The position numbers and the translations under genes are program-made. From an uncultured Gammaproteobacteria bacterium (GTDB lineage Bacteria; Pseudomonadota; Gammaproteobacteria; Pseudomonadales; Pseudohongiellaceae), in the NCBI GenBank assembly GCA_913031035.1, contig CAJWGN010000005.1, positions 1-59,560 of the forward strand: DNA of 59,560 bases, read 5' to 3'. Below the pieces are notes generated by a model that worked only from the letters and a program-made list of their open reading frames with translations, did no database searches and had not been told where the DNA came from. Shown piece by piece: positions 1-59,560 of this stretch; position 1 is the stretch's first letter, and the number at the start of each line of letters is the position of its first letter.

Positions 1-1
1 G

Positions 2-1276
2 CGCCCTCTTTCAGCCAGCAATGTAAAAGGTGACATCCGAGGATTTGACGCCCGCAGCGGCCAGAAGCTTTGGACATTTAAGACCATTCCTGAACGTGGC
101 GAGATCGGCTTCGAAACTTGGCTTAATGATTCTGCCCAGTACACAGGCAACGCCGGTGTTTGGTCAGCAATGTCCGCAGATATCGAACGCGGCACGGTTT
201 ATCTGCCGGTTGAGTCAGCAACAGGTGATCGCTATGGGGCAGACCGGCCAGGTAATAACCTTTTCTCAAGCTCTACAGTGGCGCTGGATTACAAAACTGG
301 CAAACGTAAATGGCATTTCCAAACCACCCATCACGACATCTGGGATTGGGATACACCTTCTGCTCCCTTGGTAATTAATCTTCCGGATGGAACTCCTGCC
401 GTTGTTCAAACCCTCAAGCAGTCTCACTTATTTATGTTTAATCCGGAAAACGGAGAGCCTTTGTTTCCGGTTGAAGAAAGAGCCGTGCCGGCTAGCGATG
501 TGCCCGGGGAAGCGACAGCACGAACCCAGCCTTTCCCTACCAAGCCAGCGCCTTATGACCGCCGCGGTTTTAGCGAAAACGACCTTGTGGACTTCACCCC
601 AGATATTCATGCCAGAGCAACTGAGATCGCCAGCAAATACCGCTTTAGCGAACTCTTTACACCTCCATCGCTGTATAAAGACCCCGCGGACGGCAGCCTC
701 GGCACCTTGCACTTGCCCTCGTCTACAGGTGGCTCTAACTGGGAGGGCGCCGCCTACGATCCTGACACCGGCTTCATCTATGTTTCATCACGCACAGCCA
801 CCAGCGTTCTTTCATTGGTAAGCGAACCTGATGCATCCAGTGTTCGCTACATTCAAGGAGGTGATCGAACCCCTTCCATTGATGGAATCCCACTAGTTAA
901 GCCTCCTTATGGCAGAATCACGGCCATAGACTTAACCTCAGGTGACCACGTTTGGCAGGTCGTAAACGGCGACACACCGGCAAGGATAAAGAACCATCCA
1001 TTACTTGAGGGAATTGACATTCCCCCGACGGGCAAACCGACGCGATCAAGTTTGATCCTCACCAAAAGCCTATTGTTTGCCGGAGAAGGCCCCGGTGGTG
1101 ACCCAGTACTCCATGCCATTGATAAAGCAACGGGTGAGACTGTTGCAAACATAGCGCTGCCAGCCTCGGTAACTGGTGTACCCATGACCTACATGCATGA
1201 AGGTAAGCAGTTCTTGGTGATGACGGTAAGCGATTTCTCATCTGCTGCTAAAATCATAGCGCTGGCGCTCCCTTAA
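2..1276 (+). CDS. PQQ-dependent dehydrogenase, C-terminal part (5' end outside window)
   Basis: The reading frame is open from the first bases of the window to TAA at 1274-1276, so the gene starts upstream; about 424 residues are visible. The sequence is a quinoprotein beta-propeller of the glucose/alcohol dehydrogenase type: W-motif-like turns (VKGDIRGFDARSGQKLW, TVALDYKTGKRKWHF), the segment TTHHDIWDWDTPSAP and GGSNWEGAAYDPDTGFIYV all match the PQQ membrane-dehydrogenase family. Such enzymes oxidise sugars or alcohols in the periplasm with PQQ as cofactor and pass electrons to the quinone pool or a cytochrome. Substrate cannot be told because the N-terminal half is missing. A shorter start at 170 would lie inside the conserved propeller and is not believable. 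Confidence 0.85.
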   Translation, partial: RPLSASNVKGDIRGFDARSGQKLWTFKTIPERGEIGFETWLNDSAQYTGNAGVWSAMSADIERGTVYLPVESATGDRYGADRPGNNLFSSSTVALDYKTGKRKWHFQTTHHDIWDWDTPSAPLVINLPDGTPAVVQTLKQSHLFMFNPENGEPLFPVEERAVPASDVPGEATARTQPFPTKPAPYDRRGFSENDLVDFTPDIHARATEIASKYRFSELFTPPSLYKDPADGSLGTLHLPSSTGGSNWEGAAYDPDTGFIYVSSRTATSVLSLVSEPDASSVRYIQGGDRTPSIDGIPLVKPPYGRITAIDLTSGDHVWQVVNGDTPARIKNHPLLEGIDIPPTGKPTRSSLILTKSLLFAGEGPGGDPVLHAIDKATGETVANIALPASVTGVPMTYMHEGKQFLVMTVSDFSSAAKIIALALP

Positions 1277-1309
1277 GCTAGCCTGGAAAACCTGATACCC
1301 TACCCCAAC

Positions 1310-1340
1310 AGAAACCCAGTGCGCTGTACACTGGGTTTCT
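1310..1340 (+). terminator. Inverted repeat after the PQQ dehydrogenase
   Basis: A perfect 12-bp stem (AGAAACCCAGTG / CACTGGGTTTCT) with a 7-base loop sits 33 bases after the stop codon. There is no clear T-run after it, so it may be a weak terminator or an mRNA 3' stabilising hairpin. Confidence 0.5.
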
Positions 1341-1505
1341 AGTAACAAAACCTGTACCCACACGCGCCAGTTTCCTGCGGAATGTTTCTTAGTCCTCTGC
1401 CAGCGACCGTCGCGTATTGTTTTAAGTTTGCTCAACAATAAAAAGCTTAGAGGATTCAGGCTGGAAAGGCTTTGCCAAAAGACTAAGCACAGAGGAAGGG
1501 CAGGT

Positions 1506-2072
1506 ATGACTAATCGCTGCTGGTGGTCAGGAGACGACCCCGTTTACATAGCCTACCACGATGAAGAATGGGGCGTACCGGTTCATGATGAGCGCTTACT
1601 GTTTGAATTTCTTTGTTTGGAAGGACAGCAAGCAGGCTTAAGCTGGATTACCGTGTTGAAGAAACGTGATCACTACCGTAAGTGCTTTAAGAATTTCGAA
1701 ATCGAAAAAGTCGCTAAACTAACAGATGCCACCATCGAAAAATTGCTGCTAGACCCTGGCCTGATCAGAAACCGTCTCAAACTCTATTCTATTCGCCTGA
1801 ACGCTAAGGCCTTCATCGCGGTACAAAAAGAATTTGGCAGTTTCGATTCCTATATCTGGGGCTTTGTAGGAGGAAAAACTCTTGATGGAAAACGTAAGGA
1901 CGCGAAGGCAGTGCCAGCAACAACGGAGTTAAGTGATGCCATGTCCAAAGATTTAAAAAAACGCGGATTTAAGTTTATTGGCGGCACAATCTGCTACGCT
2001 TATATGCAAGCTGCTGGACTAATCAACGACCACACAAGCCATTGCTTCCGCTATCAAGAACTAAAAAAATAA
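1506..2072 (+). CDS. tag: DNA-3-methyladenine glycosylase I
   Basis: 188 residues, the usual length of Tag. It removes 3-methyladenine from alkylated DNA, starting base-excision repair. The N-terminus has the conserved CWW...DPVYIAYHDEEWGVP block, then LEGQQAGLSWITVLKKR, which carries the essential Glu39 and Trp47, and near the C-terminus KKRGFKFIGGTICYAYMQA followed by an HTSHC segment. Cys5, His18 and the C-terminal His and Cys fit the HhH-family zinc ligands known from E. coli Tag. The frame is open upstream to 1428, but ATG at 1506 is chosen: it follows AGAGGAAGGGCAGGT and matches the family N-terminus. It appears monocistronic. Confidence 0.93.
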   Translation: MTNRCWWSGDDPVYIAYHDEEWGVPVHDERLLFEFLCLEGQQAGLSWITVLKKRDHYRKCFKNFEIEKVAKLTDATIEKLLLDPGLIRNRLKLYSIRLNAKAFIAVQKEFGSFDSYIWGFVGGKTLDGKRKDAKAVPATTELSDAMSKDLKKRGFKFIGGTICYAYMQAAGLINDHTSHCFRYQELKK

Positions 2073-2190
2073 ACCGTCTGCAATTTTAACTGCATTACAA
2101 CTGTTTGGCGTCAGCGCTAATGCTGACATCACATAATGGCTCTAACTGTACACTGTAAACACACTGAACCAGCTGATTAGGGAGGATATA

Positions 2191-2565
2191 ATGATAGGAT
2201 ATGTGACTCTAGGGACTAAAGACATCCAACGAAGCGCAAAGTTTTACGATGTCTTACTCGCAGAGGTAGGCGCCTCTCGCTTCATGGAAATGGAAACATT
2301 TATTGCTTGGGCTGTTGAGCAACAAGCCCCTGCACTGTCAATCTCAGAGCCAGCTGATGGTAATCCTGCCACAGTGGGCAACGGCGTAATGGTAGCCTTG
2401 GGTGTGGAGAACACCGATCAAGTTGATAAAATTTGTGCCAAGGCGATAGAGCTAGGCGGTGCTTGCGAAGGCCCAGCAGGTCCCCGCAGCGACAGTTTTT
2501 ATGCGGGCTATTTCCGCGACCTTGATGGCAACAAACTTAATGTGTTTTGTATGACTGCTGCCTAG
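2191..2565 (+). CDS. VOC (glyoxalase/bleomycin-resistance) family protein
   Basis: 124 residues forming one vicinal-oxygen-chelate module. It opens with MIGYVTLGTKDIQRSAKFYD and ends with GYFRDLDGNKLNVFC, the usual beta-alpha-beta-beta-beta signature of small cytosolic VOC proteins. The family binds a metal or small molecule as a dimer; the substrate of this branch is unknown. GGGAGG lies 7 bases before the ATG. No partner gene is adjacent: tag lies upstream with about 120 bases between, and a strong hairpin follows. Confidence 0.85.
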   Translation: MIGYVTLGTKDIQRSAKFYDVLLAEVGASRFMEMETFIAWAVEQQAPALSISEPADGNPATVGNGVMVALGVENTDQVDKICAKAIELGGACEGPAGPRSDSFYAGYFRDLDGNKLNVFCMTAA

Positions 2566-2613
2566 ACAAAACCTAAAAGGCCCTCGTTAAAAGGGCCAGT
2601 AAAAAAGCCCAAT

Positions 2614-2650
2614 AAAAAAGGCCCGTCGGTTCACCGATTGGGCCTTTTTT
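2614..2650. terminator. Bidirectional intrinsic terminator
   Basis: AAAAAAGGCCC and GGGCCTTTTTT flank an inner TCGGT/ACCGA hairpin with a TC loop. The A-run and T-run make it usable in both directions, ending the VOC gene on the plus strand and possibly the leftward genes that end at 2771. Confidence 0.85.
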
Positions 2651-2770
2651 ATTTCTGGCTTTTGTGTTCTATTTATTTTCTTTTGTGGCTTTAAAGCCTT
2701 CTCCCGCGCCGAGCTAATTGCAAAATTTTTCTGCTATAGCGTTCGCCGGCAATCCTATCCTAGGCCCTTT

Positions 2771-3256
2771 TTATGCTTCCTCCTCACGGCTTACCTGCGC
2801 ATAGGCAATAGAGTTCATTTCTTGGGCACGGTTACCAAAAACAATTTTATGCAGTGTGTTGGTTATCTCTTCTTGAAAATTTTCAGTATCAAGATACGCC
2901 GCCACACTCCCCTCCATTGGATCTAGTGCCAGTTGCTTTAAATCAAAACGGTGATCTTCCGTAATCATCATGACCGGGGTTGCCGACCTGAATGGACTCC
3001 GCTTTTCTTCGCTACGCATTTTGAACAGCAACTGATCTCTGGGTTTTTTATGACTATTCCAGCCGGTGATCACACACGACAGACGATTAGTTAACAAACC
3101 AAAACCACGATTGTATTGCCGAAGAGCTTCGGTGGCGTTGGCTTCGTTATACGTATTAATCGTGGTGTACAAGCCGGTATGGCCTATCAACATTGCACAC
3201 TCATCTATCAACGCATTGTTCAGGTCGTAGAGCAGGACCACTGGTTTATAATTCAT
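2771..3256 (-). CDS. Degenerate receiver-domain (pseudo-REC) protein
   Basis: 161 residues, one domain, no signal peptide. The pattern resembles a response-regulator receiver: beta1 VVLLYDLNN, beta3 CVITGWN, beta4 TPVMMITED, beta5 VAAYL. The usual phospho-acceptor Asp of the VITDWN motif is Gly65 here, and the conserved Lys after beta5 is not seen, so phosphorylation by the canonical route is unlikely. The middle (residues 67-90) is an unusual basic insertion. There is no output domain. It lies 104 bases downstream of the nitroreductase on the same strand and may be the last gene of that unit. No clear ribosome site precedes the ATG. Assignment rests on secondary-structure-like pattern only. 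Confidence 0.6.
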   Translation of the reverse strand: MNYKPVVLLYDLNNALIDECAMLIGHTGLYTTINTYNEANATEALRQYNRGFGLLTNRLSCVITGWNSHKKPRDQLLFKMRSEEKRSPFRSATPVMMITEDHRFDLKQLALDPMEGSVAAYLDTENFQEEITNTLHKIVFGNRAQEMNSIAYAQVSREEEA

Positions 3257-3360
3257 ATTTGCAGTTCTTATTTGTAGTTTCTATTTATGTTCTTATTTAC
3301 AGCTCTGAATTACAAAACCCTGTACAGCCTATAGTTAATGCCACCGCGTTTCAGACCGAC

Positions 3361-4083
3361 TTAAACAGAGCGAAAAACAACATTCGTCTCAATATCGTCA
3401 CGGCTTGTTATTGTTTTGTTCGCAGGGACACTTTTGTCTTCGTAGCCAAAGCTTATACCAAAAAGAATCTTAGTATCATCTTGAATATCGAAAGACTCAC
3501 GCACTAAATCAGGATAATTTCTCATGGTCCCCATAGGACAGCTGTGCAGTCCGAAAGCTACCATGCTAAGCATCAAGGACTGTGCGTACATTCCTACGTC
3601 TAATGCCACCGTGGTTCCAAAACTAGGATTCATGCCCAGAAATGCGATATAAGGCGCGTCGAAGAACTCAAAGTTTCGTATTATCGCCCGCATTCGGCCT
3701 TCTTTGTCGCCTCGCTCAATACCCATATTTGAGTACAGCGCAACAGCACATTCAACTTGCCGTGTTCGATATTCGCCCTCGAAATCACCACGGTAAGGAT
3801 AATCTGGATTCGGCGCGACCCCAGCGGAAGTTCTTTCTACCATCTCGGCTTTCAAGCGATCTTTAAGCTTGCCGGACGCTACATACGCTTTCCAAGGCTG
3901 CACATTGCAATTGGAGGGAGACTGATTGGCTATGTCAAAAATTCGATTAAGGGTTGCCTGAGGAACCTCTTTATCCAAATAACCGCGCACCGAGTGCCGT
4001 TGATAGATGGCATCGATGAGACTCATTTTTGGGTCTCCACTTTGCATAGCATCAACATCTGTTTTTATCTGTAAATCATTCAT
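3361..4083 (-). CDS. Nitroreductase-family flavoprotein
   Basis: 240 residues from ATG 4083; an in-frame TTG four codons upstream is possible but less likely. Family marks are RHSVRGY near residue 30 (FMN phosphate contact), SPSNCNVQPW around residue 55, and GLHSCPMG with a C-terminal GYED segment. Nitroreductases are FMN-dependent dimers that move hydride from NAD(P)H to nitroaromatics, quinones or enones; the natural substrate is not evident. It follows the SDR gene by 39 bases and the FAD dehydrogenase beyond it, so the three probably form one transcript for oxidation and reduction of an unidentified small molecule. Confidence 0.87.
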   Translation of the reverse strand: MNDLQIKTDVDAMQSGDPKMSLIDAIYQRHSVRGYLDKEVPQATLNRIFDIANQSPSNCNVQPWKAYVASGKLKDRLKAEMVERTSAGVAPNPDYPYRGDFEGEYRTRQVECAVALYSNMGIERGDKEGRMRAIIRNFEFFDAPYIAFLGMNPSFGTTVALDVGMYAQSLMLSMVAFGLHSCPMGTMRNYPDLVRESFDIQDDTKILFGISFGYEDKSVPANKTITSRDDIETNVVFRSV

Positions 4084-4122
4084 ACTAAATTCCAATAACT
4101 GCTTTTAATCAAAAGCAAACAA

Positions 4123-4848
4123 CTAACTCAACAATCGGCCACCATCTACATCGACTGTAGTACCTGTGACGAATTTATTCTGCATAACAAAAAGTATACC
4201 CGCAGCAACTTCTTCAGATGTGCCTGCCCGCTTGATCAAATGATTAGCAGTCATCGCACTAAGGTTGGCTTGCTTCTGCTCCCCCATAAAATCAAACATT
4301 GCTGTATTCACTGTCCCTGGAGAAACCACATTGACGCGTATAGGTGCCATTTCCACTGCCAAGCAGCGAGACATGTTTTCAACCGCGGCACCAACGCAGC
4401 TAAGAGGTGATTGTCCTATTGCAACTTTTCTCGCTGGTGATCCACTGACGATGGTTATCGCCCCGTCGCTGGCCAGATAAGGCGCTCCGGTTCTAACAAC
4501 TTTGCCATAGCCCCAAAGCTTATCAAAAGCCGCTTTAAACTGATCTTCAGTTTGCTCTAAAAATGGCTTTAAGGTCCGCTCGCCACCAACCGCCGCTGAA
4601 ACCAAGTGATCGATAGTACCAACTTCTTTAAATATTGCTTCCAGTTCTTGCTCATTGTGAGTGTCTGCTTGACGCACTTCAAATGCCCCATTCGCCAAAG
4701 CTTTGGCGTTGTCTATATGCTCTTGCGAGCGGCCAGCAACCCAAACCTGAGCACCTGCAGCAGCAGCTGCCTGGGCCGCGGCCAAACCAATTCCAGCCGT
4801 ACCACCAATAATTACTACTTTTTTACCTGTAAGATCATTCCCCGTCAT
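4123..4848 (-). CDS. Atypical short-chain dehydrogenase/reductase
   Basis: 241 residues with a full SDR Rossmann fold: GGTAGIG near residue 16 for the dinucleotide, VAGRS after beta2, DHLVSAAVGG in place of NNAG, and the C-terminal IRVNVVSPGTVNTAMF and DVDGG. The catalytic YxxxK is absent: aligned on GAAVENM, Tyr and Lys are replaced by Leu and Gly (PLSCVGAAV), although the active-site Ser region (VSGSPA) is kept. A similar Tyr-less SDR branch is common in bacteria but its chemistry is poorly known. ATG 4848 is chosen over GTG 4851 because AAGGAGAGAG then has normal spacing. It starts 24 bases after the FAD dehydrogenase stop codon. Confidence 0.88.
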   Translation of the reverse strand: MTGNDLTGKKVVIIGGTAGIGLAAAQAAAAAGAQVWVAGRSQEHIDNAKALANGAFEVRQADTHNEQELEAIFKEVGTIDHLVSAAVGGERTLKPFLEQTEDQFKAAFDKLWGYGKVVRTGAPYLASDGAITIVSGSPARKVAIGQSPLSCVGAAVENMSRCLAVEMAPIRVNVVSPGTVNTAMFDFMGEQKQANLSAMTANHLIKRAGTSEEVAAGILFVMQNKFVTGTTVDVDGGRLLS

Positions 4849-4872
4849 CACTCTCTCCTTATTTTTTTATAA

Positions 4873-6279
4873 CTAATTAAATACACGACCCGGATTAAGA
4901 ATGTTTTTTGGGTCCAATGTCGATTTCAAGTTTTTCATCAGCGCGATTTCATTCTCGCTTTTGCTGTAAGAAAGAAATTCTTTTTTCATAATCCCAATGC
5001 CGTGCTCCGCAGAAATTGCACCGTGTAGTTTTTGAATAAGGCCATAGACCACCTCGTCAATTTCTCGGTGTAAAACTTTAGTATCCGGCCCTACATTAAT
5101 TACAATATGAACATTGCCATCACCGATATGTCCAAACAAGCCAAGCACTGCATCTGGCCACTGCGCTCGCAGACGACGCTCTACTTCCTCGCCAAAATAA
5201 CCCATGTCACTGACATTCAGACTTACGTCATAGGTATGCATGTACCCCACGCCCGTTGACACCTCAGCAGCCGAGTCACGAACAGCCCAGAGGTTTTTCA
5301 TTTTCGCATCTGAGTCGGCGATAACTACTTCATCAATTAGATTCTTTTCAGTGGCCGATGCTAGCGAGTCGAAGAACAGGTCAGTGTCTTTAGTTTTATC
5401 CGAACCCATACTTTCTACCAAGACGTAAAAACCGTGGTCTGCATCCAACGGCACCGTCACGTGACTCATATGCTGTTCAACCAGCTTGTAGCTGTTTTGC
5501 CAAATGACTTCAAAGGCACTTAGATTAGCCCCTAGCGTCGCCTGACAATGGACCAACAGATCGGCCACATTAGCAAAACTATCGACACTGCACATAGCCA
5601 CCGCTTGGCTGTTAGGTTTTTGAGTAAGTTTAAGCACCGCTTTGGTAATCAGGCCCAACGTCCCCTCACTGCCAATAAAAAGCTGTTTCAGATCGTAGCC
5701 AGTATTGTTTTTTCGCAATTTATGGAGTCCATCAATGACAGTACCATCAGCTAGCACCGCTTCTACTCCAACCACTAAGTCTCTGGTCATGCCATAGCGG
5801 ATAACCCTATTGCCGCCGGCATTGGTGGACAAATTGCCTCCGATAGTGGCGCTGCCACGGGCACCTAGATCTAACGGAAATAGTAAGCCATGGGCTTCTG
5901 CCTGCTCTTGAATTGACTGCAAGACAACGCCAGCCTCAACAGTCATTGTGCTGGTGTAGGGATCAATTTCTTCAATGCGGTTCATTCTCTCAAAACTCAA
6001 AGAGATTTCGCCTGCCAGAGGCGCTGCAGCACTAACCAAACCTGTCATCCCACCTTGAGGGGCGAGCGGCTGACCAGCGTCATTGCAGAGCTTTAAAATC
6101 GCAGACACTTCAGCGGTATTCGATGGCCGCAAAAGAAGAACAGGTACAATCGCCCTCGCCCCCATCCAGTCAGTATAGTTACGAGCATCAATGTCATCCC
6201 CTTCGCGAAAACCTGACGCTCCAACGATGGCTTTTAAATCCTCCAATAGGCTGGTATCTGACATAGCAAGCGTGACCAT
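4873..6279 (-). CDS. FAD-linked 2-hydroxyacid dehydrogenase (GlcD/D-lactate/D-2-hydroxyglutarate type)
   Basis: 468 residues, the normal size for single-chain members. The N-terminal FAD-binding half contains PQGGMTGLVSAA (about 73-84) and ATIGGNLSTNAGGNRVIRYG (about 144-163); the C-terminal cap has LFGHIGDGNVHI (about 381) and AISAEHGIGIMKK (about 427), typical catalytic histidine motifs. No iron-sulfur C-terminal domain is present, so it resembles D-lactate or D-2-hydroxyglutarate dehydrogenases rather than fused GlpC types. These are cytosolic or membrane-associated and deliver electrons to quinone or ETF. It is the first gene of the leftward SDR/nitroreductase group. ATG 6264 is an alternative start; neither has a good ribosome site. 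Confidence 0.9.
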   Translation of the reverse strand: MVTLAMSDTSLLEDLKAIVGASGFREGDDIDARNYTDWMGARAIVPVLLLRPSNTAEVSAILKLCNDAGQPLAPQGGMTGLVSAAAPLAGEISLSFERMNRIEEIDPYTSTMTVEAGVVLQSIQEQAEAHGLLFPLDLGARGSATIGGNLSTNAGGNRVIRYGMTRDLVVGVEAVLADGTVIDGLHKLRKNNTGYDLKQLFIGSEGTLGLITKAVLKLTQKPNSQAVAMCSVDSFANVADLLVHCQATLGANLSAFEVIWQNSYKLVEQHMSHVTVPLDADHGFYVLVESMGSDKTKDTDLFFDSLASATEKNLIDEVVIADSDAKMKNLWAVRDSAAEVSTGVGYMHTYDVSLNVSDMGYFGEEVERRLRAQWPDAVLGLFGHIGDGNVHIVINVGPDTKVLHREIDEVVYGLIQKLHGAISAEHGIGIMKKEFLSYSKSENEIALMKNLKSTLDPKNILNPGRVFN

Positions 6280-6410
6280 TTGATCTTTTTATAGGAGCCA
6301 AATAGTAGCACAAACCTCTCTGCGTAATGGCAGGCACGGCTAAAAATGCTAAAGTGTTCGCCCTAGGTTTATAGCATTTGGCAAACAGGGACCCTATTCA
6401 GGAGTATTTC

Positions 6411-6722
6411 ATGACAAAGGCACTTATCACAGCAATCGGCGCGGTCATGCTTGTTAGTTGCAGCAGCTGGGTTCAACTCACCAGTGAAGGCGAATCTGTA
6501 ATGCTTCTGCCTGAATCAGGGGTAGCTAGCTGCACTCGTGTTGGTGGCACTCGGTCCAGTACTTTGAATACAATTCTGTTTACCCAGCGCAATCGATTGC
6601 GGCTAGAAGAAGAACTCGCCACCTTAGCCCGAAACGAAGCCGGCAGCATGAGTGGAGATGCCATTGTTATCGAGTCTCCAATCAGCGACGGCACCCAGCG
6701 TTTTGGCGTCTACAGATGCTAA
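6411..6722 (+). CDS. DUF4156 (YjeI-like) lipoprotein
   Basis: 103 residues. The N-terminus has a short hydrophobic signal and lipobox LVSC at residues 14-17, so the mature protein should be lipid-anchored. The rest matches the DUF4156/YjeI pattern: SEGESVMLLPES, a Cys followed by GGTRSS, an acidic helix with LARNEAGSMSGDAIV and a terminal YRC. Two remaining cysteines could form a disulfide. The function of the family is unknown. ATG 6411 is chosen over the upstream in-frame ATG 6378 because CAGGAG precedes it at good spacing and it exposes the signal peptide. It is divergent from the FAD dehydrogenase. Confidence 0.82.
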   Translation: MTKALITAIGAVMLVSCSSWVQLTSEGESVMLLPESGVASCTRVGGTRSSTLNTILFTQRNRLRLEEELATLARNEAGSMSGDAIVIESPISDGTQRFGVYRC

Positions 6723-6819
6723 GTCGCCGAGCCCTATTGCATTAATCCCTCGCCACGCGCTAGCCCGCAGTGAGCCCTAAAACTAGAGAGCCATCAGTTG
6801 GTGGCCTGATTTTTATTAG

Positions 6820-7128
6820 ATATTTAGTAATATTCTAACTATCCAAGGAATCCTTGCGCAGGCTGCACTCGGAGCAATCTCTGACCCTACACGGCGTCAA
6901 ATACTAAATCTTCTCAAATCAGGAGAAAAGTCTGCCGGCGAGTTGGATTCGAAATTTGATATTAGCCGCCGCCCCTTTGTAACACACCTAAGGAAGCTTA
7001 AATCCGCAGAGTTAATGACGATCTCCCATCACGGGAAAACCATTTAATGGCAGATTAATTCGAGTGTTTTTGACGATGCCGCTCAGTAAATGATTGGCTT
7101 TTTCCAAAATCAGAAGGAAGTAAAGTGA
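6820..7128 (+). pseudogene. Decayed ArsR-family regulator
   Basis: Frame 6820-7047 encodes ALGAISDPTRRQILNLLKSG followed by ISRRPFVTHLRKLKSAELM, which is the winged-helix DNA-binding core of ArsR-type repressors (usual form LADPTRRxIL ... ISRPAVSxHLRxLxxAGLV). No ATG, GTG or TTG start is available before the conserved part. Stops in the same frame interrupt it at 7045-7047, 7087-7089 and 7126-7128, with coding-like WQINSSVFDDA between them. I read it as an inactivated gene. Confidence 0.72.
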
Positions 7129-7309
7129 CAGCTGCTACCAAGCCAATTTAAGGATGTGTCTTCTTTTTGTTTATATGCTGGGGCCGAGCCTCAGCCTGTT
7201 CGGCACCTTGCCCTACACACTGTCATTGCAATACAGTCTTTCTGGTAATCCACCAGTTTTCAGCCGAAAATTATCGCTGCGTTATCATTAGCAGCTATCG
7301 ATAGCGTCA

Positions 7310-7801
7310 GCGTGTTGACCTTTTGATGGCTCGTCAAAATCTCTCCAGCCCAATATGCCAAGCCAGATAGCCCCGCTACCACAGGCTATTAGTAAGAACC
7401 ATACTGTTTGGGGTCGGTTTAATTCTGGTCTCTAGTCACAATGCAATTGTGCTATTCAATCAGGATACTGGCATTCAAGTCCAAACCATTTCCATCAAGA
7501 TTGCTCTATTTCTTATCGTTGTCGGAAACGTCTGAGGCAAGACAGAACGTCACTTTTTTCTTGGTCTGTGAGTCCTCGGACCATTGCGTCAGAAATGAAC
7601 CGGAAGGCCACTCATAACCTTGCAGGGAAACTTATGGTGTTCTTTGATATTGACCTGATTATAATCAACTTATTGAGTGAGAGCTTGATTCAAGCAATAG
7701 TATTTAGCGTACTAGCCGTTCTAATGCAGATGTGCTTTTGGTACGGGCACCTCAAGAACTACGAGTCAAAAAACCTCCATAATAGTGAACCCTTTAGTTA
7801 A
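7310..7801 (+). pseudogene. Decayed SdpI-family membrane protein
   Basis: The frame running through 7533 encodes IKIALFLIVVGNV, TGA at 7533-7535, then GKTERHFFLGL; the next frame continues from 7568 as SPRTIASEMNRKATHNLAGK. Joined, they match the SdpI signature GNYxxKxRPNYFFGIRTPWTLxxExxWRKTHRLAGK. So one stop and one frameshift near 7565 break the gene. Residues after this (FFDIDLIIINLL, AIVFSVLAVLMQMCFWYG) are membrane segments. SdpI is an immunity or signalling membrane protein normally paired with an ArsR repressor, as here. The 5' end is poorly defined. The 77-residue open piece at 7568-7801 is unlikely to be a gene on its own. Confidence 0.66.
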
Positions 7802-7918
7802 GCAGAGAGGCTGCTAGGTTAACCTCCCTCGATGCCGGCAGGTAATTGCCCTCTAGTGCGCTATAATTTGAGAAATTTCAAGATTATCAAACCCAATTAG
7901 TAATAATCGAGCTTACGA

Positions 7919-10663
7919 ATGGAAAAACTTCTCATTTCTCTGAGTGATGGATTCGCTCAGATTCCAAACAAAGTCCTGCGCTTTCGCAGCGCCGTGTTAT
8001 CTGGATTGCTAGTGTTAACGACCTTCATGGTTTATGGGGCCGTCACTCGCACCGAGCTGGACATGACCACTGACAGTTATCTAGATCAGTCAGACCCAGC
8101 TATTTCTGCCCTGAACGAATACCGGCGACAATTCGGCAGCGACGACTCGGTATTTTTGGTGTATCGAGCCAAGGACGGGGATGTATTCTCCCGCGCCTCT
8201 CTCACTGCCGTTCAAAAACTTACTCAAGATCTGCGTAATTGGCAAAACCTTGATCCCGCAGACTACCCTGATGAAATCAACGGTATTGCACCCGATTTCA
8301 ACGAGTTAAACCATATTCGCCGCATCCAATCTATCGCCAATGTCCGCTATCAGGAGAACCAAGGCGACACGCTCCTCTCCAAACGCTTGGTACCTGCGTT
8401 GCTGCCCGAATCCGATGAAGAACTAGCCCAGATCAAAGCCAACGCCCTAGCTCAAAAAGATTATCTGCTAGCATTCTATTCCGCAGATGCTCGCTACGGC
8501 GCCATCATGATTCAAACTGATTTTGGTGCTCAACCGTTAATAGACTATGTGTCTGCGGTTGATGACGCTGAAATCACCTTGGATGACAGTTTCGGTGACT
8601 TTGGTGCTTTCGATAGCGACGCCAGTTTTGATCTAGAATTTGATGAGAGCGCCGCTATCCAAGAGGTCATATTTGAACCTGTAAATATCCTCGGCTATAC
8701 CAATTTCCATATCGCCAGCAAAGCCCTTTACGACAGCTACACCGACACCTTTGATTTCTTTCCGGTGGGCAATCCACCGATGATGGAATTTATGATGCAG
8801 GTACTAAACCAGATGACGGTTTTGGGCGTCGTAATGGTTTTGATTTTCACCGGATTGTTGTGGATTTTGTTTCGATCTTTTAGTGCCGTTCTGTGGCCTA
8901 TGGTGACTATCGCCGCTAGCCTCGCATGGACTTGGGGAATCACTGTTTGGCTGGGCGTGGCAGTTTCTCAAATGATCTCACTTACCGTGCTTTTAGTGTT
9001 TGCTGTAGGCATTGCCGACTGTGTTCATGTAATGAGTGCCTATTTTTCTTTTAGGCGCAGCGGTATCGAACACTATGAAGCCCTATCCAAGTCCTACGGC
9101 AAGACGGGCTTAGCAATAATGGTCACCACATTAACTACCATGTGCGGAGTGCTCGCCTTAACGACATCAGATCTCCTGCCAATTCAAGTGTTTGGTTTAA
9201 TGTCAGCCTTCGGCGTCGTCATGGCGTTTTTCTTCACCATCATCTTACTCCCAATACTTTTGGATCTATGGCATCCGGGTGCGCCAGAATCTGGAGATTT
9301 AAGCTTTGCGGATAAAATGGGCCAAAAGTGGACTGATCTCCATACCGGCAAAAAGGCAGCGATAACCCTCGCTTACCTAGTCGCGGTTTATGGGTTGCTA
9401 GGGGGTTTTGTCGGCACTTATATTGTCTTAATTTCTAGCATGACCTATGTCGTAGTTAATTGGCAAAAACAAATCCTTACCTTCGTGCCTTACCTTGTCG
9501 CCAAGCGCCCTTGGTTGATTTTAGGGATATTTGCCACCGTATTTGGTCTATGTGCCTACGGCACCAGCCAAGTAAAAATAGACACCAACATGACCGAGCT
9601 CACCCGCGAGGATAGCGCGCTTAATCAGGCCTACGATATCGTGGATGAAAACATGGCTGGCGCTCAATCGATGGTGATAATGGTAGACACGAAAACTACC
9701 GACGGCCTGCTAAATCCAAAGCTGTTAAAAGCCATAGATGATTTTCAAACCCTAATCGAGCAGAGAGACAGCGAACAAGTAACACGAACGAACTCACTGG
9801 CGAATGTTGTTAAAGACACAAATGAAATCATGAACGATGACAATCCTGCTTTCTACGCGGTACCTGAATCAGAGCAGATGATTTCCCAGTTACTCTACTT
9901 GTTTAACAGCGCAAACCCTGAAGACCGCCGAAGCCTTGTCTCTGATGACTATAGCCGATCTCATATCACGCTAAATATTTACAACGCCGGCTCATATCAA
10001 TATAAGTTATTTTTTGACCAAATAACAAAAGACATTGAGACATTTTTCGGCCCTCTAGAAGAAGAGTTTCCTGAGTTGGATGTCTATCTCACCGGCTCAA
10101 TGGCGTTGATAATGCGCATGGCTGATGAAGTTGCCCAATCACAATTTGATAGCTTTGCACTGGCGATTGGGGTCATCAGCGTCATCATGGTGTTAACCCT
10201 TGGCTCAATACAGGGGGGGCTACTGGCGATGATTCCCAATATTATTCCGGCTTTACTGGGCTTCGGCTTAATGGGCCTCATGGGTATTCCTCTGGATACA
10301 GACACCCTGCTAATAGCCCCCTTAATTATTGGTATCGCTGTCGATGACACTATTCATTTTATGACCCATTACCGGATAGAGCTTATCCGCACTGGCAGTA
10401 TCAGCGAGTCCCTTCGCATCACTATCTTAGACGTTGGTCAGGCGGTCATGTTTACCACTATGGTGCTGGGGCTAGGCTTTGCCTTACTGAGCTTCTCTGA
10501 CTATCTTGGCATGGCAAAAATGGGATTCTTTGGTGCGGCGGCAATTTTCGTCGCCCTGCTTTGCGACCTTTTCTTGATTCCTGCAATGATAATGATATTC
10601 AAACCCACCTTTGGTGTTAAGAACGCTGATACTCGAATTACTTTCATGGAGAGACCCACATGA
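7919..10663 (+). CDS. MMPL/RND-superfamily exporter
   Basis: 914 residues with the RND duplication: TM1 (about 26-44), a large periplasmic loop (45-295), five TMs to about 440, a middle hydrophobic stretch, a second loop (about 555-755) and five more TMs. The Asp-containing TM4-like segments LVFAVGIADCVHVM (about 360) and LIIGIAVDDTIHFM (about 805) carry the proton-relay residues of MMPL permeases. Such proteins move lipids or hydrophobic compounds from the inner membrane using proton flow. Residues 215-243 are an unusual acidic run of Asp, Phe and Ser. The stop overlaps the next ATG (ATGA), giving strong coupling to the LolA-like and DUF1302 genes. A TATAAT box lies at 7862-7867. Confidence 0.9.
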   Translation: MEKLLISLSDGFAQIPNKVLRFRSAVLSGLLVLTTFMVYGAVTRTELDMTTDSYLDQSDPAISALNEYRRQFGSDDSVFLVYRAKDGDVFSRASLTAVQKLTQDLRNWQNLDPADYPDEINGIAPDFNELNHIRRIQSIANVRYQENQGDTLLSKRLVPALLPESDEELAQIKANALAQKDYLLAFYSADARYGAIMIQTDFGAQPLIDYVSAVDDAEITLDDSFGDFGAFDSDASFDLEFDESAAIQEVIFEPVNILGYTNFHIASKALYDSYTDTFDFFPVGNPPMMEFMMQVLNQMTVLGVVMVLIFTGLLWILFRSFSAVLWPMVTIAASLAWTWGITVWLGVAVSQMISLTVLLVFAVGIADCVHVMSAYFSFRRSGIEHYEALSKSYGKTGLAIMVTTLTTMCGVLALTTSDLLPIQVFGLMSAFGVVMAFFFTIILLPILLDLWHPGAPESGDLSFADKMGQKWTDLHTGKKAAITLAYLVAVYGLLGGFVGTYIVLISSMTYVVVNWQKQILTFVPYLVAKRPWLILGIFATVFGLCAYGTSQVKIDTNMTELTREDSALNQAYDIVDENMAGAQSMVIMVDTKTTDGLLNPKLLKAIDDFQTLIEQRDSEQVTRTNSLANVVKDTNEIMNDDNPAFYAVPESEQMISQLLYLFNSANPEDRRSLVSDDYSRSHITLNIYNAGSYQYKLFFDQITKDIETFFGPLEEEFPELDVYLTGSMALIMRMADEVAQSQFDSFALAIGVISVIMVLTLGSIQGGLLAMIPNIIPALLGFGLMGLMGIPLDTDTLLIAPLIIGIAVDDTIHFMTHYRIELIRTGSISESLRITILDVGQAVMFTTMVLGLGFALLSFSDYLGMAKMGFFGAAAIFVALLCDLFLIPAMIMIFKPTFGVKNADTRITFMERPT

Positions 10664-11550
10664 ACCACTCAAAATTTAGACTGTTGTCAGCGGCGGTTTT
10701 GCTCACTGTTTCAACTTCATTAACCGCGCAGAAATTAACCGGTTTAGAAATCATGCAGAAGGTGGAAGAGTTTCAACGCTCCACTTCAGATTCAGCATTC
10801 AATCGTATGCAGTTATCAACCTGCAAATTTGGCATAAAAAATAGCAAAATTACCTGCGCTGAGAGACCCCGTATAAAGTCTCTAGAATCTGTTGGCAAAA
10901 ACTTTGGTGCCAACTTAAAAGATACCAAAACTGTCACTATCGTATTAGAACCGGCCTCCGAACGCGGCATCGGCATGCTTAGCTTCGCCTATGATGATAG
11001 CGATCAAGACAATGAGACTTGGCTATATTTGTCTGCAATGGGGCGGATCAAACGTATCGCAAGTGGCAACTCAGACGATGATTCAGAGCCCGCTTCAGTG
11101 TTTGGGTCTGAGTTTACAACCGAGGACACTGACACCGGCAAGCTTGAAGAGTATTCAATTAACGTAGTCGAGGACACCCAAGAATCGGGTCGAGAGGTTT
11201 GGAAAATAGACATGATTCCCAATGCCGACCAGGCCCGAAAATCTCGCTATTCTAAAACCGTTGTCTATATCGACAAAGAGCGCTTTGTCTCTTTGCGAAC
11301 TGAGATGTACGACCAGTATGAAAAAGAAATAAAGCGCTTGCTGTCCTCAAAGGTTGAAATGGTGGACGATGTTTGGATGGCTAGATCCTTAACAATGATG
11401 AACCTTGTCACCAATCGCCTATCGAATATGGCGATACTAGAAATTAATACTGGCATCAATGTCGACGATGAGTTTCTAACTCAGCGCACTCTTAGCGATG
11501 TGGCCTTTCGCGAAGCCGAATTGCAAAAGCTGCGCGAACAAGTTCAATAG
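10660..11550 (+). CDS. LolA-like outer-membrane lipoprotein-sorting protein
   Basis: 296 residues with a Sec signal peptide (about 1-23, cleavage near TAQ). The mature part looks like the LolA_like beta-barrel-with-lid family that accompanies MMPL exporters: LTGLEIMQKVEEFQRS at the start, FAYDDSDQDNETWLYLSAMGRIKRI, SVFGSEFTTEDTDTG and EVWKIDMIPN. These are thought to carry a lipid or lipoprotein across the periplasm. ATG 10660 overlaps the exporter stop by four bases, with GAGAG upstream, and the DUF1302 gene follows after 17 bases. Two cysteines in the mature N-terminal part may pair. Confidence 0.85.
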   Translation: MNHSKFRLLSAAVLLTVSTSLTAQKLTGLEIMQKVEEFQRSTSDSAFNRMQLSTCKFGIKNSKITCAERPRIKSLESVGKNFGANLKDTKTVTIVLEPASERGIGMLSFAYDDSDQDNETWLYLSAMGRIKRIASGNSDDDSEPASVFGSEFTTEDTDTGKLEEYSINVVEDTQESGREVWKIDMIPNADQARKSRYSKTVVYIDKERFVSLRTEMYDQYEKEIKRLLSSKVEMVDDVWMARSLTMMNLVTNRLSNMAILEINTGINVDDEFLTQRTLSDVAFREAELQKLREQVQ

Positions 11551-11567
11551 CTAGGACTAAAAGCTAA

Positions 11568-13022
11568 GTGCACCAATATTATAAGCGTCTATTTAAACCA
11601 TCTGAACTCTTGCGTTTGTTAATCCTTGCAATCAGCCTGGCCGTCACGGGCATAAGCTCAGGACAAGAAGATGCTTCGCAAGAACTCGATGACAATCTAA
11701 GTTTTGACGGAGACTTCACCTTCGACGATGACCTTTTCGGCGGCGGGTTTGAATTTGAGGAAAGTGAACCCGAGAATGCCTGGCTTAACAATTTTACTAT
11801 TCGTCTGACCCAGCAGATTTACGGCCAGGTCAATAATCACTCTGTCGAACCGATTCCCGGCTACAGCTTCTTCCGAAAATCAGAAATTGAAAACAATCGC
11901 CTTGGTATCAACATTCGTTATCAAAACCCCTTCGCCGCCGGCTGGCTATTGCAGGTGAGCGGACAATCGCGCATGTATTTAAAAAATGACTATCAATATG
12001 AAGCCAACAACGACAATCTCGAGGTTGAAAGTCGAATCAACGAATTGTTCGTGCAACGCAGCTTCGGCCAGCACAGCATTAAATTTGGTCGACAAACCGT
12101 GGTGTGGGGGGAAACCCTAGGCAATTCGGTGCTGGATATAATCAATACTAGTGAGTTTCGAGACCTAAGCATTATTGATATTGAAGATGCTAGACGCAAT
12201 CAGCTCATGCTTGCCTGGGATTATTTTGGTGACGACAGCACGGTCTCTAGTTTCATCAATCTGTTCCCCGAATTCAATCCGGCTCCAGTCCGAGGCAGCC
12301 CGTTCTTTTTTGAACCTGAATTTAACCTCACCGACTACCGCCGTGAAGGCGACGTATTAATAGAGGTTGGTAGTCAGTGGCGGAAATCTTTCGAGGGCAG
12401 TGATATCGCAATTATGGCCGCCTATCTTTTTGAGAACCAGCTGCGCTATGAAGACCCTGTAAACAACATTGGTAATTCTATCGCTGAAAAGAACGACTTT
12501 TTGCTTTTAGGGCTTAGTGCTAACAGGGCGATAGGAAAGCTGCTGTTGAATTTTGACTTGGCCTTTAGCCGAGGGATCACCGCCGATAGCTTTAGTTTTC
12601 CGGGCACCAATAGTATTGGCCAGGCTATAGACTTAAAGAAAAATCAGATAGGCACATCTTTTGGTTTCGAATACGCTGTCTCCAATGATCAAAGCGTGAG
12701 CCTTGGCATTCAAGCGCAGAAGCTTTTGAATGAAGACGAAGGCTTGTTGCCCGGACAATCTTTAACTAATGATGGAGTGTTTGGAAGCTGGTTAGTTCGC
12801 TACAGCAATTCGCTTAAAAATGGTGACCTTGTGCTTTCTGCAACGTTCCAGGGGGATTTAAATGCTGAGTCTCTTTTGGCCTTGGTGGGACTTGATTATT
12901 CGATAAGTGACAACTGGGCCATTAACGCTCAAATCATCAGCATAAATGCCGCAACCGGCTCGCCATTGTTGTTCTTTGACGAGGACCTCCGACTCGGCAC
13001 GACTCTCTCCTACTCTTTCTAA
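11568..13022 (+). CDS. DUF1302-type outer-membrane protein
   Basis: 484 residues from a GTG start with a signal peptide (hydrophobic LLRLLILAISLAVTGISS, about 14-31). The segment IKFGRQTVVWGETLGNSVLD (about 170) is the hallmark of DUF1302, and the rest is alternating beta strands ending in aromatic YSF, as expected of an outer-membrane barrel. Residues 34-68, just after the signal, are an acidic Asp/Phe/Gly run resembling the one in the exporter loop. As third gene of the operon it likely forms the outer-membrane end of the export route; the cargo is unknown. AGGAC 11 bases before GTG is a weak ribosome site, so translation may depend on coupling. Confidence 0.82.
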   Translation: MHQYYKRLFKPSELLRLLILAISLAVTGISSGQEDASQELDDNLSFDGDFTFDDDLFGGGFEFEESEPENAWLNNFTIRLTQQIYGQVNNHSVEPIPGYSFFRKSEIENNRLGINIRYQNPFAAGWLLQVSGQSRMYLKNDYQYEANNDNLEVESRINELFVQRSFGQHSIKFGRQTVVWGETLGNSVLDIINTSEFRDLSIIDIEDARRNQLMLAWDYFGDDSTVSSFINLFPEFNPAPVRGSPFFFEPEFNLTDYRREGDVLIEVGSQWRKSFEGSDIAIMAAYLFENQLRYEDPVNNIGNSIAEKNDFLLLGLSANRAIGKLLLNFDLAFSRGITADSFSFPGTNSIGQAIDLKKNQIGTSFGFEYAVSNDQSVSLGIQAQKLLNEDEGLLPGQSLTNDGVFGSWLVRYSNSLKNGDLVLSATFQGDLNAESLLALVGLDYSISDNWAINAQIISINAATGSPLLFFDEDLRLGTTLSYSF

Positions 13023-13076
13023 CCACTGCTTTTTCTTGAGTTTGATGTTTCTCAGACTTGCTCTTGCAAACGCTTT

Positions 13077-13118
13077 GTCACTCTAACGGCAGTTCGTTCT
13101 CACTGCCGTTAGAGTGAC
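13077..13118. terminator. Long perfect hairpin between convergent genes
   Basis: A 16-bp perfect stem (GTCACTCTAACGGCAG and its complement) with a 10-base loop lies between the DUF1302 gene and the leftward symporter gene. No T-run follows, but the position between convergent ends fits a shared transcription stop. Confidence 0.7.
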
Positions 13119-13142
13119 GTTAGTCCTTACCTACCTTTCCAC

Positions 13143-14390
13143 CTAGAACTTAACAGGCCGATCGAAGACCTCCTTATCAAATTCGTCTTCCCAGTTCGCC
13201 ACAGCCGTGGCAACTGATAAATCACCGCCGATATTCACCACAGTTCGAAGCATGTCCAATGGCCGATCAAAAGGAATGATAAACCCAATAACTATCGCTA
13301 TTTGCTCAGGAGTCATGTCGATAGTGCCCATCACTGCAGCCATCAAAAATATAGACGCACCGGGTACGGCAGCGGTTCCGACCGAAACCAAGGTAGTTGC
13401 ACCTGCCATTACGACATAGTCGGCAAAACTAAGCTCAATACCAAAAGCCTGCGCAGCGAAGACGGAAACAATCCCTACATAAAGCGCAGTACCATCCATG
13501 TTAATAGTAGAGCCTAGTGGCAATACCGTTGAAGCCACTACAGGCTTGATCCCTAGATTTTCCTCAGCAACTGACAACGTCACTGGAAGCGTGGCCGAGC
13601 TTGATGAAGTGGAAAAAGCCACTAACATGGCGTCTCTTGCCCCACGAAAAAACATCACAGGAGATAATCCCAGCGTTAACTTCATTATAATAATGCCGTG
13701 CACTACCACCAAATGCACAATACAGGCGATCAATACGGCTAAGGCGAGCGTCAGCACATCTAATAATGCAGCCACTCCTTGGGTTCCAGCAACCGTCGCT
13801 ATGAGAGCAAATACACCAAACGGGGCCACTTCCATGATCCAGTGGGTAATCTTGATCATCATATCTGATGACGCGTGCATGACATCAGCAACCGGCTTAC
13901 CCTTCTCGCCAATCGTTAATAAGCTGACCCCAACCATTAATGCAAAAAAGATAACCGCTAGAATATTGCCCTCAGCTAAGGCCGCTATAGGATTTACGGG
14001 TATGATTTCGATAAGTCTTTGGGACAGAGGAATAGTTTCTTGAATTTGACCTGGCGCTGAACCGGTAAAGTCAACGCCTGCACCGGGCTGCATGATAACC
14101 GCTAGCGTTAGGCCTATGGTGATGGCTGCTAACGTCGTAGCCATATAAATCGCGAGGGTTTTTGCACCAAGCGAACCGAGCTTAGAAGGATCCCCCATTG
14201 AGACAACACCTGAAATAAGTGTCACGAAGACAAGAGGCACCACAACCATACGTATCAAGCGCATAAACATGTCACCTATCCAAGATAGGCTTTCCGATCC
14301 CGGCCCCCACAGCATTCCTACGATGACTCCAATCACGAGAGCGCCTAAAATTCGCTTCCACAGTGCTATTTCAAACCAAGTACTTAACAT
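13143..14390 (-). CDS. Dicarboxylate/amino acid:cation symporter (DAACS family)
   Basis: 415 residues, typical of GltP/DctA proteins, which take up acidic amino acids or C4-dicarboxylates with sodium or protons in the inner membrane. Eight TM segments and two re-entrant loops are recognisable: the serine-rich HP1 tip FSTSSSSATLPVT (about 258), the NMDGTALY motif of TM7 (about 302), the HP2 tip VSVGTAAVPGAS (about 345) and the TM8 DRPLDMLRTVVNIGGD (about 385) with substrate-binding Asp and Asn. Which substrate and ion it uses cannot be decided. It stands alone: the amidase stop is 140 bases upstream and a hairpin follows its end. Confidence 0.93.
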   Translation of the reverse strand: MLSTWFEIALWKRILGALVIGVIVGMLWGPGSESLSWIGDMFMRLIRMVVVPLVFVTLISGVVSMGDPSKLGSLGAKTLAIYMATTLAAITIGLTLAVIMQPGAGVDFTGSAPGQIQETIPLSQRLIEIIPVNPIAALAEGNILAVIFFALMVGVSLLTIGEKGKPVADVMHASSDMMIKITHWIMEVAPFGVFALIATVAGTQGVAALLDVLTLALAVLIACIVHLVVVHGIIIMKLTLGLSPVMFFRGARDAMLVAFSTSSSSATLPVTLSVAEENLGIKPVVASTVLPLGSTINMDGTALYVGIVSVFAAQAFGIELSFADYVVMAGATTLVSVGTAAVPGASIFLMAAVMGTIDMTPEQIAIVIGFIIPFDRPLDMLRTVVNIGGDLSVATAVANWEDEFDKEVFDRPVKF

Positions 14391-14529
14391 TCACTAACCC
14401 CATATTCTGCCGCTGCTTGACTGGCCAACAAAGCCAACTAAAGCTTTCGATTATTATACTTGCTTGGAGACTATAGAAATTCCTAACATTGATCCAGTAC
14501 AAACCTTTGCGGCATACGAAGCCAGGACT

Positions 14530-16215
14530 CTAATCGCTGTAGCCGGCGGGTGGCATGCGAGCAAGGCTTAGCTTTTCGAACTGCAGCCCAACATCAATAA
14601 GCACTTGCTCATTAAATGGAGACGCATAAAAAGTCAGGTTTACCGGCTTGCCATCCCCCTCGTATCCCATGGGAATGGTCAGAGCGGGATAATTTGCAAA
14701 AGCTGCCAAGCCTGCATAGCTGCTGTTAACTGAAAGCAACACATCAAGCTCGAGATCTGCAAACAGGTCACCTAGGTAGCTCGCAGCCTGATCTTGCAGC
14801 TGAATTCGCAGTGCTTCGGTTTGTTCAGCACTGTAGTTCAGTTCAGACATCATATCGAACAGGGCCTGCCCGTAGGGTGCTCGCACACCCGGCGCCTGCT
14901 CATTAAAAAACTTAACAGCGTTCACTGAATCAACCGTCACTTTAGCGCCGGCAAATTCTTGCAAATAGAGCGCTAAATCACGCACCATTTCAGCACCGAG
15001 AAATTCATCAACGCCAGCGAAAATTGGCGGCTCAGAGTTGACTTCAATTGATATCGCGCCAGCCACGACTAGGCTGTTAACCGCATTCTGATAATAGGAA
15101 TTGTCATCGAAGCTGTTAAGAATACCGAGCTTTTTGCCTTCAAGACTGACATCAGTGAGCTGCAGCTGAAAACTCTCGGCCATTAGCGGCATGGCTTTGT
15201 CCGCAGGATCAAATCCGGCCATACCATTAAACAAGATTACTGCGTCGGCGACTGTTTTAGTGATAGGCCCTGTGGTGTCCAGGGTAGATGATATAGGCAC
15301 CACGCCGGTACGGCTTAAACTGCCGGTTGTTGGTTTAAATCCGACAAGTGAATTGGCGCTCGCTGGCGACAAAATGGAGCCGGTTGTCTCCGAGCCGACA
15401 GTAACCGTAGCGAAATTGGCAGCAGCCGCCGCTCCGCTGCCAGAGCTTGAACCACCGGTACCAAACGTTTTGCGGCCATAGGGGTTGAGGGTTTGGCCTC
15501 CTACAGCGCTGTAACCTGACGGACAATCATCGCAAAAAAAATAGGCCCATTCGCTTAGGTTTGATTTGCCTAGAATTACCGCGCCATTTTCAATCAAGCG
15601 CTGGGTTACAAAAGCATCAACGGTAAAATTCGATTTAAGTGCCACCGTACCGGCTGAAGTGGGCATGCCTTGCGCCCCGATATTGTCTTTCAATAGTACA
15701 GGTATTCCAAAAACTGACTCTCTAGGCACCGCTACTCCGCCTCGTCGCTCCTCGTCTCGTTGCCTAGCAGCCGCGAGCGCGTTAGGGTTGATCGCGATAA
15801 TGGCATTCAGAAACCTCGCCCTATCGGTTTCGACCTTTTTAATACGGTATAGGTAAAAGGTGAGCAAATCTGCATAGTCAAACTGATCTGCTGCCACGGC
15901 ATCCTGAATCTCGACTATCGATTTATCTAAAATCTGAGGCTTCAATCTTGTGTAATCAGCTTCTGAAAAGGCAAGCAAGTCAAATGCATAGTTCTCCCAG
16001 AGGTCTGCTTTGTCGGAGACCTGAGAGTGAATAAGGGCAAAATGCATGCGATCATTTTCATGCAGAGCCAATTCAGCGATGTCCGCCGCCTCATCATAGC
16101 CAGACAAGCCGTTGTCTGCTGCGAAGCTGGGCATTTGAATCGCTACAGCAAAGCTGAGTAGTAAAGCTAATAATCCGAATTCAGTGATATTGCGCATAAT
16201 AGTAAGTGACCGCAT
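14530..16215 (-). CDS. Exported amidase (amidase-signature family)
   Basis: 561 residues with a signal peptide (hydrophobic FGLLALLLSFAVAIQM, cleavage near SFA-AD). The Ser-cisSer-Lys triad is visible: Lys176 in PVLLKDNIG, the GTGGSSSGSGAAAA loop (about 252-265) with the cis-Ser, and nucleophile Ser280 in GSETTGSILSPAS. The usual GGS is TGS here, a mild variation. The enzyme hydrolyses an amide bond, probably in the periplasm or outside; the substrate is unknown. ATG 16197 is an equally good start since neither has a ribosome site. It is separated from the next leftward gene by 139 bases. Confidence 0.88.
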   Translation of the reverse strand: MRSLTIMRNITEFGLLALLLSFAVAIQMPSFAADNGLSGYDEAADIAELALHENDRMHFALIHSQVSDKADLWENYAFDLLAFSEADYTRLKPQILDKSIVEIQDAVAADQFDYADLLTFYLYRIKKVETDRARFLNAIIAINPNALAAARQRDEERRGGVAVPRESVFGIPVLLKDNIGAQGMPTSAGTVALKSNFTVDAFVTQRLIENGAVILGKSNLSEWAYFFCDDCPSGYSAVGGQTLNPYGRKTFGTGGSSSGSGAAAAANFATVTVGSETTGSILSPASANSLVGFKPTTGSLSRTGVVPISSTLDTTGPITKTVADAVILFNGMAGFDPADKAMPLMAESFQLQLTDVSLEGKKLGILNSFDDNSYYQNAVNSLVVAGAISIEVNSEPPIFAGVDEFLGAEMVRDLALYLQEFAGAKVTVDSVNAVKFFNEQAPGVRAPYGQALFDMMSELNYSAEQTEALRIQLQDQAASYLGDLFADLELDVLLSVNSSYAGLAAFANYPALTIPMGYEGDGKPVNLTFYASPFNEQVLIDVGLQFEKLSLARMPPAGYSD

Positions 16216-16520
16216 AGGTTAAGTTGCGTGAATGTTCATCTTATATTGAGGAGCGGTTTAATCTCAACAGGTCAAATAAAGACCAAACGAGGCACAGGTG
16301 AGAGGGACAGCAATAGATTTTAGCGCTGATTTATTTACGATTGGCGCTTGGTGAGTGGTTTTTCTCACCATTATTAATACGGTGAGCACAGGGTGCTAGT
16401 CAGGATCTAAAATTTGCCTCATTGACAAATTTTATTTCCAAAGCTTTGCACGTGCACAAAAAAAATCCTTTTTTGTTACGGTAATTCCAACGATAGAAAG
16501 CGGACTCGCAAGAAATAGAT
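16216..16520. other. Intergenic region between divergent genes
   Basis: 305 bases between the amidase and the reductase starts. It has a perfect palindrome TGCACGTGCA at 16447-16456 and a TTGACA hexamer at 16422-16427, which could be a -35 box for the rightward gene, but no good -10 at the right distance. Nothing else is seen. Confidence 0.4.
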
Positions 16521-17708
16521 ATGAAAATTCTCGCAATTGGTGGCAGCGGTGGTATGGGTAGATTCGCGGTTGCTGCCGCTCAACATTTTGATACGGTGGA
16601 GCAGATTGTCATCGCAGACCTAAATGCCGATAGCGCCCAAAGCTTTGCAGCGCAAATGAACGATAAAGTTAGCGCGATGGGTTTGGATGTCAGCGACGCC
16701 ACAGCGCTGGGAAGCGCTATGGTCGGTATAGATTTAGTGCTAAACACCTGCGGACCTTTCTATCGTTTTGGCGTGCCAATATTGCAAGCGGCGATTGACG
16801 CAGGATGCCATTACTTGGATATCTGTGATGACTGGGAGCCAACGGTTGAAATGCTTAAGCTTGACCAAGCAGCTAAAGCCGCAGGGGTATCCGCCATAGT
16901 TGGGCTGGGAGCAAGCCCCGGTATATCGAATATGTTGGCATTGATCGCGATGCAAGAGCTAGATTCGGTGTCGACCCTATACACCGGTTGGGATCTGGGC
17001 GGGGCCACGCCCGAAGAGCAGTCTTCGCAGAAGGGCGCTAGCGCGGCAATGCTGCACGGTATTGAGCAGATGACAGGCGAGGTAAAGATTTATCGAAATA
17101 GCGCCTATCAAATAACCAAACCGCTGTCCCCGGCGCTGGTGGGCTATCCCGGGTTGCCGTCTTTGACCGGACATATCTTTGGCCATCCCGAAGCCGTCAC
17201 GTTTCCCCATAACTATCCGCAATTGCAAGAATCCATCAACCTAGCTCATGGCGGTGACATTGACTCTTGGCTGCTGAAAGGCATTCTAGGATTGGTTAAT
17301 TGGGGGCTTGTCAGTCGGGAGCGAGCAGCGGCTTTGCTGGCTTGGTTTGAACGCAGTAGGGCAGTGGGTGTTGAAGAAAAAAGTCCCCAAGCGCCGCCGG
17401 CAATTTACGGTATGGCGGTTGGGACCAAGCACGGCAAGTCAGCGTCGGTGGGTGTATCGTGGATTGGCGACGCGCTCGAAGCGGGTGGTGAGTTTGAGCT
17501 GGGCATGGGCGCCGCCACCGGCATACCGTTGGCCTGCGGCGTCAAATTTCTGTTAGAAGGGCGTATGAGCGCGCCGGGAGTATTTTCTCCCGAAGCCGGT
17601 CATATAGATCCCCGAGAATTTTTGGCCGAGGTCTTCGAGCAATTGGGGAAACTTGGCAAGCTGTCTTCCACCGCGCTGGACGACAATATACGAATCTCGT
17701 ATTCGTAG
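16521..17708 (+). CDS. Saccharopine dehydrogenase-like NAD(P)-binding protein
   Basis: 395 residues. The N-terminus is a Rossmann fold (KILAIGGSGGMGRFA, residues 2-16), followed by IVIADLNAD and the family segments LVLNTCGPFYRFG (about 75) and AIDAGCHYLDICDD (about 90), then GLGASPGISNML (about 120). This is the saccharopine dehydrogenase/homospermidine synthase-like oxidoreductase group; most such proteins lack a known substrate, and lysine metabolism is not implied. No signal peptide. The C-terminal half ends with a PGVFSPEAGHIDP segment typical of the group. It is a single-gene unit. Confidence 0.85.
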   Translation: MKILAIGGSGGMGRFAVAAAQHFDTVEQIVIADLNADSAQSFAAQMNDKVSAMGLDVSDATALGSAMVGIDLVLNTCGPFYRFGVPILQAAIDAGCHYLDICDDWEPTVEMLKLDQAAKAAGVSAIVGLGASPGISNMLALIAMQELDSVSTLYTGWDLGGATPEEQSSQKGASAAMLHGIEQMTGEVKIYRNSAYQITKPLSPALVGYPGLPSLTGHIFGHPEAVTFPHNYPQLQESINLAHGGDIDSWLLKGILGLVNWGLVSRERAAALLAWFERSRAVGVEEKSPQAPPAIYGMAVGTKHGKSASVGVSWIGDALEAGGEFELGMGAATGIPLACGVKFLLEGRMSAPGVFSPEAGHIDPREFLAEVFEQLGKLGKLSSTALDDNIRISYS

Positions 17709-18493
17709 TGATTCTCGGTATTTTGGGAGATGATGTTGGGAGAATTTGCACAAATAATTTTCGGCTACGGCTTCTGAAAGCCATAGTTGAGATGCAATTT
17801 GAAAGGTTTTGAAGTTGTAAACCAATCAAGGCTTGGCAGGCTTTTGAGGTGTGGTGGTAGGGAAGAGGCAGCGGCCTAGTAACTCTAAGCCGCTTTTAAG
17901 ATTTCACTCTACATAGCGTAGAAAGTCATCTCAAACTCTCCAGCGGAGATATCTAGAACTGACTTACAAAGGTTCTGATTTCCATCTGAAACATCATCCA
18001 ATTAAAGATAAGTAAGGTTAGCCCGTGGTTTAGGTAGTGCAGAGTGTGAATAGCCTGATCAAACAGTGACGCCAGCTAAATCGCTGGGAACTCAGGTCTT
18101 AGTGCCTACTTAGTGCCTACTTAGTGCCTATTTAGGACCGATAAACCGATGTCTGGATAATTTCTGGAAGTATTGAGTGCTCAACGCGCAATGAGAACAG
18201 GGTATAGTAGGTCTTGTGGTTTTTTACTGCGGCATATGACCTTGGATTTAAGCCCCTCTAGGCACCACACTTACAAATTACAGAGCAACTTAAGAGACAA
18301 AAATTTCGAGCTGAATATGCTTAAATGGCGGGGCTTGGCAGCCTAGGGATTAAAATCCCAGCCACCAGATTTTAAGCCGCTTCCGAGCAACCAAACACTT
18401 ACTCAGCTCGTATTGTTAACAATCCACACACAAACAATTGAAGTAATTGAGTTTTTACCAAATAGACCAATTTCTCCTAATGGGAGCTTTATC
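17709..18493. other. Long intergenic region
   Basis: 785 bases with no believable gene. The open frames here are short and lack family motifs. It contains the 11-bp triplicate at 18098-18130 and, near 18326-18367, small hairpins GGCT-TGGC-AGCC and GGGAT-TAAA-ATCCC followed by GCCACCA, which recall a tRNA 3' end but do not fold into a tRNA. Confidence 0.5.
18098..18130. repeat. Tandem 11-bp repeat, three copies
   Basis: Three exact copies of CTTAGTGCCTA run head to tail. The repeat lies in non-coding DNA about 360 bases before the M16 peptidase gene. Confidence 0.9.
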
Positions 18494-21472
18494 ATGTTAA
18501 ACCGTTTTCATTCGCCTCACATTGCGCGCTCAATTGCTGCCGCATTATTGCTAGGTTCATTCGCCGCCTGTTCTGATCAGTCGCCACCTCCGGCTAGCGA
18601 TGCTGCAGAGACAGCAGAGCCTGCTGTGGAGATAGGCTATCGCCGGCTAAATTCACCCAATGAAAATGACCCATTAAACGCAGCCATTTATGAGCTCGAC
18701 AATGGACTCAAAGTCTACCTGACAGAGAATCACGAAGAACCGCGCTTTTATGCCGAGATTGCAGTTAAAGCTGGCTCTCTTCATGATCCCGCTGATGCTA
18801 CCGGCCTAGCCCATTATCTCGAGCATTTAATGTTCAAAGGCAACCAAAATATGGGGTCTTTAAATTATGCAGCCGAAAAGCCTCATTTGGACCGAATTGT
18901 CGAACTGTATGAACAACATTTCACAGAAACTGATGAGACAGTGCGAGCCGACATTTATCGTCAAATAAATATCGAAGCGCAAGAGGCATCCCAATATGTT
19001 GCGACTAACGAGCTTACTAAGCTGTTTTCTGGCATGGGCGGCACCAACTTAAATGCCCACACCTCGTTTGAGGAAACCGTTTACAAGATAGGCCTGCCTT
19101 CGAATCGACTCGAGCAGTGGGCAGCGATTGAAGCGGACCGCTTTATTGATCCGGTATTCCGTTTATTTCATACTGAACTTGAAACTGTTTATGAAGAAAA
19201 AAACCGGACGCTAGATAACCCCGGCAGAATCATAAACACCGCTGTTAATGACCTTGTTTTTAAAGTCCATCCCTATGGTCAACAGCCGACTATAGGCACC
19301 GCTGAGCATCTGAAAAACCCTTCCTTGGTTTATATCCAAAATTATTTTGAGACTTACTATGTCCCAAATAACATGGCCATCTTTATTAGTGGCGACATTG
19401 ACACCGATATAGCAATCGAACTTATAGCTGAAAAATTCGCCCATTGGGAAGCCAAACCATTGCCGGAAATCGGCCCGTGGAATGAAGTTCCTTTATCAGG
19501 TTCTGAACGCGCAACAGTGCGCTACCCTGGAGAAGAAGAAGTTCAACTGGCTTTTAGAACTGCCGCCAATGGCAGTCCTGACAAGGAAGCCCTAACGCTA
19601 GTTGATATGATTCTAGACAATCGAACCGCTGGCTTGATTAACCTTAACCTAAACCAGCAACAGAAAGTCTCAAGCGCTGGCTCTTCACCTATGTTCCTTA
19701 ACCAGGCTGGGGTCCAGTACCTTTACGGCACGCCGAAACAAGATCAAAGTCTTGAAGAGGTAGAACAGTTGCTGCTTGAACAGTTAGCCGCAGTCAAAGC
19801 CGGCGAGTTTGAAGACTGGATAATCACAGCGATTGTTAATGACTTTAAAAAGAATGCTAAAGCAAGTCAGGAGTTTAATACCGCGCGAGTCTCAATGATG
19901 CGCCAGTCCTTTATAGAAGACTCCGATTGGGACTACAGCATTGCCGAGCTTGACCGTATGGAACGGCTATCCAAGGATGACGTCATCGATGTCGCTAACA
20001 AATATTTTGGCAATGAATATGTGGCTGTTTATAGAATTGATGAACAGCATGAGATCCCAACAGTCGCGAAACCGCAAATAGAGCCTATTGTCATTGACTC
20101 TTCTCTGCAATCGACTTTTGCAGCAAATATACTGGCCATGCCCTTTTCTGAAATTGAGCCGGTTTTTGTTGAAGCTGACAAAGATTATCGCTTGATTGAA
20201 TTTGCGGATGGGGTGGAGCTTTACTATGCACCCAACCCACTCAACGACCTTTTCACTTTCTCTGTCAGCGTAAATGTCGGCACTGAGGAGAATGAAAAAC
20301 TGAATCTAGCTGCTTCTCTTATGGATGTTGCCGGAACCGACACTCTAAGCAATGAAGAACTGCAAAAAGAGTGGTACCGCATGGGCACAGAATTTAATTT
20401 TGGCGCCGGCGAAAATTCATCTGGTTTTTCTCTTGCCGGGCTCGATGAACAGTTTGAAAACAGTGTTGCCATGATGATGGAGTTGATTGAAAACCCTGTT
20501 GTTGATGAGCAAACATTAGACGACCTTAAAGGCATAATGCTCAAGGCACGACAAGATCGTAAAAGCTCGCCACCAGCGATTGCTCAAGCCTTGTACATGT
20601 ACAACCGCTACGGCGACGAATCTCCGATGCTGGAGGCACTGACCTCAGCAGAGATCCAAGCGACAACAGTTGAGGAGTTAGTCTCCTTACCTGCCGGCCT
20701 TCTAGGCTATCAACAGACCCTAGCTTACACCGGCTCAATGCCGATAGAGGATGTGGTTGCTGCACTGAGACGCGAATATGTATTAGAAGGTGAGCTGAAG
20801 GAAACGCCAGCCTATCGTTTTCGTACGGCTAGAGAATTTACGACAAACGAAGTGTATGTTGTAAATCAGAAATCTGCCCAAGCGCAAGTGCGAATTGAGT
20901 TCCCCGAAAACGAATACGACCGTTCAAAGTCAACTATGGCTTCAATATATAACAGTTATTTCGGCAGCGGAATGTCCAGCGTGGTTTTTCAGGAACTACG
21001 AGAGGCAAGAGCGTTGGCCTACTCAGCTGGTGCAAGTTATTCCCAAGGCAGACGAGCCAATGCCGAAAACTTAATGCTGGGCGTCATCGGTACGCAGACA
21101 GATAAGACAGTGGACGCATTGAATGCCTTTATTGATCTTATCGACAATATGCCTGAGTCTGAGCAAAGTTATGATGAAGCGGTCAACTCTTTAGTTAACC
21201 GCTACCGCACGTCAAAATTAAGCTTCCGTGAAGTGATCGGTGCCGTTCGAGGCTGGGAGCGATTAGAACTTGAAGGCGACCCACGGCAGCAAACCTATGC
21301 AGAGCTCCAAGCTGCAGAGTTTTCTGACTTACTTGAATTTCAACAGACCAATGTTAAAGACCGATCTAAGCTAATTTCCATAGTCGGTGATCTATCTATT
21401 ATCGATGTTGCGGAATTAGAGCAATTCGGCACGGTCAAACAAATCCAAGTGGATGATCTGTTTGTTGATTAA
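18494..21472 (+). CDS. M16-family (pitrilysin-like) zinc peptidase lipoprotein
   Basis: 992 residues. A signal with lipobox FAAC (Cys26) predicts a lipid-anchored envelope protein. The inverted zinc motif HYLEH is at residues 107-111, with the downstream acidic ligand region ETVYEEKNRTLD, so the N-terminal module is catalytic. A second M16 module begins near residue 600 and contains the R/Y region ELREARALAYSAGASYS, as in pitrilysin or processing peptidases. It likely degrades peptides in the periplasm. The open frame extends upstream to 18413, but ATG 18494 follows GGGAG at good distance and reveals the signal. It precedes the ABC/PDZ/FG-GAP operon by 116 bases and may be functionally linked, though a hairpin lies between. 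Confidence 0.9.
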   Translation: MLNRFHSPHIARSIAAALLLGSFAACSDQSPPPASDAAETAEPAVEIGYRRLNSPNENDPLNAAIYELDNGLKVYLTENHEEPRFYAEIAVKAGSLHDPADATGLAHYLEHLMFKGNQNMGSLNYAAEKPHLDRIVELYEQHFTETDETVRADIYRQINIEAQEASQYVATNELTKLFSGMGGTNLNAHTSFEETVYKIGLPSNRLEQWAAIEADRFIDPVFRLFHTELETVYEEKNRTLDNPGRIINTAVNDLVFKVHPYGQQPTIGTAEHLKNPSLVYIQNYFETYYVPNNMAIFISGDIDTDIAIELIAEKFAHWEAKPLPEIGPWNEVPLSGSERATVRYPGEEEVQLAFRTAANGSPDKEALTLVDMILDNRTAGLINLNLNQQQKVSSAGSSPMFLNQAGVQYLYGTPKQDQSLEEVEQLLLEQLAAVKAGEFEDWIITAIVNDFKKNAKASQEFNTARVSMMRQSFIEDSDWDYSIAELDRMERLSKDDVIDVANKYFGNEYVAVYRIDEQHEIPTVAKPQIEPIVIDSSLQSTFAANILAMPFSEIEPVFVEADKDYRLIEFADGVELYYAPNPLNDLFTFSVSVNVGTEENEKLNLAASLMDVAGTDTLSNEELQKEWYRMGTEFNFGAGENSSGFSLAGLDEQFENSVAMMMELIENPVVDEQTLDDLKGIMLKARQDRKSSPPAIAQALYMYNRYGDESPMLEALTSAEIQATTVEELVSLPAGLLGYQQTLAYTGSMPIEDVVAALRREYVLEGELKETPAYRFRTAREFTTNEVYVVNQKSAQAQVRIEFPENEYDRSKSTMASIYNSYFGSGMSSVVFQELREARALAYSAGASYSQGRRANAENLMLGVIGTQTDKTVDALNAFIDLIDNMPESEQSYDEAVNSLVNRYRTSKLSFREVIGAVRGWERLELEGDPRQQTYAELQAAEFSDLLEFQQTNVKDRSKLISIVGDLSIIDVAELEQFGTVKQIQVDDLFVD

Positions 21473-21488
21473 TTAGAAAACAATAATC

Positions 21489-21527
21489 CTGCCATCTGAC
21501 AATGCTACGAGTGTGTTTAGATGGCAG
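21489..21527 (+). terminator. Inverted repeat after the M16 gene
   Basis: CTGCCATCT and AGATGGCAG form a 9-bp stem with a 21-base loop, 17 bases after the stop. It lacks a T-run, so it may only weakly separate the peptidase from the ABC genes. Confidence 0.35.
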
Positions 21528-21588
21528 TTATCGATCTTGTGAGTTTTGTCTTTTACTTGAGACAGGACTCCAGACGTTGAGTTGAAAC

Positions 21589-22515
21589 ATGGTCCACAGT
21601 TCAAAGAATCTTGCACTGAGCGCAAGCAACTTATGCAAAAGTTATGGCGATCATAAGGTTCTCAACAACCTCGAGTTAAGCGTTGAAAGCGGTGCAATTC
21701 ACGGCTTAGTCGGGCTCAATGGATCAGGAAAAACCACTACGTTAGAATGCATCCTGGGTCTTCAACCTTTTGCTGACGGAGACATCAGCTTACTGGGATA
21801 CGCTCCCAACAGGTTACATGAAGCAAGAGGCAGAATTGTTTCCATCTTCGACTCTCCAAGCCTCAACCCTAATCTCACAGTTCGTCAAACCCTCGAACAC
21901 GGGGCTCTGCTCTGCCAAAGACCTGTTCGCAAACCTGCAGAACTAGAAACGCTTTTAGGAATTGAACGATTCTCAAATTTTAGAATTAAAACCCTTTCTC
22001 TCGGCAACAAGCGTCGGGCGTCCATTGCCCAAGCACTGCTAGGTGAGCCTGAACTAATATTGTTGGACGAACCATTCAACGGCCTTGACGCAGGTGGTGT
22101 TGATGATGTCTTGGCACTTATCAAACAGCTTAATGAGGACGAAGGCACTAGCTTCTTATTGTCTTCTCATCAGCTGCCTTACTTGGAGCAGATTTGCAGT
22201 CATCTTTCAATTCTTCATCAAGGCAAAATCGTCATTAGTGACAGAGTTGAAAAACTATTATCTGGACATCTTCCTGTTGCACTGCTGCACTGCGCGAAAG
22301 TGGATGAGGCAATAGACGCAATCAAAATAATGGCGGGAGTTAATTACCAAAAGACCGATCGAGATGGATTCATTCATGTCGAACTACTCGCGCTAGATTC
22401 TGCCGAACTGAACAGAAACCTAATCCACCTAGGAATATCGGTTGGGGAATTGCGAATAAATCGAGCCTCCCTGTCGGCGTTGTTTAGAACGGTTACCAGT
22501 GAGTCTGCGTCATGA
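21589..22515 (+). CDS. ABC transporter ATP-binding protein
   Basis: 308 residues. Walker A is GLNGSGKTTT (about residue 44), the signature is LSLGNKRR instead of LSGGQ, and Walker B is LILLDEPFNGLD, followed by the switch His in LLSSHQL. The variant signature is common in the CcmA/drug-export (ABC-2) class. The C-terminal 80 residues form an extra domain typical of these ATPases. It powers the permease encoded next, whose ATG overlaps its stop by four bases. ATG 21589 lacks a strong ribosome site. It begins the coupled five-gene operon running to 27530. Confidence 0.93.
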   Translation: MVHSSKNLALSASNLCKSYGDHKVLNNLELSVESGAIHGLVGLNGSGKTTTLECILGLQPFADGDISLLGYAPNRLHEARGRIVSIFDSPSLNPNLTVRQTLEHGALLCQRPVRKPAELETLLGIERFSNFRIKTLSLGNKRRASIAQALLGEPELILLDEPFNGLDAGGVDDVLALIKQLNEDEGTSFLLSSHQLPYLEQICSHLSILHQGKIVISDRVEKLLSGHLPVALLHCAKVDEAIDAIKIMAGVNYQKTDRDGFIHVELLALDSAELNRNLIHLGISVGELRINRASLSALFRTVTSESAS

Positions 22516-23369
22516 ATAAAATTGTCCTAGCGACTAGACTAGAAGCCTATGTCGGTCTTCGAAGTTTTAGCAGTAAATTGTTGATCGTCACCCCTTCTCT
22601 GGTGGCTGCAATACAACTTTTGCTCGCCAAAATTACTGAAACCGGACAAGAATCTAGAGATAATTTGCTTGGCCGCAGCAACGTCTCTGACGAATTCTCA
22701 ATCAACGCCTATGGATACTTTGTCGATGGACTGTCCACTGGACTGACAATCCTTGGACTGTTGCTAGTATCCCTGGCAGCCTATAGCTTTAGTTACGACC
22801 GAGATATTGGCTCAGTTAGGCACCTCATCATAAGAGGCATAAGCCGAACAACCGTGATTATTGGCAAGCTGATTTATATTCACCTATTGGCGCTGGCCTC
22901 GATCATAACCTTGGTTCTGAGTAGCTACTTTTTAAGTGGAAACCTTTGGGATTTTGGCCCTATTGTCGAAGATGGCTTCGAGCTTATTAGTGAAGCTGAA
23001 ATTCGCTCCGAAATCGAACTTGGTTTAAGACTCGCTTTGCTGCCATTGCCTGCAGCCATAGGCTTTGGCGTATTAATCTCAGTATTAACTCAGTCGGCTA
23101 CGCAAGCGCTAAGCACAGCCATCGGCTTAACCTTGACAATTGATGTGTTCAAATCAACACTCGGCGATCTAGCTTATTATCACTATGCCAACTTTCAACC
23201 ATCCCTGCTTGATCAGTCTTATTTAAAAGACGTCAGCCGGCTTGTGCGAGGGTACTCGGATGTTTTAGTAGATGAACGCTTTCTCGACTTCAATTTATGG
23301 GTTCCGCTGCCCACAGCAATAATTTTTATTGTGCTAACATTAATCGCGGTGCAAAGGATAAAGTTATGA
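22512..23369 (+). CDS. ABC-2 type transporter permease
   Basis: 285 residues with about six membrane segments: one near 25-45, then GLSTGLTILGLLLVSLAAYSF (about 73-93), an amphipathic DRDIGSVRHLIIRGISRTTV loop, and helices near 118, 180, 203 and 265. A periplasmic part lies between the first two. The RHLIIRGISRT coupling helix resembles ABC-2 permeases of the NosY or gliding-motility type. It partners the upstream ATPase (ATGA overlap) and is followed at once by the PDZ lipoprotein, whose ATG also overlaps. The cargo is unknown. Confidence 0.85.
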   Translation: MNKIVLATRLEAYVGLRSFSSKLLIVTPSLVAAIQLLLAKITETGQESRDNLLGRSNVSDEFSINAYGYFVDGLSTGLTILGLLLVSLAAYSFSYDRDIGSVRHLIIRGISRTTVIIGKLIYIHLLALASIITLVLSSYFLSGNLWDFGPIVEDGFELISEAEIRSEIELGLRLALLPLPAAIGFGVLISVLTQSATQALSTAIGLTLTIDVFKSTLGDLAYYHYANFQPSLLDQSYLKDVSRLVRGYSDVLVDERFLDFNLWVPLPTAIIFIVLTLIAVQRIKL

Positions 23370-24307
23370 AATTGCAATTTGTCGGCCTACTTTGCATGCT
23401 TACCCTGCAGCACTGTGTGAGCTATGAGCCTTTAGTGCTAGCCCCAGCAATTACTCTGTCTCCTGAGCTTGTATCTCTTAGCTCAAACGGCGGCAATGAT
23501 GACAGAGTGGATTTTGGTTTCGAGGTTGGCGTCAACGAATCAGATTCTCTGTTTAATATCGAGGTCCTACCTGGCGTCAGAGTAAGAACCATAGAGCCAA
23601 GTGGCCCCGCTAATTCAGCTGGACTGAAGGTAGGCGATATCATTCTTAGTATCGATGACACCCCCACCGATCACCCCGATACTGTTACGGCCTTACAGCA
23701 AAGTGAAAATAATGATCTGAACTTTGAGCTAAAAGTAAGGCGTGGCACTGTTGTGTTTCAAGCTGGCATGTTGGCTAGAGCATTAAGCCCATCGATTGCT
23801 CCTCTGGAACTCTATCGAGCTGACCCCATCGCGACTAAAGCGGGCTATCAAACCGAACTTGTACAAATTGCTGGAAGGCCGGGTTTGGCAGCCGCCAAAA
23901 TTATTGAATTTTTCCCCAATAGCCCGCTTCCAAGCGCCGGCCTTACTGAGGGCGACATCGTCATCGCACTGAATGGTGTTGAGCTTAATTCTGCTCAAGA
24001 TCTTATTAATCGATTGATTCAAGATCACGAGCTTGGCAGCTCGGTCGAATTTACTGTCTTTAGTGCTGGCAATATCCGCCCGGTAACTGTCCAGCTATGG
24101 AATCCAGGGCGGCGTATCAGCAAGTTAAGCTTCTCCCCATTGCTAAACTACGAAACAGGATTTAACCCTCAGACAACCAAATTTACCTTGCTTAATCTCT
24201 GGTTGTTTTCACTCTATTCTTTCAACCAAGTTGAAGAAGAGAAATCTCACAGCATCCTCGGCCTGATCAATTATTCTTCAGACTTAGGTGAACTTAACGA
24301 AGAATAA
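23366..24307 (+). CDS. Double PDZ-domain envelope protein
   Basis: 313 residues from ATG 23366, which overlaps the permease stop (ATGA) and follows AAAGGAT. The N-terminus is a short signal ending at Cys17 (LQHC); His before the Cys makes the lipobox imperfect. Two PDZ domains are clear from GPANSAGLKVGDIIL (about residue 87) and SPLPSAGLTEGDIVIALNG (about residue 200). There is no protease domain, so it is probably a binding scaffold in the periplasm that recognises peptide C-termini. The place between an ABC exporter and two propeller proteins suggests it links cargo or partner proteins to the transporter. An upstream start at 23297 would lie inside the permease gene. Confidence 0.85.
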   Translation: MKLQFVGLLCMLTLQHCVSYEPLVLAPAITLSPELVSLSSNGGNDDRVDFGFEVGVNESDSLFNIEVLPGVRVRTIEPSGPANSAGLKVGDIILSIDDTPTDHPDTVTALQQSENNDLNFELKVRRGTVVFQAGMLARALSPSIAPLELYRADPIATKAGYQTELVQIAGRPGLAAAKIIEFFPNSPLPSAGLTEGDIVIALNGVELNSAQDLINRLIQDHELGSSVEFTVFSAGNIRPVTVQLWNPGRRISKLSFSPLLNYETGFNPQTTKFTLLNLWLFSLYSFNQVEEEKSHSILGLINYSSDLGELNEE

Positions 24308-24309
24308 AT

Positions 24310-25881
24310 GTGAATACCCTGACTCAACATACCCTTTCTCAGAGCGTTCATATCTGCCTCTGTTTTGCGCTAAGCATTTCCTTCGCCGGGACCACTGTTG
24401 CGCAAAGTAACTACAAAGCCTTTGAGCTCAATAGGGAAAGTAACTGGGACAGCCTCGCCACTGAGGATATGAACGGCGATGGTTTGAAGGACCTCGTGTT
24501 CTCCCATTTTGATCAAACCAGCGGTAGAGAAATTCATATCCATCATCAAACCAGCGACGGTAGTTTTTCGGCACTGCCGCAGCGGATCGAAGTAAAAACT
24601 GAAATTATTGCGGTTGGGTTCGCTGATCTGCGCAGTGACCCCGGAACTGAGTTACTACTTTTTGCAAATGCCGGTGTGTTTAGTTTGTCATCTTTGATTG
24701 AAGGCTATGCTGGGAATTTAAAACCCTTGCTTGAATGGGAGCTCATAGCCACCGTGCCCGATTTGGAGCGAGTCTCCTTTGTGCTATCAAACACCGACAT
24801 TAATAATGACGGCTATGTTGATTTACTGCTTCCTGGGCGTGACAGCTACGGCGTATTTATGGGCGGGGCCAATGAGACATTCCAATTACTCTCACAGATC
24901 AGCACTGCTAACGAGCAAAGTAATTCTGCCATTACAAGAGAACGGGGCATCTCTGCAGACCTAGGAATTAGCGCCGAAGAAGGCATAAGCATTAAGCTCT
25001 CCATAGAGACCAAAACACCCTATCAGGACTTCATCGAGCAATGGGACAAACCAGACGAGGATACTGAGACTTTACTAAGAACTGAAAACTGGATGCAAAA
25101 TGCAGTTTTATCTAGGTTAAACGACGATGAACTGCTTGATATTCTCTATCTGAATGTGGGCTCGGATGGCTTAGGCCAATTAAATATTCATTACCAAAAT
25201 GCGAGCAGCGGCTTCAATGAGGACGCTGACTGGACCGGTTCAATAGATGTCCGAGGCGAAATTGAACTAGCCGATGTTAATGGCGATAAACTTACCGATC
25301 TTATTCGAGTTTCCAACGATGGAAATGAAGCGGATGCAAGGCTCTATATCAATGAAGGAGGTCAATTTAATCTTGAAAAGCCTTCTCAAGTAATGCGCTT
25401 TTCTGGCTACGATGTACGCTTGGACTTTGTCAAATTGACCGAGGATGCTCTGCCGATCCTGAGTGTGAACTATTATACTATTCCGGTGGTCGGTGCTATT
25501 CGCAATGCCAGCCTGAATCGAGTACAGCTATTGTTCGATCACAACCTTGAGGACACGGGCCAAGTTTTCAATCGAAGGCCCGACGCCCGTATCGAAGAAA
25601 CTTTTTCCGCTGCCAATGTTAAGGGCCTAAGTGAACAACTCTCTCTGCGTCACGATGTTGATGGAGATGGGCGCAATGACGGATTATATATTACCGAAGA
25701 TGGTTATATCGCCGCGAAGAAAATGGACTCGAGCCTGCTTATTGCCGATGAGGCTTTCTGGGAATACATAGCTGCGAAAAGCGTGTTTGAGTTTAAAGTT
25801 GTTAAGCTAAATGAAGATGACCTTCCTGACCTAATTTTAACTCACGGCAGTAGCAGCACCGTTCTGGTGGCGCTCCCATGA
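24310..25881 (+). CDS. FG-GAP/VCBS repeat beta-propeller protein 1
   Basis: 523 residues from GTG 24310, with a signal peptide (about 1-31, ending TTVAQ). Several calcium-loop repeats are seen: DMNGDGLKDLVF (about 48), DINNDGYVDLLLPG (about 160), DVNGDKLTDLI (about 320) and DVDGDGRNDGLYI (about 450), plus a degenerate LNEDDLPDLILT near the end. They point to an extracytoplasmic FG-GAP propeller, a fold for binding proteins or glycans. There is no membrane anchor or catalytic motif. It starts 2 bases after the PDZ gene stop and overlaps the next gene by four bases. Its last third contains a VFNRRPDARIEETF segment that the paralogue next to it also has. Confidence 0.8.
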   Translation: MNTLTQHTLSQSVHICLCFALSISFAGTTVAQSNYKAFELNRESNWDSLATEDMNGDGLKDLVFSHFDQTSGREIHIHHQTSDGSFSALPQRIEVKTEIIAVGFADLRSDPGTELLLFANAGVFSLSSLIEGYAGNLKPLLEWELIATVPDLERVSFVLSNTDINNDGYVDLLLPGRDSYGVFMGGANETFQLLSQISTANEQSNSAITRERGISADLGISAEEGISIKLSIETKTPYQDFIEQWDKPDEDTETLLRTENWMQNAVLSRLNDDELLDILYLNVGSDGLGQLNIHYQNASSGFNEDADWTGSIDVRGEIELADVNGDKLTDLIRVSNDGNEADARLYINEGGQFNLEKPSQVMRFSGYDVRLDFVKLTEDALPILSVNYYTIPVVGAIRNASLNRVQLLFDHNLEDTGQVFNRRPDARIEETFSAANVKGLSEQLSLRHDVDGDGRNDGLYITEDGYIAAKKMDSSLLIADEAFWEYIAAKSVFEFKVVKLNEDDLPDLILTHGSSSTVLVALP

Positions 25882-27530
25882 GCATCTTAGGCAAACTAAC
25901 TTTATTAGTACTGAGCCTGAGCGCTTACTCATCCTTCGCCGCATTACCTCAATTTAAAGAGCAGAGCTTTTCATTTCCCCCCACCGCTGAAAAATTACTG
26001 GTAGCGGATTTCAACGACGATGAACTAAACGATCTTCTAGTGGTGACTGACGTTAGTTTGCGTATTTACTTTCAGCGAGACTCTGGTTTTGATTTTGAGA
26101 ATGGGTTTAGCGAAATTGATTTTGCCGGTCGCTCCGTTGGTTGGGATCTATCAAACAATTACCAAGGCGATGGTGGTCTCAGCCTGATAGCGGTTGTCGA
26201 TGGCAATCAAGTGCTCGCCTGGCATGTCGAAGCGGAAGAAATAAAAGGTCCAAGCACAGTCACCAGCGATATTGATGGCTATCTTAGCAAAGGTATCAAC
26301 CGCCTCCATTTCTCCCGAGACATAAACGGCGACGGATTAGAGGACTTGATTATTCCTGGTGCAGGTCAGCTACAAATTCACATGAATGAGGGCAACGGGG
26401 GTTATCAGACTCCTCTGGCTATTCAGTCGGACTTTAGAATAAGAACCAATCTCGACTCCAGCCAATTAGAGAGGCGCATTGGTCAAGCCGTTCGAATCCC
26501 CCTGATGGAGCTGCGCGATGTGAATTCTGACGGAGCCAATGACCTCATTTCCCGAACTGAAGAGTTACTTGATGTCTTCTTGGCCAACGCAACAGGGCCA
26601 GCCTATTTCTCAGCAACACCGAGTTATTCGGTAAATATAGCTGAAATTGAAGCACGCCTCGGCGATTTTGATATCGACAACTTGGATTTCTCCAACTTGA
26701 CTGGGATTCTAGCGCTCGGGCATGAAGAACTGCTCGAAGATGTCGACGGCGATGGCATTGATGATTTGCTACTTAGGGAAGGCGGCAAAGTCTCCCTTTT
26801 TGGCGGCACCATCAACGGAATGGCGATGGAGCAACCTAGACAGGTTCTTCGCTCTAGTGGCAATATCCTCAGCACCTTCCTGTTTGATGAAAACAACGAT
26901 GAGCTGAAAGACCTTTGGCTTTGGCGAGTTGAGCCTATCTCCGTTGGCGACATCTTCGTGTGGTTAGCGCTTTCTGGCAGTATTGCCATAGAAGCCTTCA
27001 TCTATCCAAACGAAGGCGAACGCTTTGCCCGCCGCCCAGCCCGAAAAATAACCGTTAGCCTTAAGTTCCCCTCAGTGATCCGACTTGCAAACAGTGTCAG
27101 AGGGGTGCGACAAGTGTCGGCAACTGACGCCGAGGAGGACGTCGTTAGTACCACAGGTAACTTTAATGATGAGCCCGCTAGAGCCGACCTGTTAGCGCTA
27201 ATTGATAATCAGTTAGCACTCTTTTTCAACAGCATAGAGCCACAAGATGACGAAACTGAGTTCCTTGGCGCGCTAGGATATAGCCGTGATCAAGACAGTT
27301 ATGAAATTGATATTAGAGAAATCGTCGACAATGCTCTAGAAGACATTAATCAAAGACGATCGAGCATCGAGTCGCTCAGCCCTGACCTGACAATTCCCCT
27401 ATCGTTAAACACCTCCGTGAACGACATTATCACTGTTAAAATAAATGGCGATGACACTGACGATATCTTTGTCTTCGAAGCTGGGATAAGTGGTCAGATA
27501 GCAGGTTTACTGCTACTCTCGGGCGAATAG
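25878..27530 (+). CDS. FG-GAP/VCBS repeat beta-propeller protein 2
   Basis: 550 residues with a signal peptide (about 1-21, ending SSFAA). The repeats match the first protein in order: FNDDELNDLLVV (about 45), DINGDGLEDLIIPG (about 150), DVNSDGANDLIS (about 215), DVDGDGIDDLLLREGG (about 287), ENNDELKDLWLW (about 335) and NGDDTDDIFVFE near the end. The segment RFARRPARKITVSLKF corresponds to VFNRRPDARIEETF in the neighbour, so the two probably arose by duplication. It is exported and likely calcium-binding. ATG 25878 overlaps the upstream stop, ending a chain of four overlapping or abutting junctions from the ATPase onward. Confidence 0.8.
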   Translation: MSILGKLTLLVLSLSAYSSFAALPQFKEQSFSFPPTAEKLLVADFNDDELNDLLVVTDVSLRIYFQRDSGFDFENGFSEIDFAGRSVGWDLSNNYQGDGGLSLIAVVDGNQVLAWHVEAEEIKGPSTVTSDIDGYLSKGINRLHFSRDINGDGLEDLIIPGAGQLQIHMNEGNGGYQTPLAIQSDFRIRTNLDSSQLERRIGQAVRIPLMELRDVNSDGANDLISRTEELLDVFLANATGPAYFSATPSYSVNIAEIEARLGDFDIDNLDFSNLTGILALGHEELLEDVDGDGIDDLLLREGGKVSLFGGTINGMAMEQPRQVLRSSGNILSTFLFDENNDELKDLWLWRVEPISVGDIFVWLALSGSIAIEAFIYPNEGERFARRPARKITVSLKFPSVIRLANSVRGVRQVSATDAEEDVVSTTGNFNDEPARADLLALIDNQLALFFNSIEPQDDETEFLGALGYSRDQDSYEIDIREIVDNALEDINQRRSSIESLSPDLTIPLSLNTSVNDIITVKINGDDTDDIFVFEAGISGQIAGLLLLSGE

Positions 27531-27558
27531 TAGGGATAACACAAAAGCTCACCGCTCC

Positions 27559-27572
27559 CTGCAAATTTGCAG
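27559..27572. promoter_or_regulatory. 14-bp palindrome upstream of a small membrane protein gene
   Basis: CTGCAAATTTGCAG is a perfect palindrome 24 bases before the start at 27596. It could be an operator; no regulator gene is near it. Confidence 0.35.
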
Positions 27573-27595
27573 ACAATTTTAAGATAGGTGGTCCA

Positions 27596-27841
27596 ATGAA
27601 AAAAACCGTATGGACTTCGTTCGGAGTAGCGTTAGTCCTTGTTTTTGCTATTTCAGAAGTGGGTTATTACTTTACCGGCATTTATGTCGATGTCCTGCTC
27701 CGTGTCGCGCTGGTTTTTGGCGTCACCATGGGCGCTACCATCTTTGCTACGTCTATCGATCTTATTCAAAATCTCGAAAAAGAAAAGCCACTTTCAGGTA
27801 ATGTTAGAGACACATTAGGGCCAGATCGCCGCAAAGATTAA
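27596..27841 (+). CDS. Small two-TM membrane protein
   Basis: 81 residues that I do not recognise. Two hydrophobic helices (about 7-27 and 34-54) are followed by a charged tail (NLEKEKPLSGNVRD). AGGTGG lies 5 bases before the ATG, so it looks translated. It follows the FG-GAP operon after 65 bases and could be its last member or a separate gene. Confidence 0.6.
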   Translation: MKKTVWTSFGVALVLVFAISEVGYYFTGIYVDVLLRVALVFGVTMGATIFATSIDLIQNLEKEKPLSGNVRDTLGPDRRKD

Positions 27842-28024
27842 CAAAAAACTGAATTATTGTGATTTCAAAGTAAGTATGATTTCATCCTCCGGTAAGTTGG
27901 TTTTTTGGAGTCTCAGCGACATAGCACAGATAAATTTTACTTCATATGGAGCCGAGTTTTGTATAGCGGGGGTGTTGATTCAGTTTTAAATTTCGCCTTT
28001 TACCCCTAGAACCCTAATTTCTAT

Positions 28025-28193
28025 GCTCTTTGGTTTTTACGGCCTTTGGTTTTTACGGTCTTTGGTTTTTACGGCCCTCGATTTCTGCGCCCTTTGATTT
28101 CTAAACTCTATAATTTCTGCGCCCTATGACCTCTAACGCCCTATGACCTCTAACGCCCTATGACTTTTAAAGCCCTATGATTGCTAAGCCCTT
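28025..28193. repeat. Degenerate 15-17-bp tandem repeat array leading into a start codon
   Basis: About ten units run head to tail. The first three are of the type CTTTGGTTTTTACGG (28025-28073). The rest are variants of GCCCTATGACCTCTAAC, with two exact copies at 28121-28137 and 28138-28154 and close ones at 28155 and 28172. An earlier half-unit ACCCTAATTTCTAT precedes them. The last partial unit (GCCCTTATG) holds the ATG of the TAXI receptor at 28194. The rest of the 27842-28193 gap shows no gene. Confidence 0.88.
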
Positions 28194-29234
28194 ATGAAAA
28201 AACTACTAATCTACGCCGTTCTGACACTAGCGATTGGTGCCTGTACCGATGAGCTAAATCGATCTAGACCTTACATTTTGACCACAGCAACAACTGGCGG
28301 CACTTACTACCCTGTTGGCGTTGCCCTGGCCACCATCGCCCATGCCCAGCTAAATGAAACGAAAGGGATTTCACTCACCGCCATCAGTTCTGCAGGCTCA
28401 CTTGAAAACGTCAAGCTGCTGCGAGATAACCAAGCCCAATTCGCGCTGTTGCAAGGCCCCTTTGGCGCTTGGTCTTGGAATGGTGAAGGTCCCGTAAGCA
28501 AACCCCAGACGCATGTGCGAAGCGTAAGTGCGATGTGGCAGAACGTTGAGCACTTTGTCTTGCTTTCAGAGCTAGCTAAAACCGGTGAGATAATGGATCT
28601 GGACGACCTTGATGGCGAACGATTTGTTCTCGGCGCAAGAAATTCAGGCGCCGAACAGACAGGCCGTTTCATTCTCGATACTCTGGGCATCGATTACGAA
28701 AACAAATTCAATCTAGCGTATATGGGCTATGGCCCAACCACTAGCGCAATTCAAGATGGCAATATAGTCGGCATGAACATCCCGGCAGGTGCTCCAGTTA
28801 GCTCAATAACGCAGGCCTATGCGATGCTAGGCGATCGTCTGACAATATTGAATTGGACTCAAAAGACATTAGATAAACTTAACGCAAAATACCCTTTATG
28901 GGACTGGTACGATTTTCCACCGGGCACCTACCCAAACCAAACTAAATTGATACGCACAATAGGCTCACCTAATGTGCTTGTTACACGCAGAGACATCCCC
29001 GAGGACGTGGTTTATAACGTAACAAAAGTGATCTGGGAGAATTTGGCTACCTTGCAGGAGATTCATGGGGCAACAAAAGACATGCGCCTTGAAATCGCAA
29101 TTGATGGATTAGGGGCGCCTCTGCACCCTGGCGCCATACGTTACTACCGTGAAGTTGGCCTAGCAATTCCTGAGCGACTCATTCTGCAATCGGACTTCGA
29201 AGAGCCGTCTGTTGATGAAGTAGTAAGCAACTAG
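28194..29234 (+). CDS. TAXI-family TRAP transporter substrate-binding protein
   Basis: 346 residues. The signal ends in lipobox IGAC (Cys17), so it may be a lipoprotein. The family motif TATTGGTYYPVG (about residues 31-42) is clear, followed by ISSAGSLENVKLLRDNQAQFAL, DDLDGERFVLGARNSGAEQT and IPAGAPVSSI. It binds a small acid in the periplasm for the fused permease encoded 33 bases downstream. The ligand is unknown (glutamate has been described for one TAXI protein). No Shine-Dalgarno sequence is present: the start codon lies in the tandem repeat phase, which is odd. Confidence 0.9.
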   Translation: MKKLLIYAVLTLAIGACTDELNRSRPYILTTATTGGTYYPVGVALATIAHAQLNETKGISLTAISSAGSLENVKLLRDNQAQFALLQGPFGAWSWNGEGPVSKPQTHVRSVSAMWQNVEHFVLLSELAKTGEIMDLDDLDGERFVLGARNSGAEQTGRFILDTLGIDYENKFNLAYMGYGPTTSAIQDGNIVGMNIPAGAPVSSITQAYAMLGDRLTILNWTQKTLDKLNAKYPLWDWYDFPPGTYPNQTKLIRTIGSPNVLVTRRDIPEDVVYNVTKVIWENLATLQEIHGATKDMRLEIAIDGLGAPLHPGAIRYYREVGLAIPERLILQSDFEEPSVDEVVSN

Positions 29235-29267
29235 ATGAAGTTATAAGTAACCAAGAGAATAATAATA

Positions 29268-31280
29268 ATGAAATCTCCTACCTTGCGCTGGGCAGCTTTT
29301 TTCTTTGCCCTATTCCACATTTACTGCAACGTGTTCGCCAGTATTTCAGAACTATGGCTGTCTGCCATTCACTTTGGTGGTTTCTGCGCTATTTGCGCGT
29401 TAATGGCCAACGAAGCAGAAGACGTTACCATCAAGTCGGCTAGCTATTGGATAAACATAGCGCTCGCCGGCCTTGCCGTGGCAACCACTGCTTACCTAAT
29501 CCTCTTCGAGAACGCACTTTACGCTCGAGAAACCGAATATATCCTCAGCGACTACGTGTTCTCTCTTGTTGCTATAGGGCTTGCCATCGAGTTTACGCGA
29601 CGCACCACAGGCTGGTTTATGCCTGCTTTGATTTTGATCAGCTTGTCTTATATTTTATTTTTAGGCAGATACATTGGCGGCGTATTCTCATTTCCGGGCC
29701 TAAGTCTTGAAACTGTCCTCTACCGGAGCTTTTTCACCAGCGAAGGTATGTTTGGACTCACCGCCAACATTTCCTCAACGTTCGTTTTCATGTTTATCAT
29801 TTTCGGCTCTTTCCTCCTACGCTCCGGCGCTGGCGATTTCATCGTCCGCTTGGCTCAGTGTTTAGCAGGACGCTACACCGGCGGGGCTGGGTTGGTTGCT
29901 GTAATAGGCTCAGGCCTAATGGGGTCTGTTTCAGGTTCTGCTGTCGCCAATACTGTTTCTACCGGAGTCATTACCATTCCGATGATGAAACAGTCAGGTT
30001 TCGAAGCACGCTTCTCGGCCGGGGTGGTGGCCGCAGCCTCAACAGGAGGTGCCTTGATGCCTCCGGTTATGGGAGCAGGTGCATTTGTTCTTGCTAGCTA
30101 CACGCAAATCCCCTATCTAACTATTATTGCGGCTTCTGCACTGCCCGCAATCTTGTATTTTTTAACAGTTTGCTACTTTGTTCGTATAGAAGCCAAGCGC
30201 CTAGGGCTTAACCCTACTCATGTAAACGGCACTGAGAAGGTTTCCACCGTACTTAAAGAAGGCTGGCACTTCGTTATTCCGATGGTTGTGTTGGTTGCTT
30301 TGCTAGTGATCGGGCGCACTCCCACCAGCTCAGCTGCATTCGCGATCATTAGTGTCATAGGAGCCTCATGGCTCTCCTCTACCCCTATGCGCCTTCCAGA
30401 CATTTTTGATGCCGTTGTATCCGGCGTACAAACCATGGTTTCAACCGCTCTGTTGTTGGTGGCCGTCGGCATCATTATTAATGTTGTGACCACTACCGGC
30501 GTTGGTAATGCGTTTTCATTGATGATCGTAGAATGGGCCCAAGGCAGCTTATTAATTACGCTGGTATTGGTGGCCCTAGCCTCTTTGGTTCTTGGCATGG
30601 GTCTCCCAGTTACTGCCTCCTATATTGTTCTTGCAACCCTATCAGCGCCCCTTATTTTTGATCTGATTAGCCAATCGCAATTGCTTATTGCACTTCAAGC
30701 TACCGATTTGCCTAGCAGCGTAACCGCGACCTTAGGTCTATTCGGTGGCGACCCGCTTATAGCGCTGCAGGAAATGCCCCTGGAAATGAAGCAGATAATC
30801 AGAAAGGAGTTGCTGGAGCCGGAATTGCTAACTGGCATGCTGCTCAGTGCACACTTGATTATTTTTTGGCTGTCCCAAGACAGTAATGTAACGCCGCCGG
30901 TCTGTCTGGCATCGTTTGCAGCCGCGGGCATCGCCGGCACAAACCCAATGGCGACAGGTCTAACTAGTTGGAAAGTTGCCAAGGGATTGTATTTAGTTCC
31001 AGTCCTATTTGCCTACTCACCTTTAATCGCAGGCACTTGGCCAGAGCGTATTGAAGTGTTTATTTGGTCCTCCATGGGCCTGTATGCGATGGCTGGAGTT
31101 CTGCAGTGGCATTTAGAGACTCGCTTAAACTTGGGCAGTGGTGCCGGGCTTTTGCTTAGTGCCGCCTTGCTGATGTGGGCGCCGTTTCCGATCTACCTTC
31201 ACCTTATTGGCGCCGCGATTCTCGTCGCTATAGTCATCATGCAAAACAAAGAATCGAGCGCCGCAGTGCTGGCTAAATAA
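29268..31280 (+). CDS. TRAP transporter fused permease (4TM/12TM)
   Basis: 670 residues with about 16-18 membrane helices. The first 150 residues are the small DctQ-like part (TMs near 8, 30, 62, 87), the rest the DctM-like part with GSGLMGSVSGSAVANTVSTG (about 213) and GMGLPVTASYIVLATL (about 443), typical of TRAP large subunits, and TPPVCLASFAAAGIAGTNPM near 543. Sodium-driven, it works with the TAXI binding protein encoded just upstream. The fused form is the usual partner of TAXI receptors. The oxidoreductase gene follows after 29 bases and may share the transcript. Confidence 0.92.
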   Translation: MKSPTLRWAAFFFALFHIYCNVFASISELWLSAIHFGGFCAICALMANEAEDVTIKSASYWINIALAGLAVATTAYLILFENALYARETEYILSDYVFSLVAIGLAIEFTRRTTGWFMPALILISLSYILFLGRYIGGVFSFPGLSLETVLYRSFFTSEGMFGLTANISSTFVFMFIIFGSFLLRSGAGDFIVRLAQCLAGRYTGGAGLVAVIGSGLMGSVSGSAVANTVSTGVITIPMMKQSGFEARFSAGVVAAASTGGALMPPVMGAGAFVLASYTQIPYLTIIAASALPAILYFLTVCYFVRIEAKRLGLNPTHVNGTEKVSTVLKEGWHFVIPMVVLVALLVIGRTPTSSAAFAIISVIGASWLSSTPMRLPDIFDAVVSGVQTMVSTALLLVAVGIIINVVTTTGVGNAFSLMIVEWAQGSLLITLVLVALASLVLGMGLPVTASYIVLATLSAPLIFDLISQSQLLIALQATDLPSSVTATLGLFGGDPLIALQEMPLEMKQIIRKELLEPELLTGMLLSAHLIIFWLSQDSNVTPPVCLASFAAAGIAGTNPMATGLTSWKVAKGLYLVPVLFAYSPLIAGTWPERIEVFIWSSMGLYAMAGVLQWHLETRLNLGSGAGLLLSAALLMWAPFPIYLHLIGAAILVAIVIMQNKESSAAVLAK

Positions 31281-31309
31281 AACAGAAATACTCCAAAGAG
31301 AAAATACTC

Positions 31310-32320
31310 ATGAGCAACACGATAGCGAGACAAGTTCACCTGCTAAACCGCCCTAACGGCATGCCAAAAGTCGACGATTTTACGATTGTTGAAGCCCAGC
31401 TCCCAGATCTAAAAGATGGCGAAGTGTTAATACAAAATCACTATATGTCAGTGGACCCTTATATGCGCGGGCGCATGCGCACGGACGGTGTTTATGCAGA
31501 ACCTTATAAACTTAACGCTCCTATGTGGGGAGGCGCCCTTGGCGAAATAGTAGAGTCAAAAGATCCAAACTTAAAAGTTGGCGATAAAGTTATCAACGGC
31601 GGCGCTTGGCAAGACAAGCACATCGCGGCAGGAAGCACGGTCAGCAAATTTACACCGTTCGACGAATCTCAAATGTCTCTCTATCTTGGCACTTTAGGCA
31701 TGCCCGGACTAACAGCCTATGTTGGTTTATTTAAATTCGGCGAGCCAAAGGCTGGCGAAACTGTTTTTGTGTCGGCGGCGTCTGGCGCCGTAGGTGCCAA
31801 CGTGTGCCAGATAGCAAAACTCAAAGGCTGCAGAGTCATCGGCAGTGCCGGCAGCGATGAAAAAGCTCAATGGTTGTTAGACGAGTGTGGTGTTGATGCG
31901 GCTATTAACTACAAAACCTGTGGCGACTTGACCGAAGCCTTAGCCGCAGTAGCCCCCGATGGTATTGATGTCTATTTCGAGAACGTCGGTGGTGATCATC
32001 TCCAAGCCGCTCTTGCCGTCATGAACCCTTTTGGCCGTATTGCTGCCTGTGGAATGATCGCAAGCTACAACGATGCCGAGCCGGTGCCTGGCCCGAACAA
32101 TTTGATGCTGATTGTCGGCAAAAAAGTTCGCATTAACGGCTTTATTGTATCTGACCATGGCGACATGAGAGACGAGTTCCTAGCTGAGATGATCCCTTGG
32201 ATTCAAGAAGGAAAAATCAAAAGCCGTGAAACCATGGTGACCGGTTTAGAAAATGCAACTGGCGCCTTTCTTGGTCTTTTTAGCGGCCAGAACTTTGGCA
32301 AGATGGTCGTTAAGATTTAG
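31310..32320 (+). CDS. NADP-dependent medium-chain oxidoreductase (CurA/PTGR-like)
   Basis: 336 residues of the zinc-free MDR family. Marks are YMSVDPYMRGRM (about 46), the nucleotide-binding AASGAVGANVCQIAKL (about 158) and FENVGGDHLQAAL (about 222). The family reduces enone double bonds in the cytosol with NADPH, as in prostaglandin reductase and curcumin reductase. It lies 29 bases after the TRAP permease, so it might act on the imported compound, but this is inference. Its start follows AGAGAAAATACTC, a modest ribosome site. Confidence 0.88.
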   Translation: MSNTIARQVHLLNRPNGMPKVDDFTIVEAQLPDLKDGEVLIQNHYMSVDPYMRGRMRTDGVYAEPYKLNAPMWGGALGEIVESKDPNLKVGDKVINGGAWQDKHIAAGSTVSKFTPFDESQMSLYLGTLGMPGLTAYVGLFKFGEPKAGETVFVSAASGAVGANVCQIAKLKGCRVIGSAGSDEKAQWLLDECGVDAAINYKTCGDLTEALAAVAPDGIDVYFENVGGDHLQAALAVMNPFGRIAACGMIASYNDAEPVPGPNNLMLIVGKKVRINGFIVSDHGDMRDEFLAEMIPWIQEGKIKSRETMVTGLENATGAFLGLFSGQNFGKMVVKI

Positions 32321-32505
32321 AGTCACGTTTAGAGAAATAAGATAACTATAACGGCGACGTATAAAATAGAGACCGCACCGGTCGCTGTTTATCGCAAAAA
32401 CTGAAACTCATAACAGTGTTTATGACGGTAAAACGCTGTACCGAAACAATGAGTTGGATTCTCGCCTGTAAACACTGAATGTGAGGGAACAGAGATCACC
32501 AGCTT

Positions 32506-32537
32506 CGGCCGCTATCATTATAGTGTGATAGTGGCCG
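32506..32537. terminator. Inverted repeat in the 32321-32818 gap
   Basis: CGGCCGCTATCA and TGATAGTGGCCG form a 12-bp stem with one G-T pair and an 8-base loop, 186 bases after the oxidoreductase stop. No T-run is present. The rest of the gap up to the operators holds no gene that I can see. Confidence 0.4.
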
Positions 32538-32734
32538 CGAGCAGCTAGCCCTCCTTCTCAAGACCAAAACGGCGGCATCCTATTTTTTCGGACGCAGTAA
32601 AACCGGACAGAGTCTCAGACCACAGCATCAAACCTCACCATGCTTTCAGCCTGCTTCTGACACTCTCCCTACTAAGCACATCCGAAGCCTCTTTTAAGCG
32701 CTATTCCTATCATTTGCATAGAATGCAAAATTAA

Positions 32735-32749
32735 GTTTGTTTTACAAAC
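32735..32749. promoter_or_regulatory. Operator-like palindrome, copy 1
   Basis: GTTTGT-TTT-ACAAAC is a 15-bp palindrome with the flanks TAA and CAAA. It is the first of two sites ahead of the membrane protein/winged-helix regulator pair, whose product is the likely ligand. Confidence 0.7.
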
Positions 32750-32774
32750 CAAAGCACACTACTATGACAGCTAA

Positions 32775-32789
32775 GTTTGTAATACAAAC
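32775..32789. promoter_or_regulatory. Operator-like palindrome, copy 2
   Basis: GTTTGT-AAT-ACAAAC has the same half-sites and the same TAA flank as copy 1; centres are 40 bp apart, about four helical turns. It lies 30 bases before the start codon at 32819. Confidence 0.7.
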
Positions 32790-32818
32790 CTATTTGCAGA
32801 TATGTCGGAGAGACACTA

Positions 32819-33439
32819 ATGACCAACGACCAGATTTTAGATGACTTGAATTACGCCAGCGCCCTTGCTCGGGAAGGGGCCTCTGCACCTCTGGTAGGAG
32901 GTAGAATAGGCCTTATGTGGGGATGCCTACTTTCGATTACGCTGACTTTACAATGGGCTATATTGTCACAAGCGCTTAATTTACCGTTACAAACTCTCTT
33001 TTATGTTTGGTTTGCCTTTGCTGCTATCGGTGGCACCGGCATTGCCGTGATGGGGCCAAAGTTAGATAAGATAGACGGGGCGCAGTCCGTCTCAAACCGC
33101 GTAGAGAAGGTTGTTTGGACAACGTTTTCAACAATGATGGCTATATTGTTCGCTGGGGCATTGCTAAATGTTCTGTTCCTAAGTGGCGACACAACCCATT
33201 ACAATTTATTAGTGATAATAGCCTTCGCAGGCCAGGGTATGGCTTATGGTGTTGTTGCAAAGATTAGTAAAGCCAGATGGCTCTTCGCAGCCTCTCTCGC
33301 GAGCTTCATCACGGCATCCCTTTGCATCACTGTTTATGATGAGACCGTACTTTACCTTATCGGTGGAATTGCCTGCCTGTTCACTATTGTGATTCCTTCC
33401 TTGATAAGCCTAAAGAATGAACACCATGACAATATCTAA
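32819..33439 (+). CDS. Six-TM membrane protein of unknown function
   Basis: 206 residues that I cannot name. Six hydrophobic helices are visible (about 25-50, 58-80, 95-120, 125-147, 150-170, 175-200) with a short cytosolic N-terminus and few polar residues. CGGAGAGAC precedes the ATG with suitable spacing. Two palindromic operators lie just upstream, and the next gene, encoding a winged-helix regulator, overlaps its end by 23 bases, so the pair is probably one autoregulated unit. Such membrane protein/regulator pairs occur widely without known function. Confidence 0.75.
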   Translation: MTNDQILDDLNYASALAREGASAPLVGGRIGLMWGCLLSITLTLQWAILSQALNLPLQTLFYVWFAFAAIGGTGIAVMGPKLDKIDGAQSVSNRVEKVVWTTFSTMMAILFAGALLNVLFLSGDTTHYNLLVIIAFAGQGMAYGVVAKISKARWLFAASLASFITASLCITVYDETVLYLIGGIACLFTIVIPSLISLKNEHHDNI

Positions 33440-33737
33440 AGATAATACACCCTCAATCAGTCTTATAGATGACGTGATTCATGGACGCTTGCGGCTTGGC
33501 ATCATGGCCTATTTGTCATCAGTGAGTCCGGCGAGTTTTCCGGAGCTTATTCGAAAGACTGAGACCAGCAATGGGAATTTATCTACTCACCTAACAAAAC
33601 TGGAGTCCGCTGGTTACGTCAGGCAAGAAAAAGGATACAGTGGCAAGCGGCCCCAAACCCTAGTTCATATTACTGAGGAAGGCCGAGCGGCATGGATCAC
33701 CTACCTTAAAACCATGAAGCTGTTGTTGAATGCGTAG
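33417..33737 (+). CDS. Winged-helix transcriptional regulator (HTH_34-like)
   Basis: 106 residues. The whole protein is one winged-helix domain: RLRLGIMAYLSS, FPELIRKTETSNGNLSTHLT (helix-turn-helix), KLESAGYVRQEKGYSGKRPQT (wing) and ITEEGRAAWITYLKTM (C-terminal dimer helix). This matches the small MarR/ArsR-like regulators of the HTH_34 group. No ligand domain or metal site is seen. Its start lies within the upstream membrane protein gene; ATG 33426 is an alternative. The two GTTTGTnnnACAAAC sites before the operon are its likely targets. Confidence 0.85.
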   Translation: MNTMTISKDNTPSISLIDDVIHGRLRLGIMAYLSSVSPASFPELIRKTETSNGNLSTHLTKLESAGYVRQEKGYSGKRPQTLVHITEEGRAAWITYLKTMKLLLNA

Positions 33738-33764
33738 TACTGACGTACTGCTTTTGAAGTAAAT

Positions 33765-33843
33765 GGGGCACTAACTAATAGTTAAATAGCTTACCGAATA
33801 TGCGGTTCTTTATTATCAGGATCCTTAAACTATTAGTGTCCCC
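33765..33843. repeat. REP/MITE-like palindromic element
   Basis: A left arm GGGGCACTAACTAATAGTTAA and a right arm TTAAACTATTAGTGTCCCC form a long imperfect inverted repeat of 79 bases with a 39-base centre. Arms ending in GGGG and CCCC with short bulges look like the ends of a small non-autonomous element or REP hairpin. It sits between the regulator and hydrolase genes. Confidence 0.6.
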
Positions 33844-33870
33844 GTGTTGTTCATCCAGAAGAGGTGTGGT

Positions 33871-34845
33871 TTGAGATTTTTGAAATGGTTTTTGGGTGCG
33901 ATCGTGATTATCACCCTCGTTGGTTCGGTCTTTTTATTTGAGGGCGATATTCCCGCATCGACCGTCGATGCGAAATATTCGAATTCAGAATCGAGCTTCT
34001 TAGTTTTGGAGAACGGCGGTCGTATTCATTACCGAGACCAAGGCCAGTCCACCGGCCTACCCATAGTGTTAGTCCACGGTGCGATGGCTTCACTGCATAC
34101 TTGGGAGCCTTGGGTTCAGGTTCTAGGACAGAACTACCGACTTGTTACCTTGGACCTCCCCGCCCATGGACTTACCGGCCAGTTGCCAGGACAAGACTAC
34201 GGCGCTGACGCTTTCACTGCCACAATCGAGGCTGTGGTAAATGAGCTTGGACTCAATACCTTCGTGCTGGGCGGGAACTCTATGGGTGGAGGCGCAACTT
34301 GGCGTTACTCTCTTGAAAATCCCGATCGAGTTAGGGCTATGTTGCTGGTAGATTCCGTGCCGCCAAGCCACTGGGCACAGGCTGAGCGTGATGGGGAGAA
34401 TGAAAGGTCAGGGCCAGCAGGGTTCAGGCTCCTCAGGCAAGGATGGTTCAAAGCTATTGCTCGTAAATTGGATCCAGCGCCGTTGATCGGTCAAGGACTG
34501 CGCTCGGCTTATAACGATTCGCCAGTAGTCGATGACCAACTGATCGCCCGGTACTACGATCTCATCATGCGCGAGGGAACCCGCTCTGCGATTCTCAGTC
34601 GAGCCGGATCATTCAATGAGGAGAGAGATCCGCCCCCAGATCTAAGCCTACTCAAACAGCCGACGCTGATTATGTGGGGAGCACAAGATGTCGTCATTCC
34701 AGTGTCGGTGGCTGCACAGTTTGAAGCAAATATGCCTAACACCAAGACCGTTATCTATGAGGATCTAGGGCATATACCGATGGAAGAAGACCCTGTGCGA
34801 ACAGCCACAGATGTGCTGCTCTTTTTGGAAGCGCTAGAGGAGTAA
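33871..34845 (+). CDS. Alpha/beta hydrolase, membrane-anchored
   Basis: 324 residues from TTG 33871, which follows AGAGG by six bases; GTG 33844 is a longer option without a ribosome site and partly in the palindrome. An N-terminal hydrophobic helix (about 4-24) may be an uncleaved anchor. The hydrolase core is complete: VLVHGAMAS oxyanion loop, nucleophile elbow GGNSMGGG, acid in MWGAQDVVIP and His in DLGHIPMEEDP. Substrate is unknown; relatives include lipases and epoxide or C-C hydrolases. No operon partners. Confidence 0.87.
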   Translation: MRFLKWFLGAIVIITLVGSVFLFEGDIPASTVDAKYSNSESSFLVLENGGRIHYRDQGQSTGLPIVLVHGAMASLHTWEPWVQVLGQNYRLVTLDLPAHGLTGQLPGQDYGADAFTATIEAVVNELGLNTFVLGGNSMGGGATWRYSLENPDRVRAMLLVDSVPPSHWAQAERDGENERSGPAGFRLLRQGWFKAIARKLDPAPLIGQGLRSAYNDSPVVDDQLIARYYDLIMREGTRSAILSRAGSFNEERDPPPDLSLLKQPTLIMWGAQDVVIPVSVAAQFEANMPNTKTVIYEDLGHIPMEEDPVRTATDVLLFLEALEE

Positions 34846-34899
34846 CTAGAAAGATTACTATTTAAAAAATCGGCCATAGAGGCCCAAGACCTGCAGTTG

Positions 34900-36642
34900 C
34901 TAGAAATCTGACAATGGCACCTCCCTATTCTTTAACGCCTCAACCGCACGATTTTGACTGAGGTAGCAGTTGCCGGACAATGCTCTAAAAAATTCGGTTT
35001 GCTCCAACCGATCCATTATTGGCCCTTTTACTTCAGAAAGGTGCAGGGAAATCCCAAGCTCGGACAAGGTATCGTTAATTTTCGCTAAGGTTTCCAGGGC
35101 ACTCAAGTCCACCGCGTTAACTGCGGTAAACATTAAGATCACATGCTCAACGTTTGGTTGCTTTGCAACAAGCTTGAATACAAGCTCTTCTAGGTAGCGG
35201 GTATTGGCGAAATAAAGGCTTTCATCAATCCTTATGGAAAGAAGGTTTTCAAAAGTCTCCACATCATGACGCTTCACGTTACGGAAATGTTCAGAGCCTG
35301 CCACCCGTCCGACCACCGCAACATGAGGCTGTGATGTTTTGTATAAATGAATAAGTATCGAGGCTAGCACACCCGCGGCGATACCAAATTCTACCCCCAC
35401 CAATAAGGTCAAAGTCAACGTGAAGAACACCGCCGTAAAATCTGCTTTAGAATAGCGCCAAGATTTCTGCAGCATAGAAAAGTCAACCAATGGGATTACC
35501 GCAACTAGGATGATTGCCGCCAGGCTAACCTTCGGCAACCAAAACAGCAGCGGCGTAAAAAATAAGGCAACAAGGGTTACCAACACTGCGGTGATCAAAC
35601 CTGCCGCCGGTGTCGCAGCTCCCGCGTCAAAGTTCACTACCGAGCGGGAAAAGCCCCCGCTTACAGGAAATCCGCCAAAAAACGACGTGGCAATATTGGC
35701 GCTTCCAAGGCCAACTAATTCTTGATCAAGATCGATACGTTCACGGCGCTTGGCAGCTAAGGTTTGGGCAACCGATATAGATTCCACGAACCCAATAATT
35801 GCGATCAGTGCTGCAGACCCCGCTAAACTGCCAAGTAATTCCACATCCACCTGAGGAACTCTAAATTCTGGTATGCCGCTGGGGATTTCCCCCAATAACT
35901 GCAATCCATGTAAATCTAACCGCCACAAATAAGCAGCGAGACTCGTTGCAATCACGATGAACACAGGCCCAGTTCTGGACACCACTCTCGCAAAATAACT
36001 TGGCAGACCAACCTTCACCAGAACCCATTCCATTTTGGCCTTGCACCAAAGAATAAACCCTATAGATACAATTCCCATACCAAGGGTAATTAAATTAGTT
36101 TGGTCTATTGATTCAAGCAATGACATAGCAAGACCAATTAGGTTGTGACCGTCGCCTTCTATACCAAACAGATGCTTCATCTGGCTCATGCCGATTATGA
36201 GAGCAGAAGCTGTCACAAAAGCACTAATAACAGGATGAGACAAAAAGTTTGCCATAAAACCAAGTCGAAATAGGCCAAGGAAAAACAAGCCAATACCTGA
36301 AAGCAAGGCTAGCAAAAGTGCTGCATTTAAAATTTCAGCAGGATCTTCTAGTGGAAGTTTTGCAAGCGCGGCCGCCGTCATTAAAGAAATCACCGCCACC
36401 GGTGCCACAGAAAGTGTATTGCTAGTACCAAATACCGAATAAACCGCAAGTCCAAAAATACTGGCATAAAGCCCAGTTTCTGGCGGCAGTCCGGCCACCA
36501 AGGAAAGACCTAAGGATTGCGGGATCAGCATAATCGCCACAATTAATGCAGCGACAGAGTCATCCATCAAATTAGCACGGGTATAGTGACGCCCCCAGCG
36601 ACTTATAGGAATGTAACGCTCTATAAGGGATCTTTTTGCCAA
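34900..36642 (-). CDS. SulP-family anion transporter with STAS domain
   Basis: 580 residues from TTG 36642, which follows AAGAGA. The SulP signature AIMLIPQSLGLSLVAGLPPE (about 36-55) opens a membrane part of about 12-14 helices, including GSANIATSFFGGFPVSGGFSRS near 315. Residues about 455-560 form a cytosolic STAS domain (VILMFTAVNAVDLSALETL). Members carry sulfate, bicarbonate or dicarboxylates with sodium or protons; the sequence does not decide between them. No carbonic anhydrase or sulfur gene is adjacent. It lies downstream of DUF2333 on the same strand with 184 bases between. Confidence 0.9.
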   Translation of the reverse strand: MAKRSLIERYIPISRWGRHYTRANLMDDSVAALIVAIMLIPQSLGLSLVAGLPPETGLYASIFGLAVYSVFGTSNTLSVAPVAVISLMTAAALAKLPLEDPAEILNAALLLALLSGIGLFFLGLFRLGFMANFLSHPVISAFVTASALIIGMSQMKHLFGIEGDGHNLIGLAMSLLESIDQTNLITLGMGIVSIGFILWCKAKMEWVLVKVGLPSYFARVVSRTGPVFIVIATSLAAYLWRLDLHGLQLLGEIPSGIPEFRVPQVDVELLGSLAGSAALIAIIGFVESISVAQTLAAKRRERIDLDQELVGLGSANIATSFFGGFPVSGGFSRSVVNFDAGAATPAAGLITAVLVTLVALFFTPLLFWLPKVSLAAIILVAVIPLVDFSMLQKSWRYSKADFTAVFFTLTLTLLVGVEFGIAAGVLASILIHLYKTSQPHVAVVGRVAGSEHFRNVKRHDVETFENLLSIRIDESLYFANTRYLEELVFKLVAKQPNVEHVILMFTAVNAVDLSALETLAKINDTLSELGISLHLSEVKGPIMDRLEQTEFFRALSGNCYLSQNRAVEALKNREVPLSDF

Positions 36643-36826
36643 TGTATTCTCTTATCTGAATTAGGTTTTTAGCGCGCACTATCGCCAGTTTAGAGGCCCT
36701 ACCGATATAGATACCTTAACCAGAACCGAGCCAATAAGTAGTCCTGCCTCGCTGGCGTATAGCTCTTATTTTTGCTGGCCTTCGTTGAATTGGCAACTAA
36801 GCACACGTCACCGCGCAGAAAGAGTT

Positions 36827-37876
36827 TTATCCTCTCTCCAGCAAGCGGCGCAAATCTATAATTGCTGCATTTGCTCTGGATATATAATTTGCCATAGTTA
36901 AAGAATGGTTCGCAAAGACTCCAAAACCTGAGCCATTTAGAATAATCGGGAAAAAAAGTGGCCGCTGACTTTCTTCCATCTCTCTTATTATCTGGCGAAG
37001 ACTGGCAGTAGCATTTTTGTCAGCAAGTACATCTTGGAAATCCAGCTCAACTGCTTTAAGAAAATGCATTAACGCCCAAGTTGCCCCGCGGGATTCGTAA
37101 AAAACATCATCAATTTTTAACCAGGGTGTTTTTACTTCCTGCTCAGATGGTGTAGGTGTAGATTGCATAGCCCCAGTTTCGCCGGATGTATTTGTGTTGA
37201 TTCTCTGCTGTCCAACACTGGCGCTTAGGTTTTGCGACAGGCTGCCCAGTCGCAATTCAACGTACAATAACCAACCTGCTAAATTATCTGCCCTGGCATA
37301 AAACTGAGCATCTGCATTGCTAGGATCTGAAATTCTGGAAAGATAAGAATAGAGGCTGGATATTGCAACCCTATACTCCGACTCAGCTGCGGGGAGTAAC
37401 CAGCTTTTGCTATCAACATTAAATTTAGGATAGGCAATTTGTAAATCAGGATCTTCTGTCGACTGAGATTGAGAACGACTAAACCCCTCCCGAAGCGCCC
37501 TAGAGAGGTCGCGCACCTGCTTTAAAACACCTAGTTCCCAATTAGGTATATTGTCGAGATATAATCCAGGAGGCATAACATCGTTGCTTAAGTAACCACC
37601 GGACTTATCCAGCATGGTCTCCGACACCATAATCAGAGTGGCGGTGACTGTGCTGCCGGTTACGATTGCGTTACCAGATACTTCTAACTTTTTTGAGACA
37701 TTGTCGCTGACCGAAAACGGCTCAGGTTCAGCGCTCCAATAGACCCCAATAAATAATACCCAAACCGTAACAAGAACAAAGACCAATAAGATCAACTTTT
37801 TATAGCCACCTTTACTAGGACTTACTTTCTCTTTAAAGCGTTGCCAACCGCTTGCCGACACTTGATCAATTATCAT
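36827..37876 (-). CDS. DUF2333 family membrane-anchored protein
   Basis: 349 residues. A single N-terminal TM (about 27-47, LILLVFVLVTVWVLFIGVYW) is followed by a helical periplasmic part. WELGVLKQVRDLSRALRE, ESEYRVAISSLYSYLSRIS and FYARADNLAGWLLYVELRLG agree with the DUF2333 family of gammaproteobacteria, whose function is unknown. A Ser/Thr/Gln-rich linker lies at about 225-250. Its ATG directly abuts the stop of the upstream lipoprotein gene (TAAATG), so the two are translated together and may form one complex. Confidence 0.82.
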   Translation of the reverse strand: MIIDQVSASGWQRFKEKVSPSKGGYKKLILLVFVLVTVWVLFIGVYWSAEPEPFSVSDNVSKKLEVSGNAIVTGSTVTATLIMVSETMLDKSGGYLSNDVMPPGLYLDNIPNWELGVLKQVRDLSRALREGFSRSQSQSTEDPDLQIAYPKFNVDSKSWLLPAAESEYRVAISSLYSYLSRISDPSNADAQFYARADNLAGWLLYVELRLGSLSQNLSASVGQQRINTNTSGETGAMQSTPTPSEQEVKTPWLKIDDVFYESRGATWALMHFLKAVELDFQDVLADKNATASLRQIIREMEESQRPLFFPIILNGSGFGVFANHSLTMANYISRANAAIIDLRRLLERG

Positions 37877-38617
37877 TTATTGCTCCGCCTCAACAGGCAT
37901 TCGCAAACGAATGCTGGTCCGCCCAGCAAGTGCGATATTGCCACGTAATCGATAGCCCGATACAGCCTCTCTCATTACACTGAACATCCAACGCGCCAGC
38001 TCGTCGTTAGGGGCTGTAATAAGAAAAAAAGCTTGGGCTTGTTTCGCTTTAACGGCGATTTCCTGAAGCCGCTGTTGCACCTGTTCACTTCGAGCGTTCA
38101 TTTCAGCCGCATTAAAACTGAAGAATAGATCAGTAGACTTCATCTCTGCCGCTAATGCTAGCTCTACGCCAGCTATATCCGGGTGATCTTGATCTACAAA
38201 TCTAGCACGATCTAACATCGTCTCTGATTCTTCGAAGAGCCCGCGCCGCATCGCTTCTTCGGCAAGCTGCAAATAACGCAGAGCAATACTTTGAATACCA
38301 TCAAGGGCAATTTGGTTATTGGGTTCACTGGCAAGAACCCGCATAAACTTAGCATGGGCACTATCATCCACAGGGGTCAGCAATCTATCTGCGTCTAATG
38401 CCTGCAGCGCTGAGTAAAGTAAGTCCGGCGTTGATATCTCTCTTTTGCGGCCTCTTCCAACAAATACTTCGGCTTCCGAAATCACCCTAATTTGGGGGTC
38501 TTTGATTCTCTTGCTCGGCCTTTTAGGCTCCCCCTCGGCTACACCTGCAGGACTGCTACAACTAAGTAGCAGAGCCCCAAACACTATAGACAGTAGAAAA
38601 AATCTCAAACCAAGCAT
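37877..38617 (-). CDS. Lipoprotein with helical repeat region, unknown function
   Basis: 246 residues from ATG 38617. The signal ends in lipobox LLSC (Cys20). After a basic linker (PKRPSKRIKDPQ), residues about 75-160 form TPR-like helices (AHAKFMRVLASEPNNQIALD, EEAMRRGLFEESETMLDRA). The C-terminal part (FLITAPNDELARWMFSVMRE, GNIALAGRTSIRLR) resembles a peptidoglycan- or partner-binding tail but I cannot assign it. It starts 10 bases after the moeA stop and abuts DUF2333, so the three form an operon. An ATG 54 bases upstream would overlap moeA and hide the signal peptide. Confidence 0.75.
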   Translation of the reverse strand: MLGLRFFLLSIVFGALLLSCSSPAGVAEGEPKRPSKRIKDPQIRVISEAEVFVGRGRKREISTPDLLYSALQALDADRLLTPVDDSAHAKFMRVLASEPNNQIALDGIQSIALRYLQLAEEAMRRGLFEESETMLDRARFVDQDHPDIAGVELALAAEMKSTDLFFSFNAAEMNARSEQVQQRLQEIAVKAKQAQAFFLITAPNDELARWMFSVMREAVSGYRLRGNIALAGRTSIRLRMPVEAEQ

Positions 38618-38627
38618 AGGGTAACCA

Positions 38628-39842
38628 TTAACTGAGAAGTTCAGAAAAAGAAATAAATCGAAGCGAGTCACCTGTTTTTACCTCGGTATGTGGCGGCACG
38701 ACAGCTAAACCATCACCGTGGCTAAGCGACGCGCTGACCCCCGAGCTTTGATTCGCATAGGGCCGCAAGGTTGTCTCGCCGTCGACCTCACCCAAAGACA
38801 CACGAAGATATTCCTGTCGCGAACCCGATTCTGCTGCGGCGAATCCCGCCTTGATGAAAAACGATTGAAAACCGGTATCTTTGCACCCGAGCATTTTCAA
38901 CAAGGACGGCTTTACCAAAAGCGCAAAAGTCACAAACGCAGATACTGGGTTTCCCGGCAGACCAAAGAATTGTGCATCGCCTATTTTTCCACTAGCAAAA
39001 GGCTTACCCGGTTTAATAGCCAACTTCCAAAGCTCAATTTTACCTAGCGCCTCGACAGCGGCGCGAACATGATCTTCCTCACCTACCGAGACACCGCCGG
39101 TGGTCACTACACAATCAACCGATTTCGACGCGACCTCAAGCATTGACTGGGTAGATTCTAAATCGTCTTTGAGAACCCCCATATCTAAGACGTCGACATG
39201 CAAGGACTCGAGCAATGCTCGCAAAGTGAAATAGTTTGAATTATAAATTTGCCCAGGAAGGAGTGTCTGTCCTGGCTGAACGATTTCATCGCCAGTGGTT
39301 AACAGGGCAACTTTAAGTTTTCGGCGAACTCGTATCTCTGCCTTGCCAGCCGACGCTAACATCCCTAAATCCTGAGCGCGAAGTCTATGCCCTTGAAAAA
39401 ACAATGTTGCACCTATCTCAATATCCTCTCCGGCTTGACGCTGATTCTCACCTGACCTTGCGGATTGCAGAATTGTGACAACATTATCCTCGGCACTGCA
39501 GTTCTCCTGCATTACCACTGCATCTGCGCCGGGAGGCACCGGTGCCCCGGTAAATATTCTAGCGGCCTGTCCAGGGGACAAATCTGTACCCACCTGCCCC
39601 GCTGCAATGCGCTGGGTTACCGCTAATTGCCGGGGCGCACTAACAGTGTCTTTAGCGATAACTGCATAGCCGTCCATTGCGCTGCAAGCATGGGGTGGAA
39701 CATTCATCTGCGCAATGCTGTCGCAAGCTAGCACTCGGCCCAATGCTTCTTCGACAGGGATATCTTCGTCTTCGACAACGGGCTTTAGCGTTGCTAACAA
39801 GTGCTGAAAGGCTATGTCGATAGGTGTAAGTGTTGAGCTCAT
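38628..39842 (-). CDS. moeA: Molybdopterin molybdotransferase MoeA
   Basis: 404 residues, the usual length. MoeA inserts molybdate into adenylylated molybdopterin in the last step of molybdenum cofactor synthesis, in the cytosol. Family marks are PPHACSAMDGYAV (about 49-61), ARIFTGAPVPPGADAVVMQE (about 93-112), TTGDEIV and TTGGVSVGEEDHV (about 248), KLAIKPGKPFASG (about 272) and FFGLPGNPVSAFV (about 292). Domain order I-IV is complete. It is the first gene of the operon with the lipoprotein and DUF2333 genes; no other Mo-cofactor gene is in the window. Confidence 0.95.
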   Translation of the reverse strand: MSSTLTPIDIAFQHLLATLKPVVEDEDIPVEEALGRVLACDSIAQMNVPPHACSAMDGYAVIAKDTVSAPRQLAVTQRIAAGQVGTDLSPGQAARIFTGAPVPPGADAVVMQENCSAEDNVVTILQSARSGENQRQAGEDIEIGATLFFQGHRLRAQDLGMLASAGKAEIRVRRKLKVALLTTGDEIVQPGQTLLPGQIYNSNYFTLRALLESLHVDVLDMGVLKDDLESTQSMLEVASKSVDCVVTTGGVSVGEEDHVRAAVEALGKIELWKLAIKPGKPFASGKIGDAQFFGLPGNPVSAFVTFALLVKPSLLKMLGCKDTGFQSFFIKAGFAAAESGSRQEYLRVSLGEVDGETTLRPYANQSSGVSASLSHGDGLAVVPPHTEVKTGDSLRFISFSELLS

Positions 39843-39919
39843 GATCGCGTTATCTGCTGTTGATATTCTAATTAGGATTAGGCCGTATTATCGGACAAAG
39901 CGGGTGACGCAGATATGCG

Positions 39920-40828
39920 CTAATTCGAGGATTTCTTTTTGCCGGCGTACAGAGATTTCACAGTATCCTGAAGATTCCCGTGCCATGACCTTTGCTTAAT
40001 GCCAAAGGTATCGGATATCTTCTTGCTTGAAAGTGTTGCACTGTGAATTTCCGGTGAACGCACATCCCGCTCAATGACTTTTTTATTATCCAACAACTGA
40101 TAAATTTTTTCGTCATTATTGGCCGCATATTTTAACGTCTGCTCAGCAAACTCACTTTCAGTTTTGGTCTCCAAACCGCTGTAATGGTATATCCCCCAAA
40201 CATTCGCGTCACAGTCTATTTGCTGTGAAACTGCTAAAATCGCAGAAGCTAAATCACCGGTGTGAGTGGGACTAAATCTTCGCCGCGCGACTTGAAGCAT
40301 GCCGTCATTTTTAATGGCTGAGCGAATCCAAGACTTAATAAGCCCTTTCTTATGCTTACCAAATAACCACCCAGATCTAATAATCACATGGGAGGCGTGC
40401 GCCTGAACAGCTAACTCACCCTCTAGCGAGGCAATACCGTAAATACCGATAGGATTTGGCTCATCATTTTCGTTATAACCGAGGCGTTTTTCACCGTCGA
40501 AAACATAAGGATTCGATAGATGAATCATTGGAATGTTCAAGTGATTACATATTTCAGAGAGCGCAGAAGGTAGGTAGGTGTTTATTAAGTAGCAACGCTG
40601 CTGAACTTTCTCGGCTCTGTTCAAAGCACTGTGATTACCTGAGATAAAATCTGCCAAATTGATAAGCTGATCAGGATTGTATTCGGTAATCATTTTGGCT
40701 AGGGCAACCTCGTTGCCTGGCTCAAAATGCTTATCCGCAGGCGCCAAAAAGCCAACCTTACGCCGGCGCAAGATCTCAACCAATTCTTTTCCTGTCGGGC
40801 TATTCGCACCAACCAGAAACAGCTTCAC
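39920..40828 (-). CDS. RmlD-like sugar-nucleotide reductase homologue, active site degenerate
   Basis: 302 residues from GTG 40828 after AGGA. It matches dTDP-4-dehydrorhamnose reductase (RmlD) in overall plan: KLFLVGANSPTGKEL Rossmann start, LINLADF, LNIPMIHLSNPYVFDG, IYGIASLEGELAV and VIIRSGWLFG. The catalytic YxxxK has Ser instead of Lys (YGIAS), and the usual STDYVFDG reads SNPYVFDG, so the Thr/Asp pair is also changed. It may be a binding or regulatory protein rather than an enzyme. No sugar-biosynthesis gene is near; it lies between moeA and ssb, which is unusual for an rfb enzyme. Confidence 0.78.
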   Translation of the reverse strand: MKLFLVGANSPTGKELVEILRRRKVGFLAPADKHFEPGNEVALAKMITEYNPDQLINLADFISGNHSALNRAEKVQQRCYLINTYLPSALSEICNHLNIPMIHLSNPYVFDGEKRLGYNENDEPNPIGIYGIASLEGELAVQAHASHVIIRSGWLFGKHKKGLIKSWIRSAIKNDGMLQVARRRFSPTHTGDLASAILAVSQQIDCDANVWGIYHYSGLETKTESEFAEQTLKYAANNDEKIYQLLDNKKVIERDVRSPEIHSATLSSKKISDTFGIKQRSWHGNLQDTVKSLYAGKKKSSN

Positions 40829-41014
40829 AAAAAATTCCTATTTATCTTAGCCGATTAACAACATAGGCTATTAATACGGCCTAATAACTTCGGTCAATAA
40901 GAAGTGTAAGTCAAGCGTTGATCAAAGAAGAGCCGTGTTTTTCACAAGACAGAGCAAGCCTTGGCGAGGAAGCGGTACCGCTGGGACGCAACACCGTTTC
41001 TCAGCTAAGCTCTG

Positions 41015-41518
41015 CTAGAAGGGTATGTCGTCATCAAAATTATCAAAGTTTGATGGAGCAGCCTGACTCGGGGCAGATTGGGGGGCAGATTGAGGCGCGG
41101 ATTGCGGAGCCCCTTGCTGTGATCTTTGAGGCTGGGACTGGCCAAAAGAATTACCGTCGCCCTGCTCCATTGCCCCACCACCACGAGAATCTAGCATTTG
41201 CATTTCACTGGCCACGACTTCCGTTGAATAGCGCTTGACGCCTTCTTGTTCCCACTGGCGAGTCTGCAAACGCCCTTCTAGATAGAGCTTGCTGCCTTTT
41301 TTGACGTATTGCTCAACGATTTCGGCAAGGCGATTGAAAAACACAACTCGGTGCCATTCAGTCTTCTCTTGCTGCTCACCGTTGCCCTTGTCCTTCCAGG
41401 TTTCGCTGGTCGCGATAGAGACATTGGCGACAGCATTACCATTAGGCATGTACCTAACTTCAGGATCATTGCCAACATTGCCTACCAGAATTACTTTATT
41501 TACGCCTCGACTTGCCAC
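41015..41518 (-). CDS. ssb: Single-stranded DNA-binding protein
   Basis: 167 residues from GTG 41518, preceded by GAGGG. The OB fold occupies about residues 1-112 ([50 protein letters not shown]). The tail is rich in Gln, Ser and Pro with three APQS-type repeats and ends in the conserved DDDIPF tip that recruits repair and replication proteins. It is divergent from uvrA, as in many gammaproteobacteria. I see no canonical LexA site (CTGT-N8-ACAG) in the 176-base shared region. Confidence 0.96.
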
Positions 41519-41694
41519 ATTGAATCCCTCAAATTTTTTTTTCGGTTATATGGCATCAGTTTATACTATGGCCGCTGGCATGAGAAATATTCCTCTAAAT
41601 TAACTTAATGTAGCAACTAAGGGTCATGGCCTTTGCTCTATGTGTACTACTTGTAAGATAATGCCCGGTTTCCCCTATTCCAACCGAGACCTGC

Positions 41695-44532
41695 ATGGAT
41701 AAGATTGTTGTACGTGGTGCACGCACCCATAATCTGAAAAATATCAACGTTACTATTCCGCGAGACAAGCTAGTGGTTATTACCGGCCTGTCAGGATCGG
41801 GGAAATCCTCTCTGGCATTCGATACGCTCTATGCGGAAGGGCAGCGGCGCTATGTAGAGTCACTATCTACCTATGCTCGGCAGTTCTTGTCGATGATGGA
41901 GAAACCCGATATTGATCATATTGAGGGGCTTTCACCTGCAATTTCCATAGAGCAGAAGTCCACATCGCATAATCCAAGGTCAACTGTCGGAACTATTACC
42001 GAAATCTATGATTATCTTCGACTTCTATTTGCCAGAGTTGGCGACCCTCACTGCCCAGATCACAACGTAAAGCTGGAAGCACAAACTGTCAGCCAGATGG
42101 TCGACAAAGTCATGGCCCTGCCAGCCGACTCAAGAATTATGGTGCTGGCACCGATGATAAGAGAAAGAAAGGGCGAGCATTTACATGTGTTTAGCGAACT
42201 GCGCACGAGCGGATTTATTCGCGCACGGGTTGACGGTTTAGTTTGCGAGATAGAGTATCCACCTGAACTCGAAAAAAATAAAAAGCATTCCATAGACGTT
42301 GTCATTGATCGAATCAAAATTAAGCCAGGCCTCGAGCAACGCTTAGCTGAGAGTTTCGAGACAGCAATTCAGCTGGCCGACGGCTTAGCCGTAGTAAGTT
42401 TCATGGAAGAAGACGATAAGACTGAAGACTTAGTCTTCTCTTCCCTGTTTGCCTGCCCCCAATGTGGCCACAGCATCTCTGAATTAGAGCCAAGATTGTT
42501 TTCCTTTAACAATCCAGCTGGCGCTTGTACGGGCTGTGATGGACTTGGCGTAAAACAGTATTTTGATGAGTCTCGGATAGTGGTAGACGAAGCCCTAGCT
42601 CTTGCTGAAGGCGCTATTCGTGGCTGGGATCGACGCAATATCTATTATTTTCAAATGCTTACCTCTCTAGCTAAGCACTATGGCTTTAGTGTTGATACCC
42701 CCTTTGACAAGCTCTCCAAGAAACACCGCGACTTTATTCTCAACGGCAGCGGCAAGGAAGTAATCGATTTTCACTATGTTAATGACCGTGGTGATACCGT
42801 CACCAGAAGCTACCCTTTCGAGGGAATCCTACCCAGCATGGATCGCAGGTACCGGGAGACAGAGTCGAATCATGTACGAGAAGAACTGGCTAAATATCTT
42901 AGTTCTCAGTCATGCCCGGACTGTGCAGGCACCCGACTGAAGCGGGATGCCCGCTTTGTCCTACTAAAAGGATTGAACCTGCCCGGCATCACCTCGATGA
43001 CCGTTGCTCAGTCATCTGAGTATTTCAGCACGCTAAAACTGACCGGCACCAAAGCAAAGATTGCTGACAAGATTCTAAAAGAGCTACAGGACAGATTGCA
43101 GTTTTTAGTGGATGTTGGCCTTAACTACCTTACCCTCAGCCGCAGCGCCGACACGCTTTCAGGCGGAGAAGCGCAGCGTATTCGACTCGCTAGCCAAATT
43201 GGCGCCGGTCTGGTTGGCGTGATGTACATCCTTGATGAACCTTCTATCGGTCTTCACCAGCGGGATAATGACCGTCTTCTGAAAACCCTGTTTCATCTGC
43301 GCGATTTAGGCAACACGGTAATTGTCGTAGAACACGATGAAGAAGCAATTTGCAATGCCGATCACGTCATTGATATTGGTCCCGGCGCAGGCGTCCACGG
43401 CGGCGAAGTCGTTGCAGAAGGCACCGTTGAGGACATCATGAAGTCAGAACGCTCGTTAACAGGAAAGTATCTCTCAGGTGTTGAATCGATAGCGATTCCA
43501 GCCGTGCGGACAGTTAATGACGATGGCAAAACCTTAGAGCTCATTGGCGCTAATGGCAATAATCTTCAAAACGTCAGTTTAAGCATTCCTATCGGACTGT
43601 TTACTTGTATCACCGGTGTCTCAGGCTCAGGAAAATCCACTCTAATTAACGGCACCCTCTATCCTATTGCCGCTACTAAGTTAAACAACGCAACCACCCT
43701 TACACCCTCGCCTTATGAAGAAATCAAAGGCATGGAGGCGTTGGACAAAGTAGTGGATATAGATCAGAGCCCGATCGGGCGCACCCCTAGATCGAATCCA
43801 GCTACTTACACAGGCATTTTCACCCCTGTCAGAGAGCTATTTGCCGGCACTCAGGAAGCACGCAGCCGGGGCTACAAGCCGGGGCGCTTTAGCTTCAATG
43901 TAAAGGGCGGTCGCTGCGAAGCTTGTCAGGGCGATGGCATGGTAAAAGTAGAGATGCACTTTCTGCCAGATGTTTATGTTTCATGCGATGTCTGTCGTGG
44001 CAAACGGTATAACCGAGAAACTTTAGAGGTTCGCTACAAAGGTAAAAATATTAACGAAGTGCTAGATATGACTATTGAAGACGCCAGACAGTTCTTTGAT
44101 CCTGTTCCTGCCATTGCTAGAAAGCTGCAAACCTTGATGGAAGTAGGTCTTTCTTATATCTGCTTAGGACAAGCGGCAACCACCCTCTCTGGTGGCGAGG
44201 CTCAGCGTGTCAAACTGTCTCGTGAGCTGTCGAAACGTGACACCGGTAAAACTCTCTATATCCTAGACGAACCTACCACCGGTTTACATTTTCATGACAT
44301 TAAGCAACTGCTGGCGGTGCTTCATCATTTGCGCGATCAAGGCAATACGATAGTCGTCATAGAACACAACTTAGATGTTATTAAAACAGCTGACTGGATA
44401 GTCGATCTAGGCCCTGAAGGCGGCAGTGGCGGCGGCGAAATCATCGCCCAAGGCACCCCTGAGGACGTAGCTAAGTCTAAGAAATCCCACACTGGCACCT
44501 ATATCAAGAAGATCCTTGCTGGAATCAAGTAA
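41695..44532 (+). CDS. uvrA: Excinuclease ABC subunit A
   Basis: 945 residues, full length. UvrA finds DNA damage and loads UvrB in nucleotide excision repair. Both ATPase modules are intact: Walker [14 protein letters not shown] (about 31) and [11 protein letters not shown] (about 641), signatures [13 protein letters not shown] (about 488) and [13 protein letters not shown] (about 831), Walker [11 protein letters not shown] and [10 protein letters not shown]. The zinc modules CPQCG...CTGC (about 253-283) and CEAC...CDVC (about 741-767) are complete. ATG 41695 is in the family N-terminus [17 protein letters not shown]. It is divergent from ssb. Confidence 0.98.
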
Positions 44533-44540
44533 GTTCCAAA

Positions 44541-44570
44541 CAGCTGCCTGCGTCAATACTCAGGCAGCTG
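44541..44570 (+). terminator. Hairpin after uvrA
   Basis: CAGCTGCCTG and CAGGCAGCTG form a perfect 10-bp stem with a 10-base loop, 8 bases after the stop, followed by CTTAATTT. It is a probable terminator with a poor T-run. Confidence 0.65.
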
Positions 44571-44599
44571 CTTAATTTCACCCGATTGCTTGCACCTTT

Positions 44600-44851
44600 T
44601 TAGTCTCCAGCACTTAAGCTGATGATTGAATCCTGCAGTAGCTTACGTTTTTGACTGATATACCGCCTCTCAATCGCCCAATCGCCGGAAAAAATTTCCG
44701 GAAGATAAGTAAGCTTATCTGGCAAAGATTTGGGTTTAGTGGGTTTGGGTTTAGTGGGTTTGGGTAAGTACTTCGCCACTTCTCTGTGTCCACTTAACTG
44801 CACCTGCCAACAACTATTCACCTTCATTTGCAGCCGCTTATGTCCAGCCAT
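44600..44851 (-). CDS. Possible small protein, or 3' part of a decayed gene
   Basis: 83 residues from the first ATG, of no recognised family. It holds a basic PKPTKPKPTKPK stretch encoded by a 15-bp repeat (44731-44765) that keeps the frame. The frame stays open upstream to 44971 and reads protein-like there (AEWLILGVAAKNAVGSTLRQ) but has no start codon, so the gene may be a remnant or use a rare start. No ribosome site precedes 44851. The rest of the 44571-45197 gap shows no other gene. Confidence 0.35.
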   Translation of the reverse strand: MAGHKRLQMKVNSCWQVQLSGHREVAKYLPKPTKPKPTKPKSLPDKLTYLPEIFSGDWAIERRYISQKRKLLQDSIISLSAGD

Positions 44852-45197
44852 AAATACAGTCTGACACTGCCTGAGCGTGCTGCCGACGGCATTTTTGGCA
44901 GCGACCCCTAAAATAAGCCACTCAGCAGAGTCGAGGCCACTGACTAGACCGATGCTAGCCCGAGGAAACGACTAGCCAATAATTGAAAAATCTGTTGCCT
45001 TCCAGAAGATCTTTATTATTTTTTTGCATCAAAATAATGAAAAAAATAATGTGTCAGTATTATTTCATTCATTTCATTAACTTGCGCAGTAATCGAGGAA
45101 AAACAATGGATATAGGCCCTTTTATCTGCGCAATTGAAATATCTCTGTCACATTTCTTAATGATAATGTGCGTTTTATGAACTATCGGAGTTGGACA

Positions 45198-48100
45198 ATG
45201 CAAAGCGCATTTTTATCCCCACATTCCTCAAGGAATGTATTTGCCTTTTTTGGCAAAGCACTGTTAGCGGCAATGCTGCTGCTAACGCTCCCTGTCGCAC
45301 TTAATGCGCAGGAAATCACAGGTTCCGTTAGAGGAACAGTACTAGACCCATCTGGTAATGCCGAAGTAGGCGCCACAGTGGTTGTGAGTGATACTAGAAC
45401 AGGCTCAAACCGAAGTGTTTCCACCAACGATAGCGGCAACTTTAACGTCCGTAACCTTACAGTTGGCGGGCCTTACACAATCAGAGTTTCATCTGCAACC
45501 TATCAGAGCACTACCATTACCGACGTCTTCACGACCCTCTCTGGTGCTGTCAACTTTAATATTGCGCTTGAAGCTATTACAGCGGGCATCGAAGAAATTG
45601 TTGTTATCGCGTCAGCAGTGCGCACGGCAAATTTAGCAATTGGGCCAAGCAGCTCTTTTGACCTCGGCCAGATAAGCGCCCTCCCCTCTATTAGCCGACA
45701 AGTTCGCGACATTATCCGACTCGACCCACGAGTGGGTGTAGGCCGTGCAGATGGCGGTAACGGATTCGGCGTGTCATGTCTTGGTGGCAGCAACCGCTCC
45801 AACTCATTCACTATTGACGGCGTTGCTTCTGCCGACGGATTTGGCCTGAATGCTTCCGGTAATTCAGCCCGAAATACTTTCCCGATTCCTTTTGACAGCA
45901 TGGCAAACGCCTCTGTGGAATTCGCTCCGATCGACGTACAGTACGGCCGCTTCACTGGCTGTAACGTCAATGTCGTAACTAAGTCTGGCACTAATGAGTG
46001 GCAAGGTTCGACTTTCTATCTTTTCAACGACGATAGCAGCACCGGTGACACGATCAACGGCAACACCGTTATCACTGAGCCTTTCAAAGACCTAAACTGG
46101 GGTGCCGAAATTGGCGGTCCAATCATAAAAGACAAACTTTTCTTTTATGGCTCATATGAAGAAACCGACGAAGGCGCGGCTCAGAACGATGGCCCTATAG
46201 GCGGCGGTTTTGCCAATGAGCGCTTTATTACAGTAGACGACGCTAACCAAGTCCGTGACATATTGATCAATCAATATGGCCGTGACCCAGGCGCTATTGT
46301 TCGCACTCTACCTCAGACTTCAGAGCGCTATTTTGCACGTCTAGACTGGAATATTAATGACTTCCATCGTGCTGAATTTACCTACACAGATCTCACAGAA
46401 TCAAATTTAGAAGGTGACGATTTTGGTTATAACGGTTTCACTTTCAGCGATAACTTTGAAGCTGAAGGTACTGACCAACAAGCGATGTCTTTCCGTTTAT
46501 TCTCTGACTGGAATGACAGCTTTTCTACCGAGTTCCGTTATTCACAGCTTGAAGTGATCGACAACCAAGGCCCGTTTGGCGGCGGAGAAGCTCAAGACGA
46601 CAACATCCCACGTATTGAAGTCTTTGACGGCGCAGGCAGCGTGGCACTGACGTCAGGCCCTGGCACATTCCGCAGCGCCAACGACCTTCAGTATGACCTG
46701 GACCAGCTAAAAATTGCTGGCCACTATACTTGGAACGATCACCGTTTCACTCTAGGTTACGAGCTTGACTCACTGAGTGTTTTTAATCTGTTTGTTGCCA
46801 ATGGCACAGGCACTATCGAGTTTGCTGACATTGCCGCTCTTCAAGCTGGCACCGCTCAGGGAATCGACGGAAACGGCTCTTTTACCGGCAACATTAATGA
46901 TGCTGCTGCAGCATTCCAAAGAGACATTCACTCGTTCTATGTCCAAGACACTTGGCAGCCAACTGACTCGCTACAAGTAGTTGCTGGCGTGCGCTATGAC
47001 TCGTATCAGTCAGACGATCGCCCAATCAATAACCCTGTTTACGAACAGCGTTATGGTTTTCGCAACGACACTAGCTTCGATGGCCTTGATCTATTGATGC
47101 CTCGCCTTGGCTTAACTTACGACCTGCCTTTTAATCAGCTTGGTCCTATTCAAATGTCTGCTGGCTTTGGCTTGTTCTCCGGTGGAGATCCAACAGTTCA
47201 CTTTGCTAACGCTTTCCAAAACTTCGGTGGCGCAATCGGCTCAGCAAGTGAAAGAAACTGTGCAGCTGCAGACCTTCAAGTTCTTCAAGGCGGCACATTC
47301 ACTGGTATTCCAGCGTGTATCGGCCAAGCACAACGCGCACAGGCCGGTCTTAATACCGGGCGTGCTGACGCAGTTGATCCTAGCTTCAACCTTCCCCACC
47401 AGCAACGCTGGAACCTAGGCTTCAACTGGTTCGTTGAGTCTAACAACAGCTTCCTAGACGGCTGGCAGGTTCAGGGGGATTACATTTACAGTGATGCACA
47501 AGACGCGTCAGAGTTTCTTGACCTGACCTTAACTCAGCGAGTTGACAGCGGCGGCAACCCGCAGTTCTTACCTGATGCCCGACCGGTGTTCTTTGCTGTT
47601 GACCCGCTACTTGCTGGTTGTGATGCGCAATTTATCGCCCCAGGACAAGGCTTCAGCAATGTATCAGTTGCATGTAACGCAGGTCGTGACGATCAAGACA
47701 TCTTATTGACCAACGGTGTAAGCGGTGAGACTCACTCTTTCTCGCTACAATTAAATCGTTCATTTGATTTTTCTGCTAACAGCGCACTAGATGTTCGTTT
47801 TGGTTATGCCTACACAGACGCATCTATCGGTAATCCGATTACAAGCTCAACAGCGACTTCTGGCTTTGAAGAGGTAGCTACAGCTATTATCAATCAAAAC
47901 CGTTTAGCTCCGGCGCAGTATGCCAACGAGCACAACTTTGTTTTATCACTCAACTTTGAGCACTATTGGACTGAAGGCACGCCATTGCAAGTTGGCATGT
48001 TCGTACGTCGCCGCTCTGGCCGTCCTTTCAGCTACGCGTATGACAACAATACACCATCAACTTTGTTTGGTGATTCAGACAACGAAGAACGCAACCTGTT

Positions 48101-48578
48101 CTACGTGCCTGCTGGACCTAACGATCCTCTAGTCGACATGAGCGCGCTCGTTAACTCTGGTCAATCTGGTGATTTCTTCAGATTCTTAGAAGAATCTGGC
48201 TTAAACAGCTATGCCGGTCGCATTGCTGGCAGAAACCAGTTTGAACAAGACTGGAGCACAGACGTCGATATCCGCATTCAGCAAGATATTCGCCTGCCGG
48301 GAAACTTTAACCACAAGTTGAAGCTTTTCTTTGATATCGAGAATCTTCTTAACTTGTTTGATGACGGCGAAAATGTTCAGCGTTTTGTTGACGTAGGTGA
48401 CGTGGCTGAAGCTGTTCCAATTTTGGACGCAGCCTTAAGCGCAGACCGAACTCAGTTTGTTTACTCAAACTTCAATCCGGGTGCCGGCAGAAACACAGGT
48501 ATTCCGTTTACAACTGACGTAGACGATAGTGTTTGGAGAATCCAAGCGGGTGTTCGTTACGAGTTTGGCGGTTTCTAG
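45198..48578 (+). CDS. Oar-like TonB-dependent receptor
   Basis: 1126 residues from ATG 45198, preceded by CGGAGTTGG; GTG 45168 is less likely. A signal peptide ends near LNAQ. Then comes a carboxypeptidase-regulatory-like Ig domain (GSVRGTVLDPSGNAEVGATV through FNIALEAI, about 40-130), a plug (TIDGVASADGFGLN, VDVQYGRF-type segment, VVTKSGTNEWQGSTFYLFND near 265-290) and a long barrel ending in YEFGGF. This layout is that of Oar/OmpA-like receptors in myxobacteria and gammaproteobacteria, which take up or secrete large substrates. No classical TonB box can be picked out by eye. No SusD partner is present. Its ligand is unknown; the nearby M14-type peptidase may point to peptides. Confidence 0.92.
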   Translation: MQSAFLSPHSSRNVFAFFGKALLAAMLLLTLPVALNAQEITGSVRGTVLDPSGNAEVGATVVVSDTRTGSNRSVSTNDSGNFNVRNLTVGGPYTIRVSSATYQSTTITDVFTTLSGAVNFNIALEAITAGIEEIVVIASAVRTANLAIGPSSSFDLGQISALPSISRQVRDIIRLDPRVGVGRADGGNGFGVSCLGGSNRSNSFTIDGVASADGFGLNASGNSARNTFPIPFDSMANASVEFAPIDVQYGRFTGCNVNVVTKSGTNEWQGSTFYLFNDDSSTGDTINGNTVITEPFKDLNWGAEIGGPIIKDKLFFYGSYEETDEGAAQNDGPIGGGFANERFITVDDANQVRDILINQYGRDPGAIVRTLPQTSERYFARLDWNINDFHRAEFTYTDLTESNLEGDDFGYNGFTFSDNFEAEGTDQQAMSFRLFSDWNDSFSTEFRYSQLEVIDNQGPFGGGEAQDDNIPRIEVFDGAGSVALTSGPGTFRSANDLQYDLDQLKIAGHYTWNDHRFTLGYELDSLSVFNLFVANGTGTIEFADIAALQAGTAQGIDGNGSFTGNINDAAAAFQRDIHSFYVQDTWQPTDSLQVVAGVRYDSYQSDDRPINNPVYEQRYGFRNDTSFDGLDLLMPRLGLTYDLPFNQLGPIQMSAGFGLFSGGDPTVHFANAFQNFGGAIGSASERNCAAADLQVLQGGTFTGIPACIGQAQRAQAGLNTGRADAVDPSFNLPHQQRWNLGFNWFVESNNSFLDGWQVQGDYIYSDAQDASEFLDLTLTQRVDSGGNPQFLPDARPVFFAVDPLLAGCDAQFIAPGQGFSNVSVACNAGRDDQDILLTNGVSGETHSFSLQLNRSFDFSANSALDVRFGYAYTDASIGNPITSSTATSGFEEVATAIINQNRLAPAQYANEHNFVLSLNFEHYWTEGTPLQVGMFVRRRSGRPFSYAYDNNTPSTLFGDSDNEERNLFYVPAGPNDPLVDMSALVNSGQSGDFFRFLEESGLNSYAGRIAGRNQFEQDWSTDVDIRIQQDIRLPGNFNHKLKLFFDIENLLNLFDDGENVQRFVDVGDVAEAVPILDAALSADRTQFVYSNFNPGAGRNTGIPFTTDVDDSVWRIQAGVRYEFGGF

Positions 48579-48600
48579 TTAAGCGCTACGAAAAATAGAA

Positions 48601-48627
48601 AAAGGAGCCTCGGGGCTCCTTTTTTTT
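48601..48627 (+). terminator. Intrinsic terminator of the Oar-like receptor gene
   Basis: AGGAGCC-TCGG-GGCTCCT hairpin followed by seven more Ts, 24 bases after the stop codon. Classic Rho-independent form. Confidence 0.93.
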
Positions 48628-49273
48628 GTACTTATTTTTTCTTACGCTCTGCTTTTTCTCTAGTTTCCTGCTTTTACTTTTACATAATGACAGCCCCCGC
48701 TCGACTTGCCTCAATCAACCCTCGTCAAAATATTTTCACCACCCCCAAATAACCTCTCCCCGGTCACCCAATCGTTGCTGCACTTCTGCGGAAGCAAAAC
48801 TGTGGTGTTGTTCCTGACAATACAGCCCCCCTATCCGAACAGTGACTTACCGTTGAAGAAGTAAGACACGACAGAAACGAAAATGGTCCTAAGCGATTTG
48901 CTTTTCTGCGTATGGATTTCTGCTTTAGCTGTGGTTTTCTAACGATGATATTCTGATGCTTGCTCGTAATTTTTTTCGGGGCTTTTCTGGGGGTTTTCTG
49001 GGGCTAAAAAGAATCTAGAAATACATAAAAAAACGTGGGAATCGCGCTCGGGTGCAGCAGTTCCCATGGAAGGGTCTAGCAGAAGGAGGTTTAACCCAGC
49101 TCTATGCAGGCGATAGCGATTATTGAATTGAGCTGGCAGTAATCTAGTACTGGTACGACCATTTTCAGGAGGCTTTTAAAACCTTGGGCCCTAATGAGAA
49201 CGTAAGAACTAGAGCCCCAAACAGCGGATAGCTGGCTGGGGCAATTACAATATCAATTTTTCAAGTAACAGAG
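48628..49273. other. Non-coding gap between convergent genes
   Basis: 646 bases with no believable gene on either strand. A short G-rich direct repeat (GGGCTTTTCTGG/GGGGTTTTCTGG, about 48979-49002) is the only structure noted. It could hold old gene debris that is no longer readable. Confidence 0.45.
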
Positions 49274-50914
49274 CTAAGGAAAAACTTTAAATACAGGGTA
49301 CTCGATGGGATTCAAGCTTTCTAACTCAGCTCTCGACCCGCTTTCCAATTCCCTCTCAAGAGCCGAGTCGAAGAAATTCCAATAGGCCAGTCCGTCATCG
49401 GCCTGCGGTTCTAGTAAGTAGAACGCTAGATTCGCTAGCCGATGATTCATCGGCACATAAAAATCGCCTGTGCGAAAAGTCCGCTCAGTCGAGACGAATT
49501 TGCCGATGAGCAATGAGTTGCGGTGATTGTTTTGAACGAAGGATTGTTTTTTCACTTCCTCCACCATGTACGCCTCGCCGAGGATTAGTCTATCGCGGCT
49601 AAGGACCTCCACAGGAATTCCATGCTGGCGAAGCTTCTGCGCAACCTCTTCAAAGCGACCGGAGAAAACATAGGCCGAGGGCTTTTTCGCTGTAACGGCG
49701 GCCTCGAAGCGGTTGTAGTTGAGAACCCCTTTTATAACTACTAGCTCCGAACTTCTAACAAAATCAGTTTCACCATTGTCTTTTTGATAGGGAATGTATT
49801 TGTAGCTCAGCAAGTCCAGCGGCTCATCTAAAGGCCGCATTTCAAACTCGACCCCCTGCTCTTGGCCGAAACCACTTGCTGCCACACGCTCATCCGCCGC
49901 CCGGTTGATGCGCCGAATTTCTTCACCATGAACAGCGGTGTACTCCAAAATTTCTTCAATAAAAACGTTCGCGGCATGAACGCGCTTGTAAAAACGATCG
50001 TGGGAAAATGTTTCACTTAAGATAGCCATGCGATTGCGTAGGCCCATCTGATTAGTCAGATAACGAGGCGCGTGATGATAGGTGCGCAGCTCCTTAGGAG
50101 GCCAATCTCGGTAATCAAAACCACCGTACCAACTGAAGTCTAAGTTGAACTTGCCTTTCACCGACTCTTTAATTGCCGGTAACATTATGTCCGCTGTGTA
50201 GTTAGATGTCGCACCGTCGCCAGCGGTCTGATAAGACGGCGCATAGGTAAGTGAATAGCCATGCCAAGTGCCATTGGTGGTATGCAGATCTACCAGCAAG
50301 TCTGGGTCCCATCTCAAGATAACTCTTTCCATCAAAGCGGCGCTTTCCGGAGCCTCTAATGCAATCCCATCCCTATTGAGATCATAGCCATGGGCATGAC
50401 GCTGCCCTGCCAGCATTGGACTCATCTCTTGATTAGGTCTGGAGTCCACAGCCATATCGTCGTTGCCATCAGCGTTATAGATTGGTACAAAAACAATGAT
50501 CTGATTGTCCAGCAGGTGCTTTTTATCGCCATACAGGATATCTCTCATCAAAATCAGTGAGGCTTCTTTACCTTCAACCTCACCGCCATGAATGTTTCCT
50601 TGCAGGTAAATAACCGGCTTACCGCTGGTCTGCGCCGCCGCTGGAGAATCGATGGCTGGGTTTGCCAATACGACAATTGGAACTGAGCGCCCCTCTTCAG
50701 TGGTGACTAGAATCTCGCGATGCATAAGATCTGTGCTGGCATCCAGCGCATCAATAACATTAACCACCTCTTGAAACGTCGAGGTCCTTTCAAAATTAGA
50801 GCGTTCTGCCATGCTTATCATCGACTCGCTTAACATAGCCGAGCCAAATGATGAGGGCTGCGCCCAAACAGCTGAAAAACTAAAACTAATCGCCATGAAC
50901 AAAATGAAACGCAT
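49274..50914 (-). CDS. Secreted M14-family zinc carboxypeptidase-like protein
   Basis: 546 residues from ATG 50914, which begins a clean signal peptide (ILFMAISFSFSAVWA). The upstream ATG at 50953 would bury it. The zinc site is visible: His109 and Glu112 in NIHGGEVEGKE and His211 in DLHTT, plus the substrate-binding GYDLNRD (about 176-182) and a candidate catalytic Glu in ILSETFSHD. An additional 200-residue C-terminal part carries no known motif. It probably trims peptides in the periplasm or outside. It faces the Oar-like receptor gene tail to tail. Confidence 0.87.
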   Translation of the reverse strand: MRFILFMAISFSFSAVWAQPSSFGSAMLSESMISMAERSNFERTSTFQEVVNVIDALDASTDLMHREILVTTEEGRSVPIVVLANPAIDSPAAAQTSGKPVIYLQGNIHGGEVEGKEASLILMRDILYGDKKHLLDNQIIVFVPIYNADGNDDMAVDSRPNQEMSPMLAGQRHAHGYDLNRDGIALEAPESAALMERVILRWDPDLLVDLHTTNGTWHGYSLTYAPSYQTAGDGATSNYTADIMLPAIKESVKGKFNLDFSWYGGFDYRDWPPKELRTYHHAPRYLTNQMGLRNRMAILSETFSHDRFYKRVHAANVFIEEILEYTAVHGEEIRRINRAADERVAASGFGQEQGVEFEMRPLDEPLDLLSYKYIPYQKDNGETDFVRSSELVVIKGVLNYNRFEAAVTAKKPSAYVFSGRFEEVAQKLRQHGIPVEVLSRDRLILGEAYMVEEVKKQSFVQNNHRNSLLIGKFVSTERTFRTGDFYVPMNHRLANLAFYLLEPQADDGLAYWNFFDSALERELESGSRAELESLNPIEYPVFKVFP

Positions 50915-51265
50915 GCAGACTCCAAAACTATTAATAAAATAGACGACAGCCAATGACTCCCCAGAGCCTAGCGTTAAAAACTCATCTAGCCAGTTAGATT
51001 AGCATGATAGGCACGCCATGACAGAAACCAAAAGCTGCTTCTTAACCACCGCGCCCGCCTTCACATTAGCGAATTCGTGACAGTCTGTTGCTTTTTGCCC
51101 CGGCGACTATAAGCAGATGTTTTATATATATTACAAATTACTAAGCCATCGCATAGTTGGTTTTTGGGCAAAACCCAGCCTTAAGGGTATATTTGATTAT
51201 TGTATTAAACTGAAGGCGTTTACCGCCTCCTAGGTGAATTCCAACAACAATAAAACGCGGCGCCA
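50915..51265. other. Non-coding gap
   Basis: 351 bases between divergent units. It holds an AT-rich part near 51120-51145 (TTTTATATATATTAC), a possible promoter zone for the leftward peptidase gene or the dead gene to the right. I see no gene. Confidence 0.4.
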
Positions 51266-51715
51266 GTGAATTCAAAACTTACTCGTCGGCGTTTTCTCGA
51301 GGGGGCTATTTTCTCCGGTGCTGCTGCAACTGCAGGCACTGGATTCTACCTCGCTGAAAATGCCCAACCCGAATAGACTGCAGCCGAAAGCTTAATAACA
51401 CTGAATGTTAATGGACGTAATCGACCCGTCGATGCACTCCCATCTGAACCCCTTGCCTCTACACTTCGCTACAAGCTGGACTTAACAGGAACCAAAATAA
51501 CCTGGGATACAGGCGAATGTGGTGCCTGTGAAGTGATTCTTGAAGGCGTGCCAAGTTATTCTTGCTCTGTTCTAACGCAGAACGTCAAAGGCAAAGCGAT
51601 ACTGTCGGTAGAGGGTGTCAAATCTTCCGACTGCACAATCGAAGATTCAAGAATAGTCTGCGGAGCTTTTCAATGGACCCCACGGCGGGTTACCAGCGCT
51701 GAGAACTCTATCTGA
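51266..51715 (+). pseudogene. Decayed Tat-exported [2Fe-2S] subunit of a molybdenum hydroxylase
   Basis: From GTG 51266 the frame reads a Tat signal (LTRRRFLEGAIFSGAAA), then TAG at 51374-51376, then the ferredoxin-like domain LNVNGRNRPVDALPSEPL and LDLTGTKITWDTGECGACEV. In xanthine dehydrogenase-type small subunits the cluster site is CxxGxCGxC...C; here the first Cys is Trp (TWDTGECGAC). The second domain is cut: FQWTPRRVTSA stands where FQCGYCTPGMVMSA is usual, so its two Cys are gone, and the frame stops at 51713-51715. The large molybdenum subunit is absent. Stop, lost ligands and truncation together mean it is inactive. Confidence 0.8.
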
Positions 51716-51875
51716 GGCCAAACCAAGAGCTCAGCAACAGCTTAATCTGATGGTAAAAGGCAGCTGACGTAGCACGCGAACTTGCACACAATGGGTTTAA
51801 GGTACCGCTTAGGCAAAATCTGGATAACCGCGCAATTAACGTTAAATTACATTTTGTAAAGCCGCACCCGGCCCT

Positions 51876-51906
51876 AAAAAAAGGAAGGCTTAACCTTCCT
51901 TTTTTG
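51876..51906. terminator. Bidirectional terminator beside hemH
   Basis: AAGGAAGG-CTTAA-CCTTCCTT stem flanked by an A-run on the left and a T-run on the right. It can end hemH transcription on the minus strand and the dead gene on the plus strand. Confidence 0.88.
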
Positions 51907-52013
51907 TGCCTGTAATAACCGTTAGCCGGCGCTAAGTTAGCCTGCTCTTTTAGTTTCTATTCAAGCTCATCTCATGATGTTGCAAGATCAAAACTGGCAG
52001 GCTCGAAGCTACC

Positions 52014-53066
52014 TCAAGAAAGAGCCTTTTCTTCGGGCATCAGCGCTAAATGCTTGTTGGAAATCTCATAAACAGAGCGAAACCATGCTGGGTCATCATT
52101 CAAATTTGGCACAAGCTGAAACACTTCACCACCGGCTTCCATGAATTCTTCACTGTACTCAATGCCAATCTCATGAATGGTTTCGAGACAATCCGAGATA
52201 AACGATGGAGTCACAACAGCCACTTTTTTAAGGCCTTTATCGACTAGCTCTATGATGTGCTCATCAAGATAAGGTTTTATCCATGGTTGCTTGCCAAATC
52301 GAGACTGAAAAGCGATTGAATATTTATCTTCATTCCATCCCAAGGCATCAACGATTCCCGCAGTAGTTTGAACGCATTGGGCACGGTAACAAAGACGGTT
52401 TTTATCGGTGATAGTTTTGCAGCATTCACCAAATTGACAATAGTTTTCAGGATCAAACTTCTTAATAGTCTGCTCAGGAAGACCGTGATAACTAAAAATC
52501 ACGTGATCGTAGTCGTTAATTTCTAGGTGCTTAGTAATCAAGATCGTCCAGGCTCGGATGAATGCTGGCTCGCTGTAGAGGTCATCAACAAAATGAATAT
52601 TGGGGGCAGTCTCCCACTTTTTGGCCTGCTCCTTAACTTCGTGGAATACCGACGCCGTGGTGGCAGTTGAAAACTGAGGAAACATCGGCAACACAAGAAT
52701 ATCTGTTATCCCTTGTTCTTTAATTTCTGCCATCGCATCCCACACAAACGGCTTGCTGTATCCCATGCCATTGAAAACAGCGATATCTTCCCCCGCCTCA
52801 TCAAACATTTCCTGCAAACTGCTCTGAAGACGATCTGCGTAGACTTTCAGCGGCGAGCCGCCTTCCATCCAGATGTCAGCGTAATCTTTGGCTGTTTTAG
52901 GCGCTCTGAAAGGAATGATAATCAAATTCCTGAGTAGCCACCGGCCAATTGGGTTGAAATCGAACACAAAAGGATCTGAGAAAAAATATTTATAGAACTC
53001 TCGAAGGCCTTTTGCAGTCGGCTCGGAGGGGGTACCTAGATTGAGAAGAATTACTGCTTTAGTCAT
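52014..53066 (-). CDS. hemH: Ferrochelatase with Cys-rich insertion
   Basis: 350 residues from ATG 53066 (family start MTKAVILLNLGTPSEP; GGA nearby). Ferrochelatase inserts Fe(II) into protoporphyrin IX, the last step of haem synthesis. Key motifs are PMFPQFSTATTAS, the catalytic His in IFSYHGLPEQ (about 192), QSRFGKQPWIKPY and SDCLETIHEIG with the acidic Glu. Between them, NYCQFGECCKTITDK and RLCYRAQC hold five closely spaced Cys, absent from E. coli HemH but resembling ferrochelatases of some other bacteria, where Cys ligate a [2Fe-2S] cluster. A longer start at 53102 is possible but lacks family match. Confidence 0.94.
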   Translation of the reverse strand: MTKAVILLNLGTPSEPTAKGLREFYKYFFSDPFVFDFNPIGRWLLRNLIIIPFRAPKTAKDYADIWMEGGSPLKVYADRLQSSLQEMFDEAGEDIAVFNGMGYSKPFVWDAMAEIKEQGITDILVLPMFPQFSTATTASVFHEVKEQAKKWETAPNIHFVDDLYSEPAFIRAWTILITKHLEINDYDHVIFSYHGLPEQTIKKFDPENYCQFGECCKTITDKNRLCYRAQCVQTTAGIVDALGWNEDKYSIAFQSRFGKQPWIKPYLDEHIIELVDKGLKKVAVVTPSFISDCLETIHEIGIEYSEEFMEAGGEVFQLVPNLNDDPAWFRSVYEISNKHLALMPEEKALS

Positions 53067-53274
53067 GAGTCCATTGCCGTAAATAATGAAGGTTTGTACC
53101 AAGTTAAGCTGGCCTGCGGATAGCAGATAGGCCAGCTGAATACTTGGATAAGCGATGTTGATTATACGCTATGCGATGACAGTTGGGATCACTTACATTG
53201 TTTGAGCTGGACAACTTCTGCACCAAAAGGCTTTTCGCGCTAAACTTTAACTTTACTACCTAAGGAACGTATTT

Positions 53275-54213
53275 GTGATTACTGACTCAGCTACAATCCA
53301 GTTGCCAACAAAATCAACAGTTGCCGGCCTACTTTGCGCACTGCTATTTACACTAATTTACATAACCCAGTTTAGTAGCTCAGCTAATGCTGCAGAAGCC
53401 CAACTTATTTATGCCGACGCAAAAGTTATTGAGGTGGCTTCTAACTTCGGTTTTCTTGAAGGCCCTGTAGCAGATCAATTAGGCAACCTCTTTTTTACCG
53501 ACATCAACAATAATACTGTTCATAAGATGACAGCTAGTGGCCAAATATTACCAGCCTACTCTCCTAGTAATTATGCTAACGGACTGGCAATAGATCTAGA
53601 TGGCAGCTTATTAATCTGCGAGCAGTCCGGACAGCGGATAAGCAAATTAGCGGCGGACGGAAGCGTGTCTACGGTGGTTAGTCGCTACGCTGGCAAGCCC
53701 TTTAACAGCCCTAATGATTTATGGGTTCACCCCAATGGCAGCATTTATTTCACTGACCCAAGGTACAACTTTCCCGCCGGGAAGATTTCTCAAGAAGGTG
53801 AATATGTATATCTAATAAGCCAAGATCGCAGCCGTGTAGAGCCCGTGATTATCGACATTCCCAAGCCCAACGGCGTGGTTGGCACAGAAGACGGGAAAAC
53901 TCTTTATATAGCCAGCACTGAGCTTAGAAAGGTTTTCCGCTTCGATATCAGCCCAAACGGTTATCTGGTTAATAAAATCGAATTTGCCGACCAAGGTTCA
54001 GACGGCATGACCTTGGATCAGCAGGGCAATGTCTATCTCACTTGGGTTGGGGGTGTCAGTGTTAGAAATCCAGAAGGCGAGGAAATAGAGTTTATTCGAA
54101 CGCCTCAGATGCCAGCGAATGTTGGCTTCGGCGGAGCGGATGGGAAAACGCTGTTCATGACTGCAAGAACGAGCCTTTACTCAATAAAGATGAACGTAAC
54201 GGCTAGCCGTTAG
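53275..54213 (+). CDS. Exported SMP-30/gluconolactonase/LRE family protein
   Basis: 312 residues from GTG 53275, preceded by AAGGA. A membrane/signal segment at about 17-38 ends in SANAAEA. The six-bladed propeller repeats read EGPVADQLGNLFFTDI, NGLAIDLDGSLLICE, NSPNDLWVHPNGSIYFTDPRY, KPNGVVGTEDGKTLYIAS and DGMTLDQQGNVYLTW, with Glu, Asn and Asp at the expected metal-site positions of lactonases. It probably hydrolyses a sugar lactone in the periplasm. It converges with the CPA2 antiporter gene with one base between the stop codons. Confidence 0.9.
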   Translation: MITDSATIQLPTKSTVAGLLCALLFTLIYITQFSSSANAAEAQLIYADAKVIEVASNFGFLEGPVADQLGNLFFTDINNNTVHKMTASGQILPAYSPSNYANGLAIDLDGSLLICEQSGQRISKLAADGSVSTVVSRYAGKPFNSPNDLWVHPNGSIYFTDPRYNFPAGKISQEGEYVYLISQDRSRVEPVIIDIPKPNGVVGTEDGKTLYIASTELRKVFRFDISPNGYLVNKIEFADQGSDGMTLDQQGNVYLTWVGGVSVRNPEGEEIEFIRTPQMPANVGFGGADGKTLFMTARTSLYSIKMNVTASR

Positions 54214-54214
54214 C

Positions 54215-55978
54215 TCAGCGGCTATCTTTTTCGAATAGCTCTTGCAGCTCTTGCCGGCCCTCCCGCGCCAACTTGTGAAGTTTATCAATGTCATCTACAT
54301 GCTTTACAGAATTTTGCAGCATGGTTTCATCGTGATTACGAAACATTTCAGTAACCTCCAGAGCACGACCTTCTGGATAACCAAGCTGCTCGAGAGTCCG
54401 AGTTGCGGCCTCCAAACTGCTGGCAAAAGTGTCTCGAATAACATGTTCGACGCCGCTAGCTAGCAACCGCCGAGCATGAGTACGATCGATTGCCCGAGCT
54501 ATAATACGAATTCTTGGATTTTGCTCTTTTACCAGAGCGACAATTTCGAGAGATTCTTCTATTTCATCTACGGCGACAACCACTATTTTCGCATGCTTAA
54601 CGCCGGCAGACCGCATTAGGTCAAGGCGAGTCATATTACCAAAAAAGATTCTATTCCCTAACTGCTTAACGAATTCAACATGAGTTGAGTTCTTGTCCAT
54701 TGCCGTGAAAGGGATATGGCGGGCTGATAGCATCCTGCCGATTATTTGCCCAAAACGGCCAAAACCAGCAATGATTACTTCAGGATGATGAGTGTCCCAG
54801 TGGGCATCTTGATCGGGTTGAGATTCACTGCGCGCGTGCCAAATTTTTCGATGCAAAACAACAAGAGGCGATGTCAGCGCCATCGACAAGCCTACTATCA
54901 AAATAAACTGCGCCGATAGTTCCGGGCTAAACAACCCCCCTTGAGTAGCTTCGGACAAAATCACAAAGGCGAACTCCCCTCCTTGCGACAGCATCAGTCC
55001 GAGCTGAAAACCTTCCTTGTAGGAGACGTTGTTTCTTTTTAACACCGCCACAATTATCAGGGTTTTAGTGGCGACCAATAACATCGCCCCAAACAACATC
55101 TGAAACGGGTTTTCTAGAAACAAGGCAACATTGAGTGTCATGCCAACAGCGATAAAGAATAGGCCTAGTAATATCCCCTTAAAAGGCTCTATATCTGATT
55201 CAAGCTGATGCCTATAATCAGAATTTGCCAACATAATCCCGGCAAGAAAAGCGCCCAAGCCCATGGAGAGCGACACCGCGTCCATTAACACAGCAACACC
55301 AATCACAATCAGCAAACTGGCAGCTGTCATAACTTCTTTATTGTTAGTCTGAGCTACCGCCGCAAGCAAGTGGTTAAGGCCGAATCGGCCAAAAATCAAG
55401 ACCCCGACGACTGCAGCTACCGAGTAATACCATGGATAAGAGTTCTCTCCCGCCGCCCCATTTTGGGCTACTACGCCAACTAGCAGCAAAATCGGAATAA
55501 CTGCTAAATCTTGCAGCAGGAGAATGGAAAAGCCTTTGCGGCCTAAAGGAGAGGCTATAATCCTCTCTTCACTCATAAGCTGAATCGCAAATGCCGTAGA
55601 AGAAAGACCTAGAGCCAGGCCCAACACCAAGGATTGCTGAAAGCTCAGTGCGATAAACGAGAAAGCGCAGGTTAAAACGGCCGCTGAAATCAACAGCTGG
55701 CTGCCACCGATAAGACCAATCTGACCGCGCATGGTCCAGAGCTTTTGCGGCGCTAGTTCCAGTCCAATAATGAAGAGTAAGAGGATGACGCCGTACTCGG
55801 CAAAATGAAGAACTTCCTCTGGATCACTTATTAAACCAAGAACATTTGGGCCTAACACTATGCCCGCACAAAGGTAGCCCAAGATTGAACCGAGTCCAAT
55901 TTTCTTAAAAAGCGGAACCGCGATAACAGCAGCGCACAGGTAGTAGAGCGCATCCAATAAGAAATTTTCTTCTAGCAT
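54215..55978 (-). CDS. CPA2 monovalent cation:H+ antiporter with TrkA-N domain
   Basis: 587 residues. Twelve to thirteen membrane helices occupy about residues 1-380, with LGYLCAGIVLGPNVLG (about 34), GVILLLFIIGLELAP (about 63), SSTAFAIQLMSEE (about 126) and FSILLLQDLAVIPILLL (about 150; Asp of the exchange site). A RCK/TrkA-N domain follows with GFGRFGQIIGRML (about 398) and a Rossmann beta2 AMDKN. This is the KefB/KefC and YbaL group of K+/H+ exchangers, controlled by nucleotide or glutathione. No KefF/KefG-like partner is adjacent, and it appears monocistronic. Confidence 0.92.
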   Translation of the reverse strand: MLEENFLLDALYYLCAAVIAVPLFKKIGLGSILGYLCAGIVLGPNVLGLISDPEEVLHFAEYGVILLLFIIGLELAPQKLWTMRGQIGLIGGSQLLISAAVLTCAFSFIALSFQQSLVLGLALGLSSTAFAIQLMSEERIIASPLGRKGFSILLLQDLAVIPILLLVGVVAQNGAAGENSYPWYYSVAAVVGVLIFGRFGLNHLLAAVAQTNNKEVMTAASLLIVIGVAVLMDAVSLSMGLGAFLAGIMLANSDYRHQLESDIEPFKGILLGLFFIAVGMTLNVALFLENPFQMLFGAMLLVATKTLIIVAVLKRNNVSYKEGFQLGLMLSQGGEFAFVILSEATQGGLFSPELSAQFILIVGLSMALTSPLVVLHRKIWHARSESQPDQDAHWDTHHPEVIIAGFGRFGQIIGRMLSARHIPFTAMDKNSTHVEFVKQLGNRIFFGNMTRLDLMRSAGVKHAKIVVVAVDEIEESLEIVALVKEQNPRIRIIARAIDRTHARRLLASGVEHVIRDTFASSLEAATRTLEQLGYPEGRALEVTEMFRNHDETMLQNSVKHVDDIDKLHKLAREGRQELQELFEKDSR

Positions 55979-56366
55979 TGCAACCTCAAATTGGGAGGGC
56001 CAAAGTCAGCAGCTTGTAAAGCTACCACAGGATGAGTTCAGACTCACATCGAGTTTGTTACCTGTCAGGAGGCTTCATCGCCATAAAAATGTTACTTTTC
56101 AACTCGACTTAGCTAAAAAAAAGGTGCTTCCAATTTTTAGTAACTAATCCTCTGAATAGCTTTCACACTTAGCGGTAACACTCCCCTTCTAATGCCTTGC
56201 CTAAGTATTGCAATCCACTCTCCTGATTTCATCAAGCCCATGCTATTACTAGCCTGCAGAGTAATCTGGGTAGGTTTGTAACAAATTGCCAAAAAAAAAG
56301 CTGATTTCTCAGCCAGATTGGGTACACTTGAAGAAATACTAAAATAAATCATCTAGAGGATAAGTC
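55979..56366. other. Divergent promoter region
   Basis: 388 bases between the antiporter and the redoxin/cytochrome protein. The open frames inside lack family motifs. No defined operator is seen; GAGGA lies upstream of GTG 56367. Confidence 0.4.
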
Positions 56367-58202
56367 GTGAAATTAACTCTCAGACTAGCGTTATCAGTTG
56401 CAGTCGCAGCAGCCGCCCTATCAGTGCAAGCTGGTGAGCGCGTTGGTGACTTTGCACTCATCGATCACGAAGGCGCATTTCAGCATATGGCCTGGTACGA
56501 CGATCACAGCGCCGCCGTAATTATGCCCTTCACAGCCGATACTGACCTAACTCAGTTTAGCGCCCTGCAAGCTACTTATGCTGACCAAGGGGTCGCTTTT
56601 TTCTTGATGAACCCGGGTCTAGAAACAGACCGGTCTGCCGTGGCCAGCCTACTGGAATCTAAAGGCGTTGATGCCTCCGTGCTTATGGACGACGCACAAT
56701 TGGTTACCGAAATGCTTGGCATCCAACACATGGACCAAGTAGTGCTTTATAACCCGAGTAGTTTTGAACTTCTTTATCGTGGTCCTGCAAGCGATCAGCT
56801 TGAAGAAAGCATTCAAGCTGCCTTGAATGGTGATAAAACCGATTTAGTAGAAGTAGCTGCATCTGGGCCGGCAATTGAATTCATCAATACCGAGCTACAT
56901 GCTAATCTTTCTTACACCCAAGATATCGCGCCGATCATTGCTGAGAACTGCGCCGAATGTCATCGCGAAGGCGGAATAGCCCCTTTTGCAATGGACAGCA
57001 ATTTAGCAGTGCAAGGTTGGTCACCAATGATACGCGAAGTGGTAATGACTAAGCGCATGCCTCCAGGCCAAATCGATAATAAAATCGGCCTTAAGATGAA
57101 GAATGAAATGAACCTTAGCGACGAAGAAATGCAAAAACTCGTTCGCTGGGTGAACGCAGGCTCTGTCGTGGAGGGAGATGCAGATCCATTGGCAAACCTC
57201 GTTTGGCCTGATACTAAATGGTCATTCGGTGAACCTGACTTGATTGTTACAGTACCTCCACAAACTATTCCAGCTACCGGTGTAGTTGATTATATGGATA
57301 TTCCGATCGATTTAGGCCTTGAAAAAGACGTCTGGATTAGAGGCAGTGAAGTCTCTCCTGGATCTCCTGAGGTTCTTCACCATATCATTACGACAGTAAT
57401 CCCACCGGGTGGTGCTGCCAACCCACAGGAAGCTCTTTTCGCTGCTATCAACAGCTTGCCCGAAGAACGCGCTGCGGCTGTAAGAACCGAGCTGTTTGCT
57501 TCAGTAGCTAGTGGCGGGCGCCCTGACATCGACAAGATATTCCGCGAAAATCCTGAAATTGATATAAGCACTCTACTTGGCGGCGGCGATCCTGATCAAG
57601 GTTCTGTTGCCGGCTATGCCCCTGGCAATGTCGGGCAGCTGAACCCAGCGGGTGTAGGTGGCTTACTGAAGGCAGGCACACAGCTTAACTTGCAGATGCA
57701 TTACACAACAACTGGCAAGGAAATGACTGACGCTACCGAAATTGGCATCTACTTCTATGAAGAAGGCATGGTTCCGGAAAAGAGAATGTCAGGCGGTGTC
57801 GGCAATGCCTTCAGCCTTGAAATTCCAGCGAATGCAAAAGGCCATGAGATGGAGCTGGTTACTTATGTAGCAGACGAAGCGGAGATCCGCAGCTTAATGC
57901 CACACATGCATTTTCGCGGTAAACGGATGAAGTTTGTCGCTCAGTATCCAGACGGCAGCGAAGAGATGCTTCTTTCAGTGCCTGCTTACTCATTCAACTG
58001 GCAGTTGGCACATGAATTGGAAACGCCTTTGAGAGTGCCAGCGGGCACTAAGATTGTGGCCACAGGCGCTTTTGACAATTCTACTCAGAACCCTTACAAC
58101 CCTGACCCCAGCAGTGAGATCGTTTGGGGTGAGCAAAGCTGGGAAGAGATGTTCATGGGCTTTTATACTTGGCAGAACGTTGAAGAGGGTGGATCAGAGT
58201 AA
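56367..58202 (+). CDS. Redoxin / cytochrome c / copper type II monooxygenase-like fusion protein
   Basis: 611 residues from GTG 56367 (AGAGGA upstream), with a signal peptide (1-22). Residues about 24-155 resemble a redoxin/thioredoxin fold (ERVGDFALIDHEG, VLYNPSSFELLYRG) but the usual active-site Cys is missing. A single haem motif CAECH is at 195-199, followed by MPPGQ near 231. The C-terminal half matches copper type II monooxygenase domains: His338-His339 in VLHHIITT, His445 in QMHY, His513 and His515 in MPHMHFRG and Met595 in SWEEMFMGF, so both copper sites look complete. It should be periplasmic. The reaction is unknown. The gene is alone, with a strong terminator after it. Confidence 0.85.
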   Translation: MKLTLRLALSVAVAAAALSVQAGERVGDFALIDHEGAFQHMAWYDDHSAAVIMPFTADTDLTQFSALQATYADQGVAFFLMNPGLETDRSAVASLLESKGVDASVLMDDAQLVTEMLGIQHMDQVVLYNPSSFELLYRGPASDQLEESIQAALNGDKTDLVEVAASGPAIEFINTELHANLSYTQDIAPIIAENCAECHREGGIAPFAMDSNLAVQGWSPMIREVVMTKRMPPGQIDNKIGLKMKNEMNLSDEEMQKLVRWVNAGSVVEGDADPLANLVWPDTKWSFGEPDLIVTVPPQTIPATGVVDYMDIPIDLGLEKDVWIRGSEVSPGSPEVLHHIITTVIPPGGAANPQEALFAAINSLPEERAAAVRTELFASVASGGRPDIDKIFRENPEIDISTLLGGGDPDQGSVAGYAPGNVGQLNPAGVGGLLKAGTQLNLQMHYTTTGKEMTDATEIGIYFYEEGMVPEKRMSGGVGNAFSLEIPANAKGHEMELVTYVADEAEIRSLMPHMHFRGKRMKFVAQYPDGSEEMLLSVPAYSFNWQLAHELETPLRVPAGTKIVATGAFDNSTQNPYNPDPSSEIVWGEQSWEEMFMGFYTWQNVEEGGSE

Positions 58203-58230
58203 GAACTGATTAATCCTTAGCAAAACAAAA

Positions 58231-58263
58231 AAGGCGAGTTCAATGAACTCGCCTTTTTTTTTG
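58231..58263 (+). terminator. Strong intrinsic terminator
   Basis: GGCGAGTTCA and TGAACTCGCC pair, flanked by an A-run and followed by nine Ts, 31 bases after the stop of the fusion protein. It can also act for the leftward gene ending at 58406. Confidence 0.93.
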
Positions 58264-58405
58264 AACCGCTTTCATACTCATCAGGCTGAACTTACGGTGC
58301 TATTTTATGGTGCTAACTCAGACATCTTGGGCAAGCACTTCCCATTCAATTACACCTAATACAATTGATCCACCCCCACTACTGAGGCCTATAGTTAATT
58401 ACTAG

Positions 58406-58984
58406 CTATTGTTCACGCGGAGGTGGAGGCGTCCAATCGCAGTCTTCACAGTCCGGTGAAATATCATTTTGAGCAAGCACCTCAAAGATAAAGTCTCTCC
58501 ATACTTCATTCGGCTGCCAGACGGTGTTCATGTCAGCCTTAGCTTCTGAAATAGATACCTCTTCATGAATCACTCTGTACAAAAAGCTAAACGCAGTCGC
58601 CCTAGCGTTAACTTGGCAATGCAGTAAAGTTTTCTTATCTGTGTTTCGTTGCATAGAATCTGAAAAAGCATAAAAGTCATCTGGGAGGGGATTATCAAAT
58701 GTCACAGGTACATGCATGTATTCCATTCCCAAGCCTTTTACAACCTGATCAGCATCTGGCAAAGCATTCTGGTTGTTGGTGAAGGCTATGTAGACAATCC
58801 TTTCAAACCCCTGCTCAGCAATAGCAGCAAACTGCTCTGCGCTGGGCTGGCCTGAGCTTGCAAAGTTCTCGCTATACTGGCGAAAATTCACTATTTTTTC
58901 TAGCGAAGGGGCAACATCTTCAACAGCCCAAGCGTTATTTATCAGCATAGCCGTTGTGGCTAGTCCTAAAAGTGTTTTCTTCAT
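58406..58984 (-). CDS. Secreted DUF442/tyrosine-phosphatase-like protein
   Basis: 192 residues from ATG 58984, with AGGG 7 bases upstream; ATG 58990 is equivalent. A signal peptide (about 1-20, ending AWA) is followed by a beta-lactamase hydrolase-like (DUF442) fold related to cysteine phosphatases: SGQPSAEQFAAIAEQGF (about 44), VPVTFDNPLPDDF and the P-loop HCQVNARAT (about 122) with Cys and Arg in CX5R spacing. It could be an active phosphatase or a sulfide-related enzyme outside the cytosol. The end is acidic and Cys-containing (CEDCDW) then Pro-rich. The assignment of the substrate is open. Confidence 0.8.
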   Translation of the reverse strand: MKKTLLGLATTAMLINNAWAVEDVAPSLEKIVNFRQYSENFASSGQPSAEQFAAIAEQGFERIVYIAFTNNQNALPDADQVVKGLGMEYMHVPVTFDNPLPDDFYAFSDSMQRNTDKKTLLHCQVNARATAFSFLYRVIHEEVSISEAKADMNTVWQPNEVWRDFIFEVLAQNDISPDCEDCDWTPPPPREQ

Positions 58985-59217
58985 GCTCATACCCTATTGG
59001 TGATTTCGAAATTTTAATTAAGCCTACTTAAACTTACCTAAACCTACTATAGCAGACCTTTTACTAGGTTTTCCATGAACTACCCATATAGAAAATACTG
59101 TCTAAGATGCTGGCTCGTCACCAGATAATCAGCGCCAGTATAGGACAATAAGTATTGATGGGTTTAACATCATAGAGATTTAAACTATTAGAATATCTAA
59201 GGGAAGAAAGCGTCTAA

Positions 59218-59560
59218 TTAGCTTTGCAAATCGCTGAGCAGCTCAAAAGCTAGCTCAGCCTTGGCTAACGGAACATAAACGTGATCATGATAATACGCAG
59301 CCACGACATTGGCACTAATATTGTGACTTGATAAGCGATTGGCAACCGCTGCAGTTAAACCCACAGAATTAAGACTGGAGTGGACTGTCAGCGTAATGCA
59401 TTTAAAAACTGATGAATAATCGAACCCCGCCTGCATCGCGGCTACCTTAGTTAAAATCAAACTAAGGCCTTCCTCTTCCCTATAGGTAGCAACCGGCTCC
59501 AAATCTAAGATGTCACTAAAACTCATTGTGTCACTAGAACAAAAAACATATTCGTCTTTC
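59218..59560 (-). CDS. ACT-domain protein, partial (5' end outside window)
   Basis: The frame is open to the right edge, and the codons beyond the first ATG (59526) read KDEYVFCSSDT, which fits the conserved DGEYVFC start of this family, so the gene begins outside the window. The visible 114 residues contain YREEEGLSLILTK (about 28-40) and an ACT domain ITLTVHSSLNSVGLTAAVAN followed by ISANVVAAYYHDHVYVP. Related small proteins (about 130 residues) are annotated as ACT_7 or amino-acid-binding regulatory proteins; ligand unknown. Confidence 0.85.
   Translation of the reverse strand, partial: KDEYVFCSSDTMSFSDILDLEPVATYREEEGLSLILTKVAAMQAGFDYSSVFKCITLTVHSSLNSVGLTAAVANRLSSHNISANVVAAYYHDHVYVPLAKAELAFELLSDLQS

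Follow-up and report, generated by a model that had tools for sequence, protein, structure and literature searches.

The window analysed here, a stretch of 59,560 nucleotides, carries five genes on its forward strand, identified from open reading frames and Pfam matches in the order ABC ATPase (21589..22515), ABC-2 permease (22512..23369), double-PDZ lipoprotein with a C-terminal beta segment (23366..24307), and the two exported FG-GAP proteins FG1 (24310..25881) and FG2 (25878..27530). The ORF coordinates agree with the tight coupling given in a preliminary description: ATGA overlaps join the permease start to the ATPase end, the PDZ protein start to the permease end and the FG2 start to the FG1 end, and FG1 begins at a GTG codon after a 2-base gap behind the PDZ protein gene, making three overlaps and one gap. 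They also agree as to the flanking genes. Upstream lies a gene for an M16 zinc peptidase, a lipoprotein (18497..21472; alternative start 18413), the stop of which is 116 bases from the ATPase start, and downstream a gene for a protein of 81 residues with two predicted transmembrane (TM) segments (27596..27841), both on the same strand. Pfam models of the M16 (M16 and M16_C), ABC/AAA, ABC-2, PDZ and FG-GAP types were found above cut-off in the six large proteins; for the two-TM protein and two of its relatives, every Pfam match fell below cut-off. Pfam revealed no modification enzyme of the RiPP type in the unit. Neither promoter-like sites (10, versus 14.1 in shuffles) nor terminator-like sites (11 versus 10.1) were in clear excess. 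When the locus was compared with the PADLOC models, the ABC ATPase alone was matched, by eight models of which mad3 was the best (E 9.6e-26), and none matched the other six proteins.

The Pseudohongiellaceae are mostly marine bacteria, and within this family we confirmed that the five genes form one conserved unit. The order M16-ABC-permease-PDZ-FG1-FG2 was kept in 68/68 loci reaching back to the M16 gene, with 12 further loci cut by contig ends standing outside this count. The gene order recurred in 38 of the 39 loci of a separate set, in which one locus (L080) runs into the end of its contig and another (L060) has a split ABC ORF; the two sets have genomes in common. This linkage spans five genera, at a protein identity of about 40 to 60%. 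FG2 was present in 36 of 59 Pseudohongiellaceae genomes and in none of 22 genomes sampled from three genera. In the family genomes without FG2 or FG1, profile searches showed the permease to be missing in 20/20 (its query matched all eight order-sample genomes with the unit) and the PDZ protein in 19/19, bar two weak partial hits (positive controls, 7/7). The unit seems to be retained or lost as a block. Pairwise distances among the five proteins were correlated at 0.84 to 0.93, and those with M16 at 0.70 to 0.89; correlated distances are also expected from plain vertical inheritance. The preliminary description had proposed searching for the propellers as paired neighbours of ABC-2 and PDZ genes, and had named homologues occurring apart, or propeller genes unlinked to any ABC transporter, as evidence against it. 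In every Pseudohongiellaceae locus with enough contig to tell, the propeller genes were linked to an ABC and a PDZ gene, and neither of the contrary patterns was seen. A commonplace ABC-2 exporter of the drug or lipid type, lying by chance beside unrelated envelope genes, would be in keeping with an ATPase and a permease that come from large generic exporter families, but the linkage across five genera at this level of identity and the shared presence or absence of the genes make this explanation very improbable.

A 51-locus set used for comparison excludes truncated, N-bearing and near-identical loci. Of the 108 relatives given by the two-peptide pattern scan, 28 are not included in the analysis. 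Start codons in relatives were set by rule, with GTG and TTG starts written as M, and intergenic gaps in relatives are therefore approximate.

Searches outside the family covered sampled species at the level of the order (244 genomes), the class (321 to 360) and the phylum (349). Nothing full-length was found outside Pseudohongiellaceae with the profiles of the permease (order, 244 genomes; class, 321), the PDZ protein (order, 244), FG2 (order, 244; class, 360) or FG1 (phylum, 349), while the controls, namely, the own genome in all samples and seven more family genomes in the order samples, were matched. Weak partial matches outside the family were obtained in the order sample for the permease (four genomes) and for the PDZ protein (four genomes). 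A weak permease match from the class sample (G443) had an ABC and a permease match nearby and no PDZ or FG-GAP match, and a further weak match (G051, locus L090; E 2.1e-4) was not part of a cluster. The FG-GAP proteins of two other Gammaproteobacteria, G328 and G191, scored 60.7 and 49.0 bits with the FG2 profile, with no ABC, permease, PDZ or M16 profile match within 14 and 18 kb, respectively, around them. Beyond the phylum, coverage was by the two-peptide pattern scan, which finds close relatives. As far as searched, the unit is confined to Pseudohongiellaceae. In the literature searched, we found no description joining FG-GAP and PDZ with an ABC transporter plus M16 or a lipoprotein, and none of Pseudohongiellaceae with FG-GAP, in line with the earlier view that no characterised system has this gene set.

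The M16 peptidase and the two-TM protein are constant neighbours of the unit yet separable from it. The zinc motif of the peptidase, HYLEHL[LM]F, was intact in 52/52 sequences and a lipobox pattern was present in 50 of 51 relatives; the two-TM gene was seen in 35 of 39 loci. In genome G067, exactly the five genes are missing, and the M16 and two-TM genes lie side by side. Since this genome keeps only the pair, the five genes constitute the unit and M16 and the two-TM gene a separable pair. The peptidase had initially been placed in one system with the five genes, a view that its retention in G067 without them changes. The same evidence bears on a different function for the locus, in which the ABC pair would expel amphipathic peptides or signal-peptide fragments, the PDZ protein would capture C-termini, the peptidase would degrade the products and the propellers would be accessory. 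A peptidase with an intact zinc motif constantly upstream would suit such a peptide exporter, but the peptidase persists without the pump in G067, the M16-ABC gap of 4 to 24 bases in L071-L079 leaves no room for a precursor (the other gaps are at most 91 bases), and two conserved propellers would be left unexplained.

By their sequences, the ATPase and the permease qualify as an ABC-2 type transporter, with nucleotide-binding motifs in the one and the other as its permease partner. ABC_tran and AAA_21 matched one stretch of the ATPase above gathering score. The Walker A motif and the signature LSLGN[KR]RR were present in 52/52 sequences, the H-loop His in 51/52 and the Walker B motif DEPF[NS]GLD also in 51/52, the remaining one being a gap; as a departure, Asp occupies the Q-loop position in all 52. 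The nearest bacterial solved chain found by phmmer was NosF (7o0y_B, E 1.6e-34), a match that speaks for homology, not function. Among NCBIfam models, lantibiotic protection (TIGR03740) came top with 136.9 bits, below its cut-off of 309.75, and membership in the LanFEG lantibiotic protection group was rejected on this score; the DrrA exporter model followed with 121.4 bits, also below cut-off. These two scores fit a true exporter equally well, and count in favour of peptide export, as do the PptAB and EcsAB pairs, which are reported to export peptides. One study describes the Ecs substrate as unknown (PMC2996298). With both sides weighed, we regard peptide export as rather unlikely.

The permease matched ABC2_membrane_2 (PF12679) with 31.7 bits, above the gathering cut-off of 27.2, and PF12730 below cut-off, while neither Pfam nor NCBIfam matched it to a model for Ecs or Ppt. 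Its profile gave chance matches only among solved structures (best E 0.43, kinases). With the topology derived from hydropathy, the share of positions conserved at 98% or more was 21/76 in periplasmic loops 2 and 3, 7/27 in the coupling loop, 8/38 in TM4 and TM5, 4/21 in TM2, 4/64 in TM1, TM3 and TM6, and 1/27 in periplasmic loop 1. Conservation is thus also found outside the periplasmic loops, which counts against seeing them as docking sites.

The two PDZ domains and the lipobox-like signal of the third protein were both found again, as PDZ models in two stretches and as a lipobox cysteine (Cys17) in 52/52 sequences. PDZ models alone scored above the Pfam cut-off, with no trypsin-like catalytic domain. 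In an alignment without L166, which is over-long through its start call, Gly51 in the presumed carboxylate loop was invariant in 51 rows. The structure model (pLDDT 83.5) has a first PDZ domain resembling that of DegS (Z 14.2, rmsd 2.5, 98 residues). The residue at position +2 is V, I, L or A in 51/52 sequences and, under the Lol rule, a residue of this kind directs a lipoprotein to the outer membrane. Judged by this residue, the protein is probably located in the outer membrane, and the inner-membrane face to which it had been assigned is doubtful. An outer-membrane PDZ protein would be far from the permease.

FG-GAP_3 (PF13517) was found above gathering score in both FG1 and FG2. Inspection by eye of 26 of the 51 loci showed cleavable-looking signal peptides without a lipobox on both proteins, and FG1 carries four calcium-loop motifs. 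Profile comparison of FG2 with FG1 (probability 99.2, E 3.3e-19) was colinear over 8-537 and 11-509, and on this alignment the two are colinear paralogues. Their suggested origin by duplication is supported by this paralogy, less so by the F-x-R-R-P segment once cited as shared, which occurs in 52/52 FG2 but in 29/52 FG1 sequences, with the first R substituted in most others. The best conserved propeller stretches are inserts; conserved stretches of FG2 lie at 254-301 and 322-398. The FG2 model (pLDDT 81.6) aligned by VIA with PVL lectin (Z 10.4, rmsd 10.9, 302 aligned) and with integrin alpha5 (Z 10.1, rmsd 3.8, 160 aligned), and its Foldseek TM-scores were low, with 0.27 in the top row. Against solved structures, the FG2 profile matched PVL lectin (E 0.0028) and the FG1 profile had no match. 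Because of the low TM-scores and the PVL rmsd, the propeller assignment relies on Pfam together with the alignment to integrin and the secondary structure. FG1 qualifies as an FG-GAP propeller on Pfam, and FG2 on Pfam and its model.

These features could also mean that the propellers are themselves what the system produces, either adhesins that depend on calcium or proteins resembling lectins, which the ABC protein, permease and PDZ protein would mature or place at the outer membrane. The alignment of FG2 with integrin alpha and with PVL, a GlcNAc-binding lectin, the export signals on both propellers, their pairing in every locus read and the probable outer-membrane location of the PDZ protein are all consistent with such a surface structure. 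However, no sorting tail or anchor was noticed by eye on FG1 or FG2, and conservation is highest in the inserts, while adhesins usually vary in sequence. We therefore consider a surface structure quite unlikely.

Our preferred reading, which we hold to be somewhat short of probable, is that the products of the five genes make up a single envelope machine, in which an ATP-driven permease would work on periplasmic partners by analogy with NosFY, without belonging to that system. For NosFY, ATP hydrolysis is proposed to reshape the permease for an envelope client, and NosY presumably belongs to the same Pfam family as our permease (ABC2_membrane_2). As sequence comparison gave the permease no relative of solved structure, the likeness to NosY mechanics draws on the ATPase and on this presumed kinship. 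In the inner membrane, ATPase and permease would come together as an ABC-2 complex with three periplasmic loops, of which the two that are strongly conserved would dock periplasmic partners. The double-PDZ lipoprotein would bind C-terminal peptides, either those of a client or those of the propellers. The two propellers, binding calcium, would serve as a pair of scaffolds or of receptors for the client. ATP hydrolysis would then reshape the permease so that an envelope client is released, assembled or matured, and small-drug export would not be the main job of this motion. The M16 lipoprotein peptidase and the two-TM protein may be an accessory pair with its own function, perhaps peptide clearing. 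What we observed is the gene unit, its domains, the export signals, the joint presence or absence of the genes and their loss as a block; from these we infer the complex, the docking, the direction of work and the client alike. The fuller picture of a trans-envelope ATP-driven machine that combines an ABC-2 motor, a C-terminus-reading PDZ lipoprotein, paralogous calcium propellers and a separable M16/two-TM peptide-clearing pair is doubtful. Overall, the module, the paralogy and the lack of a described counterpart stand as first interpreted, the membership of the peptidase and the inner-membrane face have changed, and the unit may, as first supposed, handle peptides or proteins.

What was an unannotated operon in a widespread family thus becomes a defined five-gene unit, the borders of which are marked by a natural deletion. 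Should periplasmic partners be what the motor acts upon, the unit would be a genetically simple addition to a small group of ABC-2 systems believed to work mechanically in the envelope, and PDZ and FG-GAP proteins would gain a place in such a machine.

Among known systems, NosDFYL shares with the unit a NosF-like ABC ATPase, an ABC-2 permease, a lipoprotein and periplasmic partners; NosL is a lipoprotein, and NosFY and NosD are needed for the CuZ site, according to one study (PMC7558416). Here, however, PDZ and FG-GAP proteins stand instead of NosD and NosL: Pfam showed no NosD- or NosL-like protein among the six large proteins, and nosZ was absent among ten annotated neighbours of the unit. 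EcsAB and PptAB of Gram-positive bacteria are likewise pairs of an ATPase and a membrane protein, with peptide or proteolysis phenotypes, but the studies consulted mention no PDZ lipoprotein or propellers, and the host here is Gram-negative. The PDZ protein resembles HtrA/Deg proteins (DegS, DegQ) in its tandem periplasmic HtrA-type PDZ domains and differs in being a lipoprotein without a trypsin-like domain. Finally, FG1 and FG2 share FG-GAP repeats, calcium loops and a propeller match with integrin alpha and PVL lectin but, unlike these, they are paired and exported, carry conserved helical inserts and are encoded within an ABC operon.

The window carries a continuous run of five genes encoding an ABC ATPase (21589-22515), a permease (22512-23369), a double-PDZ protein (23366-24307) and the two exported FG-GAP propeller proteins FG1 (24310-25881) and FG2 (25878-27530). 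Three of the four junctions are ATGA overlaps and the fourth is a 2-base gap; coordinates and ATGA joins match the gene run, order and overlaps of the preliminary description. Matches above Pfam curated cut-offs were obtained for ABC_tran, ABC2_membrane_2, PDZ (two stretches) and FG-GAP_3 (both propellers), as well as for the domains of the M16 peptidase, whose gene lies 116 bases ahead of the ATPase gene. None of the NCBIfam models listed reached its own cut-off, the list for the ATPase being the best 25 of 192 matches. The next gene after FG2 encodes an 81-residue protein with two transmembrane (TM) segments (27596-27841) that gave no match above cut-off in Pfam. The stretch at 28017-28197, between this gene and one for a TAXI-type binding protein, holds degenerate tandem repeats of about 16 to 17 bases per unit.

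This arrangement is conserved in the family Pseudohongiellaceae. The order M16-ABC-permease-PDZ-FG1-FG2 on one strand was found in 38/39 family loci, including one with a split ABC ORF (L060), the exception (L080) being cut by a contig end. A second set of 80 loci, overlapping the first in genomes, comprised 59 that keep the full seven-gene order (ORFs are split in three of these), nine with the six large genes and no detected two-TM gene, and 12 whose contig starts within the cluster; thus, all 68 loci extending back to M16 hold the six large genes. The reading frames of the ATPase and the permease share 1 or 4 bases in 35 of the 38 loci measured, and those of FG1 and FG2 overlap in 29/39. 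In five loci (L057, L064, L083, L084 and L085), the two-TM protein is longer by about 80 residues at its C-terminus, and each of the five extensions contains two cysteines.

FG1, single copy in the window's genome, was found in 36/37 genomes of its genus (own genome counted), the sole genome without it, G015, being 89% complete. FG2 was found in 36 of 59 family genomes: 13/13 of its own genus, 10/11, 11/11, 1/1 and 1/1 in four others and 0/6, 0/5 and 0/11 in three more. The five-gene cluster was not found in the sampled genomes of other families. A contig titled Klebsiella pneumoniae (CAMCRC010000055.1, L169) is a metagenome bin carrying FG1 and FG2 of the cluster, and its title is probably wrong.

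The members of the unit are present or absent together. The permease was absent from all 20 family genomes lacking FG2 (19) or FG1 (G015), the same query serving as positive control in a separate search, and the PDZ protein from 19/19 tested of these, with two weak partial hits and 7/7 positive controls detected. This shared absence rests on the permease and PDZ queries, FG1 and the ATPase being covered in G067 and FG1 also in G015. A close M16 orthologue was missing from 18 of these 19 genomes, where the best matches reached 23 to 28% identity.

The one genome retaining it, G067 (genus g25, 100% complete), lacks all five genes at the locus, while its left neighbors are kept and its right neighbors are those of G087. 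Its M16 gene is 59% identical to that of the window and is directly followed by a complete two-TM gene (abutting at L207, flipped coordinates ~10190-10500). Since 10 of 11 sampled genus members have FG2, a deletion explains this more simply than late insertions in the other genomes. On the evidence of this one genome, the five genes make up the unit, and M16 with the two-TM protein can persist in its absence. Pairwise distance correlations (0.84 to 0.93 among the five genes versus 0.70 to 0.89 with M16) agree with such a unit, although vertical descent alone would also yield high values. Matches to MMPL-family, LolA-like and DUF1302 proteins occur upstream of M16 in G067, and such proteins lie in a row upstream in the window (7919-13022).

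The best bacterial relative of solved structure for the ATPase is NosF. Over 52 sequences, Walker A, signature, H-loop and Walker B are kept (H-loop and Walker B with a single gap each), and the usual Q-loop Gln position is Asp in every sequence. We read six TM segments from the hydropathy of the permease; a simple scan of 51 relatives gave 4 to 7, with 6 in 22. Positions at least 98% conserved amounted to 1/27, 9/32 and 12/44 in periplasmic loops 1, 2 and 3, 7/27 in the coupling loop, 4/21 in TM2, 8/38 in TM4 and TM5 and 4/64 in TM1, TM3 and TM6. Loops 2 and 3 are, in our reading, a candidate docking face, but a conserved substrate path would also fit these figures. Peptide export with clearance by the peptidase, whose zinc motif is intact in 52/52, is a live alternative to the mechanism favored below.

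The PDZ protein is a lipoprotein, with the cysteine in 52/52 sequences and V, I, L or A at +2 in 51; a structure model gives two HtrA-type PDZ domains followed by a C-terminal beta segment. FG1 and FG2 are colinear paralogues with calcium loops, the F-x-R-R-P segment being invariant in FG2 and looser in FG1. FG2, propeller-like in its structure model, has two strongly conserved non-repeat stretches (254-301 and 322-398). The propellers may themselves be surface products matured by the system, which we keep as a second live alternative. The best-supported reading, held tentatively and at somewhat less than even chance, is that the unit would be an ATP-driven envelope machine working on periplasmic partners in a NosFY-like manner, in which the PDZ protein would capture C-termini and the propellers would serve as scaffold or receptor. 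The analysis shows that the unit exists, what it contains and how it is inherited; docking, client and direction of work we infer.

Except for the two-TM protein, all parts come from known families, and their combination appears to be undescribed, none of the papers searched having joined the terms looked for. The unit misses a defining feature of NosDFYL (copper-site assembly), of LanFEG (lantibiotic protection) and of the HtrA proteases and belongs to none of them; we file it among the ABC-2 systems with periplasmic partners.
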